This document shows, in pieces, positions 1-42,790 of a stretch of DNA of 42,790 nucleotides. A model generated the notes under the pieces. It saw only the letters and a list, made by a program, of their open reading frames with translations. It did no database searches and had not been told where the DNA came from. The stretch comes from an uncultured Clostridia bacterium (lineage in GTDB: Bacteria; Bacillota; Clostridia; Oscillospirales; Ruminococcaceae). The translations under genes and the position numbers were made by a program. Every line of letters begins with the position of its first letter. Within the stretch, counting starts at the first letter, position 1. The stretch is taken from the NCBI GenBank assembly GCA_944382885.1, contig CALWNT010000124.1, forward strand, positions 1 through 42,790. The letters are read 5' to 3'.

Positions 1-1521
1 ATCTTTGTGGAACGCATTCTGCTGCAAGAACCCGACACGAATCACCTTGGCAACCTCAATCACCAGCTTTTGGTCATCCGGCAGTACGTCGGCGCCAATC
101 AGCTTGACAATCTCCATCAGGTTGGCCTCTTCCGCCAAAAGAGCCGTAATCCGATGCTTCATCGGCAGGAAGTCTTCTCCCACTTCTTTTTTGTAAAAGT
201 CGGCGAAATCATCCTCATATTCGCTGTAGCTGGTCATCCAGTTGATGGCCGGATAATGTCTCGCGTAAGCGAGATTTTTATCCAGCGCCCAGAAGCAACG
301 GACAAAACGCTTGGTGTTCTGGGTAACCGGCTCAGAGAAGTCCGCTCCCTGAGGGGATACCGCCCCGATAATGGAAACAGAACCTTCGGTATCGTTTAAG
401 TTAATCATGTACCCTGCCCGTTCATAGAAGCCGGACAGTCTCGACGGCAGATATGCCGGGAAGCCTTCCTCCGCAGGCATTTCCTCCAAACGTCCGGAAA
501 TCTCACGCAGAGCCTCCGCCCAACGGGAGGTAGAGTCCGCCATAATCGCTACATGGTATCCCATATCCCGGTAATATTCCGCCAAAGTGATCCCGGTATA
601 AATAGAGGCTTCACGAGCCGCCACCGGCATGTTAGAGGTGTTCGCAATCAATACAGTACGGTCAGTCAAAGCCTTCCCGGTACGAGGGTCAACCAGCTCG
701 GAAAACTCTTCCAATACCTGGGTCATCTCGTTTCCACGCTCACCGCAGCCGATGTAGACGATAATATCCGCGTCGCACCATTTGGCAAGCTGATGCTGGG
801 TCATGGTCTTTCCGGTGCCGAACCCTCCTGGAATCGCCGCCGTACCGCCTTTGGCAATCGGGAACATGGTGTCAATAACACGCTGTCCGGTAATCAATGG
901 TCTGTCAATGGGCAAACGTTCTTTTACCGGTCGAGGGGTCCTGATCGGCCAGCGCTGACATAAAGTCAACTCTTTTACCGTTTCTTCATCCACCCGCAGG
1001 GTCAGAATGGTATCGTTTACCCGGTAGCTTCCGTTTTGCTTCACTGATTCCACCGTACCCTCCAGATCAGGAGGAAGCATACACTTATGCAGAATCAAAG
1101 GGGTCTCCGGACAGGTAGCGTAAACATCCCCGCCTTTTAAGTGATCCCCTTCCTTTACCATAACCGTAACATCATAGGTTTTCTGAAGATCCAGCGCCGG
1201 AATATCAGAACCTGTTCCGATAAACGCGCCGGTTGCTTCTTCCATATCCTTTAAAGGCCGTTCAATCCCATCAAAGATATTGGATAAGATACCCGGTCCC
1301 AGTGTCACGCAGAGCGGAGAACCGGTCGGATAAACTGGTTCTCCCGGCTTAAGGCCGGTGGTTCCTTCATAGACCTGAATCGTCGTTTCTTCTTCCGTGA
1401 TGGAAATTACCTCACCGATAATTTTCTGATGCCCTACATAAACCATTTCCTGCATGGAGAAGTCTTTGGTATCCCTTAATTTGATAACCGGGCCGTTAAT
1501 AGAATAAATTACATTCGCCAA
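1..1521 (-). CDS. ntpA: V/A-type ATP synthase catalytic subunit A (partial, C-terminus off window)
   Basis: This is the nucleotide-hydrolysing A subunit of the membrane V/A-type ATPase, a cytoplasmic A3B3 head that couples ATP to H+ or Na+ movement. 507 codons are present and read to base 1, so roughly the last 80 residues are missing compared with the usual ~590. The Walker A motif GGFGTGKT is visible, as are the bulge (non-homologous) region after the N-terminal barrel and a conserved ADSTSRWAEALREIS stretch. The start is most likely TTG at 1521: GGAG lies about 10 bases before it and the encoded LANVIYSINGPVIK fits the family N-terminus. It is the last gene of the operon visible here; B and D subunit genes would be expected beyond the left edge. 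Confidence 0.96.
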   Translation of the reverse strand, partial: MANVIYSINGPVIKLRDTKDFSMQEMVYVGHQKIIGEVISITEEETTIQVYEGTTGLKPGEPVYPTGSPLCVTLGPGILSNIFDGIERPLKDMEEATGAFIGTGSDIPALDLQKTYDVTVMVKEGDHLKGGDVYATCPETPLILHKCMLPPDLEGTVESVKQNGSYRVNDTILTLRVDEETVKELTLCQRWPIRTPRPVKERLPIDRPLITGQRVIDTMFPIAKGGTAAIPGGFGTGKTMTQHQLAKWCDADIIVYIGCGERGNEMTQVLEEFSELVDPRTGKALTDRTVLIANTSNMPVAAREASIYTGITLAEYYRDMGYHVAIMADSTSRWAEALREISGRLEEMPAEEGFPAYLPSRLSGFYERAGYMINLNDTEGSVSIIGAVSPQGADFSEPVTQNTKRFVRCFWALDKNLAYARHYPAINWMTSYSEYEDDFADFYKKEVGEDFLPMKHRITALLAEEANLMEIVKLIGADVLPDDQKLVIEVAKVIRVGFLQQNAFHKD

Positions 1522-1544
1522 TTTCGTCTCACTCCAATCATGGT

Positions 1545-2156
1545 TTAAAAGTCTACTTTCAGCCCGCACGTCCCGTAAAATTCCGGACGCCGATCCAAAA
1601 GCGCAGAGGCAAAAGTTTTGTCAACCAAAAGTCCCTTTTCGTTATCTCGCAGAATAAAACCACCCAAACGATTTTTCTTGTCCCCTGTTACGGTAACGCC
1701 TTCGCCGAACAGCTTTTTAATTTCTGCTTCCAGTTTCAGATCCTCTTTTTTCACTAGAATCTCCACTCGTTTTCTCGAAGCCTCATCCGGGAATTCCGCC
1801 AATGCTTTTTTGAGTTCTTCTACAAAATATGTCTGATACTCTTTGGTGGAGGAAAACGCCAACAGTTTTTCTTCTGCCAGCCCAAATACTTTATCTGTAA
1901 GTCCGTTGCGAAAAGAGAGCAACTCTCTTCGGGAGGACAATTTCTCCTTGGTCAGCAACTGTTTATATTTTGACTGGATCTGATGGACCTGAGCCTGCAT
2001 GTAGGTAAACATTTTTTCATATTCCAGGTTTTTGGTCTTTTCCAATTCCAGTTCTTCATAAGCCTTCAAATCTTCTTGATATTTCTTTATTTTCTCATCT
2101 GTCTCTTTGGTTATCACATTCTCAAATGCGGCTACCTTCTCTTGATCGTATGCCAT
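1545..2156 (-). CDS. ntpE: V/A-type ATP synthase subunit E (peripheral stalk)
   Basis: This 203-residue protein is the E subunit, which pairs with the G/H-type coiled coil to form the peripheral stalk that holds the catalytic head against rotation. The first ~110 residues are charged and heptad-like (coiled coil); the C-terminal half contains the family's globular domain with KKNRLGGFILRD and a DNRPEFYG-like ending (LLDRRPEFYG). The ATG at 2156 is preferred over a GTG six codons upstream because AGGTGG sits seven bases before it. It lies between ntpF and ntpA. Assignment rests on operon position plus the C-terminal motif. Confidence 0.9.
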   Translation of the reverse strand: MAYDQEKVAAFENVITKETDEKIKKYQEDLKAYEELELEKTKNLEYEKMFTYMQAQVHQIQSKYKQLLTKEKLSSRRELLSFRNGLTDKVFGLAEEKLLAFSSTKEYQTYFVEELKKALAEFPDEASRKRVEILVKKEDLKLEAEIKKLFGEGVTVTGDKKNRLGGFILRDNEKGLLVDKTFASALLDRRPEFYGTCGLKVDF

Positions 2157-2230
2157 GTAAACACCACCTGACACATTTATGGTTAAATTTCAATCTCACT
2201 GCAAATGGAAACAATATTATCTCACTGATG

Positions 2231-2539
2231 CTAAATTTTGATTCCGATAGCTTCGCGGACATAATTGGTAATATTGTCGCTGATATTGGCCGTTCCATGA
2301 CGGTCTGGAATTTCGACAATCAACGGGATTTTCGTATGTAATTTTATCTCATAAATCAGTTTGGGACACAGCTTGACTAATTTTTCCGATACCAGAATAA
2401 TTCCGACTTCCGGATCATTACAGGCGTCATGAATGGCTTTCTCTACTTCATCCTGTTCATGAACCACTACGCCCTCAATACCAGCCAGTCTCATACCCAT
2501 TTTCGTATCGATATTGTCGCTGACACAAAAAAATTTCAT
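2231..2539 (-). CDS. ntpF: V/A-type ATP synthase subunit F (central stalk)
   Basis: A 102-residue protein matching the F subunit, a small Rossmann-like regulator bound to the D subunit of the rotor shaft. The N-terminus MKFFCVSDNID, the GMRLAGIEG segment, and the GIILVSEKL and IPLIVEIPDRHG strands are family-typical. Translation starts at ATG 2539 after an AGGGG site. It follows ntpK after a gap of about 100 bases that holds a strong hairpin, and precedes ntpE by 74 bases. Confidence 0.92.
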   Translation of the reverse strand: MKFFCVSDNIDTKMGMRLAGIEGVVVHEQDEVEKAIHDACNDPEVGIILVSEKLVKLCPKLIYEIKLHTKIPLIVEIPDRHGTANISDNITNYVREAIGIKI

Positions 2540-2565
2540 AAGAAATGCCCCTTTCTCTTTTCAGT

Positions 2566-2587
2566 GGCTGCGCCTTTTGGCGCAGCC
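2566..2587 (-). other. Intercistronic hairpin between ntpK and ntpF
   Basis: A perfect 9-bp inverted repeat (GGCTGCGCC / GGCGCAGCC) with a 4-base loop. On the transcribed strand it is not followed by a U-run, so it does not look like a full terminator. By position it could protect the 3' end of upstream ntpK mRNA or partly attenuate downstream genes, which would suit the many copies of K needed for the rotor ring. That role is inference. Confidence 0.6.
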
Positions 2588-2639
2588 GCCGAAACTTTCA
2601 TCCGCCGGTTCTTCCTGGGTATGTACCCGCAGGAAAAAC

Positions 2640-3077
2640 TTATAAGCTGTTGATAATCATGAAGGAAATCAACAAGCCGTAGATACCAATACCTTCGCCC
2701 AGACCAACGAATACGATGGATTTACCAAAGGTTTTCGGGTCTTCACTGCAAGCGCCGATTGCTGCAGGAGCAGAAGCGGCAACGGCAATTCCTGCGGCGA
2801 TACAGGATAAACCGGTAACCAAAGCAGCTGCCAGATATCCCAAGCCTTCTCCCATGCTGACTACTGCCGCCGCAGCGTCCGGAGCAGCCCAAGCAACCAA
2901 CTGGCCTACTGGAACGATAAAGCTTACCAGACACAGGCCAAAGAATGCGCACAAGTTAAAAATGATGGAATTTCTTGCCTTTTTACCGGTTCTTACGCCT
3001 TTATAGACAGGTACCAGCGGCATTAACAGTAAAGCAACGATTGCGAGTGGAATTAAAAAGAATAATACGGTTTTCAT
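2640..3077 (-). CDS. ntpK: V/A-type ATP synthase subunit K (membrane rotor ring)
   Basis: This 145-residue hydrophobic protein forms the ion-carrying rotor ring. Four membrane segments are visible (about 3-25, 39-58, 66-103 and 119-143). The last two form the classic hairpin with GIAVAASAPAAIG, a polar SEDPKTFGKS loop, and the ion-binding glutamate E128 in VGLGEGIGIYGLL. The first pair of helices has no matching carboxylate. ATG 3077 has AAGGAG seven bases upstream; an upstream in-frame start would add eight unlikely residues. It sits between ntpI and ntpF, with a hairpin just downstream. Confidence 0.93.
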   Translation of the reverse strand: MKTVLFFLIPLAIVALLLMPLVPVYKGVRTGKKARNSIIFNLCAFFGLCLVSFIVPVGQLVAWAAPDAAAAVVSMGEGLGYLAAALVTGLSCIAAGIAVAASAPAAIGACSEDPKTFGKSIVFVGLGEGIGIYGLLISFMIINSL

Positions 3078-3154
3078 AAGAATTCTCCTTTTCTCTAACA
3101 CATTATTTATTCAAAGCCCGTTATTTCCGAGCTTATTGAAACAGGACACAATTT

Positions 3155-5095
3155 CTATTTTTGATCCTCAAAATGAACCCCGGCAGGTTCAAAGGGCTTA
3201 CCGTCCCCTTCGTAGAACCGGCTGAAGGTTTCATAGAATACCAGCCTCAACACCTGGATTCCTACCAGAAGGCCTTCCAGACCCATGACAAAAATATTTC
3301 CAAATACAACAACGATTGGACTGCCTGCTGTTCCTACTATCTCGGACAAGGTCATGACCACAGCCATCATACCTGCATGGCTCAGTACAAAGCCGCCTAC
3401 CCGGAGGAAGGAAAGGGTATTGGTAACATAGCTTAAAAGAAATTCAAACAGCTCAAAAAAGTTCTGCATGATAAAGCCGGCGACTCCGCCTTCTAATTTG
3501 ATTTTCTTTTTCCCGGAAACCAGCTTTCCCAGAGGCTCACGGAACATCATCATCAATACCGGAAGCACGATCACTACAAGGATAAATACCGGATTCAGCA
3601 GATTGATGCCGGACAATAAAAGCAGTACCGCCGCGAGAATCACTCCGACATAAAAAATCAATCCCGCAATGCCGTTATTGCCAAATACTGCCTGCTCATA
3701 GTCCTTTCTCTTCCATTTGAGATAAATATTCACAAGAATGGAAGAGACTACTACGACCACACCAATCCCTACGACACAAATCAACAGCATGTTGGTCGTC
3801 TGAGGCTTGAATACATCAATAGGCTTTTCTGCAAAGCCGAACCACTGGAACATGGGATCCAATAAATTCTCAAAGCCAAATACTGACCCATAAATCGTTC
3901 CGAATATCATACTGGAGATCCCGCAGCGAGACACAATCGCCGCAAGCTGCATCTTTTTCTTTTTCCAAATCAGCAGACCGCCTAAAGCAAGGATCGCTCC
4001 CTGTCCCAAATCTCCAAACATAATGCCGAAGAGCAGAACATAGATAAAGCCAATGAAACTCGTTGGATTCATATCATAGTAGCCCGGAAGCCCATACATA
4101 TCCACAAACATTTCAAAAGGCTTAAAAAACCAGTTGGTTTTCAGCTTTACCGGCGGAGTCAGCCGAGCGTCGGCATCTTCCGGTTCCTCTTCACAGACAA
4201 CGGTTTCCAAATCTTCAAACAGCTTTAAAAACTTGGAAACTTTTCTCTTGGGAACAAAGCCTTCCAAATAAAACTGGCTGTCCGATACCGCGGCATATCT
4301 GCGGTAATCAAAGGTATCGTGTTTTACCTTCATTCTGGAATAAATCTGCAAAATAGTCTGGCGCTGTTTTTGCTGTTCTTCCTCGATTTGATTGTCCATA
4401 TCAGCGATTACAGTTTCCTCTCCCGCAATCTTTTCCCTGATATCCTGCGCCGCCAAGCGGGGCGTATCATGGGCGTAATCCGGAATTTCAATCCGCTCAA
4501 AGTAGAGAGAATCAAACAGGGCGTCAATCTCTTCTAATTGGGCGTTTGGCGCAAAATACATTCCCCAATAATAGTCGTCGTCATGATCAAAATCAAAGAA
4601 GAAAAAATTCTTTTTCGAAAAATAAGACAACTTCAAATAGCTGTCCGCCGGCAATCTGCCGAACCGAGCCGTAAAATGCTGAGAATGTCGAAACTCATCA
4701 AATTTTAGATCCAGCCCTTCCAGATGCTCTAACTGCGTCAGTACCTGTCTATGCAAAGACAAGTTTTCAACCGCCGTTTTTCTCTCTTTGGACAAAGCTT
4801 CAATCTTGTCTGTATGTTCTTTTAAATACTGTCCGCATTCTTCGTCGGAAAGGGTAAGCCCATCATACTCCTGATACTGGGGGGGAATGCCCAGCAGATT
4901 CATCAAATCTAAAGCCGACTGTAAGGGACCGGTATAGGGGTTCTCTTCTTTGGAAGCATGAAAGACATTCCCTGTTCCCTCTGTCGCCGCCAATTCAGGA
5001 TGAAACAAATTGCTCTCACAGCACAAAAGCAATACTGGATCAAGGCTCGAAATCGACCCTACAATATTGATGAGCGACATCTTTTCTATAGACAT
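3155..5095 (-). CDS. ntpI: V/A-type ATP synthase subunit I (a-subunit, ion half-channels)
   Basis: A 646-residue protein with a long soluble coiled-coil N-terminal half (about 1-330) that anchors the peripheral stalks and a multi-helix C-terminal half that forms the ion half-channels next to the K ring. Family motifs are clear: FGIMFGDLGQG near residue 360, NTLSFLRVGGFVLSHAGM with the essential arginine, and the closing segment GLLVGIQVLRLVFYETFSRF followed by FEP. ATG 5095 follows AGGTGG by seven bases. It is the third gene of the operon, after H/G and C. Confidence 0.96.
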   Translation of the reverse strand: MSIEKMSLINIVGSISSLDPVLLLCCESNLFHPELAATEGTGNVFHASKEENPYTGPLQSALDLMNLLGIPPQYQEYDGLTLSDEECGQYLKEHTDKIEALSKERKTAVENLSLHRQVLTQLEHLEGLDLKFDEFRHSQHFTARFGRLPADSYLKLSYFSKKNFFFFDFDHDDDYYWGMYFAPNAQLEEIDALFDSLYFERIEIPDYAHDTPRLAAQDIREKIAGEETVIADMDNQIEEEQQKQRQTILQIYSRMKVKHDTFDYRRYAAVSDSQFYLEGFVPKRKVSKFLKLFEDLETVVCEEEPEDADARLTPPVKLKTNWFFKPFEMFVDMYGLPGYYDMNPTSFIGFIYVLLFGIMFGDLGQGAILALGGLLIWKKKKMQLAAIVSRCGISSMIFGTIYGSVFGFENLLDPMFQWFGFAEKPIDVFKPQTTNMLLICVVGIGVVVVVSSILVNIYLKWKRKDYEQAVFGNNGIAGLIFYVGVILAAVLLLLSGINLLNPVFILVVIVLPVLMMMFREPLGKLVSGKKKIKLEGGVAGFIMQNFFELFEFLLSYVTNTLSFLRVGGFVLSHAGMMAVVMTLSEIVGTAGSPIVVVFGNIFVMGLEGLLVGIQVLRLVFYETFSRFYEGDGKPFEPAGVHFEDQK

Positions 5096-5140
5096 GGATA
5101 CACCACCTTTTTCCCTTTGTATAAAGTTTGGTGAAAGACC

Positions 5141-6181
5141 TTATACAATAATCATCTTCTTAATTTCCTCTTCCGAGATCTGATAACGAATCCCTTCAAT
5201 AATATTGATCACATTATTGAGTTCTAACTTACTGATACTCAGATAAGTAAAAAAAGTAACTGATGCATAGGAAGAAATGTGAAGATGCTTTCTAAAACTG
5301 TGATAGAAAATACGGTTGGTCAGATCTTCAATATAATCAAAATGATCTCCTTCCGGCCCGTTTTTTCCATAAAATGTCTTTGAGAAAACAGAATGCAGTT
5401 GTTCACGGTTCTTCGCATAAATCATCTCTTCCAAATTTTTGGGAGTCAGACGGTAATAATACGAAAACAACATATTTACAATTCTTTCACCAGGCATATC
5501 AAAATATATTTTTGAACGAATGATTTGATTGATGTTGAGCAGTTCTATTCTCAATTTGAAAACATCCATCAATTCTTGTCGTTCCGCTCCCGCAAAGTTC
5601 TTCTGTATGATTTGAAAAGTCCTCTTGAAAAAATCCGCCCAAAACATATGCTCGCATTCCATATAACGAACAGGCTGTCCATCTTCTGAACGGAACTTCT
5701 TTAAAATTTTATCATACCCCGTACCATTGAGCACTCCAATCAACTGATCGAGCGTCCTCACTTTCGCTACGGCCATCAAATCAATTTCGCCGCTCTTCAG
5801 CAGATAAGCAGGCAGATCAAGGATATAACTGTCCGCCTCATTGGCCTTTAAGAGCAACACCATGCGGAGAATTTCTTCCATCTGTTCTTCCACAATCATC
5901 TGTTCAAAAAATTTGTCGCCTTTGTCACTCAAATACCGGCAGAGCTTGCTGTAATCTTCAAAAACAGAACGCCGCAGCAGATTTTCCAACTGCCCCCGGT
6001 GAATATTGCCCTCTGCAATACCGGCCAAAGCGGGAGCGAAATGGGTTCGGTTTTTTAAATAGGCTGCTACCTCATTGACAGACTTACAAGCGCACATCTC
6101 CTGATATTGTTCCGGGGTAATCCGCTTTCCGTACATTGCCCGAGCCTTTGCCATTATTGCGTTTCTGGCGCCACCACTCAT
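5141..6181 (-). CDS. ntpC: V/A-type ATP synthase subunit C (rotor socket, d-like)
   Basis: A 346-residue, mostly helical soluble protein of the C/d family, the funnel that couples the central stalk to the K ring. The N-terminus MSGGARNAIMAKARAMYGKR and the repeated helical architecture fit the family. Its ATG lies one base after the TGA of the preceding gene (TGA at 6185-6183, ATG at 6181-6179), and AGGTG sits seven bases upstream inside that gene, so the two are probably translationally coupled. Finding C as the second gene is an unusual order (Enterococcus hirae has F-I-K-E-C-G-A-B-D). Confidence 0.9.
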   Translation of the reverse strand: MSGGARNAIMAKARAMYGKRITPEQYQEMCACKSVNEVAAYLKNRTHFAPALAGIAEGNIHRGQLENLLRRSVFEDYSKLCRYLSDKGDKFFEQMIVEEQMEEILRMVLLLKANEADSYILDLPAYLLKSGEIDLMAVAKVRTLDQLIGVLNGTGYDKILKKFRSEDGQPVRYMECEHMFWADFFKRTFQIIQKNFAGAERQELMDVFKLRIELLNINQIIRSKIYFDMPGERIVNMLFSYYYRLTPKNLEEMIYAKNREQLHSVFSKTFYGKNGPEGDHFDYIEDLTNRIFYHSFRKHLHISSYASVTFFTYLSISKLELNNVINIIEGIRYQISEEEIKKMIIV

Positions 6182-6182
6182 A

Positions 6183-6521
6183 TCACGACACCTGCCCCGG
6201 AGAAAAACTTTTATCTTCTAATACAGAGCGAAAAATCTGCTCTGTCCAGTCATCCTTTTTCTCATCAAAGATTTTGGCCAAACGTTCCTTTTCCTGCTCC
6301 TTTGACGCCGTTATCTTCTCTAGCGCCGCGTCAGCAGATTCCTTTTCAACTTTTTCATAGTCTGCCAAGTGATTCTGAGCATAGGACTCAATTTGTTCCG
6401 CCAATTTTTGCATCCGTCTGGCAATGTCTTGTTTGGCATTTTCCTGATCTTGCATAGCCTTCTCCAGACGGCTGCTTTCGCTCTGATCAATGGAGATAAT
6501 ACGGTCCAACAAATTCTTCAT
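6183..6521 (-). CDS. V/A-type ATPase stalk coiled-coil subunit (G/H-like)
   Basis: A 112-residue, strongly charged protein that reads as one long coiled coil (Glu, Lys, Gln and Ala rich, no cysteine or membrane segment). As first gene of the ATPase operon and partner length for E, it is best explained as the peripheral-stalk G/H-type subunit; the sequence itself carries no diagnostic motif. ATG 6521 has an excellent AAGGAGGAG site seven bases upstream, which rules out two upstream in-frame ATGs. Confidence 0.75.
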   Translation of the reverse strand: MKNLLDRIISIDQSESSRLEKAMQDQENAKQDIARRMQKLAEQIESYAQNHLADYEKVEKESADAALEKITASKEQEKERLAKIFDEKKDDWTEQIFRSVLEDKSFSPGQVS

Positions 6522-6643
6522 AAAGCTCCTCCTTTTCTCAAAAGTCAAACTCATAAATGAAGGATTCAAAAAACAACCTTTCATTTCGCAAAGTTGTTTT
6601 GTTTTTGGATCTTCAAAAATCCCTTCTTCTGAGCTTGTAGATT

Positions 6644-6672
6644 ATTATAGCACCCGCCTTCTAAATTCGCAA
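6644..6672 (-). promoter_or_regulatory. Promoter of the ATPase operon
   Basis: Reading the minus strand, TTGCGA (6672-6667) is followed by 17 bases and TATAAT (6649-6644), with TGC just before the -10 (extended -10). The predicted leader is about 115 bases. This is the only good promoter between the rRNA methyltransferase gene and the ATPase genes. Confidence 0.75.
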
Positions 6673-7072
6673 GAAATAAAGTTACATGTTTCCTCCACTA
6701 TCTGATAAAAGATTTATTTTAAATGCCTTATTTATGACTATTTTTTTAATATTATGAATAAATTGTTACTTATCCCAAAAACTCTCCATCGTTTATTCAC
6801 AACAAAAAATAATGATCCGCAGCAGCAATTCTATCAATTTCTATAAATTGGCTTCAGAAGTCTATTTTGGAGACTTAAATGTTATAAAACTCGATTCTAT
6901 GAAAATGAAATTTCAAAGAGGTGCACCGTCAAATAAAATTTCCAATAAACTGGTTTTTTATTCTTTGCATTACCAGATATCCTCTTTAAATGAAGCCCCT
7001 TTTCAGTATACCCGCTTTCCGGAAAAAGATAGTTTTAAAAACACGTTCAGAACTTTTCTAAAACAAAATACA
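6673..7072. other. AT-rich intergenic stretch, no gene seen
   Basis: Between the ATPase promoter and the terminator of the methyltransferase gene. An open frame of 108 codons on the plus strand (6812-7138) has no ribosome binding site and reads through the terminator hairpin, so it is not called. No RNA gene or repeat was recognised. Confidence 0.5.
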
Positions 7073-7100
7073 AAGGGCTTTGGAATGTTCCAAAGCCCTT
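7061..7100 (-). terminator. Intrinsic terminator of the rRNA methyltransferase gene
   Basis: A perfect 13-bp stem (7073-7085 with 7088-7100, AAGGGCTTTGGAA and its complement) with a 2-base centre. On the minus strand it is followed by a T-rich tail (TTTGTATTTTGTTTT). It lies 44 bases after the stop of the gene at 7144. Confidence 0.85.
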
Positions 7101-7143
7101 CAAACTCATTCTTTAATTCCAACTTACAGGAACCATGAATTGC

Positions 7144-8550
7144 TTAAACCTTTCTTTCAAATGAAACCACACATTCTACCGCACCGGTTCTGGGAAATAA
7201 ATCAAACGCCCGATATCCTCTCACCTCATAGCCCCGCTCCTGCAGCAGTTTGCTGTCTCTGGCCGCAGTTGCCGGATTACAGGAAATCATTACCACCCTA
7301 TGAGGGGCGAGGTGAGAAATCGTATTCAGCACTTCCTGATCGCACCCTTTTCTCGGAGGATCAACTAAAATGACATCCGGCGACAAATGTTCTGCTTCCA
7401 GCTGTTTGACAGCGGTTTTACAGTCCCCGCAAAGGAACCTCGCGTTCGCAATATCGTTCATCCGCGCATTTTCCCAGGCATTCTCCACCGCCTGAGGCAC
7501 AATTTCTACTCCAATCACCTGTTTGACTCGTTTCGCGGCAGAAAGTCCGATAGTCCCCGCACCGCAATAAAGATCAAGGAGAATTTCTTCCCCCGTCAAC
7601 TCCGCATAAGAAAGACCTTGTCGGTACAAAGCTTCCGCTTGAGGCTTATTCACCTGATAGAACGCCAAGGGCGAAATCTGTACTTTTACGCCGCAGAGAA
7701 TATCTGTAATGTGATCTTTGCCCCACAGGGTGATACATTCCTCCCCCAAGATGACATTCGTTTGATCTGGATTATAATTCAGCACCACGCTGACGATTTG
7801 AGGGAACTTTTCCGTAATTTCCTTTGTCAATTCTTCCTGATGAGGAATTTTCCTTTGAGCGGACACTAGGCAAAGCATAGTTTCGCCGGTCGCTTCGGCA
7901 ATACGCAGATAAATATGACGCAGCGTTCCCCGATGTTCCTCTTCCCGATAAACAGAAATTCGATAACGGTCAATTATGGATAATACTTCTTTTAATATAG
8001 CGGAAAAAATCTTCGGCTGCAAATCGCATTCTGTGCAGGGAATAATTCGATGGCTGTGTTTGGCAAAAAAGCCGGCTACCACTTTTCCTTCCTTGTCTAC
8101 CCCTAAAGGATACTGTGCTTTGTTTCGATACCCGGAAATCCGCTCGCTCCCAGCAATGGGTTCCATCGGGGCAAAAATTCCCCCTAAACGCTCAAAACAA
8201 TCCTTTACCTGCTGCTGTTTAAGCCTCAGTTCCGCCTCATAGGAAATATGGCGGTAACAGCATCCGCCGCACTGACGAAACACCGGACAATCTACCTCAA
8301 TCCGATCTTCTGACGGAGCCAGAATCTGATCAATGATACCAAAGGCATAATTTTTTAGTACCTTCACGATTTTGACCCTCAGCTGGTCCCCCACCGCACT
8401 TCCGGGAACAAATACCGCAAATCCCTCTACCCGCAGAACGCCGTTTCCCTCTGCGGTGATATCGGTGATAACTCCTTCGTAATATTCATTTTTCTGAACC
8501 GGCAGCTCTTTTAAATATGCAGGCCTTTTTTTAGCTATCTTTCTTTTCAT
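7144..8550 (-). CDS. rlmD: 23S rRNA (uracil-5-)-methyltransferase, RumA/RlmCD type
   Basis: A 468-residue SAM-dependent RNA m5U methyltransferase. Domains in order: a TRAM RNA-binding domain (about 17-78), an iron-sulfur cysteine cluster (CPVFRQCGGCCY, then CTECDL), and a Rossmann methyltransferase with DLYCGAGTIGL (SAM binding), DPPRKGC and the SCNPAT loop holding the catalytic cysteine. Gram-positive members may modify both U747 and U1939 (RlmCD); the sequence does not decide which site. ATG 8550 follows AAAGGA. Monocistronic: own promoter and own terminator. Confidence 0.95.
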   Translation of the reverse strand: MKRKIAKKRPAYLKELPVQKNEYYEGVITDITAEGNGVLRVEGFAVFVPGSAVGDQLRVKIVKVLKNYAFGIIDQILAPSEDRIEVDCPVFRQCGGCCYRHISYEAELRLKQQQVKDCFERLGGIFAPMEPIAGSERISGYRNKAQYPLGVDKEGKVVAGFFAKHSHRIIPCTECDLQPKIFSAILKEVLSIIDRYRISVYREEEHRGTLRHIYLRIAEATGETMLCLVSAQRKIPHQEELTKEITEKFPQIVSVVLNYNPDQTNVILGEECITLWGKDHITDILCGVKVQISPLAFYQVNKPQAEALYRQGLSYAELTGEEILLDLYCGAGTIGLSAAKRVKQVIGVEIVPQAVENAWENARMNDIANARFLCGDCKTAVKQLEAEHLSPDVILVDPPRKGCDQEVLNTISHLAPHRVVMISCNPATAARDSKLLQERGYEVRGYRAFDLFPRTGAVECVVSFERKV

Positions 8551-8671
8551 TCATCCAATTCCTTTGCTATTTTAAATTCGGTTTCAATGAACTAAAAATC
8601 ACAAAACTAGCCTAAGCTTCCATCTACAAAACATATCTTTCTGAGATCCGAATATCAATCTCATAAAAATG

Positions 8672-8700
8672 ATTATAGCAAAATTTTATTTTCCTCGCAA
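8672..8700 (-). promoter_or_regulatory. Promoter of the rRNA methyltransferase gene
   Basis: On the minus strand TTGCGA (8700-8695), 17-base spacer, TATAAT (8677-8672) preceded by TGC. It has the same -35 hexamer, spacing and extended -10 as the ATPase operon promoter. Confidence 0.75.
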
Positions 8701-8794
8701 TCTTCCTAACTAAACACAAATTTCCTATCAGAAGTTATTTGAAATTTTTTCTATCCTCATCTTTTTGTTTACATAAAATTCACAAATTACCCTC

Positions 8795-8823
8795 TTGCAA
8801 AATATATACAAATGAAGTATAAT
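8795..8823 (+). promoter_or_regulatory. rbr: Promoter of the reverse rubrerythrin gene
   Basis: TTGCAA (8795-8800), 17 bases, TATAAT (8818-8823), close to consensus. The start of transcription would fall near 8830, inside the inverted repeat described next. Confidence 0.8.
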
Positions 8824-8831
8824 TAAATCAA

Positions 8832-8849
8832 TGGTTAAGGAATTAACCA
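8832..8849 (+). promoter_or_regulatory. Rex-like operator at the rubrerythrin start site
   Basis: TGGTTAAGGAATTAACCA is a perfect 7-4-7 inverted repeat directly after the -10 box. It agrees with the clostridial Rex consensus TTGTTAANNNNTTAACAA at 12 of 14 fixed positions. A repressor bound here would block initiation; Rex releases DNA at high NADH/NAD+. The site is seen; the regulator is inferred. Confidence 0.6.
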
Positions 8850-8877
8850 AAAAGTTTAAAATTTGGAGGTAATGATC

Positions 8878-9426
8878 ATGAAAAAGTTTGTCTGTCAGGT
8901 ATGTGGTTACGTTTATGAAGGAGAAGCTGCTCCGGAATTCTGCCCGCAGTGCAAAGCTCCGGCCAGCAAATTTGTAGAACAGGTTGAAGGCAAAGTTTCT
9001 TATGCAACCGAACATGTTGTAGGGATTGCAAAAGACGCTCCTGCTGATATTTTAGAAGGCTTAAATCAGAATTTTACCGGTGAATGCACCGAAGTTGGTA
9101 TGTATCTGGCTATGGCTAGAGTTGCCGATAGAGAAGGCTATCCGGAAATTTCCGCTGCTTTCACAAAATACGCTTTCGAAGAAGCAGAACATGCTGCTAA
9201 ATTTGCAGAACTCTTGGGCGATGTTGTAACAGATTCTACCAAGAAAAATCTGGAACTGAGAGCTGCTGCTGAACACGGAGCTTGCGACGGAAAAATGCAG
9301 CTGGCAAAACGCGCGAAAGAAGAAAACCTGGATGCAATCCATGACACCGTTCATGAAATGGCGAAAGACGAAGCTCGTCACGGCTGTGGTTTCGCTGGCC
9401 TGCTGGCTCGTTACTTCGGCAAATAA
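8878..9426 (+). CDS. rbr: Reverse rubrerythrin (rubredoxin domain first)
   Basis: A 182-residue peroxide- and oxygen-scavenging diiron protein. The rubredoxin domain comes first (CQVCGY and CPQCKAP, the four cysteine ligands of the FeS4 site, about residues 5-30), followed by a ferritin-like four-helix domain with the glutamate/histidine ligands ([29 protein letters not shown]). This is the reverse of classical rubrerythrin and matches the NADH-rubredoxin-dependent H2O2/O2 reductases of Clostridium. ATG 8878 is chosen because GGAGGT lies seven bases upstream; an earlier TTG overlaps that site. It has its own promoter, operator and terminator. Confidence 0.95.
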
Positions 9427-9451
9427 GAAACCGTTTACAGACTGAATTTAT

Positions 9452-9485
9452 GGGACACTCACTATTTTGGTGGGTGTCTCTTTTT
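9452..9485 (+). terminator. Terminator after rubrerythrin
   Basis: An 11-bp stem with two G-U pairs (GGGACACTCAC with GTGGGTGTCTC, 7-base loop) followed by TTTTT, 26 bases after the rubrerythrin stop. Confidence 0.8.
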
Positions 9486-9521
9486 CCATTCCCTATTGTG
9501 ATTATTATAAAGGTGATCTTT

Positions 9522-10001
9522 ATGCGGAAAGCTATCATTCGGCCCATGCTTCAAAAGGACGCCTGGGAAATCTCTCATTGGAAGTACGAAGGAATTTATG
9601 CCTTCTACAATAAATCTGATGAAATGGCTGTGCCTCAAACCCCAAATGCGACCGTGAAGGACTCTTTTGTCGTATGCTGGGAGGACGGCCAGATGATAGG
9701 CCACTTTCATTTTGGCCACAGCGGTCAGATTCCTACAGAGGAAAAAAACGTGTATGAGCCTGGTTACTTGGATATCGGGCTCGGTATGCGTCCGGATCTC
9801 TGCGGAAAAGGAAACGGGACGGCCTTTGTAGAGATGGGCCTAGCCTTTGCCAGAAAAACATATCAAACGAATCGATTCAGGCTCTCGGTGGCCGCCTTTA
9901 ACGAAAGGGCTGTCAAAGTATACGAACGCGTTGGTTTTTCTAAGACTTGCGTGGTAACAAACGCATATTTTAAAAACCTATTTTATATTATGACAACTTA
10001 A
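9522..10001 (+). CDS. GNAT family N-acetyltransferase
   Basis: A 159-residue acetyltransferase of the RimJ/RimL-like branch. The acetyl-CoA pyrophosphate loop is visible in LGMRPDLCGKGNGTAF (R-x-x-G-K-G-x-G pattern, about residues 87-102), followed by the helix and strand containing NERAVKVYERVGF typical of motif B. The substrate cannot be told from the sequence. ATG 9522 is preceded by AAAGGTG; a longer frame to 9450 would run through the rubrerythrin terminator. Transcription may begin in the short gap after that terminator; no clear promoter was seen. Confidence 0.85.
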   Translation: MRKAIIRPMLQKDAWEISHWKYEGIYAFYNKSDEMAVPQTPNATVKDSFVVCWEDGQMIGHFHFGHSGQIPTEEKNVYEPGYLDIGLGMRPDLCGKGNGTAFVEMGLAFARKTYQTNRFRLSVAAFNERAVKVYERVGFSKTCVVTNAYFKNLFYIMTT

Positions 10002-10013
10002 TTCGTTAATGAC

Positions 10014-10049
10014 AGCTGCGAATAGCCCCCCTATTTCCTATTCGCAGCT
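10014..10049. other. Strong hairpin after the GNAT gene
   Basis: A perfect 12-bp inverted repeat (AGCTGCGAATAG and its complement) with a 12-base loop. Neither strand has a good T-run after it. It lies between convergent genes, so it may block read-through both ways. Confidence 0.5.
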
Positions 10050-10142
10050 ATTCACATCAAAAATATCTTCTTGACTAAGATTAAAAGAGGAAACAGAAAT
10101 TTTGAATTGCACCCACTGTTTTTTACCCTTTTAATTTATGAT

Positions 10143-11158
10143 TCATTTTATTTCTTTGCCGTCCCTGATCAGTTGTTCTTCAATCAGCAACAGTTTGTTT
10201 CCGATTTCATTCAGGCTGCGCTCCTCCGCCACTCTTCTGCCGGATAATGTGAGATCCGCCGCTGTCCCCTGAAGAATCTCCGCTGCCTTTTTCAAAAATG
10301 TTTTAAAATCATTGGCTTTATACACATTTTCCCCGTCGGCAAGCCAATCCTCATAAACCGGGATATCCCGTACAAGAACAGGAATCGAACAGGCTAAGGC
10401 TTCCAAAACGACGATTCCTTCGGTCTCTTCGTGACTCATAAAACAAAACAGGTCACAGCCGCAATAGGCGTTGCGCAATTCTTCCCGTTCAACATATCCG
10501 GGAAAATGTAGGTTTTGGGGAGCCTGCTGAATAGCAACCTGCACCTTTCTTGGAATCAATTTCATATCTGTATATCCAAACCAAAAAATTGAATCTCCGG
10601 CATCGCTTTCGCCATTTCTATAAATTCAAGAATGCCCTTACGAATGATGTAATGCCCTACTGACATGACGGCTTTATCCTGTTCCTTCAGTTTATATTGG
10701 CGGCGAAACAGATTCCTGTATTGCTGATCCCACTGAAAAAATTCTGTATCCACACCATTGGAAAGAGCATAAATCGGTTTATGGATGCCATAACTCCGAA
10801 GTATCCTTTTAGCATATGGGGTCGGCGTAATAATCGCATCTCCAGCCGAATAGCAAAAAATAAGCCATCTCTTGAAAAGCGGCGCAAGCATATTGGAAAA
10901 TCGAAAAGACGACTGAAAATCTTCCATAGTGGAATGCCCGTAATACAAAACTCTTTTTCGTTTCCTCTTTGAGTTAAGCGCCACTAAAAGCGAGTCTGGG
11001 AAAACGGTATTGATATGTACGATCACTGCGTCTTCCTCATCCGTATAGGTGGTATCCACCCCTTTTCTCTTCAAGATGTCCTCCTGATGGTGCAGGGATT
11101 GTCCCACTCCGCTTTTTTTTACAATATCTGACGCACCGGTATAAAGTCTGATTTTCAT
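10143..11158 (-). pseudogene. Diacylglycerol-type glycosyltransferase (GT4), frameshifted
   Basis: Two abutting frames together encode one family-4 glycosyltransferase resembling the CpoA/BgsB branch that builds membrane glycolipids on (glycosyl)diacylglycerol. The first part (11158-10562, 198 codons) has HINTVFPDS, the HSTMEDFQSSF stretch, ITPTPYAKR and the LSNGVDTEFF acceptor-site region. The second part (to 10143) has HFPGYVEREEL, then HEETEGIVVLEALA, the nucleotide-sugar EX7E region. Reading shifts at a run of six T (minus strand; 10583-10588). One more T would give QFFWFGYTDMK and restore the whole protein. The second frame begins ATGA-overlapped with the first stop. The upstream partner gene is also broken. 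Confidence 0.85.
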
Positions 11159-11162
11159 ATGT

Positions 11163-11759
11163 TTATACCCCCATTCCCGGTAAATGCTTAAAGATTTCCA
11201 TCAGTCCCATGCTGTACAGTGCAATGGCGAACGGCTTTCCCAATAAAATAATCGTAATGAATCTTGCCAGTGTCATGTCTGTTGTCCCTGCCAAATAGCA
11301 CAGAAAATCATCAGGAGCCACGGGTAGAAAAATCGCTATTGTAAACAGCTTGCTGAATCTTCCTTTTTCAGAAGTCTACTTTTCGTATTTATCAATGAGT
11401 TTTTGACTGAAAAAATAGGTCAAAATTGGTTTTCCAAAATATTTTGCTGCAAGGAACGCAATCACCGATCCCATGCAGATACCAATATAATTGTAAAAAA
11501 AGCCATTCCATCCGCCGTACATCAGCACCCCGGCAAGGCAGCTTACCCCTCCCGGAATAATGGGAATAACTACCTGCACCGCCTGAATCAAAATGAAAAT
11601 AAATATACCAGCAAATCCAAATCCAGCAATAAAGTTTTGAAGTTCGGTTTGCGAAGAAAAAACGCCTGCCTTCCAAATAAATACAAATAGTGCCGCAGAT
11701 AGAATAAAGAGTATGGCAGAGATAATTTTAAACATTCTTTCTTTGGAGCTCTTGTGCAT
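11163..11759 (-). pseudogene. TVP38/DedA-like (SNARE-associated) membrane protein with in-frame amber stop
   Basis: A multi-helix membrane protein of the TVP38/TMEM64 family, a family linked to lipid scrambling. Starting at ATG 11759 (AGGAGG eight bases upstream) it runs 127 codons to TAG at 11378-11376. The same frame then continues for 70 more sense codons to TAA at 11165-11163. That tail contains IAIFLPVAPDDFLCYLAGTT, the conserved C-terminal signature of the family, so the TAG interrupts a formerly intact gene. A Trp (TGG) is likely at that site in relatives (from memory), making this a single G-to-A change. It precedes the broken glycosyltransferase by 4 bases. Confidence 0.85.
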
Positions 11760-12117
11760 AATCTCTTCCTCCTGACCTTTTCGATTTCCCCTCTTTCATT
11801 TTTAAAATGAATGCACCTCCAAGAACATTGTTTGCAAAATACATATAACAATCCAAAAGTTGCTTCAAACTGTTGCAATCATAAACTTTCTATATAATCT
11901 ATATTATCCTATATAAATATTACAAATCACTGATAACAAACAGATAAACCACAATTAAACTGTATATAAACTGTCATACTCTTTCTAAAAGTACCAGGCT
12001 TAAGAGCCCCCAGATTATATGACATATGCATTCCCTGCCAAAGGAAATGCCGGCTAGGGCAATGAAAGTATCTCATTAGACTTACTGCAAATAAACCAGT
12101 TCCCCGTTCTAGCTTTA
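11760..12117. other. Intergenic region, AT-rich, no gene called
   Basis: It separates divergent transcription units. The minus-strand side has several overlapping AT-rich -10-like boxes (11895-11925) that could serve the TVP38-like gene, but none has a convincing -35. The block 12024-12062 holds short imperfect inverted repeats (GCATTCC with GGAAATGC, then GCC with GGGC). No known riboswitch was recognised there. Confidence 0.4.
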
Positions 12118-12146
12118 TTGACTTTTATCCCCTCCGATTCTATAAT
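12118..12146 (+). promoter_or_regulatory. Promoter of the SGNH hydrolase-fucU operon
   Basis: TTGACT (12118-12123), 17-base spacer, TATAAT (12141-12146). About 90 bases of leader follow, with an imperfect hairpin (GTAAAAAATC with GATTTTTAC, 12179-12207). Confidence 0.8.
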
Positions 12147-12242
12147 AAAATTTGTCCAAAAATAGTCATAATTGATTGTAAAAAATCTGTGCATAAAGAT
12201 TTTTACAGGATAAATTTTCTGGATGTAACTGGAGGAAGAAAG

Positions 12243-12902
12243 ATGAAACTGGAAGGAAAGAAAATCAATTTTTTAGGGGACAGCATCACTGAGGGACATG
12301 GGACCTCCGCGCCGGACAAGTGTTTTGCAAGCCTGATGAAGAAAAAATATCATTTGCTGGAAGCGCGCAATTATGGTATCGGCGGAACACGTATCGCACG
12401 TCAATCCACAGTATCCGACAACCAAGTTTGGGACATGAACTTCTGTGACCGGGTAGAGCAGATGAGCCCATATGCAGATATCGTTGTCGTCTTCGGCGGA
12501 ACAAATGATTTCGGACATGGAGACGCCCCCTTAGGACAAATGTCTGATCGGACTCCGGACACCTTTTACGGCGCCTGCCACACCCTTTGTGAAAAGCTCC
12601 TGAATCGTTATCCCCATGCAGTCATTGTGATGCTCACACCGCTGCACAGATGCAATGAAGAAAACCTCAAGGGAGATGGATTTAAAGCTGTTGACGTGGC
12701 TCCCTTATCCACTTATGTAGAGATTATCAAAGAAGTCGCAAAGTTTTATGCCCTTCCCATATTAGATCTCTTCTCTATGAGCGGTATTCAGCCAAGAGTT
12801 CCCATCATCCAAGAAACCTATTGTCCTGACGGACTCCATCCCAATGATGCAGGTCATGTGGTTTTGGCAGACAGAATCGGAAATTTTCTGCTGTCACTAT
12901 AA
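12243..12902 (+). CDS. SGNH/GDSL hydrolase (esterase)
   Basis: A 219-residue serine hydrolase with no signal peptide, so probably cytoplasmic. All four SGNH blocks are visible: GDSITEGHG (nucleophile Ser, about residue 12), the Gly in YGIGGTR, GGTNDF (Asn), and DGLHPNDAGH (catalytic Asp and His near the C-terminus). Members deacylate sugars and other small esters. ATG 12243 follows GGAGG by seven bases; an upstream frame from 12189 would start inside the leader hairpin. It is followed by fucU after 39 bases, which suggests a sugar-ester substrate (inference). Confidence 0.9.
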   Translation: MKLEGKKINFLGDSITEGHGTSAPDKCFASLMKKKYHLLEARNYGIGGTRIARQSTVSDNQVWDMNFCDRVEQMSPYADIVVVFGGTNDFGHGDAPLGQMSDRTPDTFYGACHTLCEKLLNRYPHAVIVMLTPLHRCNEENLKGDGFKAVDVAPLSTYVEIIKEVAKFYALPILDLFSMSGIQPRVPIIQETYCPDGLHPNDAGHVVLADRIGNFLLSL

Positions 12903-12941
12903 TCCGACAGGAGCATTCAAATTTCGAAAGGAGCATCTGCT

Positions 12942-13388
12942 ATGTTAAAAGGTATCCCCAAAATCCTCTCTCCAGAGCTTTTGAAAGTTCTTTGTGAAAT
13001 GGGACACGGAGATGTTTTAGTGCTGGCTGACGGCAATTTCCCCGCTGAGTCGGTAGGAAGAAATTGCAAAGTTCTCCGCTGTGACGGACATGGTGTGCCG
13101 GAACTATTAGAGGCTGTTCTAACTCTCTATCCTTTAGATACCTATATTCAAAATCCCGTCAAATTGATGGAAGTGGTTCCCTCTGATCCGGTGGAAACAC
13201 CAATCTGGCATACGTATGAAGACATTCTTTCCAAGCATGATTCCAGAGGAAAAGACATGATCGAAAAGGTAGAGCGCTTTGCTTTTTATGAACAGGCCAA
13301 ATCTGCTTATGCCATTGTCGCTACGGGAGAAAAGGCTCAATATGCCAATATCATGCTGCAAAAAGGATTGGTCTTAGAAGGGGACTAA
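12942..13388 (+). CDS. fucU: L-fucose mutarotase-like protein (RbsD/FucU family)
   Basis: A 148-residue sugar mutarotase that interconverts alpha and beta anomers. The family signature GHGDVLVLADGNFPAES is at residues 21-37 with the catalytic histidine H22, and the C-terminal FYEQAKSAYAIVATGE with YANIMLQKG matches FucU rather than the shorter RbsD. AAAGGAG lies eight bases before the ATG. It forms an operon with the SGNH hydrolase. No fucose isomerase, kinase or transporter lies nearby, so the sugar is not fixed by context. Confidence 0.9.
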   Translation: MLKGIPKILSPELLKVLCEMGHGDVLVLADGNFPAESVGRNCKVLRCDGHGVPELLEAVLTLYPLDTYIQNPVKLMEVVPSDPVETPIWHTYEDILSKHDSRGKDMIEKVERFAFYEQAKSAYAIVATGEKAQYANIMLQKGLVLEGD

Positions 13389-13440
13389 TAACGGCTATTA
13401 GAATTCTCTCGATCCATTCACTCATGAGAATAAAACTTAA

Positions 13441-13469
13441 AACAGGCTTGGCATAATGCCAAGCCTGTT
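13441..13469. terminator. Bidirectional terminator between fucU and htrA
   Basis: A perfect 14-bp inverted repeat (13441-13454 with 13456-13469, AACAGGCTTGGCAT and its complement). The minus-strand side has a T-rich tail (TTTTAAGTTTTATT); the plus side is weaker (TTCTTATCT). It lies between the ends of convergent genes. Confidence 0.75.
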
Positions 13470-13527
13470 CTTATCTGTGTCAGCAGAAAAGCAATTTTAT
13501 TTTTTAAGAGACTATGTTCAAAAGACG

Positions 13528-14913
13528 TTATTGCTCTTGTCCAAATACGGAAAGATTGCTATTATATTCGGTCAAGGTAATTTCAAGATCTACAGATTCT
13601 CCATTACGAATCACCGTAAATTTCAGGACATCCCCTACAGAACTATCCTCTATCACCTGTTTTACTTCATCAGCCGTGGTAATATCTTGACCATTGAGGG
13701 AAACAATCCGGTCTCCCACTTTCATGCCGCCGTAATAAGCATCAGAATTTGCGGAAATTTCAGAGATATAGACCCCTTTTTCTGAGACTCGATACTGTGC
13801 CGCAGTCTGATCGTCAGCAATGGTAAGCAAGGTTACCCCAAGTTGCACCCGGCCTGTCACATAACCGTTATTGATTAGCTCTTCCGCGATATCTTTTGCT
13901 GTGTTCACCGGAATCGCAAATCCCAAACCTTCAATACCAGAAGCTGATGTTTTGGCGTTAACAATGCCAATCAGTTCTCCTTTGGCATTAAACAAACCTC
14001 CTCCGGAATTTCCGGGGTTAATCGCCGCACTGGTCTGCAACAGGGTCATAGTCTGTCCGTCAATGGCAATCTCACGGTCTAAAGCGCTGATAATCCCTTC
14101 TGTCACGGTACCGCCCAATTCGCCCAACGGATTTCCGATCGCAATACAGGTTTCCCCTACTGCCAAGGTGCTGGAATCTCCGAACACCGCTGCCTGAAGG
14201 CCGGTGGCGTCTATCTTAATGACCGCAATATCGCTTTCCTCATCGCTTCCGATGATCTGCGCTGTATATTCTGTTCCGTCTTTCAGGCGGACGGTCACTT
14301 CACTGGCACCGTCAATTACATGATGATTTGTGATAATATAGCCGTCCTCTGAAATAATAACGCCGCTTCCGGCACCTTCCGTTACATACTGTTGTAAATA
14401 TTGATTGGTGGTTACATTTCTCGTGGTAATCTCCACAACAGAATTTTGTGTGGCCTCTACCACCGCAGCCAAATCTCCTTTTTCAGCTGTAGTAGAGGAA
14501 GTATTTACCAGAGACTGGGTCAATACAGGGGTTTTTGTGCTGCCGCTTTCTCCGAAAAATCTCTGCGCTACGTAACTTCCTCCAAAGCCGCATCCAGCTG
14601 AAACAATCATACAGGCCAAAATGAGAGCCACGACCTTCCCCTTTCCAAATTTTTTGGTTTTTACTCCTTCCTGAGACGGAAAGCTGGTATAGCTAGTCTG
14701 ATTATAGTAAGAAGATGGATCTGCTTGAGGCTGATAAGTCTCCCACTGATTGACATCCGTAGCCGGAACGGCGCCTCCGTTTTGATTGCTCTCTGCCGAA
14801 TTGCCGGTACCAGCACTGTTTTCCTCAACTGGTGTTCCCTGGGTATAAACGGAATTGTTTTGGTTTTGATCAAATCCATTTCCTGAATTCGTGTAATTAT
14901 TTTCATGTAACAT
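13528..14913 (-). CDS. htrA: HtrA/DegP-type serine protease, membrane-anchored
   Basis: A 461-residue quality-control protease of the cell surface. Layout: a long Asn/Gln-rich cytoplasmic N-tail (1-88), one membrane anchor (about 93-116), a trypsin-like domain with H198 (TNHHV), D228 (ESDIAVIK) and S303 (NPGNSGGGLF), and a C-terminal PDZ domain (about 370-455) containing YYGGMKVGDRIVSLNG. ATG 14913 follows AGGAGG by eight bases. It is monocistronic. The promoter region carries four phased octamers resembling CssR sites, implying induction by secretion or cell-envelope stress. Confidence 0.95.
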   Translation of the reverse strand: MLHENNYTNSGNGFDQNQNNSVYTQGTPVEENSAGTGNSAESNQNGGAVPATDVNQWETYQPQADPSSYYNQTSYTSFPSQEGVKTKKFGKGKVVALILACMIVSAGCGFGGSYVAQRFFGESGSTKTPVLTQSLVNTSSTTAEKGDLAAVVEATQNSVVEITTRNVTTNQYLQQYVTEGAGSGVIISEDGYIITNHHVIDGASEVTVRLKDGTEYTAQIIGSDEESDIAVIKIDATGLQAAVFGDSSTLAVGETCIAIGNPLGELGGTVTEGIISALDREIAIDGQTMTLLQTSAAINPGNSGGGLFNAKGELIGIVNAKTSASGIEGLGFAIPVNTAKDIAEELINNGYVTGRVQLGVTLLTIADDQTAAQYRVSEKGVYISEISANSDAYYGGMKVGDRIVSLNGQDITTADEVKQVIEDSSVGDVLKFTVIRNGESVDLEITLTEYNSNLSVFGQEQ

Positions 14914-14983
14914 AATCTTTGCCTCCTAAAGTCGTTCTTGCTCATCTATTTTATTTTTGGGAATTCTCTTTTGATCTGTTTTT

Positions 14984-14989
14984 ATCATA
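14984..14989 (-). promoter_or_regulatory. Candidate -10 box of htrA
   Basis: TATGAT on the minus strand (14989-14984). The matching -35 position (about 15012-15007) reads AAAAAT, far from consensus, as expected for a promoter that needs an activator. Confidence 0.45.
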
Positions 14990-15020
14990 CCCATCCCAAA
15001 TGACAGATTTTTGATAACAT

Positions 15021-15060
15021 CGTGAATAGTTGTTAAACCTTTGTGAAAGGGATGTGAAAC
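15021..15060 (-). promoter_or_regulatory. Four phased CssR-like octamers upstream of htrA
   Basis: Minus-strand octamers GTTTCACA (15060-15053), CTTTCACA (15049-15042), GTTTAACA (15038-15031) and TATTCACG (15028-15021) recur every 11, 11 and 10 bases. Bacillus subtilis htrA and htrB carry repeated TTTTCACA octamers bound by the CssR response regulator. Here they lie roughly 35-75 bases upstream of the candidate -10. Confidence 0.6.
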
Positions 15061-15238
15061 CTTACCTCAATTTGGACACGCCAGCTTTACTCAACTAGTA
15101 TTCTGGGCTGTTTATGAAATTTTTAATCCGGACAAAAATTTATGAGGTCACCTATCACCGGTTTTGGATACTGCACAAAGACTTTTCTAGAAATTAAGCA
15201 TTACAGAGAATCATCATATTTTCTTCCTTCTGAAGCCA

Positions 15239-15275
15239 AAACCGTTCCCTTCCAAAGCATGGGAGGGAACGGTTT
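15239..15275 (-). terminator. Hairpin at the end of the mnmA operon
   Basis: A 15-bp stem with one G-U pair (15239-15253 with 15261-15275, AAACCGTTCCCTTCC side) and a 7-base loop, starting 6 bases after the last stop codon at 15281. The minus-strand tail is only weakly T-rich (TTTTGGCTTC); the plus-strand tail has CTCTTTTA. The 178 bases between it and the octamer array show no gene. Confidence 0.6.
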
Positions 15276-15280
15276 CTCTT

Positions 15281-16141
15281 TTACAATATTTCTTCAGACA
15301 AACATCGTCTAATCTCAGAAGGGTTCCAAGGATTGCACAATGCCATCAGAAAAGCATAATAGCGTTCCCCTTTTCCAAGTTCGGGGAAAGGCCGCTTTTG
15401 CTCATATCCCCGGCGAAAAGCTTCCCAATCCGGCACGCATCCTTTCAAGACCGAAAGCTCCCATTCCGGGGGACCGATTACATAAGCATCCAGATCTACT
15501 ACCGCTTCCAAATGGTCAAGGGATTGAGAGAACAAAAACTGGTTGGCTGAAATGTCCGCCATCATGGGGACAAAAATCTTTCGGGAAGGCTCAAATCTTC
15601 GCGCCCGTTCCCAAAAAGAGCGGAGTTCTTTTGCATCCTGCCACTCCTCTTTGATCAGCCGTTCCCCTGCCAAATCCATCCGCTGTTTCAAATCCTGATA
15701 GGGATGGTGCTGAAGCGTTCCGCCGGCAGCAAATTCGTGTTGATGGAGGGAGGCGACATATTCTCCCAGCTGAAAGGCCACCTCTTTCGGAAATTCATCC
15801 GGTTCATATCCTCTGCCGGGACATTTTTCAAATACCTGTATTTGTTTTTTCTCATCGGCAAAGAAAAAATCCGGCACCGACATAGGACAATGCTCTTTCA
15901 GAAAGGCAGTTAAGGCCGGCATTTGACTCCGTTGTACCGAGAAATCGGAACCGAACACCCATTTCATCAGCTTCCAAAAAGGGGACAAATGACTTTCCTG
16001 CAGCCGCTGTTGTTTTAAGAGATATTCTTTTCCCTCAAAGGAAAAGGTCATGACCAAATGGCTGCTTTCTGAAATCAGAACGAAACTGCCCCAATGTTCT
16101 TCCACAAACTTTCGCAGCCTTTGCAATTCCTTACCATTCAT
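15281..16141 (-). CDS. APH-like (aminoglycoside phosphotransferase-fold) protein
   Basis: A 286-residue cytoplasmic protein with kinase-like fold features. GRGYEPDEFPKEVAFQLGEY then VASLHQHEF resembles the APH/choline kinase helix before the active site; MMADISANQF stands where H-x-D-x-x-x-x-N is expected, and VVDLDAYVIGPPEWEL matches the following metal-binding D-x-D/E strand. The usual catalytic-loop histidine is absent and the Asp-Asn spacing is one shorter, so activity is uncertain. ATG 16141 lies 4 bases after the mnmA stop (a GTG at 16144 is the alternative). It is the last gene of the operon; its substrate is unknown. Confidence 0.65.
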   Translation of the reverse strand: MNGKELQRLRKFVEEHWGSFVLISESSHLVMTFSFEGKEYLLKQQRLQESHLSPFWKLMKWVFGSDFSVQRSQMPALTAFLKEHCPMSVPDFFFADEKKQIQVFEKCPGRGYEPDEFPKEVAFQLGEYVASLHQHEFAAGGTLQHHPYQDLKQRMDLAGERLIKEEWQDAKELRSFWERARRFEPSRKIFVPMMADISANQFLFSQSLDHLEAVVDLDAYVIGPPEWELSVLKGCVPDWEAFRRGYEQKRPFPELGKGERYYAFLMALCNPWNPSEIRRCLSEEIL

Positions 16142-16145
16142 CACG

Positions 16146-17189
16146 TTACTCAAACACTTCCCGGACAAAGCCACCGCCGATGACGATTCCTTCCTCATCG
16201 TACATCACGATAGACTGTCCTTTTGCCACTGCCCTTTGGGGCGTTTCAAATGTTACTTTGGCTCTCTTTTCCTCCAAGGGAGTGATATAAGCCTTTGCCA
16301 AGGGAGCTGCCGAACGGATCTTTACCTGGGCCTCAAAGGCTTCCATCCGTTCTTCCCCGGAAGGATAGGTCATTTGATCCACGATGGCGCTTTGATAATA
16401 TTCCTGTCCCGCATCGGCCAAATAAACCCGGTTTTCCTCCGGATCAATCTTCTTGACAAAAACCGGACGGCCCAAAGCAATTCCCAAATGCTTTCTCTGG
16501 CCGATGGTATAGTGAATAATCCCCTGATGGGTGCCGCAGACCTCTCCCTCCGGAGAAATAAATTCGCCCGGCTGAGATTTTCCTCCGTTTTCTTCAATAA
16601 AGCGCACGTAATTATTGTCCGGCACAAAACAAATTTCCTGACTGTCAGGCTTTTTCGCACAGCTTAATTCCTCTTCCTCCGCCAAGGTACGCACTCTGTC
16701 CTTCTCCATCTCAGCCAGCGGAAAAACAAGCCGTTTTAGTTCCCGCTGCCCCAGCCGGTACAGCATATAAGACTGATCCCTTTTTTGACTCTCTCCTCTG
16801 GCAAGAAGATATTTCCCATCCCGCTTTAGAATTTTAGCATAGTGTCCGGTCGCGACCTTATCATAGCCGTATCGGTCGGCAACGTCAACCAGTGTTTTAA
16901 ATTTCACATTGGGATTGCAGACAATACAGGGGTTCGGTGTTCTTCCGGCGCAGTATTCCGCAATAAAATAATCGGTTACATATTTTTTAAAGTCCTCTGT
17001 TTTATCCTCTACATAAAGGGGGATTCCCAGCTGCTTTGCCGCCTCTTTGGCATCCTGAACCGTCTGTTCATGAGCCTCGGACATTTTAATCACTACCCCG
17101 GCTACCTGGTATCCCTGCTTTTTCAGCAGCGAAACACAGGTTGCGCTGTCAACTCCCCCACTGAGTGCCACTAATATCTTCTTTTCCAT
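16146..17189 (-). CDS. mnmA: tRNA-specific 2-thiouridylase MnmA
   Basis: A 347-residue enzyme that adenylates and thiolates U34 of tRNA Lys, Glu and Gln. The PP-loop SGGVDS is at residues 10-15, the nucleophilic cysteine is C88 in NPCIVC, and the persulfide-receiving cysteine is C187 in DSQEICFVP. GHYAK and TIGQRKHLG are further family signatures. ATG 17189 follows GAGG closely. The preceding gene encodes a cysteine desulfurase that would supply the sulfur, a common clostridial pairing. Confidence 0.96.
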   Translation of the reverse strand: MEKKILVALSGGVDSATCVSLLKKQGYQVAGVVIKMSEAHEQTVQDAKEAAKQLGIPLYVEDKTEDFKKYVTDYFIAEYCAGRTPNPCIVCNPNVKFKTLVDVADRYGYDKVATGHYAKILKRDGKYLLARGESQKRDQSYMLYRLGQRELKRLVFPLAEMEKDRVRTLAEEEELSCAKKPDSQEICFVPDNNYVRFIEENGGKSQPGEFISPEGEVCGTHQGIIHYTIGQRKHLGIALGRPVFVKKIDPEENRVYLADAGQEYYQSAIVDQMTYPSGEERMEAFEAQVKIRSAAPLAKAYITPLEEKRAKVTFETPQRAVAKGQSIVMYDEEGIVIGGGFVREVFE

Positions 17190-17227
17190 AAAACCTCACA
17201 ATCTTTCTCTTCCTTTTTCTCTTGTCA

Positions 17228-18376
17228 CTAAATCGTCATTCCAAACAGTTGTCTGAACTGCTCTACCGCCTGCGCCAATTCCCGGGCGATTACAGCGATA
17301 TCTTCCATGGTATGTTCTTCTCCCAAGCTGATCCGCACGGAAGATTTTGCAAGCTCTTTTGTCAGTCCCATTGCCGTAAGCACATGAGATGGTTCCCCGC
17401 CGCAGGAAGAACAGGCAGAACCGGAAGAAATGCAGATCCCTTTCCGATCCAGGGATAAAACGATTCCTTCCCCCTCCACACCAGCAAAGGAAGCGTTGAT
17501 CGTAGAACAGATTTTTGTCCCCGCACCATTGATCTGAGCGCCGGGGATCAGAAGGATTTTTTTCTCCAGCTCCTCCCGGAGAAGGAAAAGCCGCTTTTCC
17601 TTCTCAGACAGTGTTTGCTTTGTCAGCTCCAGCGCCCTGCCCAGTCCTACAATTCCCGGGACGTTTTCCGTTCCCGCACGTCTGTTCCGCTCCTGTCCTC
17701 CTCCATGAAGAAAAGGAGGAAGTCTCAACCCCTGCCGGACATACAGCAGCCCGGTTCCTTTCATCGCCCCGAGTTTATGTCCGGAAAGGGAGAGCAGATC
17801 CGCCTTGATCCGATCCATATTCATCGGCAGGTTTCCTGCGGCCTGCACTGCATCGGTGTGAAACAAAATCCCTTTTTCCCGACAGAACGCACCGATCTGC
17901 TCTACCGGCTGGATCGTTCCCACCTCGTTGTTGACATACATTACACTGACAAGTCCAGTCCGGTCTGTGACAGATGCCTTCACCGCGTCCGCTGAAATTC
18001 TTCCGTCCCGATCCGGATGGATATAGGTAACTTCTATGCCAAAGCGGGAAAGAGAACGGCAGGTTTCCAACACTGCCGGATGTTCAAAAGCGGTGGTAAT
18101 CACGTGGTTTTTTCCCTTTGCCAACATTTCTTCCGCCGCTGACTGTACGGCCCAATTATCGGCCTCTGTTCCACCGCTGGTAAAGAAAATCTCCTGTACC
18201 GAAGCGTGAAGGAAATCCGCCGCCTGTTCCCGGGCGGTTTCCACCGCGGTTCTGGCTCTTCTTCCCGCCTGATGGCTGCTGGAAGGATTGCCGAACTCTT
18301 GAAGCAAATAGGGCTGCATCGCTTCCAGCACTTCCGGCCGCAGGGGAGCCGTGGCATTATAGTCCGCATAGATCAT
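17228..18376 (-). CDS. nifS: Cysteine desulfurase (NifS/IscS family, class I)
   Basis: A 382-residue PLP enzyme converting cysteine to alanine and an enzyme-bound persulfide. Visible motifs: MIYADYNATAP start, the SGGTEADN phosphate-binding loop, HTDAVQAAG, the PLP lysine in LSGHKLGAMKG, and the catalytic cysteine loop GSACSSCGGEPSHVL. ATG 18376 lies 4 bases after the rnhA stop with GGGGTG upstream; a longer frame reaching into rnhA is rejected. Its likely partner here is MnmA, 38 bases downstream; no IscU-like scaffold is adjacent. Confidence 0.95.
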   Translation of the reverse strand: MIYADYNATAPLRPEVLEAMQPYLLQEFGNPSSSHQAGRRARTAVETAREQAADFLHASVQEIFFTSGGTEADNWAVQSAAEEMLAKGKNHVITTAFEHPAVLETCRSLSRFGIEVTYIHPDRDGRISADAVKASVTDRTGLVSVMYVNNEVGTIQPVEQIGAFCREKGILFHTDAVQAAGNLPMNMDRIKADLLSLSGHKLGAMKGTGLLYVRQGLRLPPFLHGGGQERNRRAGTENVPGIVGLGRALELTKQTLSEKEKRLFLLREELEKKILLIPGAQINGAGTKICSTINASFAGVEGEGIVLSLDRKGICISSGSACSSCGGEPSHVLTAMGLTKELAKSSVRISLGEEHTMEDIAVIARELAQAVEQFRQLFGMTI

Positions 18377-18380
18377 TTTC

Positions 18381-18842
18381 TCATTCACCCCAAGCAGTCT
18401 GGAAGCGTTTTGACTGAGCCACCGCCATCTCGTCGCATCGCTCATTTTCCGGATGTCCTGCGTGACCCTTGACCCAGCAGAAAGACACCTCATGGATCTC
18501 CAATAAAGCCAAAAGCTGTTCCCATAAATCCGGATTCAAAGCCGGCTCCTTTTTGTTCCGCATCCAGCCGTTTTGCTGCCACTTTTTCGCCCAGCCTTTT
18601 TCCACGGCGTCGATAATATATTTGGAGTCGCTTGTCACCACTACTTTGCAGGGCCGTTTCAGCGCCGACAGCCCGGCAATTACGGCGGTTAGCTCCATTC
18701 GATTGTTGGTGGTGGAGGCTTCCCCTCCGCTGAGTTCCTTGACGGCCCCTCCGCATTTTAAGATGGTTCCCCAGCCTCCCGGGCCGGGATTTCCACTGCA
18801 GGCTCCGTCTGTATACATCGCTACTTTGGTAAGCTGTTCCAT
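18381..18842 (-). CDS. rnhA: Ribonuclease HI
   Basis: A 153-residue endonuclease cutting the RNA strand of RNA-DNA hybrids. The catalytic residues D12 ([16 protein letters not shown]), E50 (NNRMEL), D72 (TSDSKY) and D137 (ERCDEMA), plus H127 in VKGHAGH, are all present, and the basic GWxxKKWxxNGWM handle is intact. It starts 6 bases after the lipoprotein reading frame ends and leads directly into nifS, so it is co-transcribed with sulfur-relay genes. Confidence 0.97.
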
Positions 18843-18848
18843 TTCCGT

Positions 18849-19579
18849 TTACTGCTCCTCTTGACTGTTTTTCTCCGCATCCGCCTGCTTTGAAAAAGGC
18901 TGATACTCTTCCAATGACAAATGAACGATCGGCGTGACCTGTCCTTCTCCGCTGGAATCTGGAAGATAAAATAGAATCGACATAGTAGAGCTCCCCACCA
19001 GAGAAGTAAAATCCCTGCTCTCCGGCATATCCGTCTGGGAAAGGCGTTCTCTCCAGTCAGAGTCGCTGAACTGGGATAGCGTGTCATAGAGCGCTCCTTC
19101 CGCCTGTTCCAGCGCCTTGCCGCGCACCAGCGATACAAACCCATCGCTGATGTTGACCATCTCAGACAAAGAGACCCGCTCTTCCTCCTCCAAAGAAATC
19201 TGTATGGTAAACCCGATGTAGCTGCTCCCTTCTTCTGTGGACAAATTGCCCTGAAACAACAGGCTTATCACTCCATTTTGCGTACCGGTGCTGTTTCCGG
19301 TAAGGGAAAACGCCTTATCCGATGTAAGACTTCCGTATTTAGATAGCTCTCGGGGATTTCCTCTAAAATTTGCTCTATCGGCAGAGAAGCCTCTTCCTGT
19401 AGTAATTCAGGACAGTTCACTTCTACCTTTTCGAAACCGGGAACAGAAAGCCTTTGTACCTTTTGAACCTGACTTTCCTCCGGAGAAATTTCCTCCTGCT
19501 CCGGGCTGACTTTATGACAGCCGGTAAGGACAGTTAACAGCAGACAGGCTATCCCAAAAAGCGCGGCAAACTTTCTCAC
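18849..19579 (-). pseudogene. Lipoprotein of unknown function, frameshifted
   Basis: The first frame (19579-19268) starts with GTG and a lipoprotein signal peptide ending LLTVLTGC (lipid-modified Cys21), followed by an acidic linker. The second frame (to 18849) carries a globular domain with GFTIQISLEEEERVSLSEM and a closing STMSILFYLP segment, loosely like DUF3298/RsiV-type extracellular domains. The second frame is open well upstream of its first start and reads RELSKYGSLTSDKAFSLTGN. Adding one C to the CCCC run (minus strand; 19352-19355) joins the frames as EEIPRELSKYGS. The GTG start overlaps the thioesterase stop by 4 bases. It may be a real mutation or a base-calling error. Confidence 0.7.
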
Positions 19580-20007
19580 GCTTTTTCTCTCCCTTTTTCC
19601 TGCGCCTCCAGAAGCAAGGCGTAAATCTCTGGAAATTTTTTCTGCAAATTCATCGGTTTCAGGTTTAAATCCGTCCAGGCATGAAGGGTAGTTCCGGTGT
19701 TAATGAGTTCTCCCTTTTGATTCCATACCTCATAATAAAACTCAATTTTCACCCGTGTCAAAAGACGGACGGAAACCGTTACCTTCAATTCATCCTCATA
19801 ATGGGCAGGACGAATATATCTGCTGGACAGTTCTACCAGCGGCAGCATAATCCCCATCTGCTCCATCTGAGAATAGCTCATGCCAAAGGCCTTGATATAT
19901 TCCGTTCTCGCCGCCTCATACCAAATCGGATAGACGGAGTGATGCGCCACCCCCATCTGATCGGTTTCCGCATATCGTACCACTATTTTAGTGCCTAAAA
20001 AATCCAT
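19576..20007 (-). CDS. Acyl-CoA thioesterase (YbgC/FadM, hot-dog fold)
   Basis: A 143-residue 4HBT-family thioesterase hydrolysing acyl-CoA. The catalytic signature YAETDQMGVAHHSVYPIWYE is near the N-terminus with the active-site aspartate, followed by the YIRPAHYEDEL strand. ATG 20007 has GGGAGG eight bases upstream; 11 extra upstream residues are rejected. It is the first gene of the six-gene operon ending at 15281. The substrate chain is not predictable. Confidence 0.9.
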   Translation of the reverse strand: MDFLGTKIVVRYAETDQMGVAHHSVYPIWYEAARTEYIKAFGMSYSQMEQMGIMLPLVELSSRYIRPAHYEDELKVTVSVRLLTRVKIEFYYEVWNQKGELINTGTTLHAWTDLNLKPMNLQKKFPEIYALLLEAQEKGREKA

Positions 20008-20042
20008 GAAGACATCCTCCCCTATTTTTCTGCTTTCCACAT

Positions 20043-20073
20043 ATTATGACTATCATAACACGATTTGTAAAAA
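20043..20073 (-). promoter_or_regulatory. Candidate promoter of the thioesterase-rnhA-mnmA operon
   Basis: On the minus strand TTTACA is followed by 17 bases and CATAAT, just downstream of the terminator hairpins of the synthetase gene. TATGAT a few bases earlier is an alternative -10. Confidence 0.45.
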
Positions 20074-20131
20074 AAGGGAACCGCTGTCCCACTGTCAAAA
20101 ACAGGGTTTTCCATGCTTCCACAGAAAACCC
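20069..20131 (-). terminator. Tandem terminator hairpins after the acyl-CoA synthetase gene
   Basis: First hairpin: 8-bp stem GGGTTTTC/GAAAACCC (20104-20131) followed on the minus strand by TGTTTTTG. Second: short GGGA/TCCC stem (20076-20090) followed by seven T. Together they separate the synthetase operon from the thioesterase operon. Confidence 0.7.
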
Positions 20132-20174
20132 CAATTTTCTTCCTGTTCCCACGGCAGATACCCGTGCAGAACTA

Positions 20175-22463
20175 TTATTTTTCTTCCTGTCTCAATTCCA
20201 CCCGGCGGATCTTTCCGCTGATGGTTTTCGGCAGTTCGTCTAAAAACTCAACCACTCTCGGATATTTATAAGGCGCTGTACGCTCTTTGACATAGTTCTG
20301 AATTTCCTTTTTCAGTTCCTCTGTCCGCTCCGTGCCCTTTGTCAAAACGATGGAGGCTTTTACCACCTGTCCGCGAACCGGATCGGGCGTTCCTGTGACG
20401 CCGCATTCCAGTACATAAGGAAGCTCCATCAGCACACTCTCAATTTCAAAGGGGCCGATTCGGTAACCGGAAGACTTGATAATATCGTCTGTCCGGCCTA
20501 CATACCAAAAATATCCTTCTTCATCGCACCACGCAGTATCTCCGGTATGATAATATCCGTCATGCCATGCTTCCTCACTCAGCTGAGGATTGCGGTAATA
20601 GCCGTCAAACATGCCGCAGGGATGCCCCTTACTGGTATTCAGACAGATTTCTCCTGTTTCGCCTGGTTTTACCGGCACCCCGTCATGATCCAACAGCACG
20701 ACGTCATACTGGGGATTCGCTTTCCCCATGGAGCCTGGCACAGATTCCGTTCCAATAAGGGTTCCCAGCACCAGCGTAGTTTCTGTCTGGCCGAAGCCCT
20801 CCATAATATTCAGTCCGGTGGCCTTCTTCCACTGATAGAACACCTCTGCGTTTAACGCTTCTCCCGCTGTACAGCTGTATTCCAGAGAGGACAAGTCGTA
20901 TTTGCTTAGATCCTCCTTGATAAACATGCGGTACATCGTCGGCGGAGCACAGAAAGTTGTGATATGGTGCTTGGCAAACATGGTAAGAATATCGTCTGCA
21001 TGGAAACGGTCAAAATCATAGGCAAAGATGGCAGCCTCACACAGCCACTGGCCGTAAATTTTTCCCCAAACCGCCTTAGCCCAGCCGGTTTCGGAGATTG
21101 CAAAATGAAGCCCGTTGGGATCTACATTATGCCACCAGCGAGCTGTGACGATATGTCCCAAAGGATAGGTAAAGTCATGGACAGCAATTTTGGGATAACC
21201 GGTGGTGCCGGAGGTAAAGTACATCAGCATGGGATCTGTACTCAAGGTAGCCTCCTCTCCCCATGGGCGCGGGAAGATATCCGACATCTGCTCATATTCC
21301 TCTGTAAAGCTGCGCCAGCCTTCTCTTTTGCCATTTACGATAATTTTTACTTCCACCGTAGGAGATTCCGGCAACGCTTCTTCTACCGCGTGGGCAACTT
21401 CCCCGTCCGCAGTACACAAAATCGCCTTTACTCCGGCCGCATTAAAGCGATAAGCCAAATCCTTTTTGGTCAGCTGATTGGTGGCCGGGATGGCTACCGC
21501 TCCCAGCTTATGCAAAGCCACCAGGGTAAACCAGAATTCATAATGGCGTTTTAAAATCAGCATGACCCGGTCGCCCTTCTGGATTCCCAAGGACTTCAGA
21601 TAGTTGGCCACCTTGGAGGACTCTTTGGAAATCTGAGCAAAGGTGAAATTTTTCACTTCATGGTCATTGGATTCCCAGACCATCGCCAGCTTCTTCGGAT
21701 CCTGTCCGCCAAGCACATCCACTACGTCAAAACCGAAGTTGAAATGCTCTGGAATCTGAAACTGAATATCTTTCAAATTTCCCTTTTCATCCAAAGTTTC
21801 CTGAACATAGCGTTTATAAAGCAGGTTGTCCCTCGTACGGAGCTTGGCCGGTTCTTCCTTCGGCACCACACGGCGGATCTCTTCTTCGTTGTCCAGCTCA
21901 CCCTTGATTCCGATCGCTAAAAAACGGCAGTCCTTGCCATCGATAGCCACCATGCCGTGTTCATGAGAAGCGTCATAATAGATGCTGTCTCCGGCATGCA
22001 AGATTTCACAATGTCCATCGACCCAGATTTTCAGCGTACCTTCCAGCACATAATCCAGCTCCTGTCCGGCATGGGTCGTCATCCCTACCGGCGCCTCTTC
22101 AGCATCTTTGCTGTAAGCGACAAATACTTCGCAGGGTTCTGCCAGACGATCTTTCAAAACAGACGCCAGATGGCGATATTCAAAGCCTTCCCGGCGTTTG
22201 AGAGGCATTCCATGTCCGTTCCGGCAGACAGTGTAGGTTTCCAGCCGAGGGGCTTTCCCCGTTACGATCTCGCTGATATCCACTCCTAAATAATCGGAGC
22301 AGGTAACCAAAAACGCCACGGTCATATCCTTTTGGCCGCTTTCGTATACCCGGTATTCTTCTTCGGTCACACCTGTGGCCCGAGCCATATCCTGTACGGA
22401 ACGCTGGGACATTTCCCGCAGTCCTTTCAGTCTTCCCGCTACTGATTTTAAACGATTGTTCAT
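20175..22463 (-). CDS. XRE helix-turn-helix + cupin + acyl-CoA synthetase fusion
   Basis: A single uninterrupted 762-residue frame with three parts. Residues about 8-64 form an XRE-type DNA-binding helix-turn-helix (RLKGLREMSQRSVQDMARATG). Residues about 110-186 form a cupin sensor barrel (THAGQELDYVLEGTLKIWVD, then HAGDSIYYDASHEHG). This HTH-cupin arrangement is a common stand-alone regulator. From about 205 to the end is a complete ANL-superfamily acyl-CoA synthetase of the medium-chain/AcsM type: YFTSGTTGYPK (415-425), GFGQTET, YHTGDTAW, GRTDDIIKSSGYRIGP and the PKTISGKIRR lysine. It would make acyl-AMP then acyl-CoA. It is 17 bases downstream of a 2-hydroxyacid dehydrogenase. The acyl substrate is unknown. 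Confidence 0.93.
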   Translation of the reverse strand: MNNRLKSVAGRLKGLREMSQRSVQDMARATGVTEEEYRVYESGQKDMTVAFLVTCSDYLGVDISEIVTGKAPRLETYTVCRNGHGMPLKRREGFEYRHLASVLKDRLAEPCEVFVAYSKDAEEAPVGMTTHAGQELDYVLEGTLKIWVDGHCEILHAGDSIYYDASHEHGMVAIDGKDCRFLAIGIKGELDNEEEIRRVVPKEEPAKLRTRDNLLYKRYVQETLDEKGNLKDIQFQIPEHFNFGFDVVDVLGGQDPKKLAMVWESNDHEVKNFTFAQISKESSKVANYLKSLGIQKGDRVMLILKRHYEFWFTLVALHKLGAVAIPATNQLTKKDLAYRFNAAGVKAILCTADGEVAHAVEEALPESPTVEVKIIVNGKREGWRSFTEEYEQMSDIFPRPWGEEATLSTDPMLMYFTSGTTGYPKIAVHDFTYPLGHIVTARWWHNVDPNGLHFAISETGWAKAVWGKIYGQWLCEAAIFAYDFDRFHADDILTMFAKHHITTFCAPPTMYRMFIKEDLSKYDLSSLEYSCTAGEALNAEVFYQWKKATGLNIMEGFGQTETTLVLGTLIGTESVPGSMGKANPQYDVVLLDHDGVPVKPGETGEICLNTSKGHPCGMFDGYYRNPQLSEEAWHDGYYHTGDTAWCDEEGYFWYVGRTDDIIKSSGYRIGPFEIESVLMELPYVLECGVTGTPDPVRGQVVKASIVLTKGTERTEELKKEIQNYVKERTAPYKYPRVVEFLDELPKTISGKIRRVELRQEEK

Positions 22464-22480
22464 AGAATTAGCCTCCTAAT

Positions 22481-23446
22481 TTATTTCACCTGATTTTGGA
22501 TTTCGCCCTTTAAAAATCCAGCAAGGTTGTCATAGACGATATCCAACAAACGCTGCCTGGTTTCTCTCGGCGCCCAGGCGGTATGAGGGGTAATACAGAT
22601 ATTTTTGGCAGTCAAAAGAGGATTATCCTGTCGGATCGGTTCTTGAGAAACCACGTCCACATACGCCGCACTGATTTGCCCCTGATCCAGAGCCTCTTTT
22701 AAGTCCTGCTCACAGAGCACCGGGCCTCTGGCCGTATTGATCAGCACAGCTGTAGATTTCATCTGTTCAAACTGTTCTTTGCAAAACATCCCCTGAGTCT
22801 GAGGAGTCAGCGGGCAGTGGACGGACACAAAATCGCTCCGCTTTAAAAGTTCCGAAAAAGAAACAAACTCCACAAAGGGAAATTGCGCTCTGTCCTCCTG
22901 CCGAACGGTACGGGTAGATACCAGCACCTTCATATCAAATGCTAAGGCAAGCTTCGCCACCTGTTTTGCGATATGGCCGAACCCAATCAGTCCGATTGTT
23001 TTTCCCTGAAGCTCCATCAATCCCGTCTCGTAGAAGCAGAAATTTTTTGCGTTCTGCCACTCTCCCGCCATGACGCGGCGGTGATGCCGGTCTATTTTGT
23101 TGCAGTAATGCAGAAGATAGGCAAACACCTGCTGCGCCACCGCTTTGGTAGAATAATCCGGTACATTGGTAACCACGATCCCCCGTTCCGAACAGGCTTT
23201 CAGATCGATGATGTTATAACCGGTGGCAGTAACTCCGATATAACGCAAAGACGGACATTGCTCCAAAACCGCTCGGTCAATCGTACATTTATTGGTGATG
23301 ACAAGCTCCGCGCTTCCAATTCTCTCCGCGATTTTTTCCGGCGCAGTGCGTGGATAGACCGAAAGCTGCGCTAAAGAAGCAAATGGATCAAAACTCAAAT
23401 CATCCGCTGCTACCGCATAGGAATCCAAAACCACTAATCTCATCAT
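22481..23446 (-). CDS. D-2-hydroxyacid dehydrogenase (NAD-dependent)
   Basis: A 321-residue reductase of the glycerate/hydroxypyruvate/2-oxoacid dehydrogenase family. The nucleotide loop IGLIGFGHIAKQVA is at about 151-164, and the catalytic Arg (NTARGPVL), Glu (VVSQEP) and His (ITPHTAWA) are all present. Family members reduce 2-oxoacids to (R)-2-hydroxyacids. GAGG precedes the two adjacent ATGs (23446 or 23443). It is the first gene of the operon with the HTH-cupin-synthetase, which suggests that the hydroxyacid or a related acid is activated to a CoA thioester (inference). Confidence 0.9.
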   Translation of the reverse strand: MMRLVVLDSYAVAADDLSFDPFASLAQLSVYPRTAPEKIAERIGSAELVITNKCTIDRAVLEQCPSLRYIGVTATGYNIIDLKACSERGIVVTNVPDYSTKAVAQQVFAYLLHYCNKIDRHHRRVMAGEWQNAKNFCFYETGLMELQGKTIGLIGFGHIAKQVAKLALAFDMKVLVSTRTVRQEDRAQFPFVEFVSFSELLKRSDFVSVHCPLTPQTQGMFCKEQFEQMKSTAVLINTARGPVLCEQDLKEALDQGQISAAYVDVVSQEPIRQDNPLLTAKNICITPHTAWAPRETRQRLLDIVYDNLAGFLKGEIQNQVK

Positions 23447-23527
23447 GATTTCCTCTCTTTACCTAACTTGTCACGATTCGCTCAAATGGGACGATCCTCT
23501 TCCTTTCTGAGCAAATCCCATCAAAAT

Positions 23528-23543
23528 TGCTTTTCAAAAAGCA
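23528..23543 (-). promoter_or_regulatory. Palindrome in the leader of the dehydrogenase-synthetase operon
   Basis: TGCTTTTCAAAAAGCA is a perfect 7-2-7 inverted repeat roughly 20-35 bases downstream of the -10 box. Its size suits a dimeric HTH protein; the fusion protein encoded by the operon is the obvious candidate binder, by inference. Confidence 0.4.
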
Positions 23544-23563
23544 CTAGAAATACATTGTTTTTT

Positions 23564-23592
23564 ATTATACTACATTCCAGCGGTAATTTCCA
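23564..23592 (-). promoter_or_regulatory. Promoter of the dehydrogenase-synthetase operon
   Basis: TATAAT on the minus strand (23569-23564) with a weak TGGAAA -35 (4 of 6) 17 bases upstream. The leader is about 110 bases. Confidence 0.55.
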
Positions 23593-23663
23593 CTTTTTTA
23601 CAGACAGAACCATTGGCTTTTTTCGACTCCTCGTCTATTCGCTTACAGTTGTCAAAAGCTTAC

Positions 23664-23710
23664 AAAAAAAGACAGAAATCAGCCTTACTTTTTGCCGGTT
23701 TCTGTCTTTT
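23664..23710 (-). terminator. Terminator of the small membrane protein gene
   Basis: A 12-bp stem AAAAGACAGAAA/TTTCTGTCTTTT (23667-23678 with 23699-23710) followed on the minus strand by a run of T, 25 bases after the stop at 23735. Confidence 0.8.
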
Positions 23711-23734
23711 GATCATTTCTATTCCAATGGTCGG

Positions 23735-24010
23735 TTAAAAATTTCTTCTGGACGGCGAAGTCCTTCCCTTTTTCTGCTGCATTCGCTGAGGCTTAGAACG
23801 CCACAAAAAGAATAAGAATAAAAACAGCAGCATCAACTCGATTAAGCCCAATACCAACCGATAACTTCTGGAGGCGCTCAAATAATAAAGCATCATAGAC
23901 GGAATCCATATCACCAGTACCAAATAAAAAGGGTATCTAGTCTCCAAATACCTCCAGATAAAAAAGGGGGTTGCCAACACAGTAAATATGCAGTGGAACA
24001 CAAAGGTCAA
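23735..24010 (-). CDS. Small three-helix membrane protein, unknown function
   Basis: About 91 residues with three hydrophobic segments (FVFHCIFTVLATPFFIWRY, FYLVLVIWIPSMMLYYL, and YRLVLGLIELMLLFLFLFFLW) and a basic C-terminal tail. No family was recognised. The TTG at 24010 has GGGGAG nine bases upstream and is preferred; an ATG at 24019 touches the binding site and a TTG at 24043 has none. The good terminator directly downstream supports a real gene. Confidence 0.55.
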   Translation of the reverse strand: MTFVFHCIFTVLATPFFIWRYLETRYPFYLVLVIWIPSMMLYYLSASRSYRLVLGLIELMLLFLFLFFLWRSKPQRMQQKKGRTSPSRRNF

Positions 24011-24189
24011 GGACAACATCTCCCCATTTTTCAGACGTACCAACTATCTTATTGCGTCAAAAAAAAGAATTTCCCCCTCTTTTTGACTCGCCTTATGGTA
24101 TCACATAATATTCTCCATTTCATGACTATTTTGTGAAATATCTGTTTCGAGATGGAAGCGGACTGCTCCTGCTGATTTTCCGATTAACC

Positions 24190-24894
24190 TTATCTTTTCA
24201 GAAGCAGCGCAGTTTGGGCATGCTTCTCCAACAGTCGAATGACACTGGTGTAAACAGCCTCATGGGGGAAAAACATCACTTTCTTGACCGAATCTCCCTC
24301 TTTCTTTCCCCTGTTCCAGAAATCCACCTCGAATAGAGCCGACGGGATATTTCTCCGCCTTTTGGTTCCTGTTTCGCCATTCTGGTCATAAACTTCTCCA
24401 AAGGTAATTTTTTCCAAATTTTCTAAATGAACTGCTACAGGAGGAAAGTCTCCGCCCTCTTGAAAGGCGTAATGTTCTGTCAACGCAAATCGCGCTGCAT
24501 GCTTGAGGCCGGAATTGGGCAAACAATATTCCACGCTGCACTCTGGATGAGAAAAACCGGCTGCCATTTCAGTAGCAAACTGCCCTTGCTCTTCTTTCGT
24601 AAGCGTCTCTTTCATCGCCCGATACAGCAGTTTTGCTTGCATTTTGGGCCGTAGCCGATAAAGAGAAACCGCCAGATATGGCACACAGGAAAAAAGGATC
24701 AAAAGGAATCCCCAACCAAAATAATAAGGCAAAGCAATAATCTGATCCCTGAAAAGGCCAAAAGCACCGAACAGCAACTCAATAAATACCGCAACTCCTG
24801 CTGCGACGCGAATCAGTTTTCGCCTTACTGGACGATTGTTCTTTCGATACCACTGAATCTCCTCTTCCAGCCAGCTTTGAAAATGTGAATCCAT
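24190..24894 (-). CDS. Membrane protein of unknown function
   Basis: A 234-residue protein: a charged N-terminus (WLEEEIQWYRKNNRPVRRK), two membrane segments (about 30-51 and 55-80), then a soluble C-terminal domain of about 150 residues with HYAFQEGG and VYDQNGETGTKRRRNIPSA. No family was recognised; the tail may be a PH-like or sensing domain, but no motif proves this. ATG 24894 follows GGGGGA; 19 upstream residues are rejected because they overlap the promoter. It is divergent from the penicillin-binding protein gene. Confidence 0.7.
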   Translation of the reverse strand: MDSHFQSWLEEEIQWYRKNNRPVRRKLIRVAAGVAVFIELLFGAFGLFRDQIIALPYYFGWGFLLILFSCVPYLAVSLYRLRPKMQAKLLYRAMKETLTKEEQGQFATEMAAGFSHPECSVEYCLPNSGLKHAARFALTEHYAFQEGGDFPPVAVHLENLEKITFGEVYDQNGETGTKRRRNIPSALFEVDFWNRGKKEGDSVKKVMFFPHEAVYTSVIRLLEKHAQTALLLKR

Positions 24895-24929
24895 GTTATT
24901 TCCCCCATCAGGTTCTTTCTTCCTATTCC

Positions 24930-24938
24930 AGTATAGCA
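24930..24938 (-). promoter_or_regulatory. Extended -10 promoter of the 24190-24894 gene
   Basis: TGCTATACT on the minus strand, an extended -10 with a weak -35 (TGGAAA, 16 bases away). It lies about 36 bases before the start codon. Confidence 0.45.
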
Positions 24939-25115
24939 CAAACCATATCATTTTCCACTGTCAAATTTATCATATTTTCGTTTTATCTATTTTATTCTAT
25001 CAATTTCTTCCTCTATCGACCAAATATCTCAGCCGATACAAAACTGAAATTCAACCTTCTCATAATTTCGCCCTACATCGAGCATACTAATCCAAAAAGG
25101 CAAAGGAGGACCGAG

Positions 25116-26723
25116 ATGAACCCCAAACGAATCATTGCCGCTTTCAGTATGTTCTGCATTTTTGCCACCGCATTATATCTGCGTATTGCATTTATTATGT
25201 CGGATGATTTTTATCTTGAAACCGCCAAAAGTCAATCCAGCTATACCCTTACGATTCCCGCCAGCAGAGGGATTATCTATGACAGCAATCTCAATTCTCT
25301 GGTACGTCAAAAAATGACTTATCATGCTGCTGTTCTGCTCAATGAAAACAATTTTGAAACCATTTTATCCCATGCTCAGGGAGTGACCAAAGAGGACTTG
25401 CTCACGCAGATGCGTACTGGAAAACCCTTTATCTGCACATTGGATACTTATCAGATCAACGACCCAAACTGCATTATCTTTCCCGGATATGACCGGGATG
25501 AGGAAAGCGGCACCGTCCGTCATATCGTGGGATATTGTCAGGACGGCACTGGAATGTCCGGGGTGGAAAAAGCCTATGACGAGCTTCTCTCCGCCAAAGA
25601 CAGCCCAACTAAAATCACCTATGAACTAGACGGCGTGGGCAAGGGATTTACCGATAGGACGCCGGAAATCACCTATGGCAGCGACGCAAAGTCCGGAGTT
25701 GTACTGACCATCGACCAGAACATTCAGCAGCTGTGTGAAAAAATCGGGCGGGAAACCATCGAAAAAGGCGCCATCGTCGTGATGGAGACCAAGACCGGAA
25801 AGCTCAAAGCCATGTGCAGCTTTCCGGAATTCTCCCTGGAAAATCTGGAAGATGCCGTCACAGATGAAGAAAACACGCCCTTTCTTGACAGAAGCATCTC
25901 CCCGTTTAACGTAGGTTCTACCTTTAAAGTGGTCACCACTACCGCCGCACTGTCTATGGGTATTTCTCCCCAAGAAACCTACACCTGTACCGGAGCCTAT
26001 GACTTAAACGGCACTGTTTTTCGCTGTCACGAGCATCAAGGTCACGGTACGCTGGATCTCAAAGGAGCGCTGATGGCAAGCTGCAACCCTTATTTCATCC
26101 ATCTGGGATTACAAATCACCCCTTCCGTCTTTTTAAAAACCGCCAGCGACTTGTCCTTCGGCAAACAGTTTGAATTGGCTCCCGGATTGTATACCCAGTC
26201 CGGTTCCCTTCCTACCTCTGCACAGTTGGAGGAACCCGGTCAGCTGGCAAATTTAAGCTTCGGACAGGGATATCTTACCGCCACTCCCATTCAGCTGGCT
26301 CAGATGTTTTCCAGCGTAGGAAACGGCGGCTTTACCCCTAACCCCATTCTGGTAGAAGGCACCACCGAAGATGGAAAAACCGTCGATTCCACAGCCAAAA
26401 CTCAAGGCGTTCAGGCTATGACAGCAGAGATCGCCCAGATCATTAAAGAAGATCTCACCGCCTGCGTCATGGAAAAGGAAAATCAGAAGTCTACTCCTCA
26501 AACTACTACCGCCGCCGGCAAAACCGCTACCGCGCAGACGGGAATCTTCACCGAATCCGGTGAAGAACTCTGCAACGGTTGGTTCGGAGGATTTTTCCCA
26601 GTGGAGGATCCCAAATATACCGTAGTAGTCATGGCCGAACAGGCGGGAGAAGGCAGTTTGGTCGCCGCGCCGATTTTCGCTCAGATCGTAGACGGTATCA
26701 ATCTGATCGAAGGGGTTTCCTGA
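25116..26723 (+). CDS. Penicillin-binding protein 2-type transpeptidase
   Basis: A 535-residue class B penicillin-binding protein: short cytoplasmic tail, one membrane anchor (6-28), a dimerisation/pedestal domain with PASRGIIYD, and a C-terminal transpeptidase. Active-site motifs: S268-T-F-K271 (nucleophile), S322-C-N324, and K469-T-A471. The third motif is KTA rather than the usual KTG. There are no PASTA domains. The protein is short for elongasome PBP2 and lacks an obvious mre or spore-gene neighbourhood, so its specific role is open. ATG 25116 has AAAGGAGGA upstream; an extended frame from 24885 is rejected. Confidence 0.92.
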   Translation: MNPKRIIAAFSMFCIFATALYLRIAFIMSDDFYLETAKSQSSYTLTIPASRGIIYDSNLNSLVRQKMTYHAAVLLNENNFETILSHAQGVTKEDLLTQMRTGKPFICTLDTYQINDPNCIIFPGYDRDEESGTVRHIVGYCQDGTGMSGVEKAYDELLSAKDSPTKITYELDGVGKGFTDRTPEITYGSDAKSGVVLTIDQNIQQLCEKIGRETIEKGAIVVMETKTGKLKAMCSFPEFSLENLEDAVTDEENTPFLDRSISPFNVGSTFKVVTTTAALSMGISPQETYTCTGAYDLNGTVFRCHEHQGHGTLDLKGALMASCNPYFIHLGLQITPSVFLKTASDLSFGKQFELAPGLYTQSGSLPTSAQLEEPGQLANLSFGQGYLTATPIQLAQMFSSVGNGGFTPNPILVEGTTEDGKTVDSTAKTQGVQAMTAEIAQIIKEDLTACVMEKENQKSTPQTTTAAGKTATAQTGIFTESGEELCNGWFGGFFPVEDPKYTVVVMAEQAGEGSLVAAPIFAQIVDGINLIEGVS

Positions 26724-26808
26724 TTTGCTTCCTTTTTGGAAAGAACGCCAAATCTCCTGTTCATCCTCCGCGTATTGTCTCCAACACGACAAAATTAGCG
26801 GTAACGCC

Positions 26809-26838
26809 TTGACAAAAAAACACTCTAAGCCCTATAAT
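26809..26838 (+). promoter_or_regulatory. Promoter of the alaS T-box transcript
   Basis: Consensus TTGACA (26809-26814), 18-base spacer, TATAAT (26833-26838). Confidence 0.85.
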
Positions 26839-26844
26839 AAAGAT

Positions 26845-27114
26845 AACTTTTGACATACTAAAAGGGCTGTGAAGAGATCAACCGAATGGTTTCGCAATTT
26901 CAGAGAAAAACTCCTGGGCTGAAAGAGTTTCATTGCATCTTCGGGCGCCGTCTCAGAGCCGACAGTGACGAGCTGTACGTCCTCCCGCGTTAAGGGAATC
27001 AATGAAGCGGTGAAAGAACGCCGTAAAGACGGCTTCTTTGACAAATTGGGTGGTACCACGGAAACTGTAAGAGCCTTCGTCCCATAAAAGATGGAACAAG
27101 GGCTCTTTTTATTA
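26845..27114 (+). ncRNA. T-box riboswitch controlling alaS
   Basis: A tRNA-sensing leader of about 270 bases. The T-box core GGGTGGTACCACGG lies near 27048-27061. It is followed by an intrinsic terminator whose stem pairs AAGAGCCTT (27069-27077) with 27099-27107 and ends in a T-run. Stem I contains the AGAGA kink-turn motif near 26872 and candidate alanine specifier codons (GCG 26945-26947 or GCC 26947-26949). Uncharged tRNA-Ala would stabilise the antiterminator and switch on alaS. Confidence 0.92.
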
Positions 27115-27142
27115 TGTCATCACAAAAAAGGAGACGAAGAAA

Positions 27143-29776
27143 ATGGAATGGACTGGCTTAAACGAGCTGAGAGAAAAATTCTTGAGTTTCTTTGAGAAGA
27201 AACAGCATACCCGCTTGCAGAGCTTCCCGCTGCTTCCCCAGGGGGATAACAGCTTACTGCTGATTAACTCCGGCATGGCGCCGATGAAAAAATGGTTTTT
27301 AGGACAGGAAACCCCTCCCAACAAGCGGGTCACCACCTGCCAGAAATGTATCCGTACACCGGATATTGAAAATGTAGGGAAAACCGCCCGTCACGGCACC
27401 TTTTTTGAGATGCTCGGCAACTTCTCCTTCGGAGATTATTTCAAGCATGAAGCGACGAAATGGGCCTGGGAATTTGTGACCGAGGAGTTAAAACTTCCCG
27501 TGGACCGTCTGTGGGTTTCGGTCTATGAAGATGACGACGAGGCAATCGATATCTGGGTCAACGAAGTAGGCGTTGACCGCAGCCATATCGTCCGTATGGG
27601 AAAAGAGGACAACTTCTGGGAAATCGGCGCAGGTCCCTGCGGTCCCTGCTCGGAAATTTACTTTGACCGGGGCGAGGACAAAGGCTGCGGCCGCCCGGAC
27701 TGCGCCGTAGGCTGCGAATGCGACCGCTTTGTAGAGTTCTGGAACCTGGTGTTCAGCCAGTTCGACAACGACGGCGAAGGACATTACACCAAACTGGAAC
27801 ATCCCAACATCGATACCGGTATGGGATTAGAGCGTTTAGCCTGCATTATGCAGGGGGTAGACAACCTCTTTGAGGTAGATACGATTCAGAATATCATGAA
27901 GCATATCAGCCAAATCGCTGGTGTAAATTATCACGACGACCCGAAAAAGGATGTTTCCCTCCGGGTTATCACCGATCATATTCGTTCTACTGTCTTTATG
28001 CTGGCTGATGGTGTCACTCCATCCAACGAAGGCAGGGGCTATGTTTTGAGAAGGCTGCTTCGCCGGGCTGCCCGTCACGGCAGACTTTTGGGAATCAACC
28101 GTCCCTTCTTATATGAAGTAGTCTCTACAGTGGCGAAGGAAAACGCCGTGGCTTATCCGGAACTAACCGAAAAACAGGCTTATCTGGAAAAGACCATCAA
28201 GTTTGAAGAAGAAAACTTCAACCGCACCATTGATAAAGGATTCGAGATGTTAAATCAGCTGATCGACGAGGTTGAAAATTCTCAGGGAAATACCCTTTCC
28301 GGAGAAGACGCCTTCAAGCTTTACGACACCTACGGATTCCCCATCGATTTAACCAAGGAAATCGTGGGAGAAAAAGGTCTGGAATTAGACGAAGACGCCT
28401 TTATCAAACTGATGGACGCCCAGAGAGAACGCGCCAGAAAAGCCAGAATGTCTATGGAGGACGTGGCTTGGGCCGACGAAGTCTTAAAGCTCGACGGTGT
28501 TCAAACCGAATTTGTGGGCTACCATACCCTGAAAGCTCAGGGAAAAGTTTTGGCGATTTTGATGGACAATGAGTCCGTCTCCTCCGCGGCCGCCGGACAG
28601 AAGGCTACCATTGTATTTGATAAAACCCCGTTTTATGCGGAAAGCGGCGGACAGGTTGCCGATAAGGGGAAAATTTCCAACGAAAATTGTCTTGCTGGAG
28701 TGTTAGACGTTCAGAAAACCACTACCGGGCTGTTTATCCATGTTTGTGAAATCCAAAGCGGTATAATCTCGGTAGGAGATACCGTTGAGTTAGAAGTAGC
28801 CAAATACATCCGGGAAGCTATTATGAGAAATCATACCGCAGCCCACCTGCTTCAGGCCGCACTGCGAAATGTGCTGGGCGACCATGTGCATCAGGCAGGA
28901 CAGCTTGTTACCGCCGACACCCTGCGCTTTGACTTCTCTCACTTTGAGGCCATGACAAAAGAAGAAATCCAGAAGGTAGAACAGCAGGTCAACGCCAAAA
29001 TCTTTGAATGTCTTCCAGTTACAGTGAAAGAAATGAACATCGAAGATGCGAAAAAGACAGGCGCCATGGCGTTGTTCGGAGAAAAATATGGCGACGTGGT
29101 TCGGGTAGTTGACGCTGGCGGTTATTCTGTAGAATTCTGCGGCGGTACCCATGTGGACAACACCTCTAAGATCGGATTATTCAAGATTGTAAGTGAGTCC
29201 TCTGTCGCCGCAGGTGTCCGCCGTGTCGAGGCGAAAACCGGCATGCAGATTCTGGAACTCTTGCGGGAATCCTCCATGACTATTCAGAAAGCCGCCGCTC
29301 AGTTAAAGCTTTCCAACTCCGGAGAGCTTGTGGATAAATGTGCTTCTCTGATGAGTGAACTGAAGGAAAAAAATCATGAAATCGAACATTTAAACCAGAA
29401 ACTGGCTTCCATGCAGTTTGGAAATATTCTGGAAAATGCTCAGGAAGTAGCAGGCCTGAAAGTAGTATCCGCCATGATTACCGATGCAAAATCCGAAATT
29501 CTGAGAAACATGGGCGATAAACTAAAGGAACAGGAACCGAACGTAGTAGGCATTTTGGTCGGCGTCAATCCAGAGCGCTCTACCATGCTCTGCGTCTGCG
29601 GTAAAGAAGCGGTAAAAAAAGGCGCTCATGCCGGAAAAATCGTCAAAGAAGTAGCCGCCATTACCGGAGGTAAGGGCGGAGGACGTCCGGACAATGCAAT
29701 GGCAGGCGTGATGGACAACAGAAAGATCGATGAAGCGCTCCTTGCATTTCCTGAAATTCTCAAAGGCATTCTGTAA
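27143..29776 (+). CDS. alaS: Alanyl-tRNA synthetase
   Basis: An 877-residue class II synthetase. Catalytic core with LLLINSGMAPMKKWF, TCQKCIRTPDIENVGKTARH and GNFSFGDYFK; then the editing domain with zinc ligands NHTAAHLLQ (HxxxH) and FCGGTHV (CxxxH); then a C-terminal DHHA1 domain ending GGKGGGRPDNAMAG. Length is normal. AAGGAG lies 9 bases before ATG 27143. Expression is governed by the T-box just upstream. A HIT-family gene follows 38 bases downstream. Confidence 0.98.
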   Translation: MEWTGLNELREKFLSFFEKKQHTRLQSFPLLPQGDNSLLLINSGMAPMKKWFLGQETPPNKRVTTCQKCIRTPDIENVGKTARHGTFFEMLGNFSFGDYFKHEATKWAWEFVTEELKLPVDRLWVSVYEDDDEAIDIWVNEVGVDRSHIVRMGKEDNFWEIGAGPCGPCSEIYFDRGEDKGCGRPDCAVGCECDRFVEFWNLVFSQFDNDGEGHYTKLEHPNIDTGMGLERLACIMQGVDNLFEVDTIQNIMKHISQIAGVNYHDDPKKDVSLRVITDHIRSTVFMLADGVTPSNEGRGYVLRRLLRRAARHGRLLGINRPFLYEVVSTVAKENAVAYPELTEKQAYLEKTIKFEEENFNRTIDKGFEMLNQLIDEVENSQGNTLSGEDAFKLYDTYGFPIDLTKEIVGEKGLELDEDAFIKLMDAQRERARKARMSMEDVAWADEVLKLDGVQTEFVGYHTLKAQGKVLAILMDNESVSSAAAGQKATIVFDKTPFYAESGGQVADKGKISNENCLAGVLDVQKTTTGLFIHVCEIQSGIISVGDTVELEVAKYIREAIMRNHTAAHLLQAALRNVLGDHVHQAGQLVTADTLRFDFSHFEAMTKEEIQKVEQQVNAKIFECLPVTVKEMNIEDAKKTGAMALFGEKYGDVVRVVDAGGYSVEFCGGTHVDNTSKIGLFKIVSESSVAAGVRRVEAKTGMQILELLRESSMTIQKAAAQLKLSNSGELVDKCASLMSELKEKNHEIEHLNQKLASMQFGNILENAQEVAGLKVVSAMITDAKSEILRNMGDKLKEQEPNVVGILVGVNPERSTMLCVCGKEAVKKGAHAGKIVKEVAAITGGKGGGRPDNAMAGVMDNRKIDEALLAFPEILKGIL

Positions 29777-29814
29777 TTACACTTTTATGGCTATATTACG
29801 AAAAGAGGGTTCTT

Positions 29815-30162
29815 ATGTCTGATTGTATTTTCTGCAAAATTATTGCCGGTGAAATCCCATCCAAAAAACTGTATGAAGACGAGCTCTGCTATGCCTTTTA
29901 CGACATTGCTCCTCAGGCTCCGGTACACTTTCTGGTAATTCCGAAAGAACATATCCCCAGCACTGACGATCTGACAGAAAAAAATGCCGCAGTGGTTTCC
30001 CACCTGTTTCTGGTCATTCAGAAGCTGGCAAAAGAAACCGGCTTGACAAATGGTTATCGTATCATCAACAATGTCGGCGCAGACGGCGGCCAGACCGTAA
30101 AGCATTTTCACCTTCATGTGTTAGGCGGGGAAAACCTTGGAGAACAGATGATTAACAAATAA
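29815..30162 (+). CDS. hinT: HIT family protein (HinT-like purine nucleoside phosphoramidase)
   Basis: A 115-residue histidine-triad hydrolase. The N-terminal CIFCKIIAGEIPS and the triad HFHLHVLGG (about residues 98-106) are diagnostic of the HinT branch, which cleaves aminoacyl- and amine-adenylates. Its place directly after alaS fits a role in clearing adenylates released by synthetases (inference). GAGGG precedes the ATG, and a strong terminator follows. Confidence 0.95.
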   Translation: MSDCIFCKIIAGEIPSKKLYEDELCYAFYDIAPQAPVHFLVIPKEHIPSTDDLTEKNAAVVSHLFLVIQKLAKETGLTNGYRIINNVGADGGQTVKHFHLHVLGGENLGEQMINK

Positions 30163-30186
30163 TAGTTTCATTTTCTGAATGATTGC

Positions 30187-30217
30187 AAAAAAGATGGTGC
30201 TTTGCACCATCTTTTTT
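30187..30217 (+). terminator. Terminator of the alaS-hinT operon
   Basis: A perfect 14-bp stem AAAAAAGATGGTGC/GCACCATCTTTTTT with a 3-base loop, ending in six T, 24 bases after hinT. Confidence 0.92.
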
Positions 30218-30227
30218 GACTCAACGA

Positions 30228-30319
30228 TTCGACAATTCTCGACGAAAGCTGAATGGACTTGTAATGCAAAAGATTTATATTGGTGTTGCGCGGCAGCAAA
30301 AACATCGAAAATTGTCGAA
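30228..30319 (+). promoter_or_regulatory. Two opposed Spo0A-box-like sites upstream of the XRE gene
   Basis: TTCGACAA (30228-30235, i.e. TTGTCGAA on the minus strand) and TTGTCGAA (30312-30319) match the Spo0A box exactly. They lie inside a larger 16-base inverted repeat (30227-30242 with 30305-30320, 15 of 16 matching). A third 7-of-8 copy, CTGTCGAA, is just after the gene (30645-30652). No clear sigma-A promoter was found here. Confidence 0.5.
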
Positions 30320-30394
30320 TTGTTCCTTATCGGGAGCAAAATACGTTCTAATTTATCGTATTATTTGATAAAAAGAATCTCCTGGAGTTTACTT

Positions 30395-30643
30395 ATGAAA
30401 CATACAGAACAAAAAATTAAACATGATCTTAATTTGGGGCATAATTTAAGGGCATTGAGAAAGCGCTCGGGGCTGACTCAAGATCAGGTTACTGCTAAAA
30501 TGCAGCTAAAGGGTTTTTCTATGACCAGAAGCGGCTATTCTAAAATAGAGTGCGGTATCTCAAATGTTTCCATGCAGGAAATACTCGCGCTGAAAGAATT
30601 GTATCACGCGGAATTTGAAGAAATTTTTAGAATCATAGAGTAA
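30395..30643 (+). CDS. Small XRE-family helix-turn-helix regulator
   Basis: An 82-residue DNA-binding protein that is almost entirely one XRE domain: LGHNLRALRKRSGLTQDQVTA (helices 1-3) and SGYSKIECGISNVSMQEIL (helices 4-5). There is no sensor domain. ATG 30395 follows GGAG by seven bases; the open frame further upstream (from 30179) runs through the terminator and is rejected. It is monocistronic between two terminators. Its targets are unknown; it may be a Spo0A-controlled switch given the sites upstream. Confidence 0.85.
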   Translation: MKHTEQKIKHDLNLGHNLRALRKRSGLTQDQVTAKMQLKGFSMTRSGYSKIECGISNVSMQEILALKELYHAEFEEIFRIIE

Positions 30644-30708
30644 ACTGTCGAAAGGGTCATTGAGAAGCAGTCTGTTCGGCTGTTTCTGTTTCATATCCGA
30701 TTCACAAT

Positions 30709-30743
30709 AAGGACTGGCGAAAGCCTGTCCTTGTTTTCTTTTT
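30709..30743 (+). terminator. Terminator after the XRE gene
   Basis: Stem AAGGACTGGC with GCCTGTCCTT (one mismatch) capped by a GAAA tetraloop, then GTTTTCTTTTT. Confidence 0.85.
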
Positions 30744-30793
30744 GGGGCAAATCCGCACAGAAATAAATTACACAGTAACAGGAGGGGAAACTG

Positions 30794-33025
30794 ATGAAAC
30801 GCTTTTTCTGTCTGATTGGAGGCGGCAGCTTAGTCACCGCTTTCTGCTGTTCTTACTTGACAGCGGCACAACTGATAGGATTGATCTGCGTTTTGGCCTT
30901 TCTCTTTTTGCTGGCTTGTTTACTAAGATCCCACTGGATCAAGGCCCGGCTGTCCATTTCTAAATCTGTCCTCCTTCTCTTTCTGGGAAGCACCGTTTTG
31001 ATAAGCGGGCTCTTTTTCGCAAAAGAAGTTTTTTCCTACCTGCCTGCTTCTGCACTGGCCGGAACGGAGCAAATCGTTACCGCCCGCGTCACAGACATTG
31101 GTCTCCGGCCCGGAGGACGGTATACTTACGCCATGAAAGCCGAACAGATTTCTGAGGAAGCGCTTCCTTTTCCCTTCACCTTTTATTGCTACAGTTCAAA
31201 ATCCCTGTTTGCAGAGCTAGGAGATTCTGTCACGTTGGAGGTTACGTTTTTTGAACCTACTGAAAATGACTTTTTTCATTCCCAGCGATATTATAAAGGG
31301 GAAAATATTTATCTAACTGGATATGCCGACTCCTATACGGGAGTAAAAACGATTCAGCAGGAAACAGACTTTATTACCCGGTGCCTGTCTCAGCTAAATA
31401 AATTTCGCCACAGCCTGTATGAAAACATAAACGAATTTCTTCCAACCAAAACCGCTTCCGTTTTAGGCGCAATGATACTGGGGTTCCGGGAGGATATCCC
31501 CTACTCTCTGGAGCAGGATTATATCGATTCCGGGATTATCCATCTCCTTGCCATTTCAGGGATGCATGTCCTAATCCTCGCCCTCTTTGCGGAAAAACTG
31601 TTTCATCTTCTGTTTCGCAGAATTCCTGTCCGACAGGAAGCGTTCAGCGCAATCGGAGTAATCATCGTGGTGATCCTATTCCTGTTTTTAAGCGGGATGC
31701 AGGTCTCCGCCCTGCGCAGCGGCATTATGATGATCGTATTGCAGGCTGGAAAGCTTTTTTATCGAAAAGCGGATTCCCTCAACTCCCTGTTCCTTTCCGG
31801 ATTTGTCATTGTTTTGCAAAATGTTTATGCTATAATGGATATAGGATTTTTGATGTCCTTTTTCTCCTCTCTGGGGATTATTGTATTAAGTAAACCGATG
31901 ACGGACTTTATGATGAAAAAGCTGGGATTTTATTCCCTTGCTTTCCGGCAGTTTGTGGAAAGCGTATGCATTTCTCTTTCTGCAACAGTCTTTTTGCTAC
32001 CCATCTTCATCAGCTCTTTCCGTTCATTTAGTTTGATCGCTCCGGCAACGAATCTCGTAGGCGGCGTTTTAGTCACTCCAGTCTTGGCTCTGGGATTTCC
32101 AATTGTCTTAGGCTCCGCCTTTCTTCCGCAAGAGATCCTCTCCCTATTGTTTGACCTGGAAGGATTTCTGCTCACACTACTGAACGAAACCGCGTCTGCT
32201 TTTGCCGAACTCCCCTTGCCCAGCATTGGTTTCGACTATCGGGAAATCGATCTTGCATGGATTTTCTTTTTCCTGACGGGAACAATCCTGTTCCTTTTGG
32301 GAAAATATCTTCGCTTCTCCAGACAGAAATCGGCTCTTTTCCTTTTTCTTCTGCTGATCTTCTCTTTGTCCAGCGGCTATCTAAGCCTTTATCGAAATGA
32401 GAAAAATTCCCTTGAGGTCTACTTTGTCGGGGACGGAACTACCGCCAACTGCATTCTCAAAAGCAGAGGACAGGTCACGGTGATCTCTCCGAACGACGAT
32501 GACTACATTGACGAGGCCACCTGCTCTTTTTTGAGGAAAAAAGGACTGCGCCGTGTGGACAATCTGATTCTTCTGTATCCCTCCTTTCGCGCCTACCAGG
32601 ATACGGTCAATTTCATCGAAACTGTTCCGGTTACCAATATCTTTTATCCGGAATCCAACCTGAACGCAGAATTCACCCTGACTCGATACCAAAAGGAAGA
32701 GACCAATCTGTTTCCCATCAACGATGATCTGCAGGAAGTGCGTTGTGGAAAGGATGAGAATTTTTCGATCGTATTTGACATCATCTCCGGTGCGGTTTCT
32801 CTGACTGTCTTTTTTGAAGAAAATGAGCTTCTGTTTTTCGGCACCGCCAATGCCTCGCGTGACAGCGAGGCGGTGATCCGCTGTCTGCGGGGAAGTGATT
32901 TTTCCAAAGCATCCGATCAGACAGAAAATACGGTTTTGTTAAATCCCGGAAAATATGCTGAAGAATTTGAGAAAGCCGCTTATCTCCATCCAGTTTCATT
33001 TACCTTTCGGTCTCAGAATCATTGA
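30794..33025 (+). CDS. comEC: ComEC/Rec2-family DNA-uptake channel protein with degenerate C-terminal domain
   Basis: A 743-residue polytopic membrane protein. Order: N-terminal membrane helices, the DUF4131-type domain (about 30-170), the Competence core with ASVLGAMILGFREDIP and LLAISGMHVLILALFAEKL (about 215-270) plus further helices to ~530, and a soluble C-terminal region (about 540-743) where a metallo-beta-lactamase-like domain is expected. In that region the HxHxDH-type metal motif is missing (YPSFRAYQDTVNF stands near the expected place). GGAGGGG precedes the ATG. holA follows, as is usual in Firmicutes. It would translocate single-stranded DNA if the cell is competent. Confidence 0.9.
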   Translation: MKRFFCLIGGGSLVTAFCCSYLTAAQLIGLICVLAFLFLLACLLRSHWIKARLSISKSVLLLFLGSTVLISGLFFAKEVFSYLPASALAGTEQIVTARVTDIGLRPGGRYTYAMKAEQISEEALPFPFTFYCYSSKSLFAELGDSVTLEVTFFEPTENDFFHSQRYYKGENIYLTGYADSYTGVKTIQQETDFITRCLSQLNKFRHSLYENINEFLPTKTASVLGAMILGFREDIPYSLEQDYIDSGIIHLLAISGMHVLILALFAEKLFHLLFRRIPVRQEAFSAIGVIIVVILFLFLSGMQVSALRSGIMMIVLQAGKLFYRKADSLNSLFLSGFVIVLQNVYAIMDIGFLMSFFSSLGIIVLSKPMTDFMMKKLGFYSLAFRQFVESVCISLSATVFLLPIFISSFRSFSLIAPATNLVGGVLVTPVLALGFPIVLGSAFLPQEILSLLFDLEGFLLTLLNETASAFAELPLPSIGFDYREIDLAWIFFFLTGTILFLLGKYLRFSRQKSALFLFLLLIFSLSSGYLSLYRNEKNSLEVYFVGDGTTANCILKSRGQVTVISPNDDDYIDEATCSFLRKKGLRRVDNLILLYPSFRAYQDTVNFIETVPVTNIFYPESNLNAEFTLTRYQKEETNLFPINDDLQEVRCGKDENFSIVFDIISGAVSLTVFFEENELLFFGTANASRDSEAVIRCLRGSDFSKASDQTENTVLLNPGKYAEEFEKAAYLHPVSFTFRSQNH

Positions 33026-33053
33026 TAGAAAATCAATAGAAAGGAATTTTCAT

Positions 33054-34103
33054 ATGCCAATCTATTCGGACGACCAATTGCGCAGGGAAATCAAAGCCCG
33101 GCACATCTTCCCCCTTTATCTGCTCTATGGAGAAGAAGGCCATCTATTGAGCCAGTCGGTTTCGCTCCTTCTCAAAAAAGTGGTCTCCCCATCCTTTTCG
33201 GAATTTAATTTACAGCGGTTTGACGGAGCTGTCCTCACCTTAAACCAGCTTCAGACTGCTTATGAAGCCCTTCCTATGATGGCGGAGTACAAGGCGGTAG
33301 TGGTAAAGGATTGGAATCTGGAGAAGCTCTCCAAAAACGATTTTGAGCAGCTGTGCGACATGATTTCCGACCCCAACCCCAGCACCGTTCTCATGCTCTG
33401 TTATTCGGCGCTGGAAATCGATGTAAAAAAAAGCTCCAAGTACAAAAAGGTTTGTGCTATAATAGAAAAAAATGGCGTAGTCTGCGACTTTGCTCCCAAA
33501 GATAAAACCACATTAAAAAAGGCCCTTTTAGACCGGTGCGCTAAGCAGCAGGTCGTTTTGTCTCCCGCTGTTTGTGAAAAAATAATTGAGCAGTGCGGGA
33601 CTTCTTTAACTGTACTGCTGAATGAAACCGATAAACTGATCTATCACGCCGGAACAGGCGGAGAAATCACCAAAGAGGATGTGGTCAAGCTCTGTACCCC
33701 CTCGATTCAGAATACCGCCTTCGACCTGTCCAATGCGATTTTACAAAACCAGTATGGCAAGGCTTTCGTCATTTTAGATCGTCTTCTTTATCTGAGGACG
33801 GAACCTCTCATGATTTTGGGGGCGCTGAATATGTCCTTCACCGACTTGTATCGGATGAAAGCCGCTCAAGCGGCCCGTCATTCCAGCGAAGACGTGATAA
33901 GGGATTTTCAGTACCGGGCTAAATTCCGGATTACCAAGCTTTACCGCACGGTTTCTCAGTTTTCCATCGATCAAATCAGGGGCTGTATCGAAAGCCTCGA
34001 AAAAGCCGACCGGCTCATGAAGTCCTCCAAGCTGGACAGCCGGATCATCTTGGAGCAGATGTTGGGGGAAATGATTGCCGCGGCCGCTCCGGTGAAAAAA
34101 TGA
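33054..34103 (+). CDS. holA: DNA polymerase III subunit delta
   Basis: A 349-residue clamp-loader subunit that opens the sliding clamp. The N-terminal YLLYGEEGHLLSQSV (degenerate P-loop-like start), the central Rossmann-like domain and the C-terminal helical collar with SKLDSRIILEQML are family-typical. ATG 33054 follows AAAGGA by eight bases; the 33 upstream residues overlap the end of comEC in another frame and are rejected. The comEC-holA pair is conserved; rpsT, the usual next gene, is absent here. Confidence 0.93.
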   Translation: MPIYSDDQLRREIKARHIFPLYLLYGEEGHLLSQSVSLLLKKVVSPSFSEFNLQRFDGAVLTLNQLQTAYEALPMMAEYKAVVVKDWNLEKLSKNDFEQLCDMISDPNPSTVLMLCYSALEIDVKKSSKYKKVCAIIEKNGVVCDFAPKDKTTLKKALLDRCAKQQVVLSPAVCEKIIEQCGTSLTVLLNETDKLIYHAGTGGEITKEDVVKLCTPSIQNTAFDLSNAILQNQYGKAFVILDRLLYLRTEPLMILGALNMSFTDLYRMKAAQAARHSSEDVIRDFQYRAKFRITKLYRTVSQFSIDQIRGCIESLEKADRLMKSSKLDSRIILEQMLGEMIAAAAPVKK

Positions 34104-34121
34104 TAATAAAGGATGTTTTCC

Positions 34122-34715
34122 ATGTCAATGCTGAAAATCAATCAGGCGATTTTAGTAGAGGGAAAATATGACAAAATCAAGCTTTCCTCTTTTATCGACG
34201 GAGTCATCCTCACTACAGAAGGATTCCAGATTTTTAAAAATAAAGAAAAGTGTGCCATGATCAAAACCTTGGCAGATACTACCGGGCTGTTGGTGATCAC
34301 AGACTCTGATGTAGCCGGGTTTAAAATACGCAATTTTATTAAATCCATCACCCAGAATTCCCCAAATGTCATGAACCTCTATATCCCCCAGATTAAGGGA
34401 AAGGAAAAGCGAAAGCACATGGCTTCCAAAGAGGGGTATCTCGGCGTAGAAGGGCTTGACATCCAACTTTTAAAAGAGTTGTTTGAACAGCATCAGGTCA
34501 ACTATCAGTCTCAGGAGAAGGTCACGCGAAAAATCACCAAGCTCGACCTTTATGAATACGGATTTTCCGGCACAGACAACAGCGGGCAAAAACGGGCTCG
34601 GCTGCTGAGTGTCCTGAAACTGCCCTCCCATCTTTCGGCCAATGCTCTGATTCCCGTTTTAAACGCGCTGCTGTCTTATGAGGAATTCCAAAAGCTTGCC
34701 CAGACCATAGAATAG
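34122..34715 (+). CDS. Toprim protein related to ribonuclease M5 (with DUF4093-like C-terminus)
   Basis: A 197-residue protein. The Toprim core shows E13 in AILVEGKYDKIK and the metal-binding pair D61-S-D63 in LLVITDSDVAGFKIR. The following KRKHMASKEGYLGVEGLD segment and C-terminal helical part (LDLYEYGFSG, GQKRARLL) parallel RNase M5, which trims 5S rRNA precursors. Whether this copy is the housekeeping RNase M5 or a paralogue cannot be decided here. ATG 34122 follows AAAGGA by eight bases. It sits 18 bases after holA and 10 before the MBOAT gene. Confidence 0.8.
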   Translation: MSMLKINQAILVEGKYDKIKLSSFIDGVILTTEGFQIFKNKEKCAMIKTLADTTGLLVITDSDVAGFKIRNFIKSITQNSPNVMNLYIPQIKGKEKRKHMASKEGYLGVEGLDIQLLKELFEQHQVNYQSQEKVTRKITKLDLYEYGFSGTDNSGQKRARLLSVLKLPSHLSANALIPVLNALLSYEEFQKLAQTIE

Positions 34716-34725
34716 GAGAAAATCC

Positions 34726-36126
34726 ATGTATTTTTCCAGTGTTACTTTTTTATTCCTGTTTTTGCCCCTCATGTGTCTGGGGTATTTTCTCACGCCCAAA
34801 GGTTACCGAAACTATACGCTTCTGGCGGCAAATCTCATTTTTTACATTTGGGTAGAACCGGTCTTTTTCTTTCTGCTGTTGTTTATCATCCTTGTAGATT
34901 ATTTTTCCGGACTCTCCATCGAAAAATGGAGACAGAAAAAATTCCTTTGCAAGGGAATGATTATCTTTTCTGTGTTAACCAATGTCGCTGTATTGCTGAT
35001 GTTCAAATATGTCCTGTTGTTTCCGAACCTGATACCGATGGTGTTTCAGCAGGAAACCCCGATTTTGGAATTCGTAATTCCTTTGGGCATTTCCATTTAC
35101 ACCCTTCAGGGACTGTCCTATCTGCTGGATCTTTATTGGAATAAAATCAAGGTACAGAAAAATTTTGTCAATCTCGCCATGTATATTTCCTTTTTCCCCC
35201 AGCTGATAGCAGGACCGATTATCCGTTATACAGACATCAGCAGAGATTTGACTACCCGTACGGTTAACACGACAAAAATTTCCAAAGGGTATGGTTTTTT
35301 TATTCGTGGACTTGCGAAAAAGGTATTGCTTTCCGATATCCTGCTGTCCACTTGGAGTTCTATTATTTCCAATGACTTTTCACAGCTTTCGATTGCTAGC
35401 GCATGGATTGGGATACTCTGCTTTTCTTATGGAATCTATCTTTATTTTTCCGGTTATTCTGATATGGCAAGGGGCATCTTCAAAATTTTAGGATTTGAAG
35501 TACCGAATAATTTTAATTATCCCTATGTGGCAAAAAGTGCCACCGAATTTTGGCGCAGATGGAATATCTCCCTTACGGTATGGTTTAAGACTTATATTTT
35601 TTCCAAAATTGCATCTCACAGCAGCTCTTTTATCATTGCTGTGGCAAAACTGTTAGGTATTTGGATCTGTATCGGCCTTTGGTATGGCGAAGAAGCAAAC
35701 TTTTGGCTGTGGGGTATTTATTTTGGCGTTATCATTTTGATTGAACAGCTCTTTCTTTCCTCGCTTCTGGAAAAATTGCCGAAGCTGTTGCAGCAGTGTT
35801 ACACTTTTTTCATTGTCGCCTTTGGCTGGGTAATTTTTCAGATGGATACGCTGGAAGAAATTTTAAGCTATTTTCATGCTTTGTTTCTCGCTGACCTGTG
35901 GGACAGCTCGGCAGGATATTATCTGAGTATTTGTTGGTTTCCCCTTCTCTTATCTTACTTTGCTTCGAAAAATCTTCCTCATCGTATCTCTGGAAATTTG
36001 GAAAACAAATACCCCAGAATATTCCTTTGGAGCACTGTCGGTTGGGAACTGATTCTGACCCTGCTCTGCCTCATTTGGGTCGCTTCCGGTATTCCTTCCG
36101 GTTCGCTCGCTTTTATTAAGCTATAA
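34726..36126 (+). CDS. MBOAT-fold membrane protein (AlgI/DltB-like) lacking both conserved histidines
   Basis: A 466-residue polytopic protein of the membrane-bound O-acyltransferase family, which moves acyl groups across the membrane onto surface polymers. Family landmarks: MYFSSVTFLFLFLP start, PLGISIYTLQGLSYLLD, FFPQLIAGPIIRY, YFSGYSDMARG and SATEFWRRW. The two family histidines are replaced: FWRRWH reads FWRRWN (N280) and the catalytic WHG reads WYG (Y320 in GLWYGEEANFWLWG). The amphipathic YxPLGG region is also missing. Codons are intact, so this is not a frameshift. A DHHW/AlgJ-like protein follows 139 bases downstream. Confidence 0.9.
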   Translation: MYFSSVTFLFLFLPLMCLGYFLTPKGYRNYTLLAANLIFYIWVEPVFFFLLLFIILVDYFSGLSIEKWRQKKFLCKGMIIFSVLTNVAVLLMFKYVLLFPNLIPMVFQQETPILEFVIPLGISIYTLQGLSYLLDLYWNKIKVQKNFVNLAMYISFFPQLIAGPIIRYTDISRDLTTRTVNTTKISKGYGFFIRGLAKKVLLSDILLSTWSSIISNDFSQLSIASAWIGILCFSYGIYLYFSGYSDMARGIFKILGFEVPNNFNYPYVAKSATEFWRRWNISLTVWFKTYIFSKIASHSSSFIIAVAKLLGIWICIGLWYGEEANFWLWGIYFGVIILIEQLFLSSLLEKLPKLLQQCYTFFIVAFGWVIFQMDTLEEILSYFHALFLADLWDSSAGYYLSICWFPLLLSYFASKNLPHRISGNLENKYPRIFLWSTVGWELILTLLCLIWVASGIPSGSLAFIKL

Positions 36127-36265
36127 GGCCGCAAAAAATTTCCGTCAAAATTTTCACTCGTCGTTTTAAGGCGAATTCACCCCACAGAAACCGGACGCAA
36201 TTTCGAAGAATGCTTTCTGGTATGATTGCTATACAGGTGCGGGAAATCATAGAGAAAGGAATGTT

Positions 36266-37432
36266 ATGATGATAGGAATACTTCCGTTTCTGAAACGAAA
36301 TTTTTCAGTTAAGATGATCCCTGCCTGTACGGCAGCGCTGTTATCTCTGATTATTTTGATTCTGCTCCTGGTATCCTCACTGGGATATCATGAAAATTCT
36401 GCAGCCAACGTCTCTATGCCGGTACTGACGGTAGAAGCTTTGGCAAACCGCAGCTTTTCTCAAAAATTTGAAAATTATCTGCTCCAGGAATTTCCAGGAT
36501 ATTCTTGGAGCAAGAAATCTGCAAATACTCTTAAACGGCTTATCGGGGAAAAAGAAATCGACGGCATTTTCCCTTTAAAAGATAAACTGATTCAAAATGT
36601 CAGTATGGCCAATCCTGTAACCGGGCAAAAAAATCTGGAAGCAGTTTTAAACTATTTCTCGGAAGAACGCACTCTTGGCGCAAATTGTTTTTTCGGCCTG
36701 ATTCCCACCGCATCTGAAATCTATAAAGAAGAACTGCCCTCGGCTCCTGATGTGTTGGATCAGTCCCAGTTTATTGCTCAATGCTATGAGCGTTTTCCAA
36801 GCAAAACAGTCATTGACATTTCTACCGGTTTGATGTCCAGGAAAGCAGATCAAATTTACTACCGCACGGATTCCCACTGGTCTTCTTTGGGGTCTTACTT
36901 GGGATATCAGTCTGTTATTAAAGCTCTGGGAGGAACCCCGTATTCAGAAGATATGTTTAATATCGAGTATGCTTCGCACAGCTTCTACGGCTCTCTGACT
37001 GATAAAACCTTTCTGGATTATATGCAGCCCGATACCATCGAATTGTACCATTTTGTCAACGGGGAGACAATTACTTCCATCAATAAAATATTTGGACAGT
37101 CCCAAACCATTTCGTCCGATTTCTACGACCGCAATAAAAATAATTCCTATGCTATTTTTTTAGGAGATGAGTGCGGAATCACCCAGTTGCAAACAAACAT
37201 TGCCAACGGAAAGAAACTCCTGCTTTTTGGAGACAGCTACAGCTATTCAATGATGCAGTTTCTCTCCCTCCACTATGAGGAAATCCTTTTGGTCAACTTA
37301 AAATATCTTACTCGGGAACAAAGCCAGCTAATCGATGTAAACAGCTACGCCGATCAGGCGATTCTCTATAGTGTAGATGAATTTATCAGTGATAATAATA
37401 TTTCTACCAAGCTCTCCTATTTTGAGCAATAG
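36266..37432 (+). CDS. DHHW/AlgJ-AlgX-like SGNH-fold surface protein, MBOAT partner
   Basis: A 388-residue protein with one N-terminal membrane anchor (about 18-40) and an extracytoplasmic domain. The D-x-H-W motif is D202-S-H204-W205 (YRTDSHWSSLG) and the serine block is FGDSYSYSMM (S324). Relatives (AlgJ, AlgX, PatB) receive acyl groups from an MBOAT partner and attach them to polysaccharide. Here the residues expected for catalysis are present although the neighbouring MBOAT has lost its histidines. AAAGGA precedes two adjacent ATGs (36266 or 36269). The 139-base gap upstream may hold a weak promoter (TGCTATACA near 36229-36237). Confidence 0.85.
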   Translation: MMIGILPFLKRNFSVKMIPACTAALLSLIILILLLVSSLGYHENSAANVSMPVLTVEALANRSFSQKFENYLLQEFPGYSWSKKSANTLKRLIGEKEIDGIFPLKDKLIQNVSMANPVTGQKNLEAVLNYFSEERTLGANCFFGLIPTASEIYKEELPSAPDVLDQSQFIAQCYERFPSKTVIDISTGLMSRKADQIYYRTDSHWSSLGSYLGYQSVIKALGGTPYSEDMFNIEYASHSFYGSLTDKTFLDYMQPDTIELYHFVNGETITSINKIFGQSQTISSDFYDRNKNNSYAIFLGDECGITQLQTNIANGKKLLLFGDSYSYSMMQFLSLHYEEILLVNLKYLTREQSQLIDVNSYADQAILYSVDEFISDNNISTKLSYFEQ

Positions 37433-37467
37433 TTCATCAGCTATAAACAACCCATTCTGAGGTGATT

Positions 37468-37851
37468 ATGAAACTGTTTTCTTATCTGAAAAAAGGTGAC
37501 TTTTTCCTTTTCTTGTTCGTTTTGCTGTTGGCGGGTGCCATCTTTCTTTTCCTCTTTCGTCCGGATACTGAAAAAAAAGATTGTGTCATTATGAAAAATA
37601 ATGCTATAATAAAAACAGTTTCCTTGTCTGATGGCTCATCTCAAGAGTTCACGGTGACAGGAGACTATACGTTAACCGTTGAAATTCAGGGAGAACGGGT
37701 ACGAGTCAAAGAATCCGACTGTCCTAACAAAGTCTGTGTCGCCTCCGGCTGGATTGCAAATCCGGGACAGACGATTCTATGCGCCCCCAACCAAGTAATC
37801 ATACAAATTATTTCCAATCAAGAAGGGGAGGTGGACGGCGTTGCCTATTAA
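37468..37851 (+). CDS. NusG domain II-containing membrane-anchored protein (EetA-like)
   Basis: A 127-residue protein with one N-terminal membrane helix (about 11-32) and a small extracytoplasmic barrel of the NusG_II (DUF1312) type, recognised by the C-terminal SDCPNKVCVASGWIANPGQT and ICAPN-like (LCAPNQVII) segments. Family members are found beside Gx transporters and flavin-based extracellular electron transfer genes. GAGG lies just before ATG 37468. Its stop overlaps the start of the next gene by 11 bases, so the two are coupled. Confidence 0.85.
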   Translation: MKLFSYLKKGDFFLFLFVLLLAGAIFLFLFRPDTEKKDCVIMKNNAIIKTVSLSDGSSQEFTVTGDYTLTVEIQGERVRVKESDCPNKVCVASGWIANPGQTILCAPNQVIIQIISNQEGEVDGVAY

Positions 37852-38407
37852 GCAAGCTTCTCTTTCCTTTTCGCAGAAAACGGCGTTGTCTGGTGTACTG
37901 ACTGCTTTGGCTTTGGGATTGTCTTATTTAGAGCACTTTATCCCTCTGGATCAGCTTATTTTTGTACCGGGGATTAAACTGGGCTTGGCAAATCTCGTCA
38001 CGGTATTCGCCCTCTACTACTTAGGAGAGGGCTTGGCGTTTTGTATTCTGATCTGCCGCTGTTTGATGCAGGCCGCTTTGTTTGGAACGCCGTCCTCATT
38101 ACTTTTTAGTATCAGCGGCGGTGTGCTGGCGCTTTCCGGTATGTGGCTGATTTTTCGCGGATACCCAAAGTATTTTTCTCTCATCGGAGTATGCGTCGGC
38201 GGCGCCGCACTGCACCACTGCGGACAAATTTTATGCGCTGCACTTTATTTCCGTTCTATTTGGGTAGTTTCGTATCTGCCGGTACTGCTGCTTCTCTCTA
38301 TCCCAACAGGATGTCTGACTGGAGGAATCAGCGTGGCGCTTTTTAAAAAATTTCGAAAAATATTTCCGGAAAGAAAACACTTGACGGAAAGGTTCAAAAG
38401 TCTTTGA
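37841..38407 (+). CDS. Gx transporter family membrane protein (heptaprenyl diphosphate synthase component I-like, EetB-like)
   Basis: A 188-residue membrane protein with five to six hydrophobic segments. SYLEHFIPLDQLIFVPGIKLGLAN spans the hallmark region (KLGLANLVTVFAL), followed by GTPSSLLFSISGG and GAALHHCGQ, typical of the family once annotated as heptaprenyl diphosphate synthase component I and now thought to be small-molecule transporters. TTG 37841 has GGAGG nine bases upstream. It overlaps the NusG_II gene; the pair resembles eetA-eetB, but no ApbE, FMN-binding or NDH2 gene is in view. Confidence 0.85.
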   Translation: MPIKQASLSFSQKTALSGVLTALALGLSYLEHFIPLDQLIFVPGIKLGLANLVTVFALYYLGEGLAFCILICRCLMQAALFGTPSSLLFSISGGVLALSGMWLIFRGYPKYFSLIGVCVGGAALHHCGQILCAALYFRSIWVVSYLPVLLLLSIPTGCLTGGISVALFKKFRKIFPERKHLTERFKSL

Positions 38408-38438
38408 GAAGAATCAGATAGAGAAAGGATGATTATTT

Positions 38439-39521
38439 ATGACAATCAGAATTGGCATGCTCACTAGCGGAGGAGATTGCCCCGGTTTGAATGCGGTCAT
38501 TCGGGGGGTAGCGAAAGCGGCTTATGAGTTGATGGACGACGTGGAGATCATTGGCATCATCGATGGATACCGGGGACTGATACACGGTGAATACAAGGTG
38601 ATGAAACAGTCTGACTTCTCAGGAATCCTGACCCTCGGCGGTACGATATTGGGAACCTCCCGGCAGCCCTTTAAGCAAATGCGGGTCATCGGGGAAGACA
38701 ACATTGACAAAGTCAAAAACATGAAAGAAAACTACAAAAAAATGAAGCTGGACTGCCTGCTGATTTTAGGCGGAAACGGCACTCATAAAACCGCCGCACT
38801 TTTGGCAGAGGAAGGCTTAAATGTCATTGGCCTGCCCAAAACCATTGATAACGATTTGTATGGTACCGACGTTACCTTTGGCTTCCACTCCGCCATGAAT
38901 ATTGCCACTGACGCCATCGACAAGATCCACACAACCGCAGCCAGCCACGGCCGTGTTATGCTGGTAGAAATTATGGGCAACAAGTCCGGATGGCTCACCC
39001 TATATGCCGGTATTGCAGGCGGTGCAGACATTATCCTTTTGCCTGAGCTTCCCTTTGACAGCGACATTGTGGCAAAAGCGGTAAACAAACGGGCTGAGTC
39101 TGGAAAAGCTTTCTCCATCATCGCCGTAGCAGAAGGTGCGATGGATCAAAAAGAAGCTAAAATGAAACGCAAAGACCGTATCAAAGCTCGCACGGATCAG
39201 GGCTTCCGGACTATATCGGACAAACTCGCCAGCTATATCGAACAGAAAACCGGCTGTGAAACCAGAGTGGTAGTTCCCGGCCATCTGCAAAGAGGCGGCG
39301 CGCCTTCCGCCTATGACAGGGTTCTGTCCACGCAATTCGGCGTTTATGCCGCTAAACTGATTAAAGAACGCAAATTTGGCGTCACTGTCGCTATGAAAAA
39401 CGGAATTGTCACTCAAAACTATCTCACCGACATCGCAGGTAAATCTAAACTGGTTTCTCCCGATGACCAGATGATTGAAGTGGCGCGCAGTATGGGCGTT
39501 TCTTTCGGGGATAAAGCATAA
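38439..39521 (+). CDS. pfkA: 6-phosphofructokinase (PfkA family, atypical ATP motif)
   Basis: A 360-residue glycolytic kinase. Motifs: TSGGDCPGLNAVIRG (residues 9-23), GGNGTHKTA in place of GGDGS, the catalytic PKTIDNDLYGTD, and EIMGNKSGWL. The Gly in GGNG favours ATP over pyrophosphate (PPi enzymes have GGDD), while the Asn replaces the aspartate that normally helps bind Mg-ATP; the longer group-III-like length and sequence fit the mixed branch. AAAGGATG precedes the ATG. It starts 31 bases after the Gx transporter gene and is followed by a hairpin and a ThuA-like gene. Confidence 0.93.
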   Translation: MTIRIGMLTSGGDCPGLNAVIRGVAKAAYELMDDVEIIGIIDGYRGLIHGEYKVMKQSDFSGILTLGGTILGTSRQPFKQMRVIGEDNIDKVKNMKENYKKMKLDCLLILGGNGTHKTAALLAEEGLNVIGLPKTIDNDLYGTDVTFGFHSAMNIATDAIDKIHTTAASHGRVMLVEIMGNKSGWLTLYAGIAGGADIILLPELPFDSDIVAKAVNKRAESGKAFSIIAVAEGAMDQKEAKMKRKDRIKARTDQGFRTISDKLASYIEQKTGCETRVVVPGHLQRGGAPSAYDRVLSTQFGVYAAKLIKERKFGVTVAMKNGIVTQNYLTDIAGKSKLVSPDDQMIEVARSMGVSFGDKA

Positions 39522-39548
39522 ACAGTTCCGGCAGAGAACCGGTCTGTT
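39521..39548 (+). other. Intercistronic hairpin after pfkA
   Basis: AACAG and CTGTT flank a CCGG/CCGG pair around a short loop. No T-run follows, so it may process or stabilise mRNA rather than terminate. Confidence 0.4.
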
Positions 39549-39574
39549 CATCATAGTAAAAAGGAGTAAGTGCA

Positions 39575-40321
39575 ATGAATGTTACTGTATGGAACGAAAA
39601 TGTTGCGGAAACCAACCAGGTGAAGGAAGTCCTGGACGTGCATCCCAATGGGATTCACAATACCGTTAGGGAAATTGTGGAAGAACTGGGAGAAGATGTG
39701 CACGTTACCACAGCAACCCTTCAGGAAGAAAATTTAGGTCTTACCGACGAGGTGCTGGATCATACCGACGTATTGATTTGGTGGGCTCACTGTGCTCACG
39801 ATCAGGTGCCGGACGAGCTTGTGGCAAAAATCCATCAGCGTGTTCTTTCCGGCATGGGGCTGATTTTACTTCATTCCGCCCATTATTCCAAACTGCTCAA
39901 ACAGATTTTGGGCACCAGCGGAGATCTGTATTGGCGGGATGAAACTTATGAAAGAATGTTTTGCGTAAATCCCACCCATCCCATTGCGGAAGGAATTCCG
40001 GAATGCATTGAACTGGGGACAGAAGAATGCTATGCTGAATTTTTTGATATTCCAAAGCCGGATGACGTCATTTTTATCAGCTGGTTTGATATCGGAGAGG
40101 TGTTCCGCAGCGGATGCACCTGGACCAGAGGCTTCGGCAAAATCTTCTATTTCCAGCCAGGTCATGAGACAAACCACTCTTATCAGAACCCATATGTCCG
40201 CAAAATTATTCAAAACGCCTGCCGCTGGGCCTGTCCTACCGCGCATAAAATCCGGGAAGGCGCACCCCATATTGATGTGACCAGAGAAGAACAGCGGGCA
40301 CAGCAAGCAGAAAAAGAATAG
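39575..40321 (+). CDS. ThuA-like protein (glutamine amidotransferase-like fold)
   Basis: A 248-residue protein of the ThuA family, first linked to trehalose utilisation in rhizobia. It shows VTVWNEN at the N-terminus, DVLIWWAHCAHDQV, GLILLHSAHYSK (the elbow where a class I amidotransferase has its nucleophile; here Ser-Ala-His), and GKIFYFQPGHETNHSY. The cysteine nucleophile is absent, as in other ThuA proteins. The reaction is not known with certainty; sugar metabolism fits its position after pfkA. AAGGAG lies eight bases before the ATG, and a strong terminator follows. Confidence 0.9.
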   Translation: MNVTVWNENVAETNQVKEVLDVHPNGIHNTVREIVEELGEDVHVTTATLQEENLGLTDEVLDHTDVLIWWAHCAHDQVPDELVAKIHQRVLSGMGLILLHSAHYSKLLKQILGTSGDLYWRDETYERMFCVNPTHPIAEGIPECIELGTEECYAEFFDIPKPDDVIFISWFDIGEVFRSGCTWTRGFGKIFYFQPGHETNHSYQNPYVRKIIQNACRWACPTAHKIREGAPHIDVTREEQRAQQAEKE

Positions 40322-40335
40322 AAAACAGGTCGAAC

Positions 40336-40372
40336 AAAAAGGTGTTACCCCAATTGCGGGTAACACCTTTTT
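40336..40372 (+). terminator. Terminator after the ThuA-like gene
   Basis: A perfect 15-bp stem AAAAAGGTGTTACCC/GGGTAACACCTTTTT with a 7-base loop, 15 bases after the stop. Confidence 0.93.
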
Positions 40373-40397
40373 AATTCATAGAGGATATAGATAGAGA

Positions 40398-40886
40398 TAA
40401 ACAGAAATTTATCGTTGCATTTTAAAATAATTTTTCTCTATCACTTTCTTTCAACGAAAGAAGAAAGCATCTGGGAGCGCCGGCTCCCAGACCCCGGCCA
40501 ACCTTTGTTCGCCCAAAGGTTGGATAAAGGGCGCCGCTCAGTCGCCGCGGGGGCTTTGGTACGGGTCTCAAAAGTTGGCTCCTAACAAAGCATAACAGAA
40601 AATATTAGTTACCGCCAAAACAACCGTCAGCCCCAGCTGCAAACTGGATTTTTCCTTCTTCGCATAGTTAGAAGAACACTTTATAGACCCGTACAGCCTC
40701 CCCGGCGAGGGGCACGTTTTTACTTCCTTTTGACGTGGATCAAAAGGAAGTCGGGGTGCCGGGGTGAAACGCCCGGCAAACTAATTGATAAAACAAATTT
40801 TATTCTATCATAAAGGCTGTGGGGGGCGGTCCCCTCATAAACGGAGTTTAGAACCCATAGGGTTCTGTAAGATAAATTTCTGTTTA
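40398..40886. repeat. Hairpin-rich element bounded by a 16-bp inverted repeat
   Basis: TAAACAGAAATTTATC (40398-40413) and its exact complement (40871-40886) enclose about 460 bases with no supported gene. Inside are perfect hairpins: TTCTTTC (40446-40452/40456-40462), CTGGGAGC (40471-40478/40483-40490), CCAACCTTTG (40498-40507/40514-40523), ACTTCCTTTTGA (40722-40733/40740-40751), GCCGGG (40758-40763/40772-40777) and AGAACCC (40850-40856/40860-40866). A long-range pair GTACGGGTCT (40559-40568) matches 40685-40694. It may be a MITE-like mobile element or a structured RNA. No target-site duplication was seen. Confidence 0.6.
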
Positions 40887-40935
40887 CGTTCCATTCCACA
40901 GAGTACGACCTTCTAAAAGGCCCCGGCAACATTCC

Positions 40936-42009
40936 TTATTTCAGCTTTTCCTTCACCGGATAGGTTTTGCAAGCCTCTACATAAGCCAAAATATTTTCCC
41001 ACGGAACCTCCGGTTCCAGCAAATGAGTGGGGGCAACAAATAAGCCTCTGCCATGGGCAATATCCAGATTTTCATGCACTTTCTGAATGACTTCCTCCGG
41101 CGTGCCAAAAGGCATCACGGTCTGCGTTCCAATGGTACCGTGAAAAGAAATCCGATCTCCATATTGCCGATAAATTTCGGAAAACTCCATACTTTCGCTT
41201 TGGATTGGATTTAATACGTCCACGCCCGCTTCAATCAAATAAGGAATAAAAGGCGTAACAAAACCGCAGCTGTGATAAAAGACAATGATATCCGGCTTAA
41301 TCTTTCGAATCTCGGCAATTACTCTTGTCAGCCTTGGTAAAATCCATTGGCAATAGAGTTCGTTGCTCATCATCTGCGTGTGCTGCATGCCGATATCATC
41401 TCCCAAAAAGATGATATCCACCCCTGCTCTGGCAAAAGCTGCCGCTCGAATCGCAGCTCTTTCGGTCACGGCGTCGAAGATATATTCCGCCGTTTCCGGA
41501 TCGCAGAGCATATCGGTCATCAGATCCTCCATCCCCCGCAGATACCAGGAGGTCTCCCAGATAGTGGTCTGCATATTTCCCACTGCGGCTAATCCTTTTT
41601 CATGGATCTTTCGGACCTGCTCCGCCTGATGAGAAGCATCCCCGTTTTTAAAATCCGGAAAGGGATAATGTTTGATTTCTTCCAAAGATTTTCCCCTAAG
41701 GGGACACCTCATATAGGTCATATGCTTTGCGGCCTCACTGCCCGGCTCATGGGCAATCCCCCACAGGTCAATCACGCCGCCCTCTTTGAGATTCGGATGA
41801 TAAGGACGGTACTCCTCCGTCCTGTCTGGAATGCGGATATCGTCTACATTTCTCCACGGAAGCTCAAAATAATCCTCATAGGGAAGGTCACTCCCAGTTT
41901 TTTCCTGATATAACCGTACTAAATCCGGACAGAGGGAAAATTCCACCGGGACAAATTCATAATCTTCTTTTCTCAGCAGGGCTAACAAATTTTCTCTTTG
42001 ATTCATCAT
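40936..42009 (-). CDS. Uroporphyrinogen decarboxylase-like methyltransferase family protein
   Basis: A 357-residue TIM-barrel protein of the URO-D/MtaA superfamily. The zinc-type H-x-C-G (YHSCGFVTPFIPYLIEAGVD) and the following LNPIQ strand point to the corrinoid/methyltransferase branch; the arginine-rich heme-type N-terminus of true HemE is absent. IFLGDDIGMQHTQMMS is also typical of the branch. The methyl donor is unknown and no corrinoid protein gene is visible. AAAGGAG lies seven bases before the ATG (a second ATG is adjacent). It is divergent from an AraC-type regulator that may control it. Confidence 0.85.
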   Translation of the reverse strand: MMNQRENLLALLRKEDYEFVPVEFSLCPDLVRLYQEKTGSDLPYEDYFELPWRNVDDIRIPDRTEEYRPYHPNLKEGGVIDLWGIAHEPGSEAAKHMTYMRCPLRGKSLEEIKHYPFPDFKNGDASHQAEQVRKIHEKGLAAVGNMQTTIWETSWYLRGMEDLMTDMLCDPETAEYIFDAVTERAAIRAAAFARAGVDIIFLGDDIGMQHTQMMSNELYCQWILPRLTRVIAEIRKIKPDIIVFYHSCGFVTPFIPYLIEAGVDVLNPIQSESMEFSEIYRQYGDRISFHGTIGTQTVMPFGTPEEVIQKVHENLDIAHGRGLFVAPTHLLEPEVPWENILAYVEACKTYPVKEKLK

Positions 42010-42044
42010 TGGATGCTCCTTTCCTGCATACTTGACTTTGTGTC

Positions 42045-42050
42045 ATTATA
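42045..42050 (-). promoter_or_regulatory. -10 box of the URO-D-like gene
   Basis: TATAAT on the minus strand (42050-42045), about 36 bases before the start codon. The -35 position (TTCTAT) is weak, consistent with dependence on an activator such as the divergent AraC-type protein. Confidence 0.5.
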
Positions 42051-42118
42051 TCTGATATGCTGAAAAAATAGAATGGGAAAACTGGAGATCGCATGTCAAT
42101 TTTGGAAAGGAGAGCTAG

Positions 42119-42790
42119 ATGAAAATACCACAGAGTTACTATCAAAACCGCACCTCTCACCGTCTTTTGATTCCAGATGCAGAAAACGGTACGCTAAGCT
42201 GCGGGTTCCTTTTTAAACCGGATCACAGCTACAGCGATACAGACCTTACTTTTCAGCACTACGGTGCCCTTCTGCTCTTAGACGGGAGCGGAAGCTATTC
42301 AGACTGCAACGGAAATCGGTGCCGCCTTTCTCCCGGCGCTTTTATCCAGCGGATTCCAGGGCTCAAGCACAATACCTTTGTGCAGTCTTCCGGGAACTGG
42401 CTGGAGTTCTTTGTCTGTTTTGGAAAAGAAACTTATGAAACCCTCTTACACCTCGGATTGATTTCCGATCTGCCGGTGATCTTCCCGGGACTGACCCCGC
42501 AGATTTTGGAAAAATGTGTCTATCTTTTGGAATGCTTTGAAAATGCGTCGCAAGAACAAGTCCCTTATCTCTATCACATGAGCCAGAATTTTGTCACCGA
42601 TCTGTTTTATGCCTCCAAACGATATATTCTCAATAGCGCGGAACAGGAATCCATGGCGAAAGCCTGCGATCTGCTCTGCCGCTTAGAGCCGATGAAAAAC
42701 GGAACCGAAGTCGCAAACGAATTAGGCCTCCCCTACGAGCAGTTCCGCAAGAAATTTAAGGCTCTTTATGGTATTTCTCCTGCGTCCTAC
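42119..42790 (+). CDS. AraC-family transcriptional regulator (partial, C-terminus off window)
   Basis: 224 codons are present before the right edge. The N-terminal half is a cupin-like ligand domain (HYGALLLLDGSGSYSDCNG, LSPGAFIQRIPGLKHNTF). The C-terminal part enters the AraC double helix-turn-helix, ending in YEQFRKKFKALYGISPASY, so only the last few residues are missing. AAAGGAG precedes ATG 42119 by six bases. It is divergent from the URO-D-like gene with about 110 bases between them, a usual arrangement for a local activator sensing a carbon source (inference). Confidence 0.9.
   Translation, partial: MKIPQSYYQNRTSHRLLIPDAENGTLSCGFLFKPDHSYSDTDLTFQHYGALLLLDGSGSYSDCNGNRCRLSPGAFIQRIPGLKHNTFVQSSGNWLEFFVCFGKETYETLLHLGLISDLPVIFPGLTPQILEKCVYLLECFENASQEQVPYLYHMSQNFVTDLFYASKRYILNSAEQESMAKACDLLCRLEPMKNGTEVANELGLPYEQFRKKFKALYGISPASY

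Follow-up and report, generated by a model that had tools for sequence, protein, structure and literature searches.

The window analysed here, a 42,790-nucleotide stretch of DNA from an uncultured clostridial bacterium, encodes a protein in which an HTH-cupin module and a complete acyl-CoA synthetase are joined on one chain, and comparison with relatives indicates that this fusion is no local oddity but is ancient and conserved in some Clostridia. In the explanation that we favour, with belief and doubt evenly matched, the protein is a branched-acid synthetase that carries a branch-specific control module on the enzyme itself rather than an ordinary DNA switch. The fusion is uncharacterised, yet it is carried by many genomes of one clostridial order. 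An earlier note on this DNA, which is partly supported as a whole, knew of no characterised member and allowed that homologous fusions might exist; we found such fusions in many genomes of that order, and none is described in the open-licence literature searched.

The fusion gene occupies positions 20,175–22,463 on the minus strand as an uninterrupted frame of 762 codons with an ATG start and an AGGAGG site ahead of it, while the corresponding frame on the plus strand holds 8 stops. An XRE-type helix-turn-helix fold (residues 8–70; 22,254–22,442, minus strand) has modelled helices at residues 2–18, 23–30, 34–41, 49–59 and 63–68 and an acidic recognition helix, TEEEYRVYESG. Three Pfam models match it at residues 9–70, each below its curated cut-off (26.1/27, 25.1/30.2 and 22.4/23 bits; E 1.1e-5 to 1.3e-4), and HTH_3 passed its cut-off, at 27.5 bits, when the whole genome was searched. 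A cupin barrel follows (residues 108–186; 21,906–22,142, minus; Cupin_2 at 128–184, E 3.6e-13), which gives the domain order of HTH-cupin regulators in the Pfam, genome-search, profile and model results. Beyond a low-confidence linker (residues 189–202; 21,858–21,899, minus; pLDDT below 50), close to the junction at which relatives have two separate genes, lies the ANL acyl-CoA synthetase (residues 215–755; 20,199–21,821, minus), with AMP-binding at 254–623 (E 1.1e-61), AMP-binding_C at 673–751 (E 1e-22) and PDB entry 3etc as the best match both by sequence in the PDB (E 4.5e-200) and in Foldseek. Its core motifs, read off the translation, are complete: YFTSGTTGYPK, EGFGQTET, YHTGD, GRTDDIIKSSGYRIGP and PKTISGK, which we take to be numbered within A3–A10. 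The P-loop, adenylate and catalytic-lysine motifs are likewise intact in the alignment to 3etc. By its domains the protein is an ANL acyl-CoA synthetase, and it is predicted to form CoA thioesters. The single frame and the intact catalytic motifs proposed in the earlier note are confirmed by the open reading frame, Pfam and the translation; the strand, which it did not give, is the minus strand. The full-length AlphaFold2 model has a mean pLDDT of 89.6, and no docked regulatory interface between the domains is predicted in it because the linker is of low confidence and the pTM is 0.69.

An assembly or frameshift artefact is ruled out by the conservation of the fusion in relatives. The frame is also open in Massiliimalia timonensis and M. 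massiliensis, at 73–74% identity to the window protein, and between these two species dN is alike for HTH, cupin and synthetase (0.06–0.08, with dS near or beyond saturation). The refuting condition set by the earlier note, that close relatives always have the synthetase without the HTH-cupin part, was checked and did not overturn it. Among the matches to the HTH-cupin module (N module) listed in the order, 100 of 149 lie in frames of at least 690 amino acids. In a synthetase tree with 69 distinct fused proteins, the window copy counted, all 69 fused synthetase (C) domains fall within one clade (97), with two C-only rows inside. Eighty regions chosen from the listed matches hold 90 N modules, of which 46 are fused, 38 stand directly 5' of a synthetase gene and six have no synthetase within 400 nt (L076, L077, L089, L094, L097 and L127; at L127 a synthetase lies about 560 nt beyond the module). 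This pattern indicates, at the level of sequence, that one old fusion joined an HTH-cupin gene to a formerly adjoining 3' gene for a branched short-chain acyl-CoA synthetase. An anti-phage reading was rejected, PADLOC having returned a weak HTH model alone (E 0.0011).

The leaders of the fused genes point to the amino acid branch that they serve. RF00230 exceeds its gathering threshold next to the gene at 8 of 20 loci. A Stem I model (R1), built from 25 leaders selected for carrying ATC, GTA or GTC and so biased toward these triplets, places a T-box on 59 of 68 distinct fused genes in the fetched relatives, all 59 of them Ile or Val by the triplet at what we take to be the specifier position inside Stem I (ATC 41, GTA 17, GTC 1). 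The 68 are the genes with at least 350 nt upstream (L017 and L097 share one gene); eight R1 matches that were weak, truncated or away from the gene had been excluded in advance, as had the duplicate loci L031, L032, L062 and L074. R1 still recovered other triplets, namely CTC in the downstream leader of L077 and some among 10 own-genome T-boxes. Five R1 matches were unpaired (L074, L078, L028, L063 and L077): L074 duplicates L023, L028 has an Ile leader ahead of a synthetase that lacks an N module, and at L063 the Val triplet lies downstream of the gene. Split pairs have a paired T-box in 8 of 50 cases within a 700-nt limit; the Ile leader of the split pair at L078 lies outside it, 877 nt upstream. 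In tandem fused copies the Ile-type gene precedes the Val-type gene in all 12 cases first counted and again in all 13 new pairs; the latter come from 14 later loci, every one with this order, L237 repeating L008. The literature searched yielded no report of a T-box ahead of an acyl-CoA synthetase gene.

A single residue tracks the leader. In the stretch T459-G-W-A462-K-A-V465 of the window protein (21,069–21,089, minus), supported by the residue-462 counts by type and by alignment with 3etc, position 462 is one that we take to be part of the acyl pocket. It is Gly in 41 of 41 Ile-type and Ala in 17 of 17 Val-type C domains, the second C domain of L008 being too short and left out of this count. 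The same split recurs in sequences outside the first count (Gly 13/13 Ile, Ala 13/13 Val), these being the 13 and 13 new C domains that remain given that half of L236 repeats L019 and L237 repeats L008. Because of their kinship, T-box specifiers and residue 462, the fused synthetases probably activate small branched acids (isobutyrate, 2-methylbutyrate): the Gly462 type would yield 2-methylbutyryl-CoA and the Ala462 type isobutyryl-CoA.

The genomic context of the relatives is consistent with this assignment. VorB and BCAT neighbours above cut-off occur near fused genes, VorB is present in 13 of 13 genomes with T-box-fused genes and in 16 of 19 fused genomes, and KARI is missing in 11 of the 13 as compared with 27 of 87 others (p = 3e-4). 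On the strength of the T-boxes, the tandem order, residue 462, the presence of VorB and the frequent absence of KARI, the relatives probably make 2-methylbutyryl- or isobutyryl-CoA toward Ile or Val. A branched-chain 2-oxoacid:ferredoxin oxidoreductase would probably carboxylate the acyl-CoA, and transamination would then probably give isoleucine or valine; a passage of PMC7356843 names 2-methylbutyrate and isobutyrate as Ile and Val precursors in rumen microbes.

The two types of copy are not exchanged evenly along their length. Across 24 within-genome Ile–Val pairs (the permutation excludes L232, a second, truncated pair from the same genome), identity is elevated in five segments of the synthetase body by 2.4 to 3.7 points (p ≤ 1.5e-4), and is not clearly elevated in the HTH (+0.4, p = 0.24), the linker and cupin (+0.4, p = 0.12), the whole N module (+0.4, p = 0.08) or the pocket (+0.2, p = 0.38). 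Three pairs were inspected as DNA: their synthetase bodies contain 60-bp blocks that reach 96–100% identity, and N-module codons 30–149 are 45–66% identical. This sequence pattern indicates that gene conversion homogenises the synthetase body and spares the pocket and the HTH-cupin module. Conversion may skip the N module for mechanical reasons, since the module adjoins the type-specific leader. Type-specific residues cluster in HTH helices 4–5 (residues 45–69, +34 points) and at 85–129 (+26 to +33), and, the Val-type N modules forming one clade, their fixed differences count as one event and not many. The idea in the earlier note that the HTH-cupin part is tied to the acid served by the enzyme is supported by these residues and by the conversion pattern.

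The clustering of type-specific residues in those two regions, and the sharing of one genome by tandem copies, would also suit a module that keeps Ile- and Val-type homo-oligomers apart, or holds pathway partners, without sensing anything. We think such an insulating role quite unlikely, since a scaffold would have no use for the invariant H131, E135 and H169, and the HTH-cupin gene exists split and single as well.

The central proposal of the earlier note was that the enzyme reports its substrate or acyl-adenylate state to DNA, or is parked there. As a trigger enzyme it would bind DNA through the HTH, and the state of the cupin or synthetase (acid, acyl-AMP or acyl-CoA) would decide whether its own operon, or a different one, is repressed. 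Compared with 26 control XRE domains pulled from its own genome with an HMM, the HTH core has a mean net charge of −3.5 (range −8 to 0) against +1.7 (−3 to 6), and 1.90 acidic residues at recognition positions against 0.12; by this sequence proxy the acidic contact positions are not those of a DNA-binding recognition helix, and the helix is acidic in both the fused and the split families. The stretch that contains it (25–49) is less type-specific than helices 4–5 (12 against 34 points), and a T-box already stands ahead of 59 of the 68 distinct fused genes. No conserved operator was found at the promoters of module genes. EM motif discovery ahead of 128 N modules gave a palindrome that resembled an operator but proved to be the T-box core, and a second palindrome between leader and start, judged by eye, the T-box terminator; strong palindromes at T-box genes are thus accounted for. 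The 58 leaders without a T-box do show a modest palindrome excess above three shuffles at every width (at width 18, log-likelihood 79 against 43–45), a signal inflated by the relatedness of the genomes. The window itself offers a lone candidate operator, TGCTTTT-TG-AAAAGCA (23,528–23,543), just downstream of a promoter-like site and with one other site in the genome; neither of the two sister species has it. Purifying selection on the HTH fold also speaks for DNA binding, as does the CopG-like RHH domain that homologues in methanogens carry as a fusion. Reporting to DNA by the module is possible but disfavoured, and we consider the whole trigger-enzyme account unlikely.

The cupin invites another reading. 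H131, E135 and H169 are invariant across the aligned fused and split proteins and align with the triad of HppE, marking a putative metal site. The HppE profile match spans both HTH and cupin (E about 1.7e-10) and HppE is Foldseek rank 1 for the HTH-cupin part, so the module could itself be a metalloenzyme of the 2-His-1-Glu kind, with the acid or something related to it as substrate. That reading seems very improbable to us: the TM-scores are about 0.33, 1y9q, annotated as a transcriptional regulator, gives a better profile match, the best in the PDB (E 1.5e-12), and the oxidative chemistry of HppE sits badly with hosts that we take to be anaerobes. Under the on-enzyme control that we favour, the cupin would instead bind a metabolite of the branch, a candidate being the 2-oxoacid as chelating ligand of a metal bound by H131, E135 and H169, and the module would dimerise through its HTH fold and adjust the fused synthetase, serving as an on-board control module particular to the Ile or Val branch.

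The window copy, from a Massiliimalia genome, is a derived member of the family. Its operon includes a D-2-hydroxyacid dehydrogenase gene (22,481–23,446, minus; Pfam/NCBIfam), 17 nt upstream of the fusion gene in an arrangement common to both named Massiliimalia species. The promoter-like site noted above (TGGAAA-17-TATAAT; 23,564–23,592, minus) came from a consensus scan that finds 12 sites in the region where shuffled sequence gives 6.3, and a terminator-like hairpin past the fusion gene (20,102–20,133, minus; a 14-pair stem, then a T run) is one of 8 such sites against 5.9 in shuffles. An RF00230 leader search upstream found no T-box, no VorB was found in the 94%-complete genome (its lone POR_N protein is PFOR-sized), and KARI is present; for these reasons an Ile/Val role of this copy is proposed by analogy only. 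Residue 462 is Ala, none of the 58 T-box-fused C domains scored has the Ala462/Val465 pair, and the N-type residues are mixed (A50, T54, R91, R97, C111). These features, together with the shared dehydrogenase operon, would fit a synthetase that has left the branched-acid class for another acid linked to the dehydrogenase. Such a departure is doubtful in view of the 74% identity of the window protein to Gly462 sister copies (77–78% in the synthetase) and its 69% identity to the Ile-T-box copy of one relative (G053).

Tentatively, and with somewhat more doubt than belief, we extend the on-enzyme reading to a transcription-factor fold turned branch-specific metabolite sensor that throttles its own synthetase. 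Synthesis of Ile and Val from branched acids would then be under two-tier control, by tRNA charging at the T-box and by the metabolite, with conversion rewriting the enzyme body while selection keeps sensor and pocket matched. If true, this would be an example of a DNA-binding fold recruited into metabolic control. An uncharacterised fusion becomes testable through a predicted one-residue substrate switch (Gly/Ala462), a predicted Ile/Val pathway, a T-box that identifies the branch and a regulator fold that apparently acts on the enzyme, and the result can aid the annotation of HTH-cupin plus AMP-binding gene pairs.

Among known systems, the closest solved relative across the whole synthetase is the acyl-adenylate synthetase of Methanosarcina acetivorans (3etc), which we take to be MacsMA, preferring 2-methylbutyrate. 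It is 51% identical in the Foldseek alignment and has a matching TGW-x-K-type stretch with Gly, like the Ile type, where the window protein has Ala; unlike the window protein it is archaeal and its solved chain has no HTH-cupin. In methanogens, copies of this synthetase bear the RHH domain mentioned above. The best NCBIfam model is that of MbcS of Staphylococcus aureus (NF047394), which spans the synthetase part alone and scores 462 bits, below its equivalog cut-off of 850. MbcS activates 2-methylbutyrate and isobutyrate selectively, according to a passage of PMC10026030, and its role in branched fatty acid synthesis differs from the Ile/Val role proposed here. With T-box-controlled amino acid genes (RF00230) the fused relatives share Ile/Val leaders, whereas the window copy has none. 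Trigger enzymes such as PutA combine an enzyme and a DNA-binding fold on one chain, as the window protein does, although DNA binding is here disfavoured by the sequence. XRE-cupin_2 regulators such as 1y9q match the module in both domains and in their order; in contrast to them, the window-type module belongs with one enzyme, either on one chain or as a gene pair, has an acidic helix and has no conserved operator that we could find. Finally, the fosfomycin epoxidase HppE (1zz6, 4j1x), an oxidative enzyme without a synthetase, presents the HTH-cupin fold as an enzyme, and its His-x3-Glu...His triad aligns with that of the window module.

The earlier note had proposed that one frame joins an HTH, a cupin and a complete ANL acyl-CoA synthetase, and this was confirmed: an open frame of 762 aa runs on the minus strand at 20175-22463, in which Pfam places an XRE-type HTH (residues 9-70, below Pfam cut-offs), a cupin (residues 128-184) and the complete synthetase (residues 254-751). 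The fusion gene looks like the second of a two-gene unit behind a D-2-hydroxyacid dehydrogenase gene (23446-22481), which ends 17 nt before it. Scans placed a promoter-like site at 23592-23564 and a terminator-like hairpin at 20133-20102, both on the minus strand; such sites were up to roughly twofold commoner in the region than in shuffled sequence. Just past the hairpin, on the same strand, lies a 4HBT thioesterase gene (19576-20040; MenI/YbgC-like, acyl-CoA related), which was excluded from the unit because it is beyond the hairpin and is not a neighbour of the fusion in either sister species of the window's genus, Massiliimalia timonensis or M. massiliensis.

At E up to 1e-15, the HTH-cupin part (residues 1-205), here called the N module, had matches in 173 of 295 genomes from the order and in 24 of 299 sampled across the phylum, counting that of the window. 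Among the 149 matches listed besides the window's, the open frame was 690 aa or longer for 100, shorter than 300 aa for 46 and of intermediate length for 3. Eighty regions picked from the listed matches held 90 N modules, of which 46 were fused to the synthetase, 38 stood immediately 5' of a separate synthetase gene (split pairs) and 6 had no synthetase within 400 nt (L076, L077, L089, L094, L097 and L127). In a tree of 139 synthetase domains, all 69 fused ones fell in one clade (97*), with 49 split ones outside, which indicates that an old adjoining gene pair was fused a single time and that the window copy inherits that event. Two records holding the synthetase domain only, L022 and L038, also lay inside the fused clade.

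A motif search meant for operators turned up T-box leaders instead, and the upstream motif was rejected as an operator. In 8 of the 20 loci searched, an Rfam RF00230 match above the gathering threshold lies immediately before the gene. With a covariance model of Stem I made for this analysis, a leader was found 160-318 nt ahead of the N-module match in 59 of the 68 distinct fused genes that had 350 nt or more of upstream sequence; its specifier read ATC (Ile-type) in 41 and GTA (17) or GTC (1) (Val-type) in the others. Such a leader preceded 8 of 50 split pairs (ATC 7, GTC 1); the 7 N-only records had none. Where both leaders of tandem fused pairs were readable, Ile came first and Val second (12/12), and this order recurred in 14 of 14 further loci, selected solely by tandem N-module matches, 13 of them new pairs. 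At L028:1180-1296, an Ile-reading leader stands ahead of a synthetase of the same family without any HTH-cupin. No T-box was found at the window fusion gene. Elsewhere in the window, a T-box match below threshold (72 bits, gathering 93) lies at 26860-27087 on the plus strand, directly upstream of an alanyl-tRNA synthetase-like gene at 27143.

Twelve of the 46 neighbourhoods examined (e.g. L177, L034) had three families resembling 2-oxoacid:ferredoxin oxidoreductase subunits and a P-loop protein, with a branched-chain aminotransferase in addition in 7 of the 12. A representative alpha subunit (VorB) and aminotransferase each passed the cut-off of the corresponding NCBIfam model; the beta and gamma subunits matched no NCBIfam family at the E 1e-40 threshold, and their names were assigned by eye. 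Across 100 relatives, counted by genome with kinship ignored, a synthetase match and VorB co-occurred (46/64 vs 6/36, p 9e-8). Of the 19 genomes carrying a fused copy, 16 had VorB, the exceptions being the window's genome, G003 and G088; all 13 with a T-box-fused copy had it. KARI, an enzyme of de novo Ile/Val synthesis, was missing in 11/13 T-box-fused genomes vs 27/87 others (p 3e-4) and, among genomes at least 90% complete, in 7/9 vs 18/66 (p 0.005), both again by genome with kinship ignored. Taken together, the VorB co-occurrence and KARI absence suggest that branched short acids enter Ile and Val synthesis through the fused enzyme, by reductive carboxylation. In a rumen paper (PMC7356843), 2-methylbutyrate and isobutyrate are given as Ile and Val precursors. 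The window genome, which is 94% complete, does not fit this pattern: VorB was not found in it, its one POR_N protein is PFOR-sized, KARI is present and the gene has no T-box. Its acyl-CoA may serve another end: branched fatty acids, for instance, or an acid on which the dehydrogenase acts. G001, a genome of the window's genus, shows the opposite arrangement, with VorB present and the fusion unmatched at E 1e-60.

Residue 462, an acyl-pocket position in the synthetase domain directly after the tryptophan of TGW-x-K, was Gly in 41/41 Ile-type and Ala in 17/17 Val-type copies, and residue 465 was Leu in 39/41 and Met or Ala in 17/17, respectively. Gly462 was also present in 7/7 split Ile-type pairs; the lone split Val-type pair gave no readable match to the surrounding pattern. 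Outside the discovery set the residue-462 rule held in 13/13 Ile-type and 13/13 Val-type sequences. It is physically plausible that the smaller acid is served by a smaller pocket. At positions 462 and 465 the window protein has Ala and Val, and both sister species have Gly and Val.

Val-type N modules formed one clade (99*), Val-type synthetase domains required three changes on their tree, and five N-module positions (50, 54, 91, 97 and 111) fully separated the two types. Over 24 tandem pairs, same-genome copies were more alike than copies across genomes in the body of the synthetase, by +2.4 to +3.7 points in five segments (p <=1.5e-4) and by +1.8 in segment 556-592 (p 0.03). No clear excess was seen for the acyl pocket (+0.2, p 0.38), the HTH (+0.4, p 0.24), the linker plus cupin (+0.4, p 0.12) or the N module as a whole (+0.4, p 0.08). 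At the DNA level, in three pairs, 60-bp body blocks reached 96-100% identity, against 45-66% over codons 30-149 and 68-81% over the last part of the cupin (codons 150-189). We interpret the pattern as gene conversion acting on the synthetase body, since a shared amino-acid bias would lift the N module as well, although the N module could have been spared merely because the leader adjoins it. Type-specific differences peaked in HTH helices 4-5 (45-69, +34 points) and at 85-129 (+26 to +33); within the synthetase the largest were at 205-229 (+13) and near the pocket (425-489, +10 to +12), similar to those in the stretch with the recognition helix (25-49, +12). These peaks and the sparing from conversion argue that the HTH-cupin and the acyl pocket are maintained together as matching parts. 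Such a pairing would most simply serve a branch-specific control module on the enzyme, and helices 4-5 may stop Ile- and Val-type proteins mixing.

The earlier note's further suggestion, that the enzyme may report its substrate or acyl-adenylate state to DNA, is unsupported. Mean net charge of the HTH core was -3.5 in fused (n=69) and -4.3 in split (n=50) proteins vs +1.7 in 26 XRE domains from the same genome, with overlapping ranges (-8 to 0 vs -3 to 6), and acidic residues at recognition positions averaged 1.90, 1.64 and 0.12, respectively; the window HTH has three glutamates there. R16 and E41 are conserved in the N module and are structural residues of the HTH fold. No conserved operator emerged in upstream-region searches of relatives and window. 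A trigger enzyme, whose HTH binds DNA while the state of enzyme or cupin sets repression, is unlikely in our judgement but is kept as a rival reading in view of two observations. Methanomicrobiales copies of the same synthetase, each second in a tandem pair (L044:5791-7761, L045:5797-7692), bear an N-terminal CopG-like RHH, an independent fusion to a DNA-binding fold (above the Pfam cut-off in L045, below it in L044). Additionally, a perfect 7-2-7 palindrome, TGCTTTT-TG-AAAAGCA, lies just downstream of the promoter-like site (23528-23543); it has one other site in the genome (G000:C66:37766-37781) and is absent from the upstream regions of the two sister species. The HTH-cupin is, judging from sequence, probably not an ordinary DNA-binding regulator.

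Within open-licence PubMed Central, we found no paper on the HTH/cupin-synthetase architecture, nor one on an acyl-CoA synthetase behind a T-box; the nearest finds dealt with Pseudomonas regulators and, in a Geobacter paper, with a leuA T-box. Among known proteins, the N-module profile matched 1y9q, filed as a regulator, best (E 1.5e-12) and the enzyme HppE somewhat more weakly (E 1.7e-10), both domains being spanned in each; HppE was also first in Foldseek, with low TM-scores from a loose model, and H131, E135 and H169 are invariant across the aligned fused and split proteins. The closest NCBIfam model for the synthetase is MbcS, described in one paper as selectively activating 2-methylbutyrate and isobutyrate (PMC10026030), but the score is below its equivalog cut-off. 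The closest solved structure is 3etc (E 4.5e-200, also Foldseek rank 1), which has Gly at the position equivalent to residue 462, whereas the window protein has Ala462.
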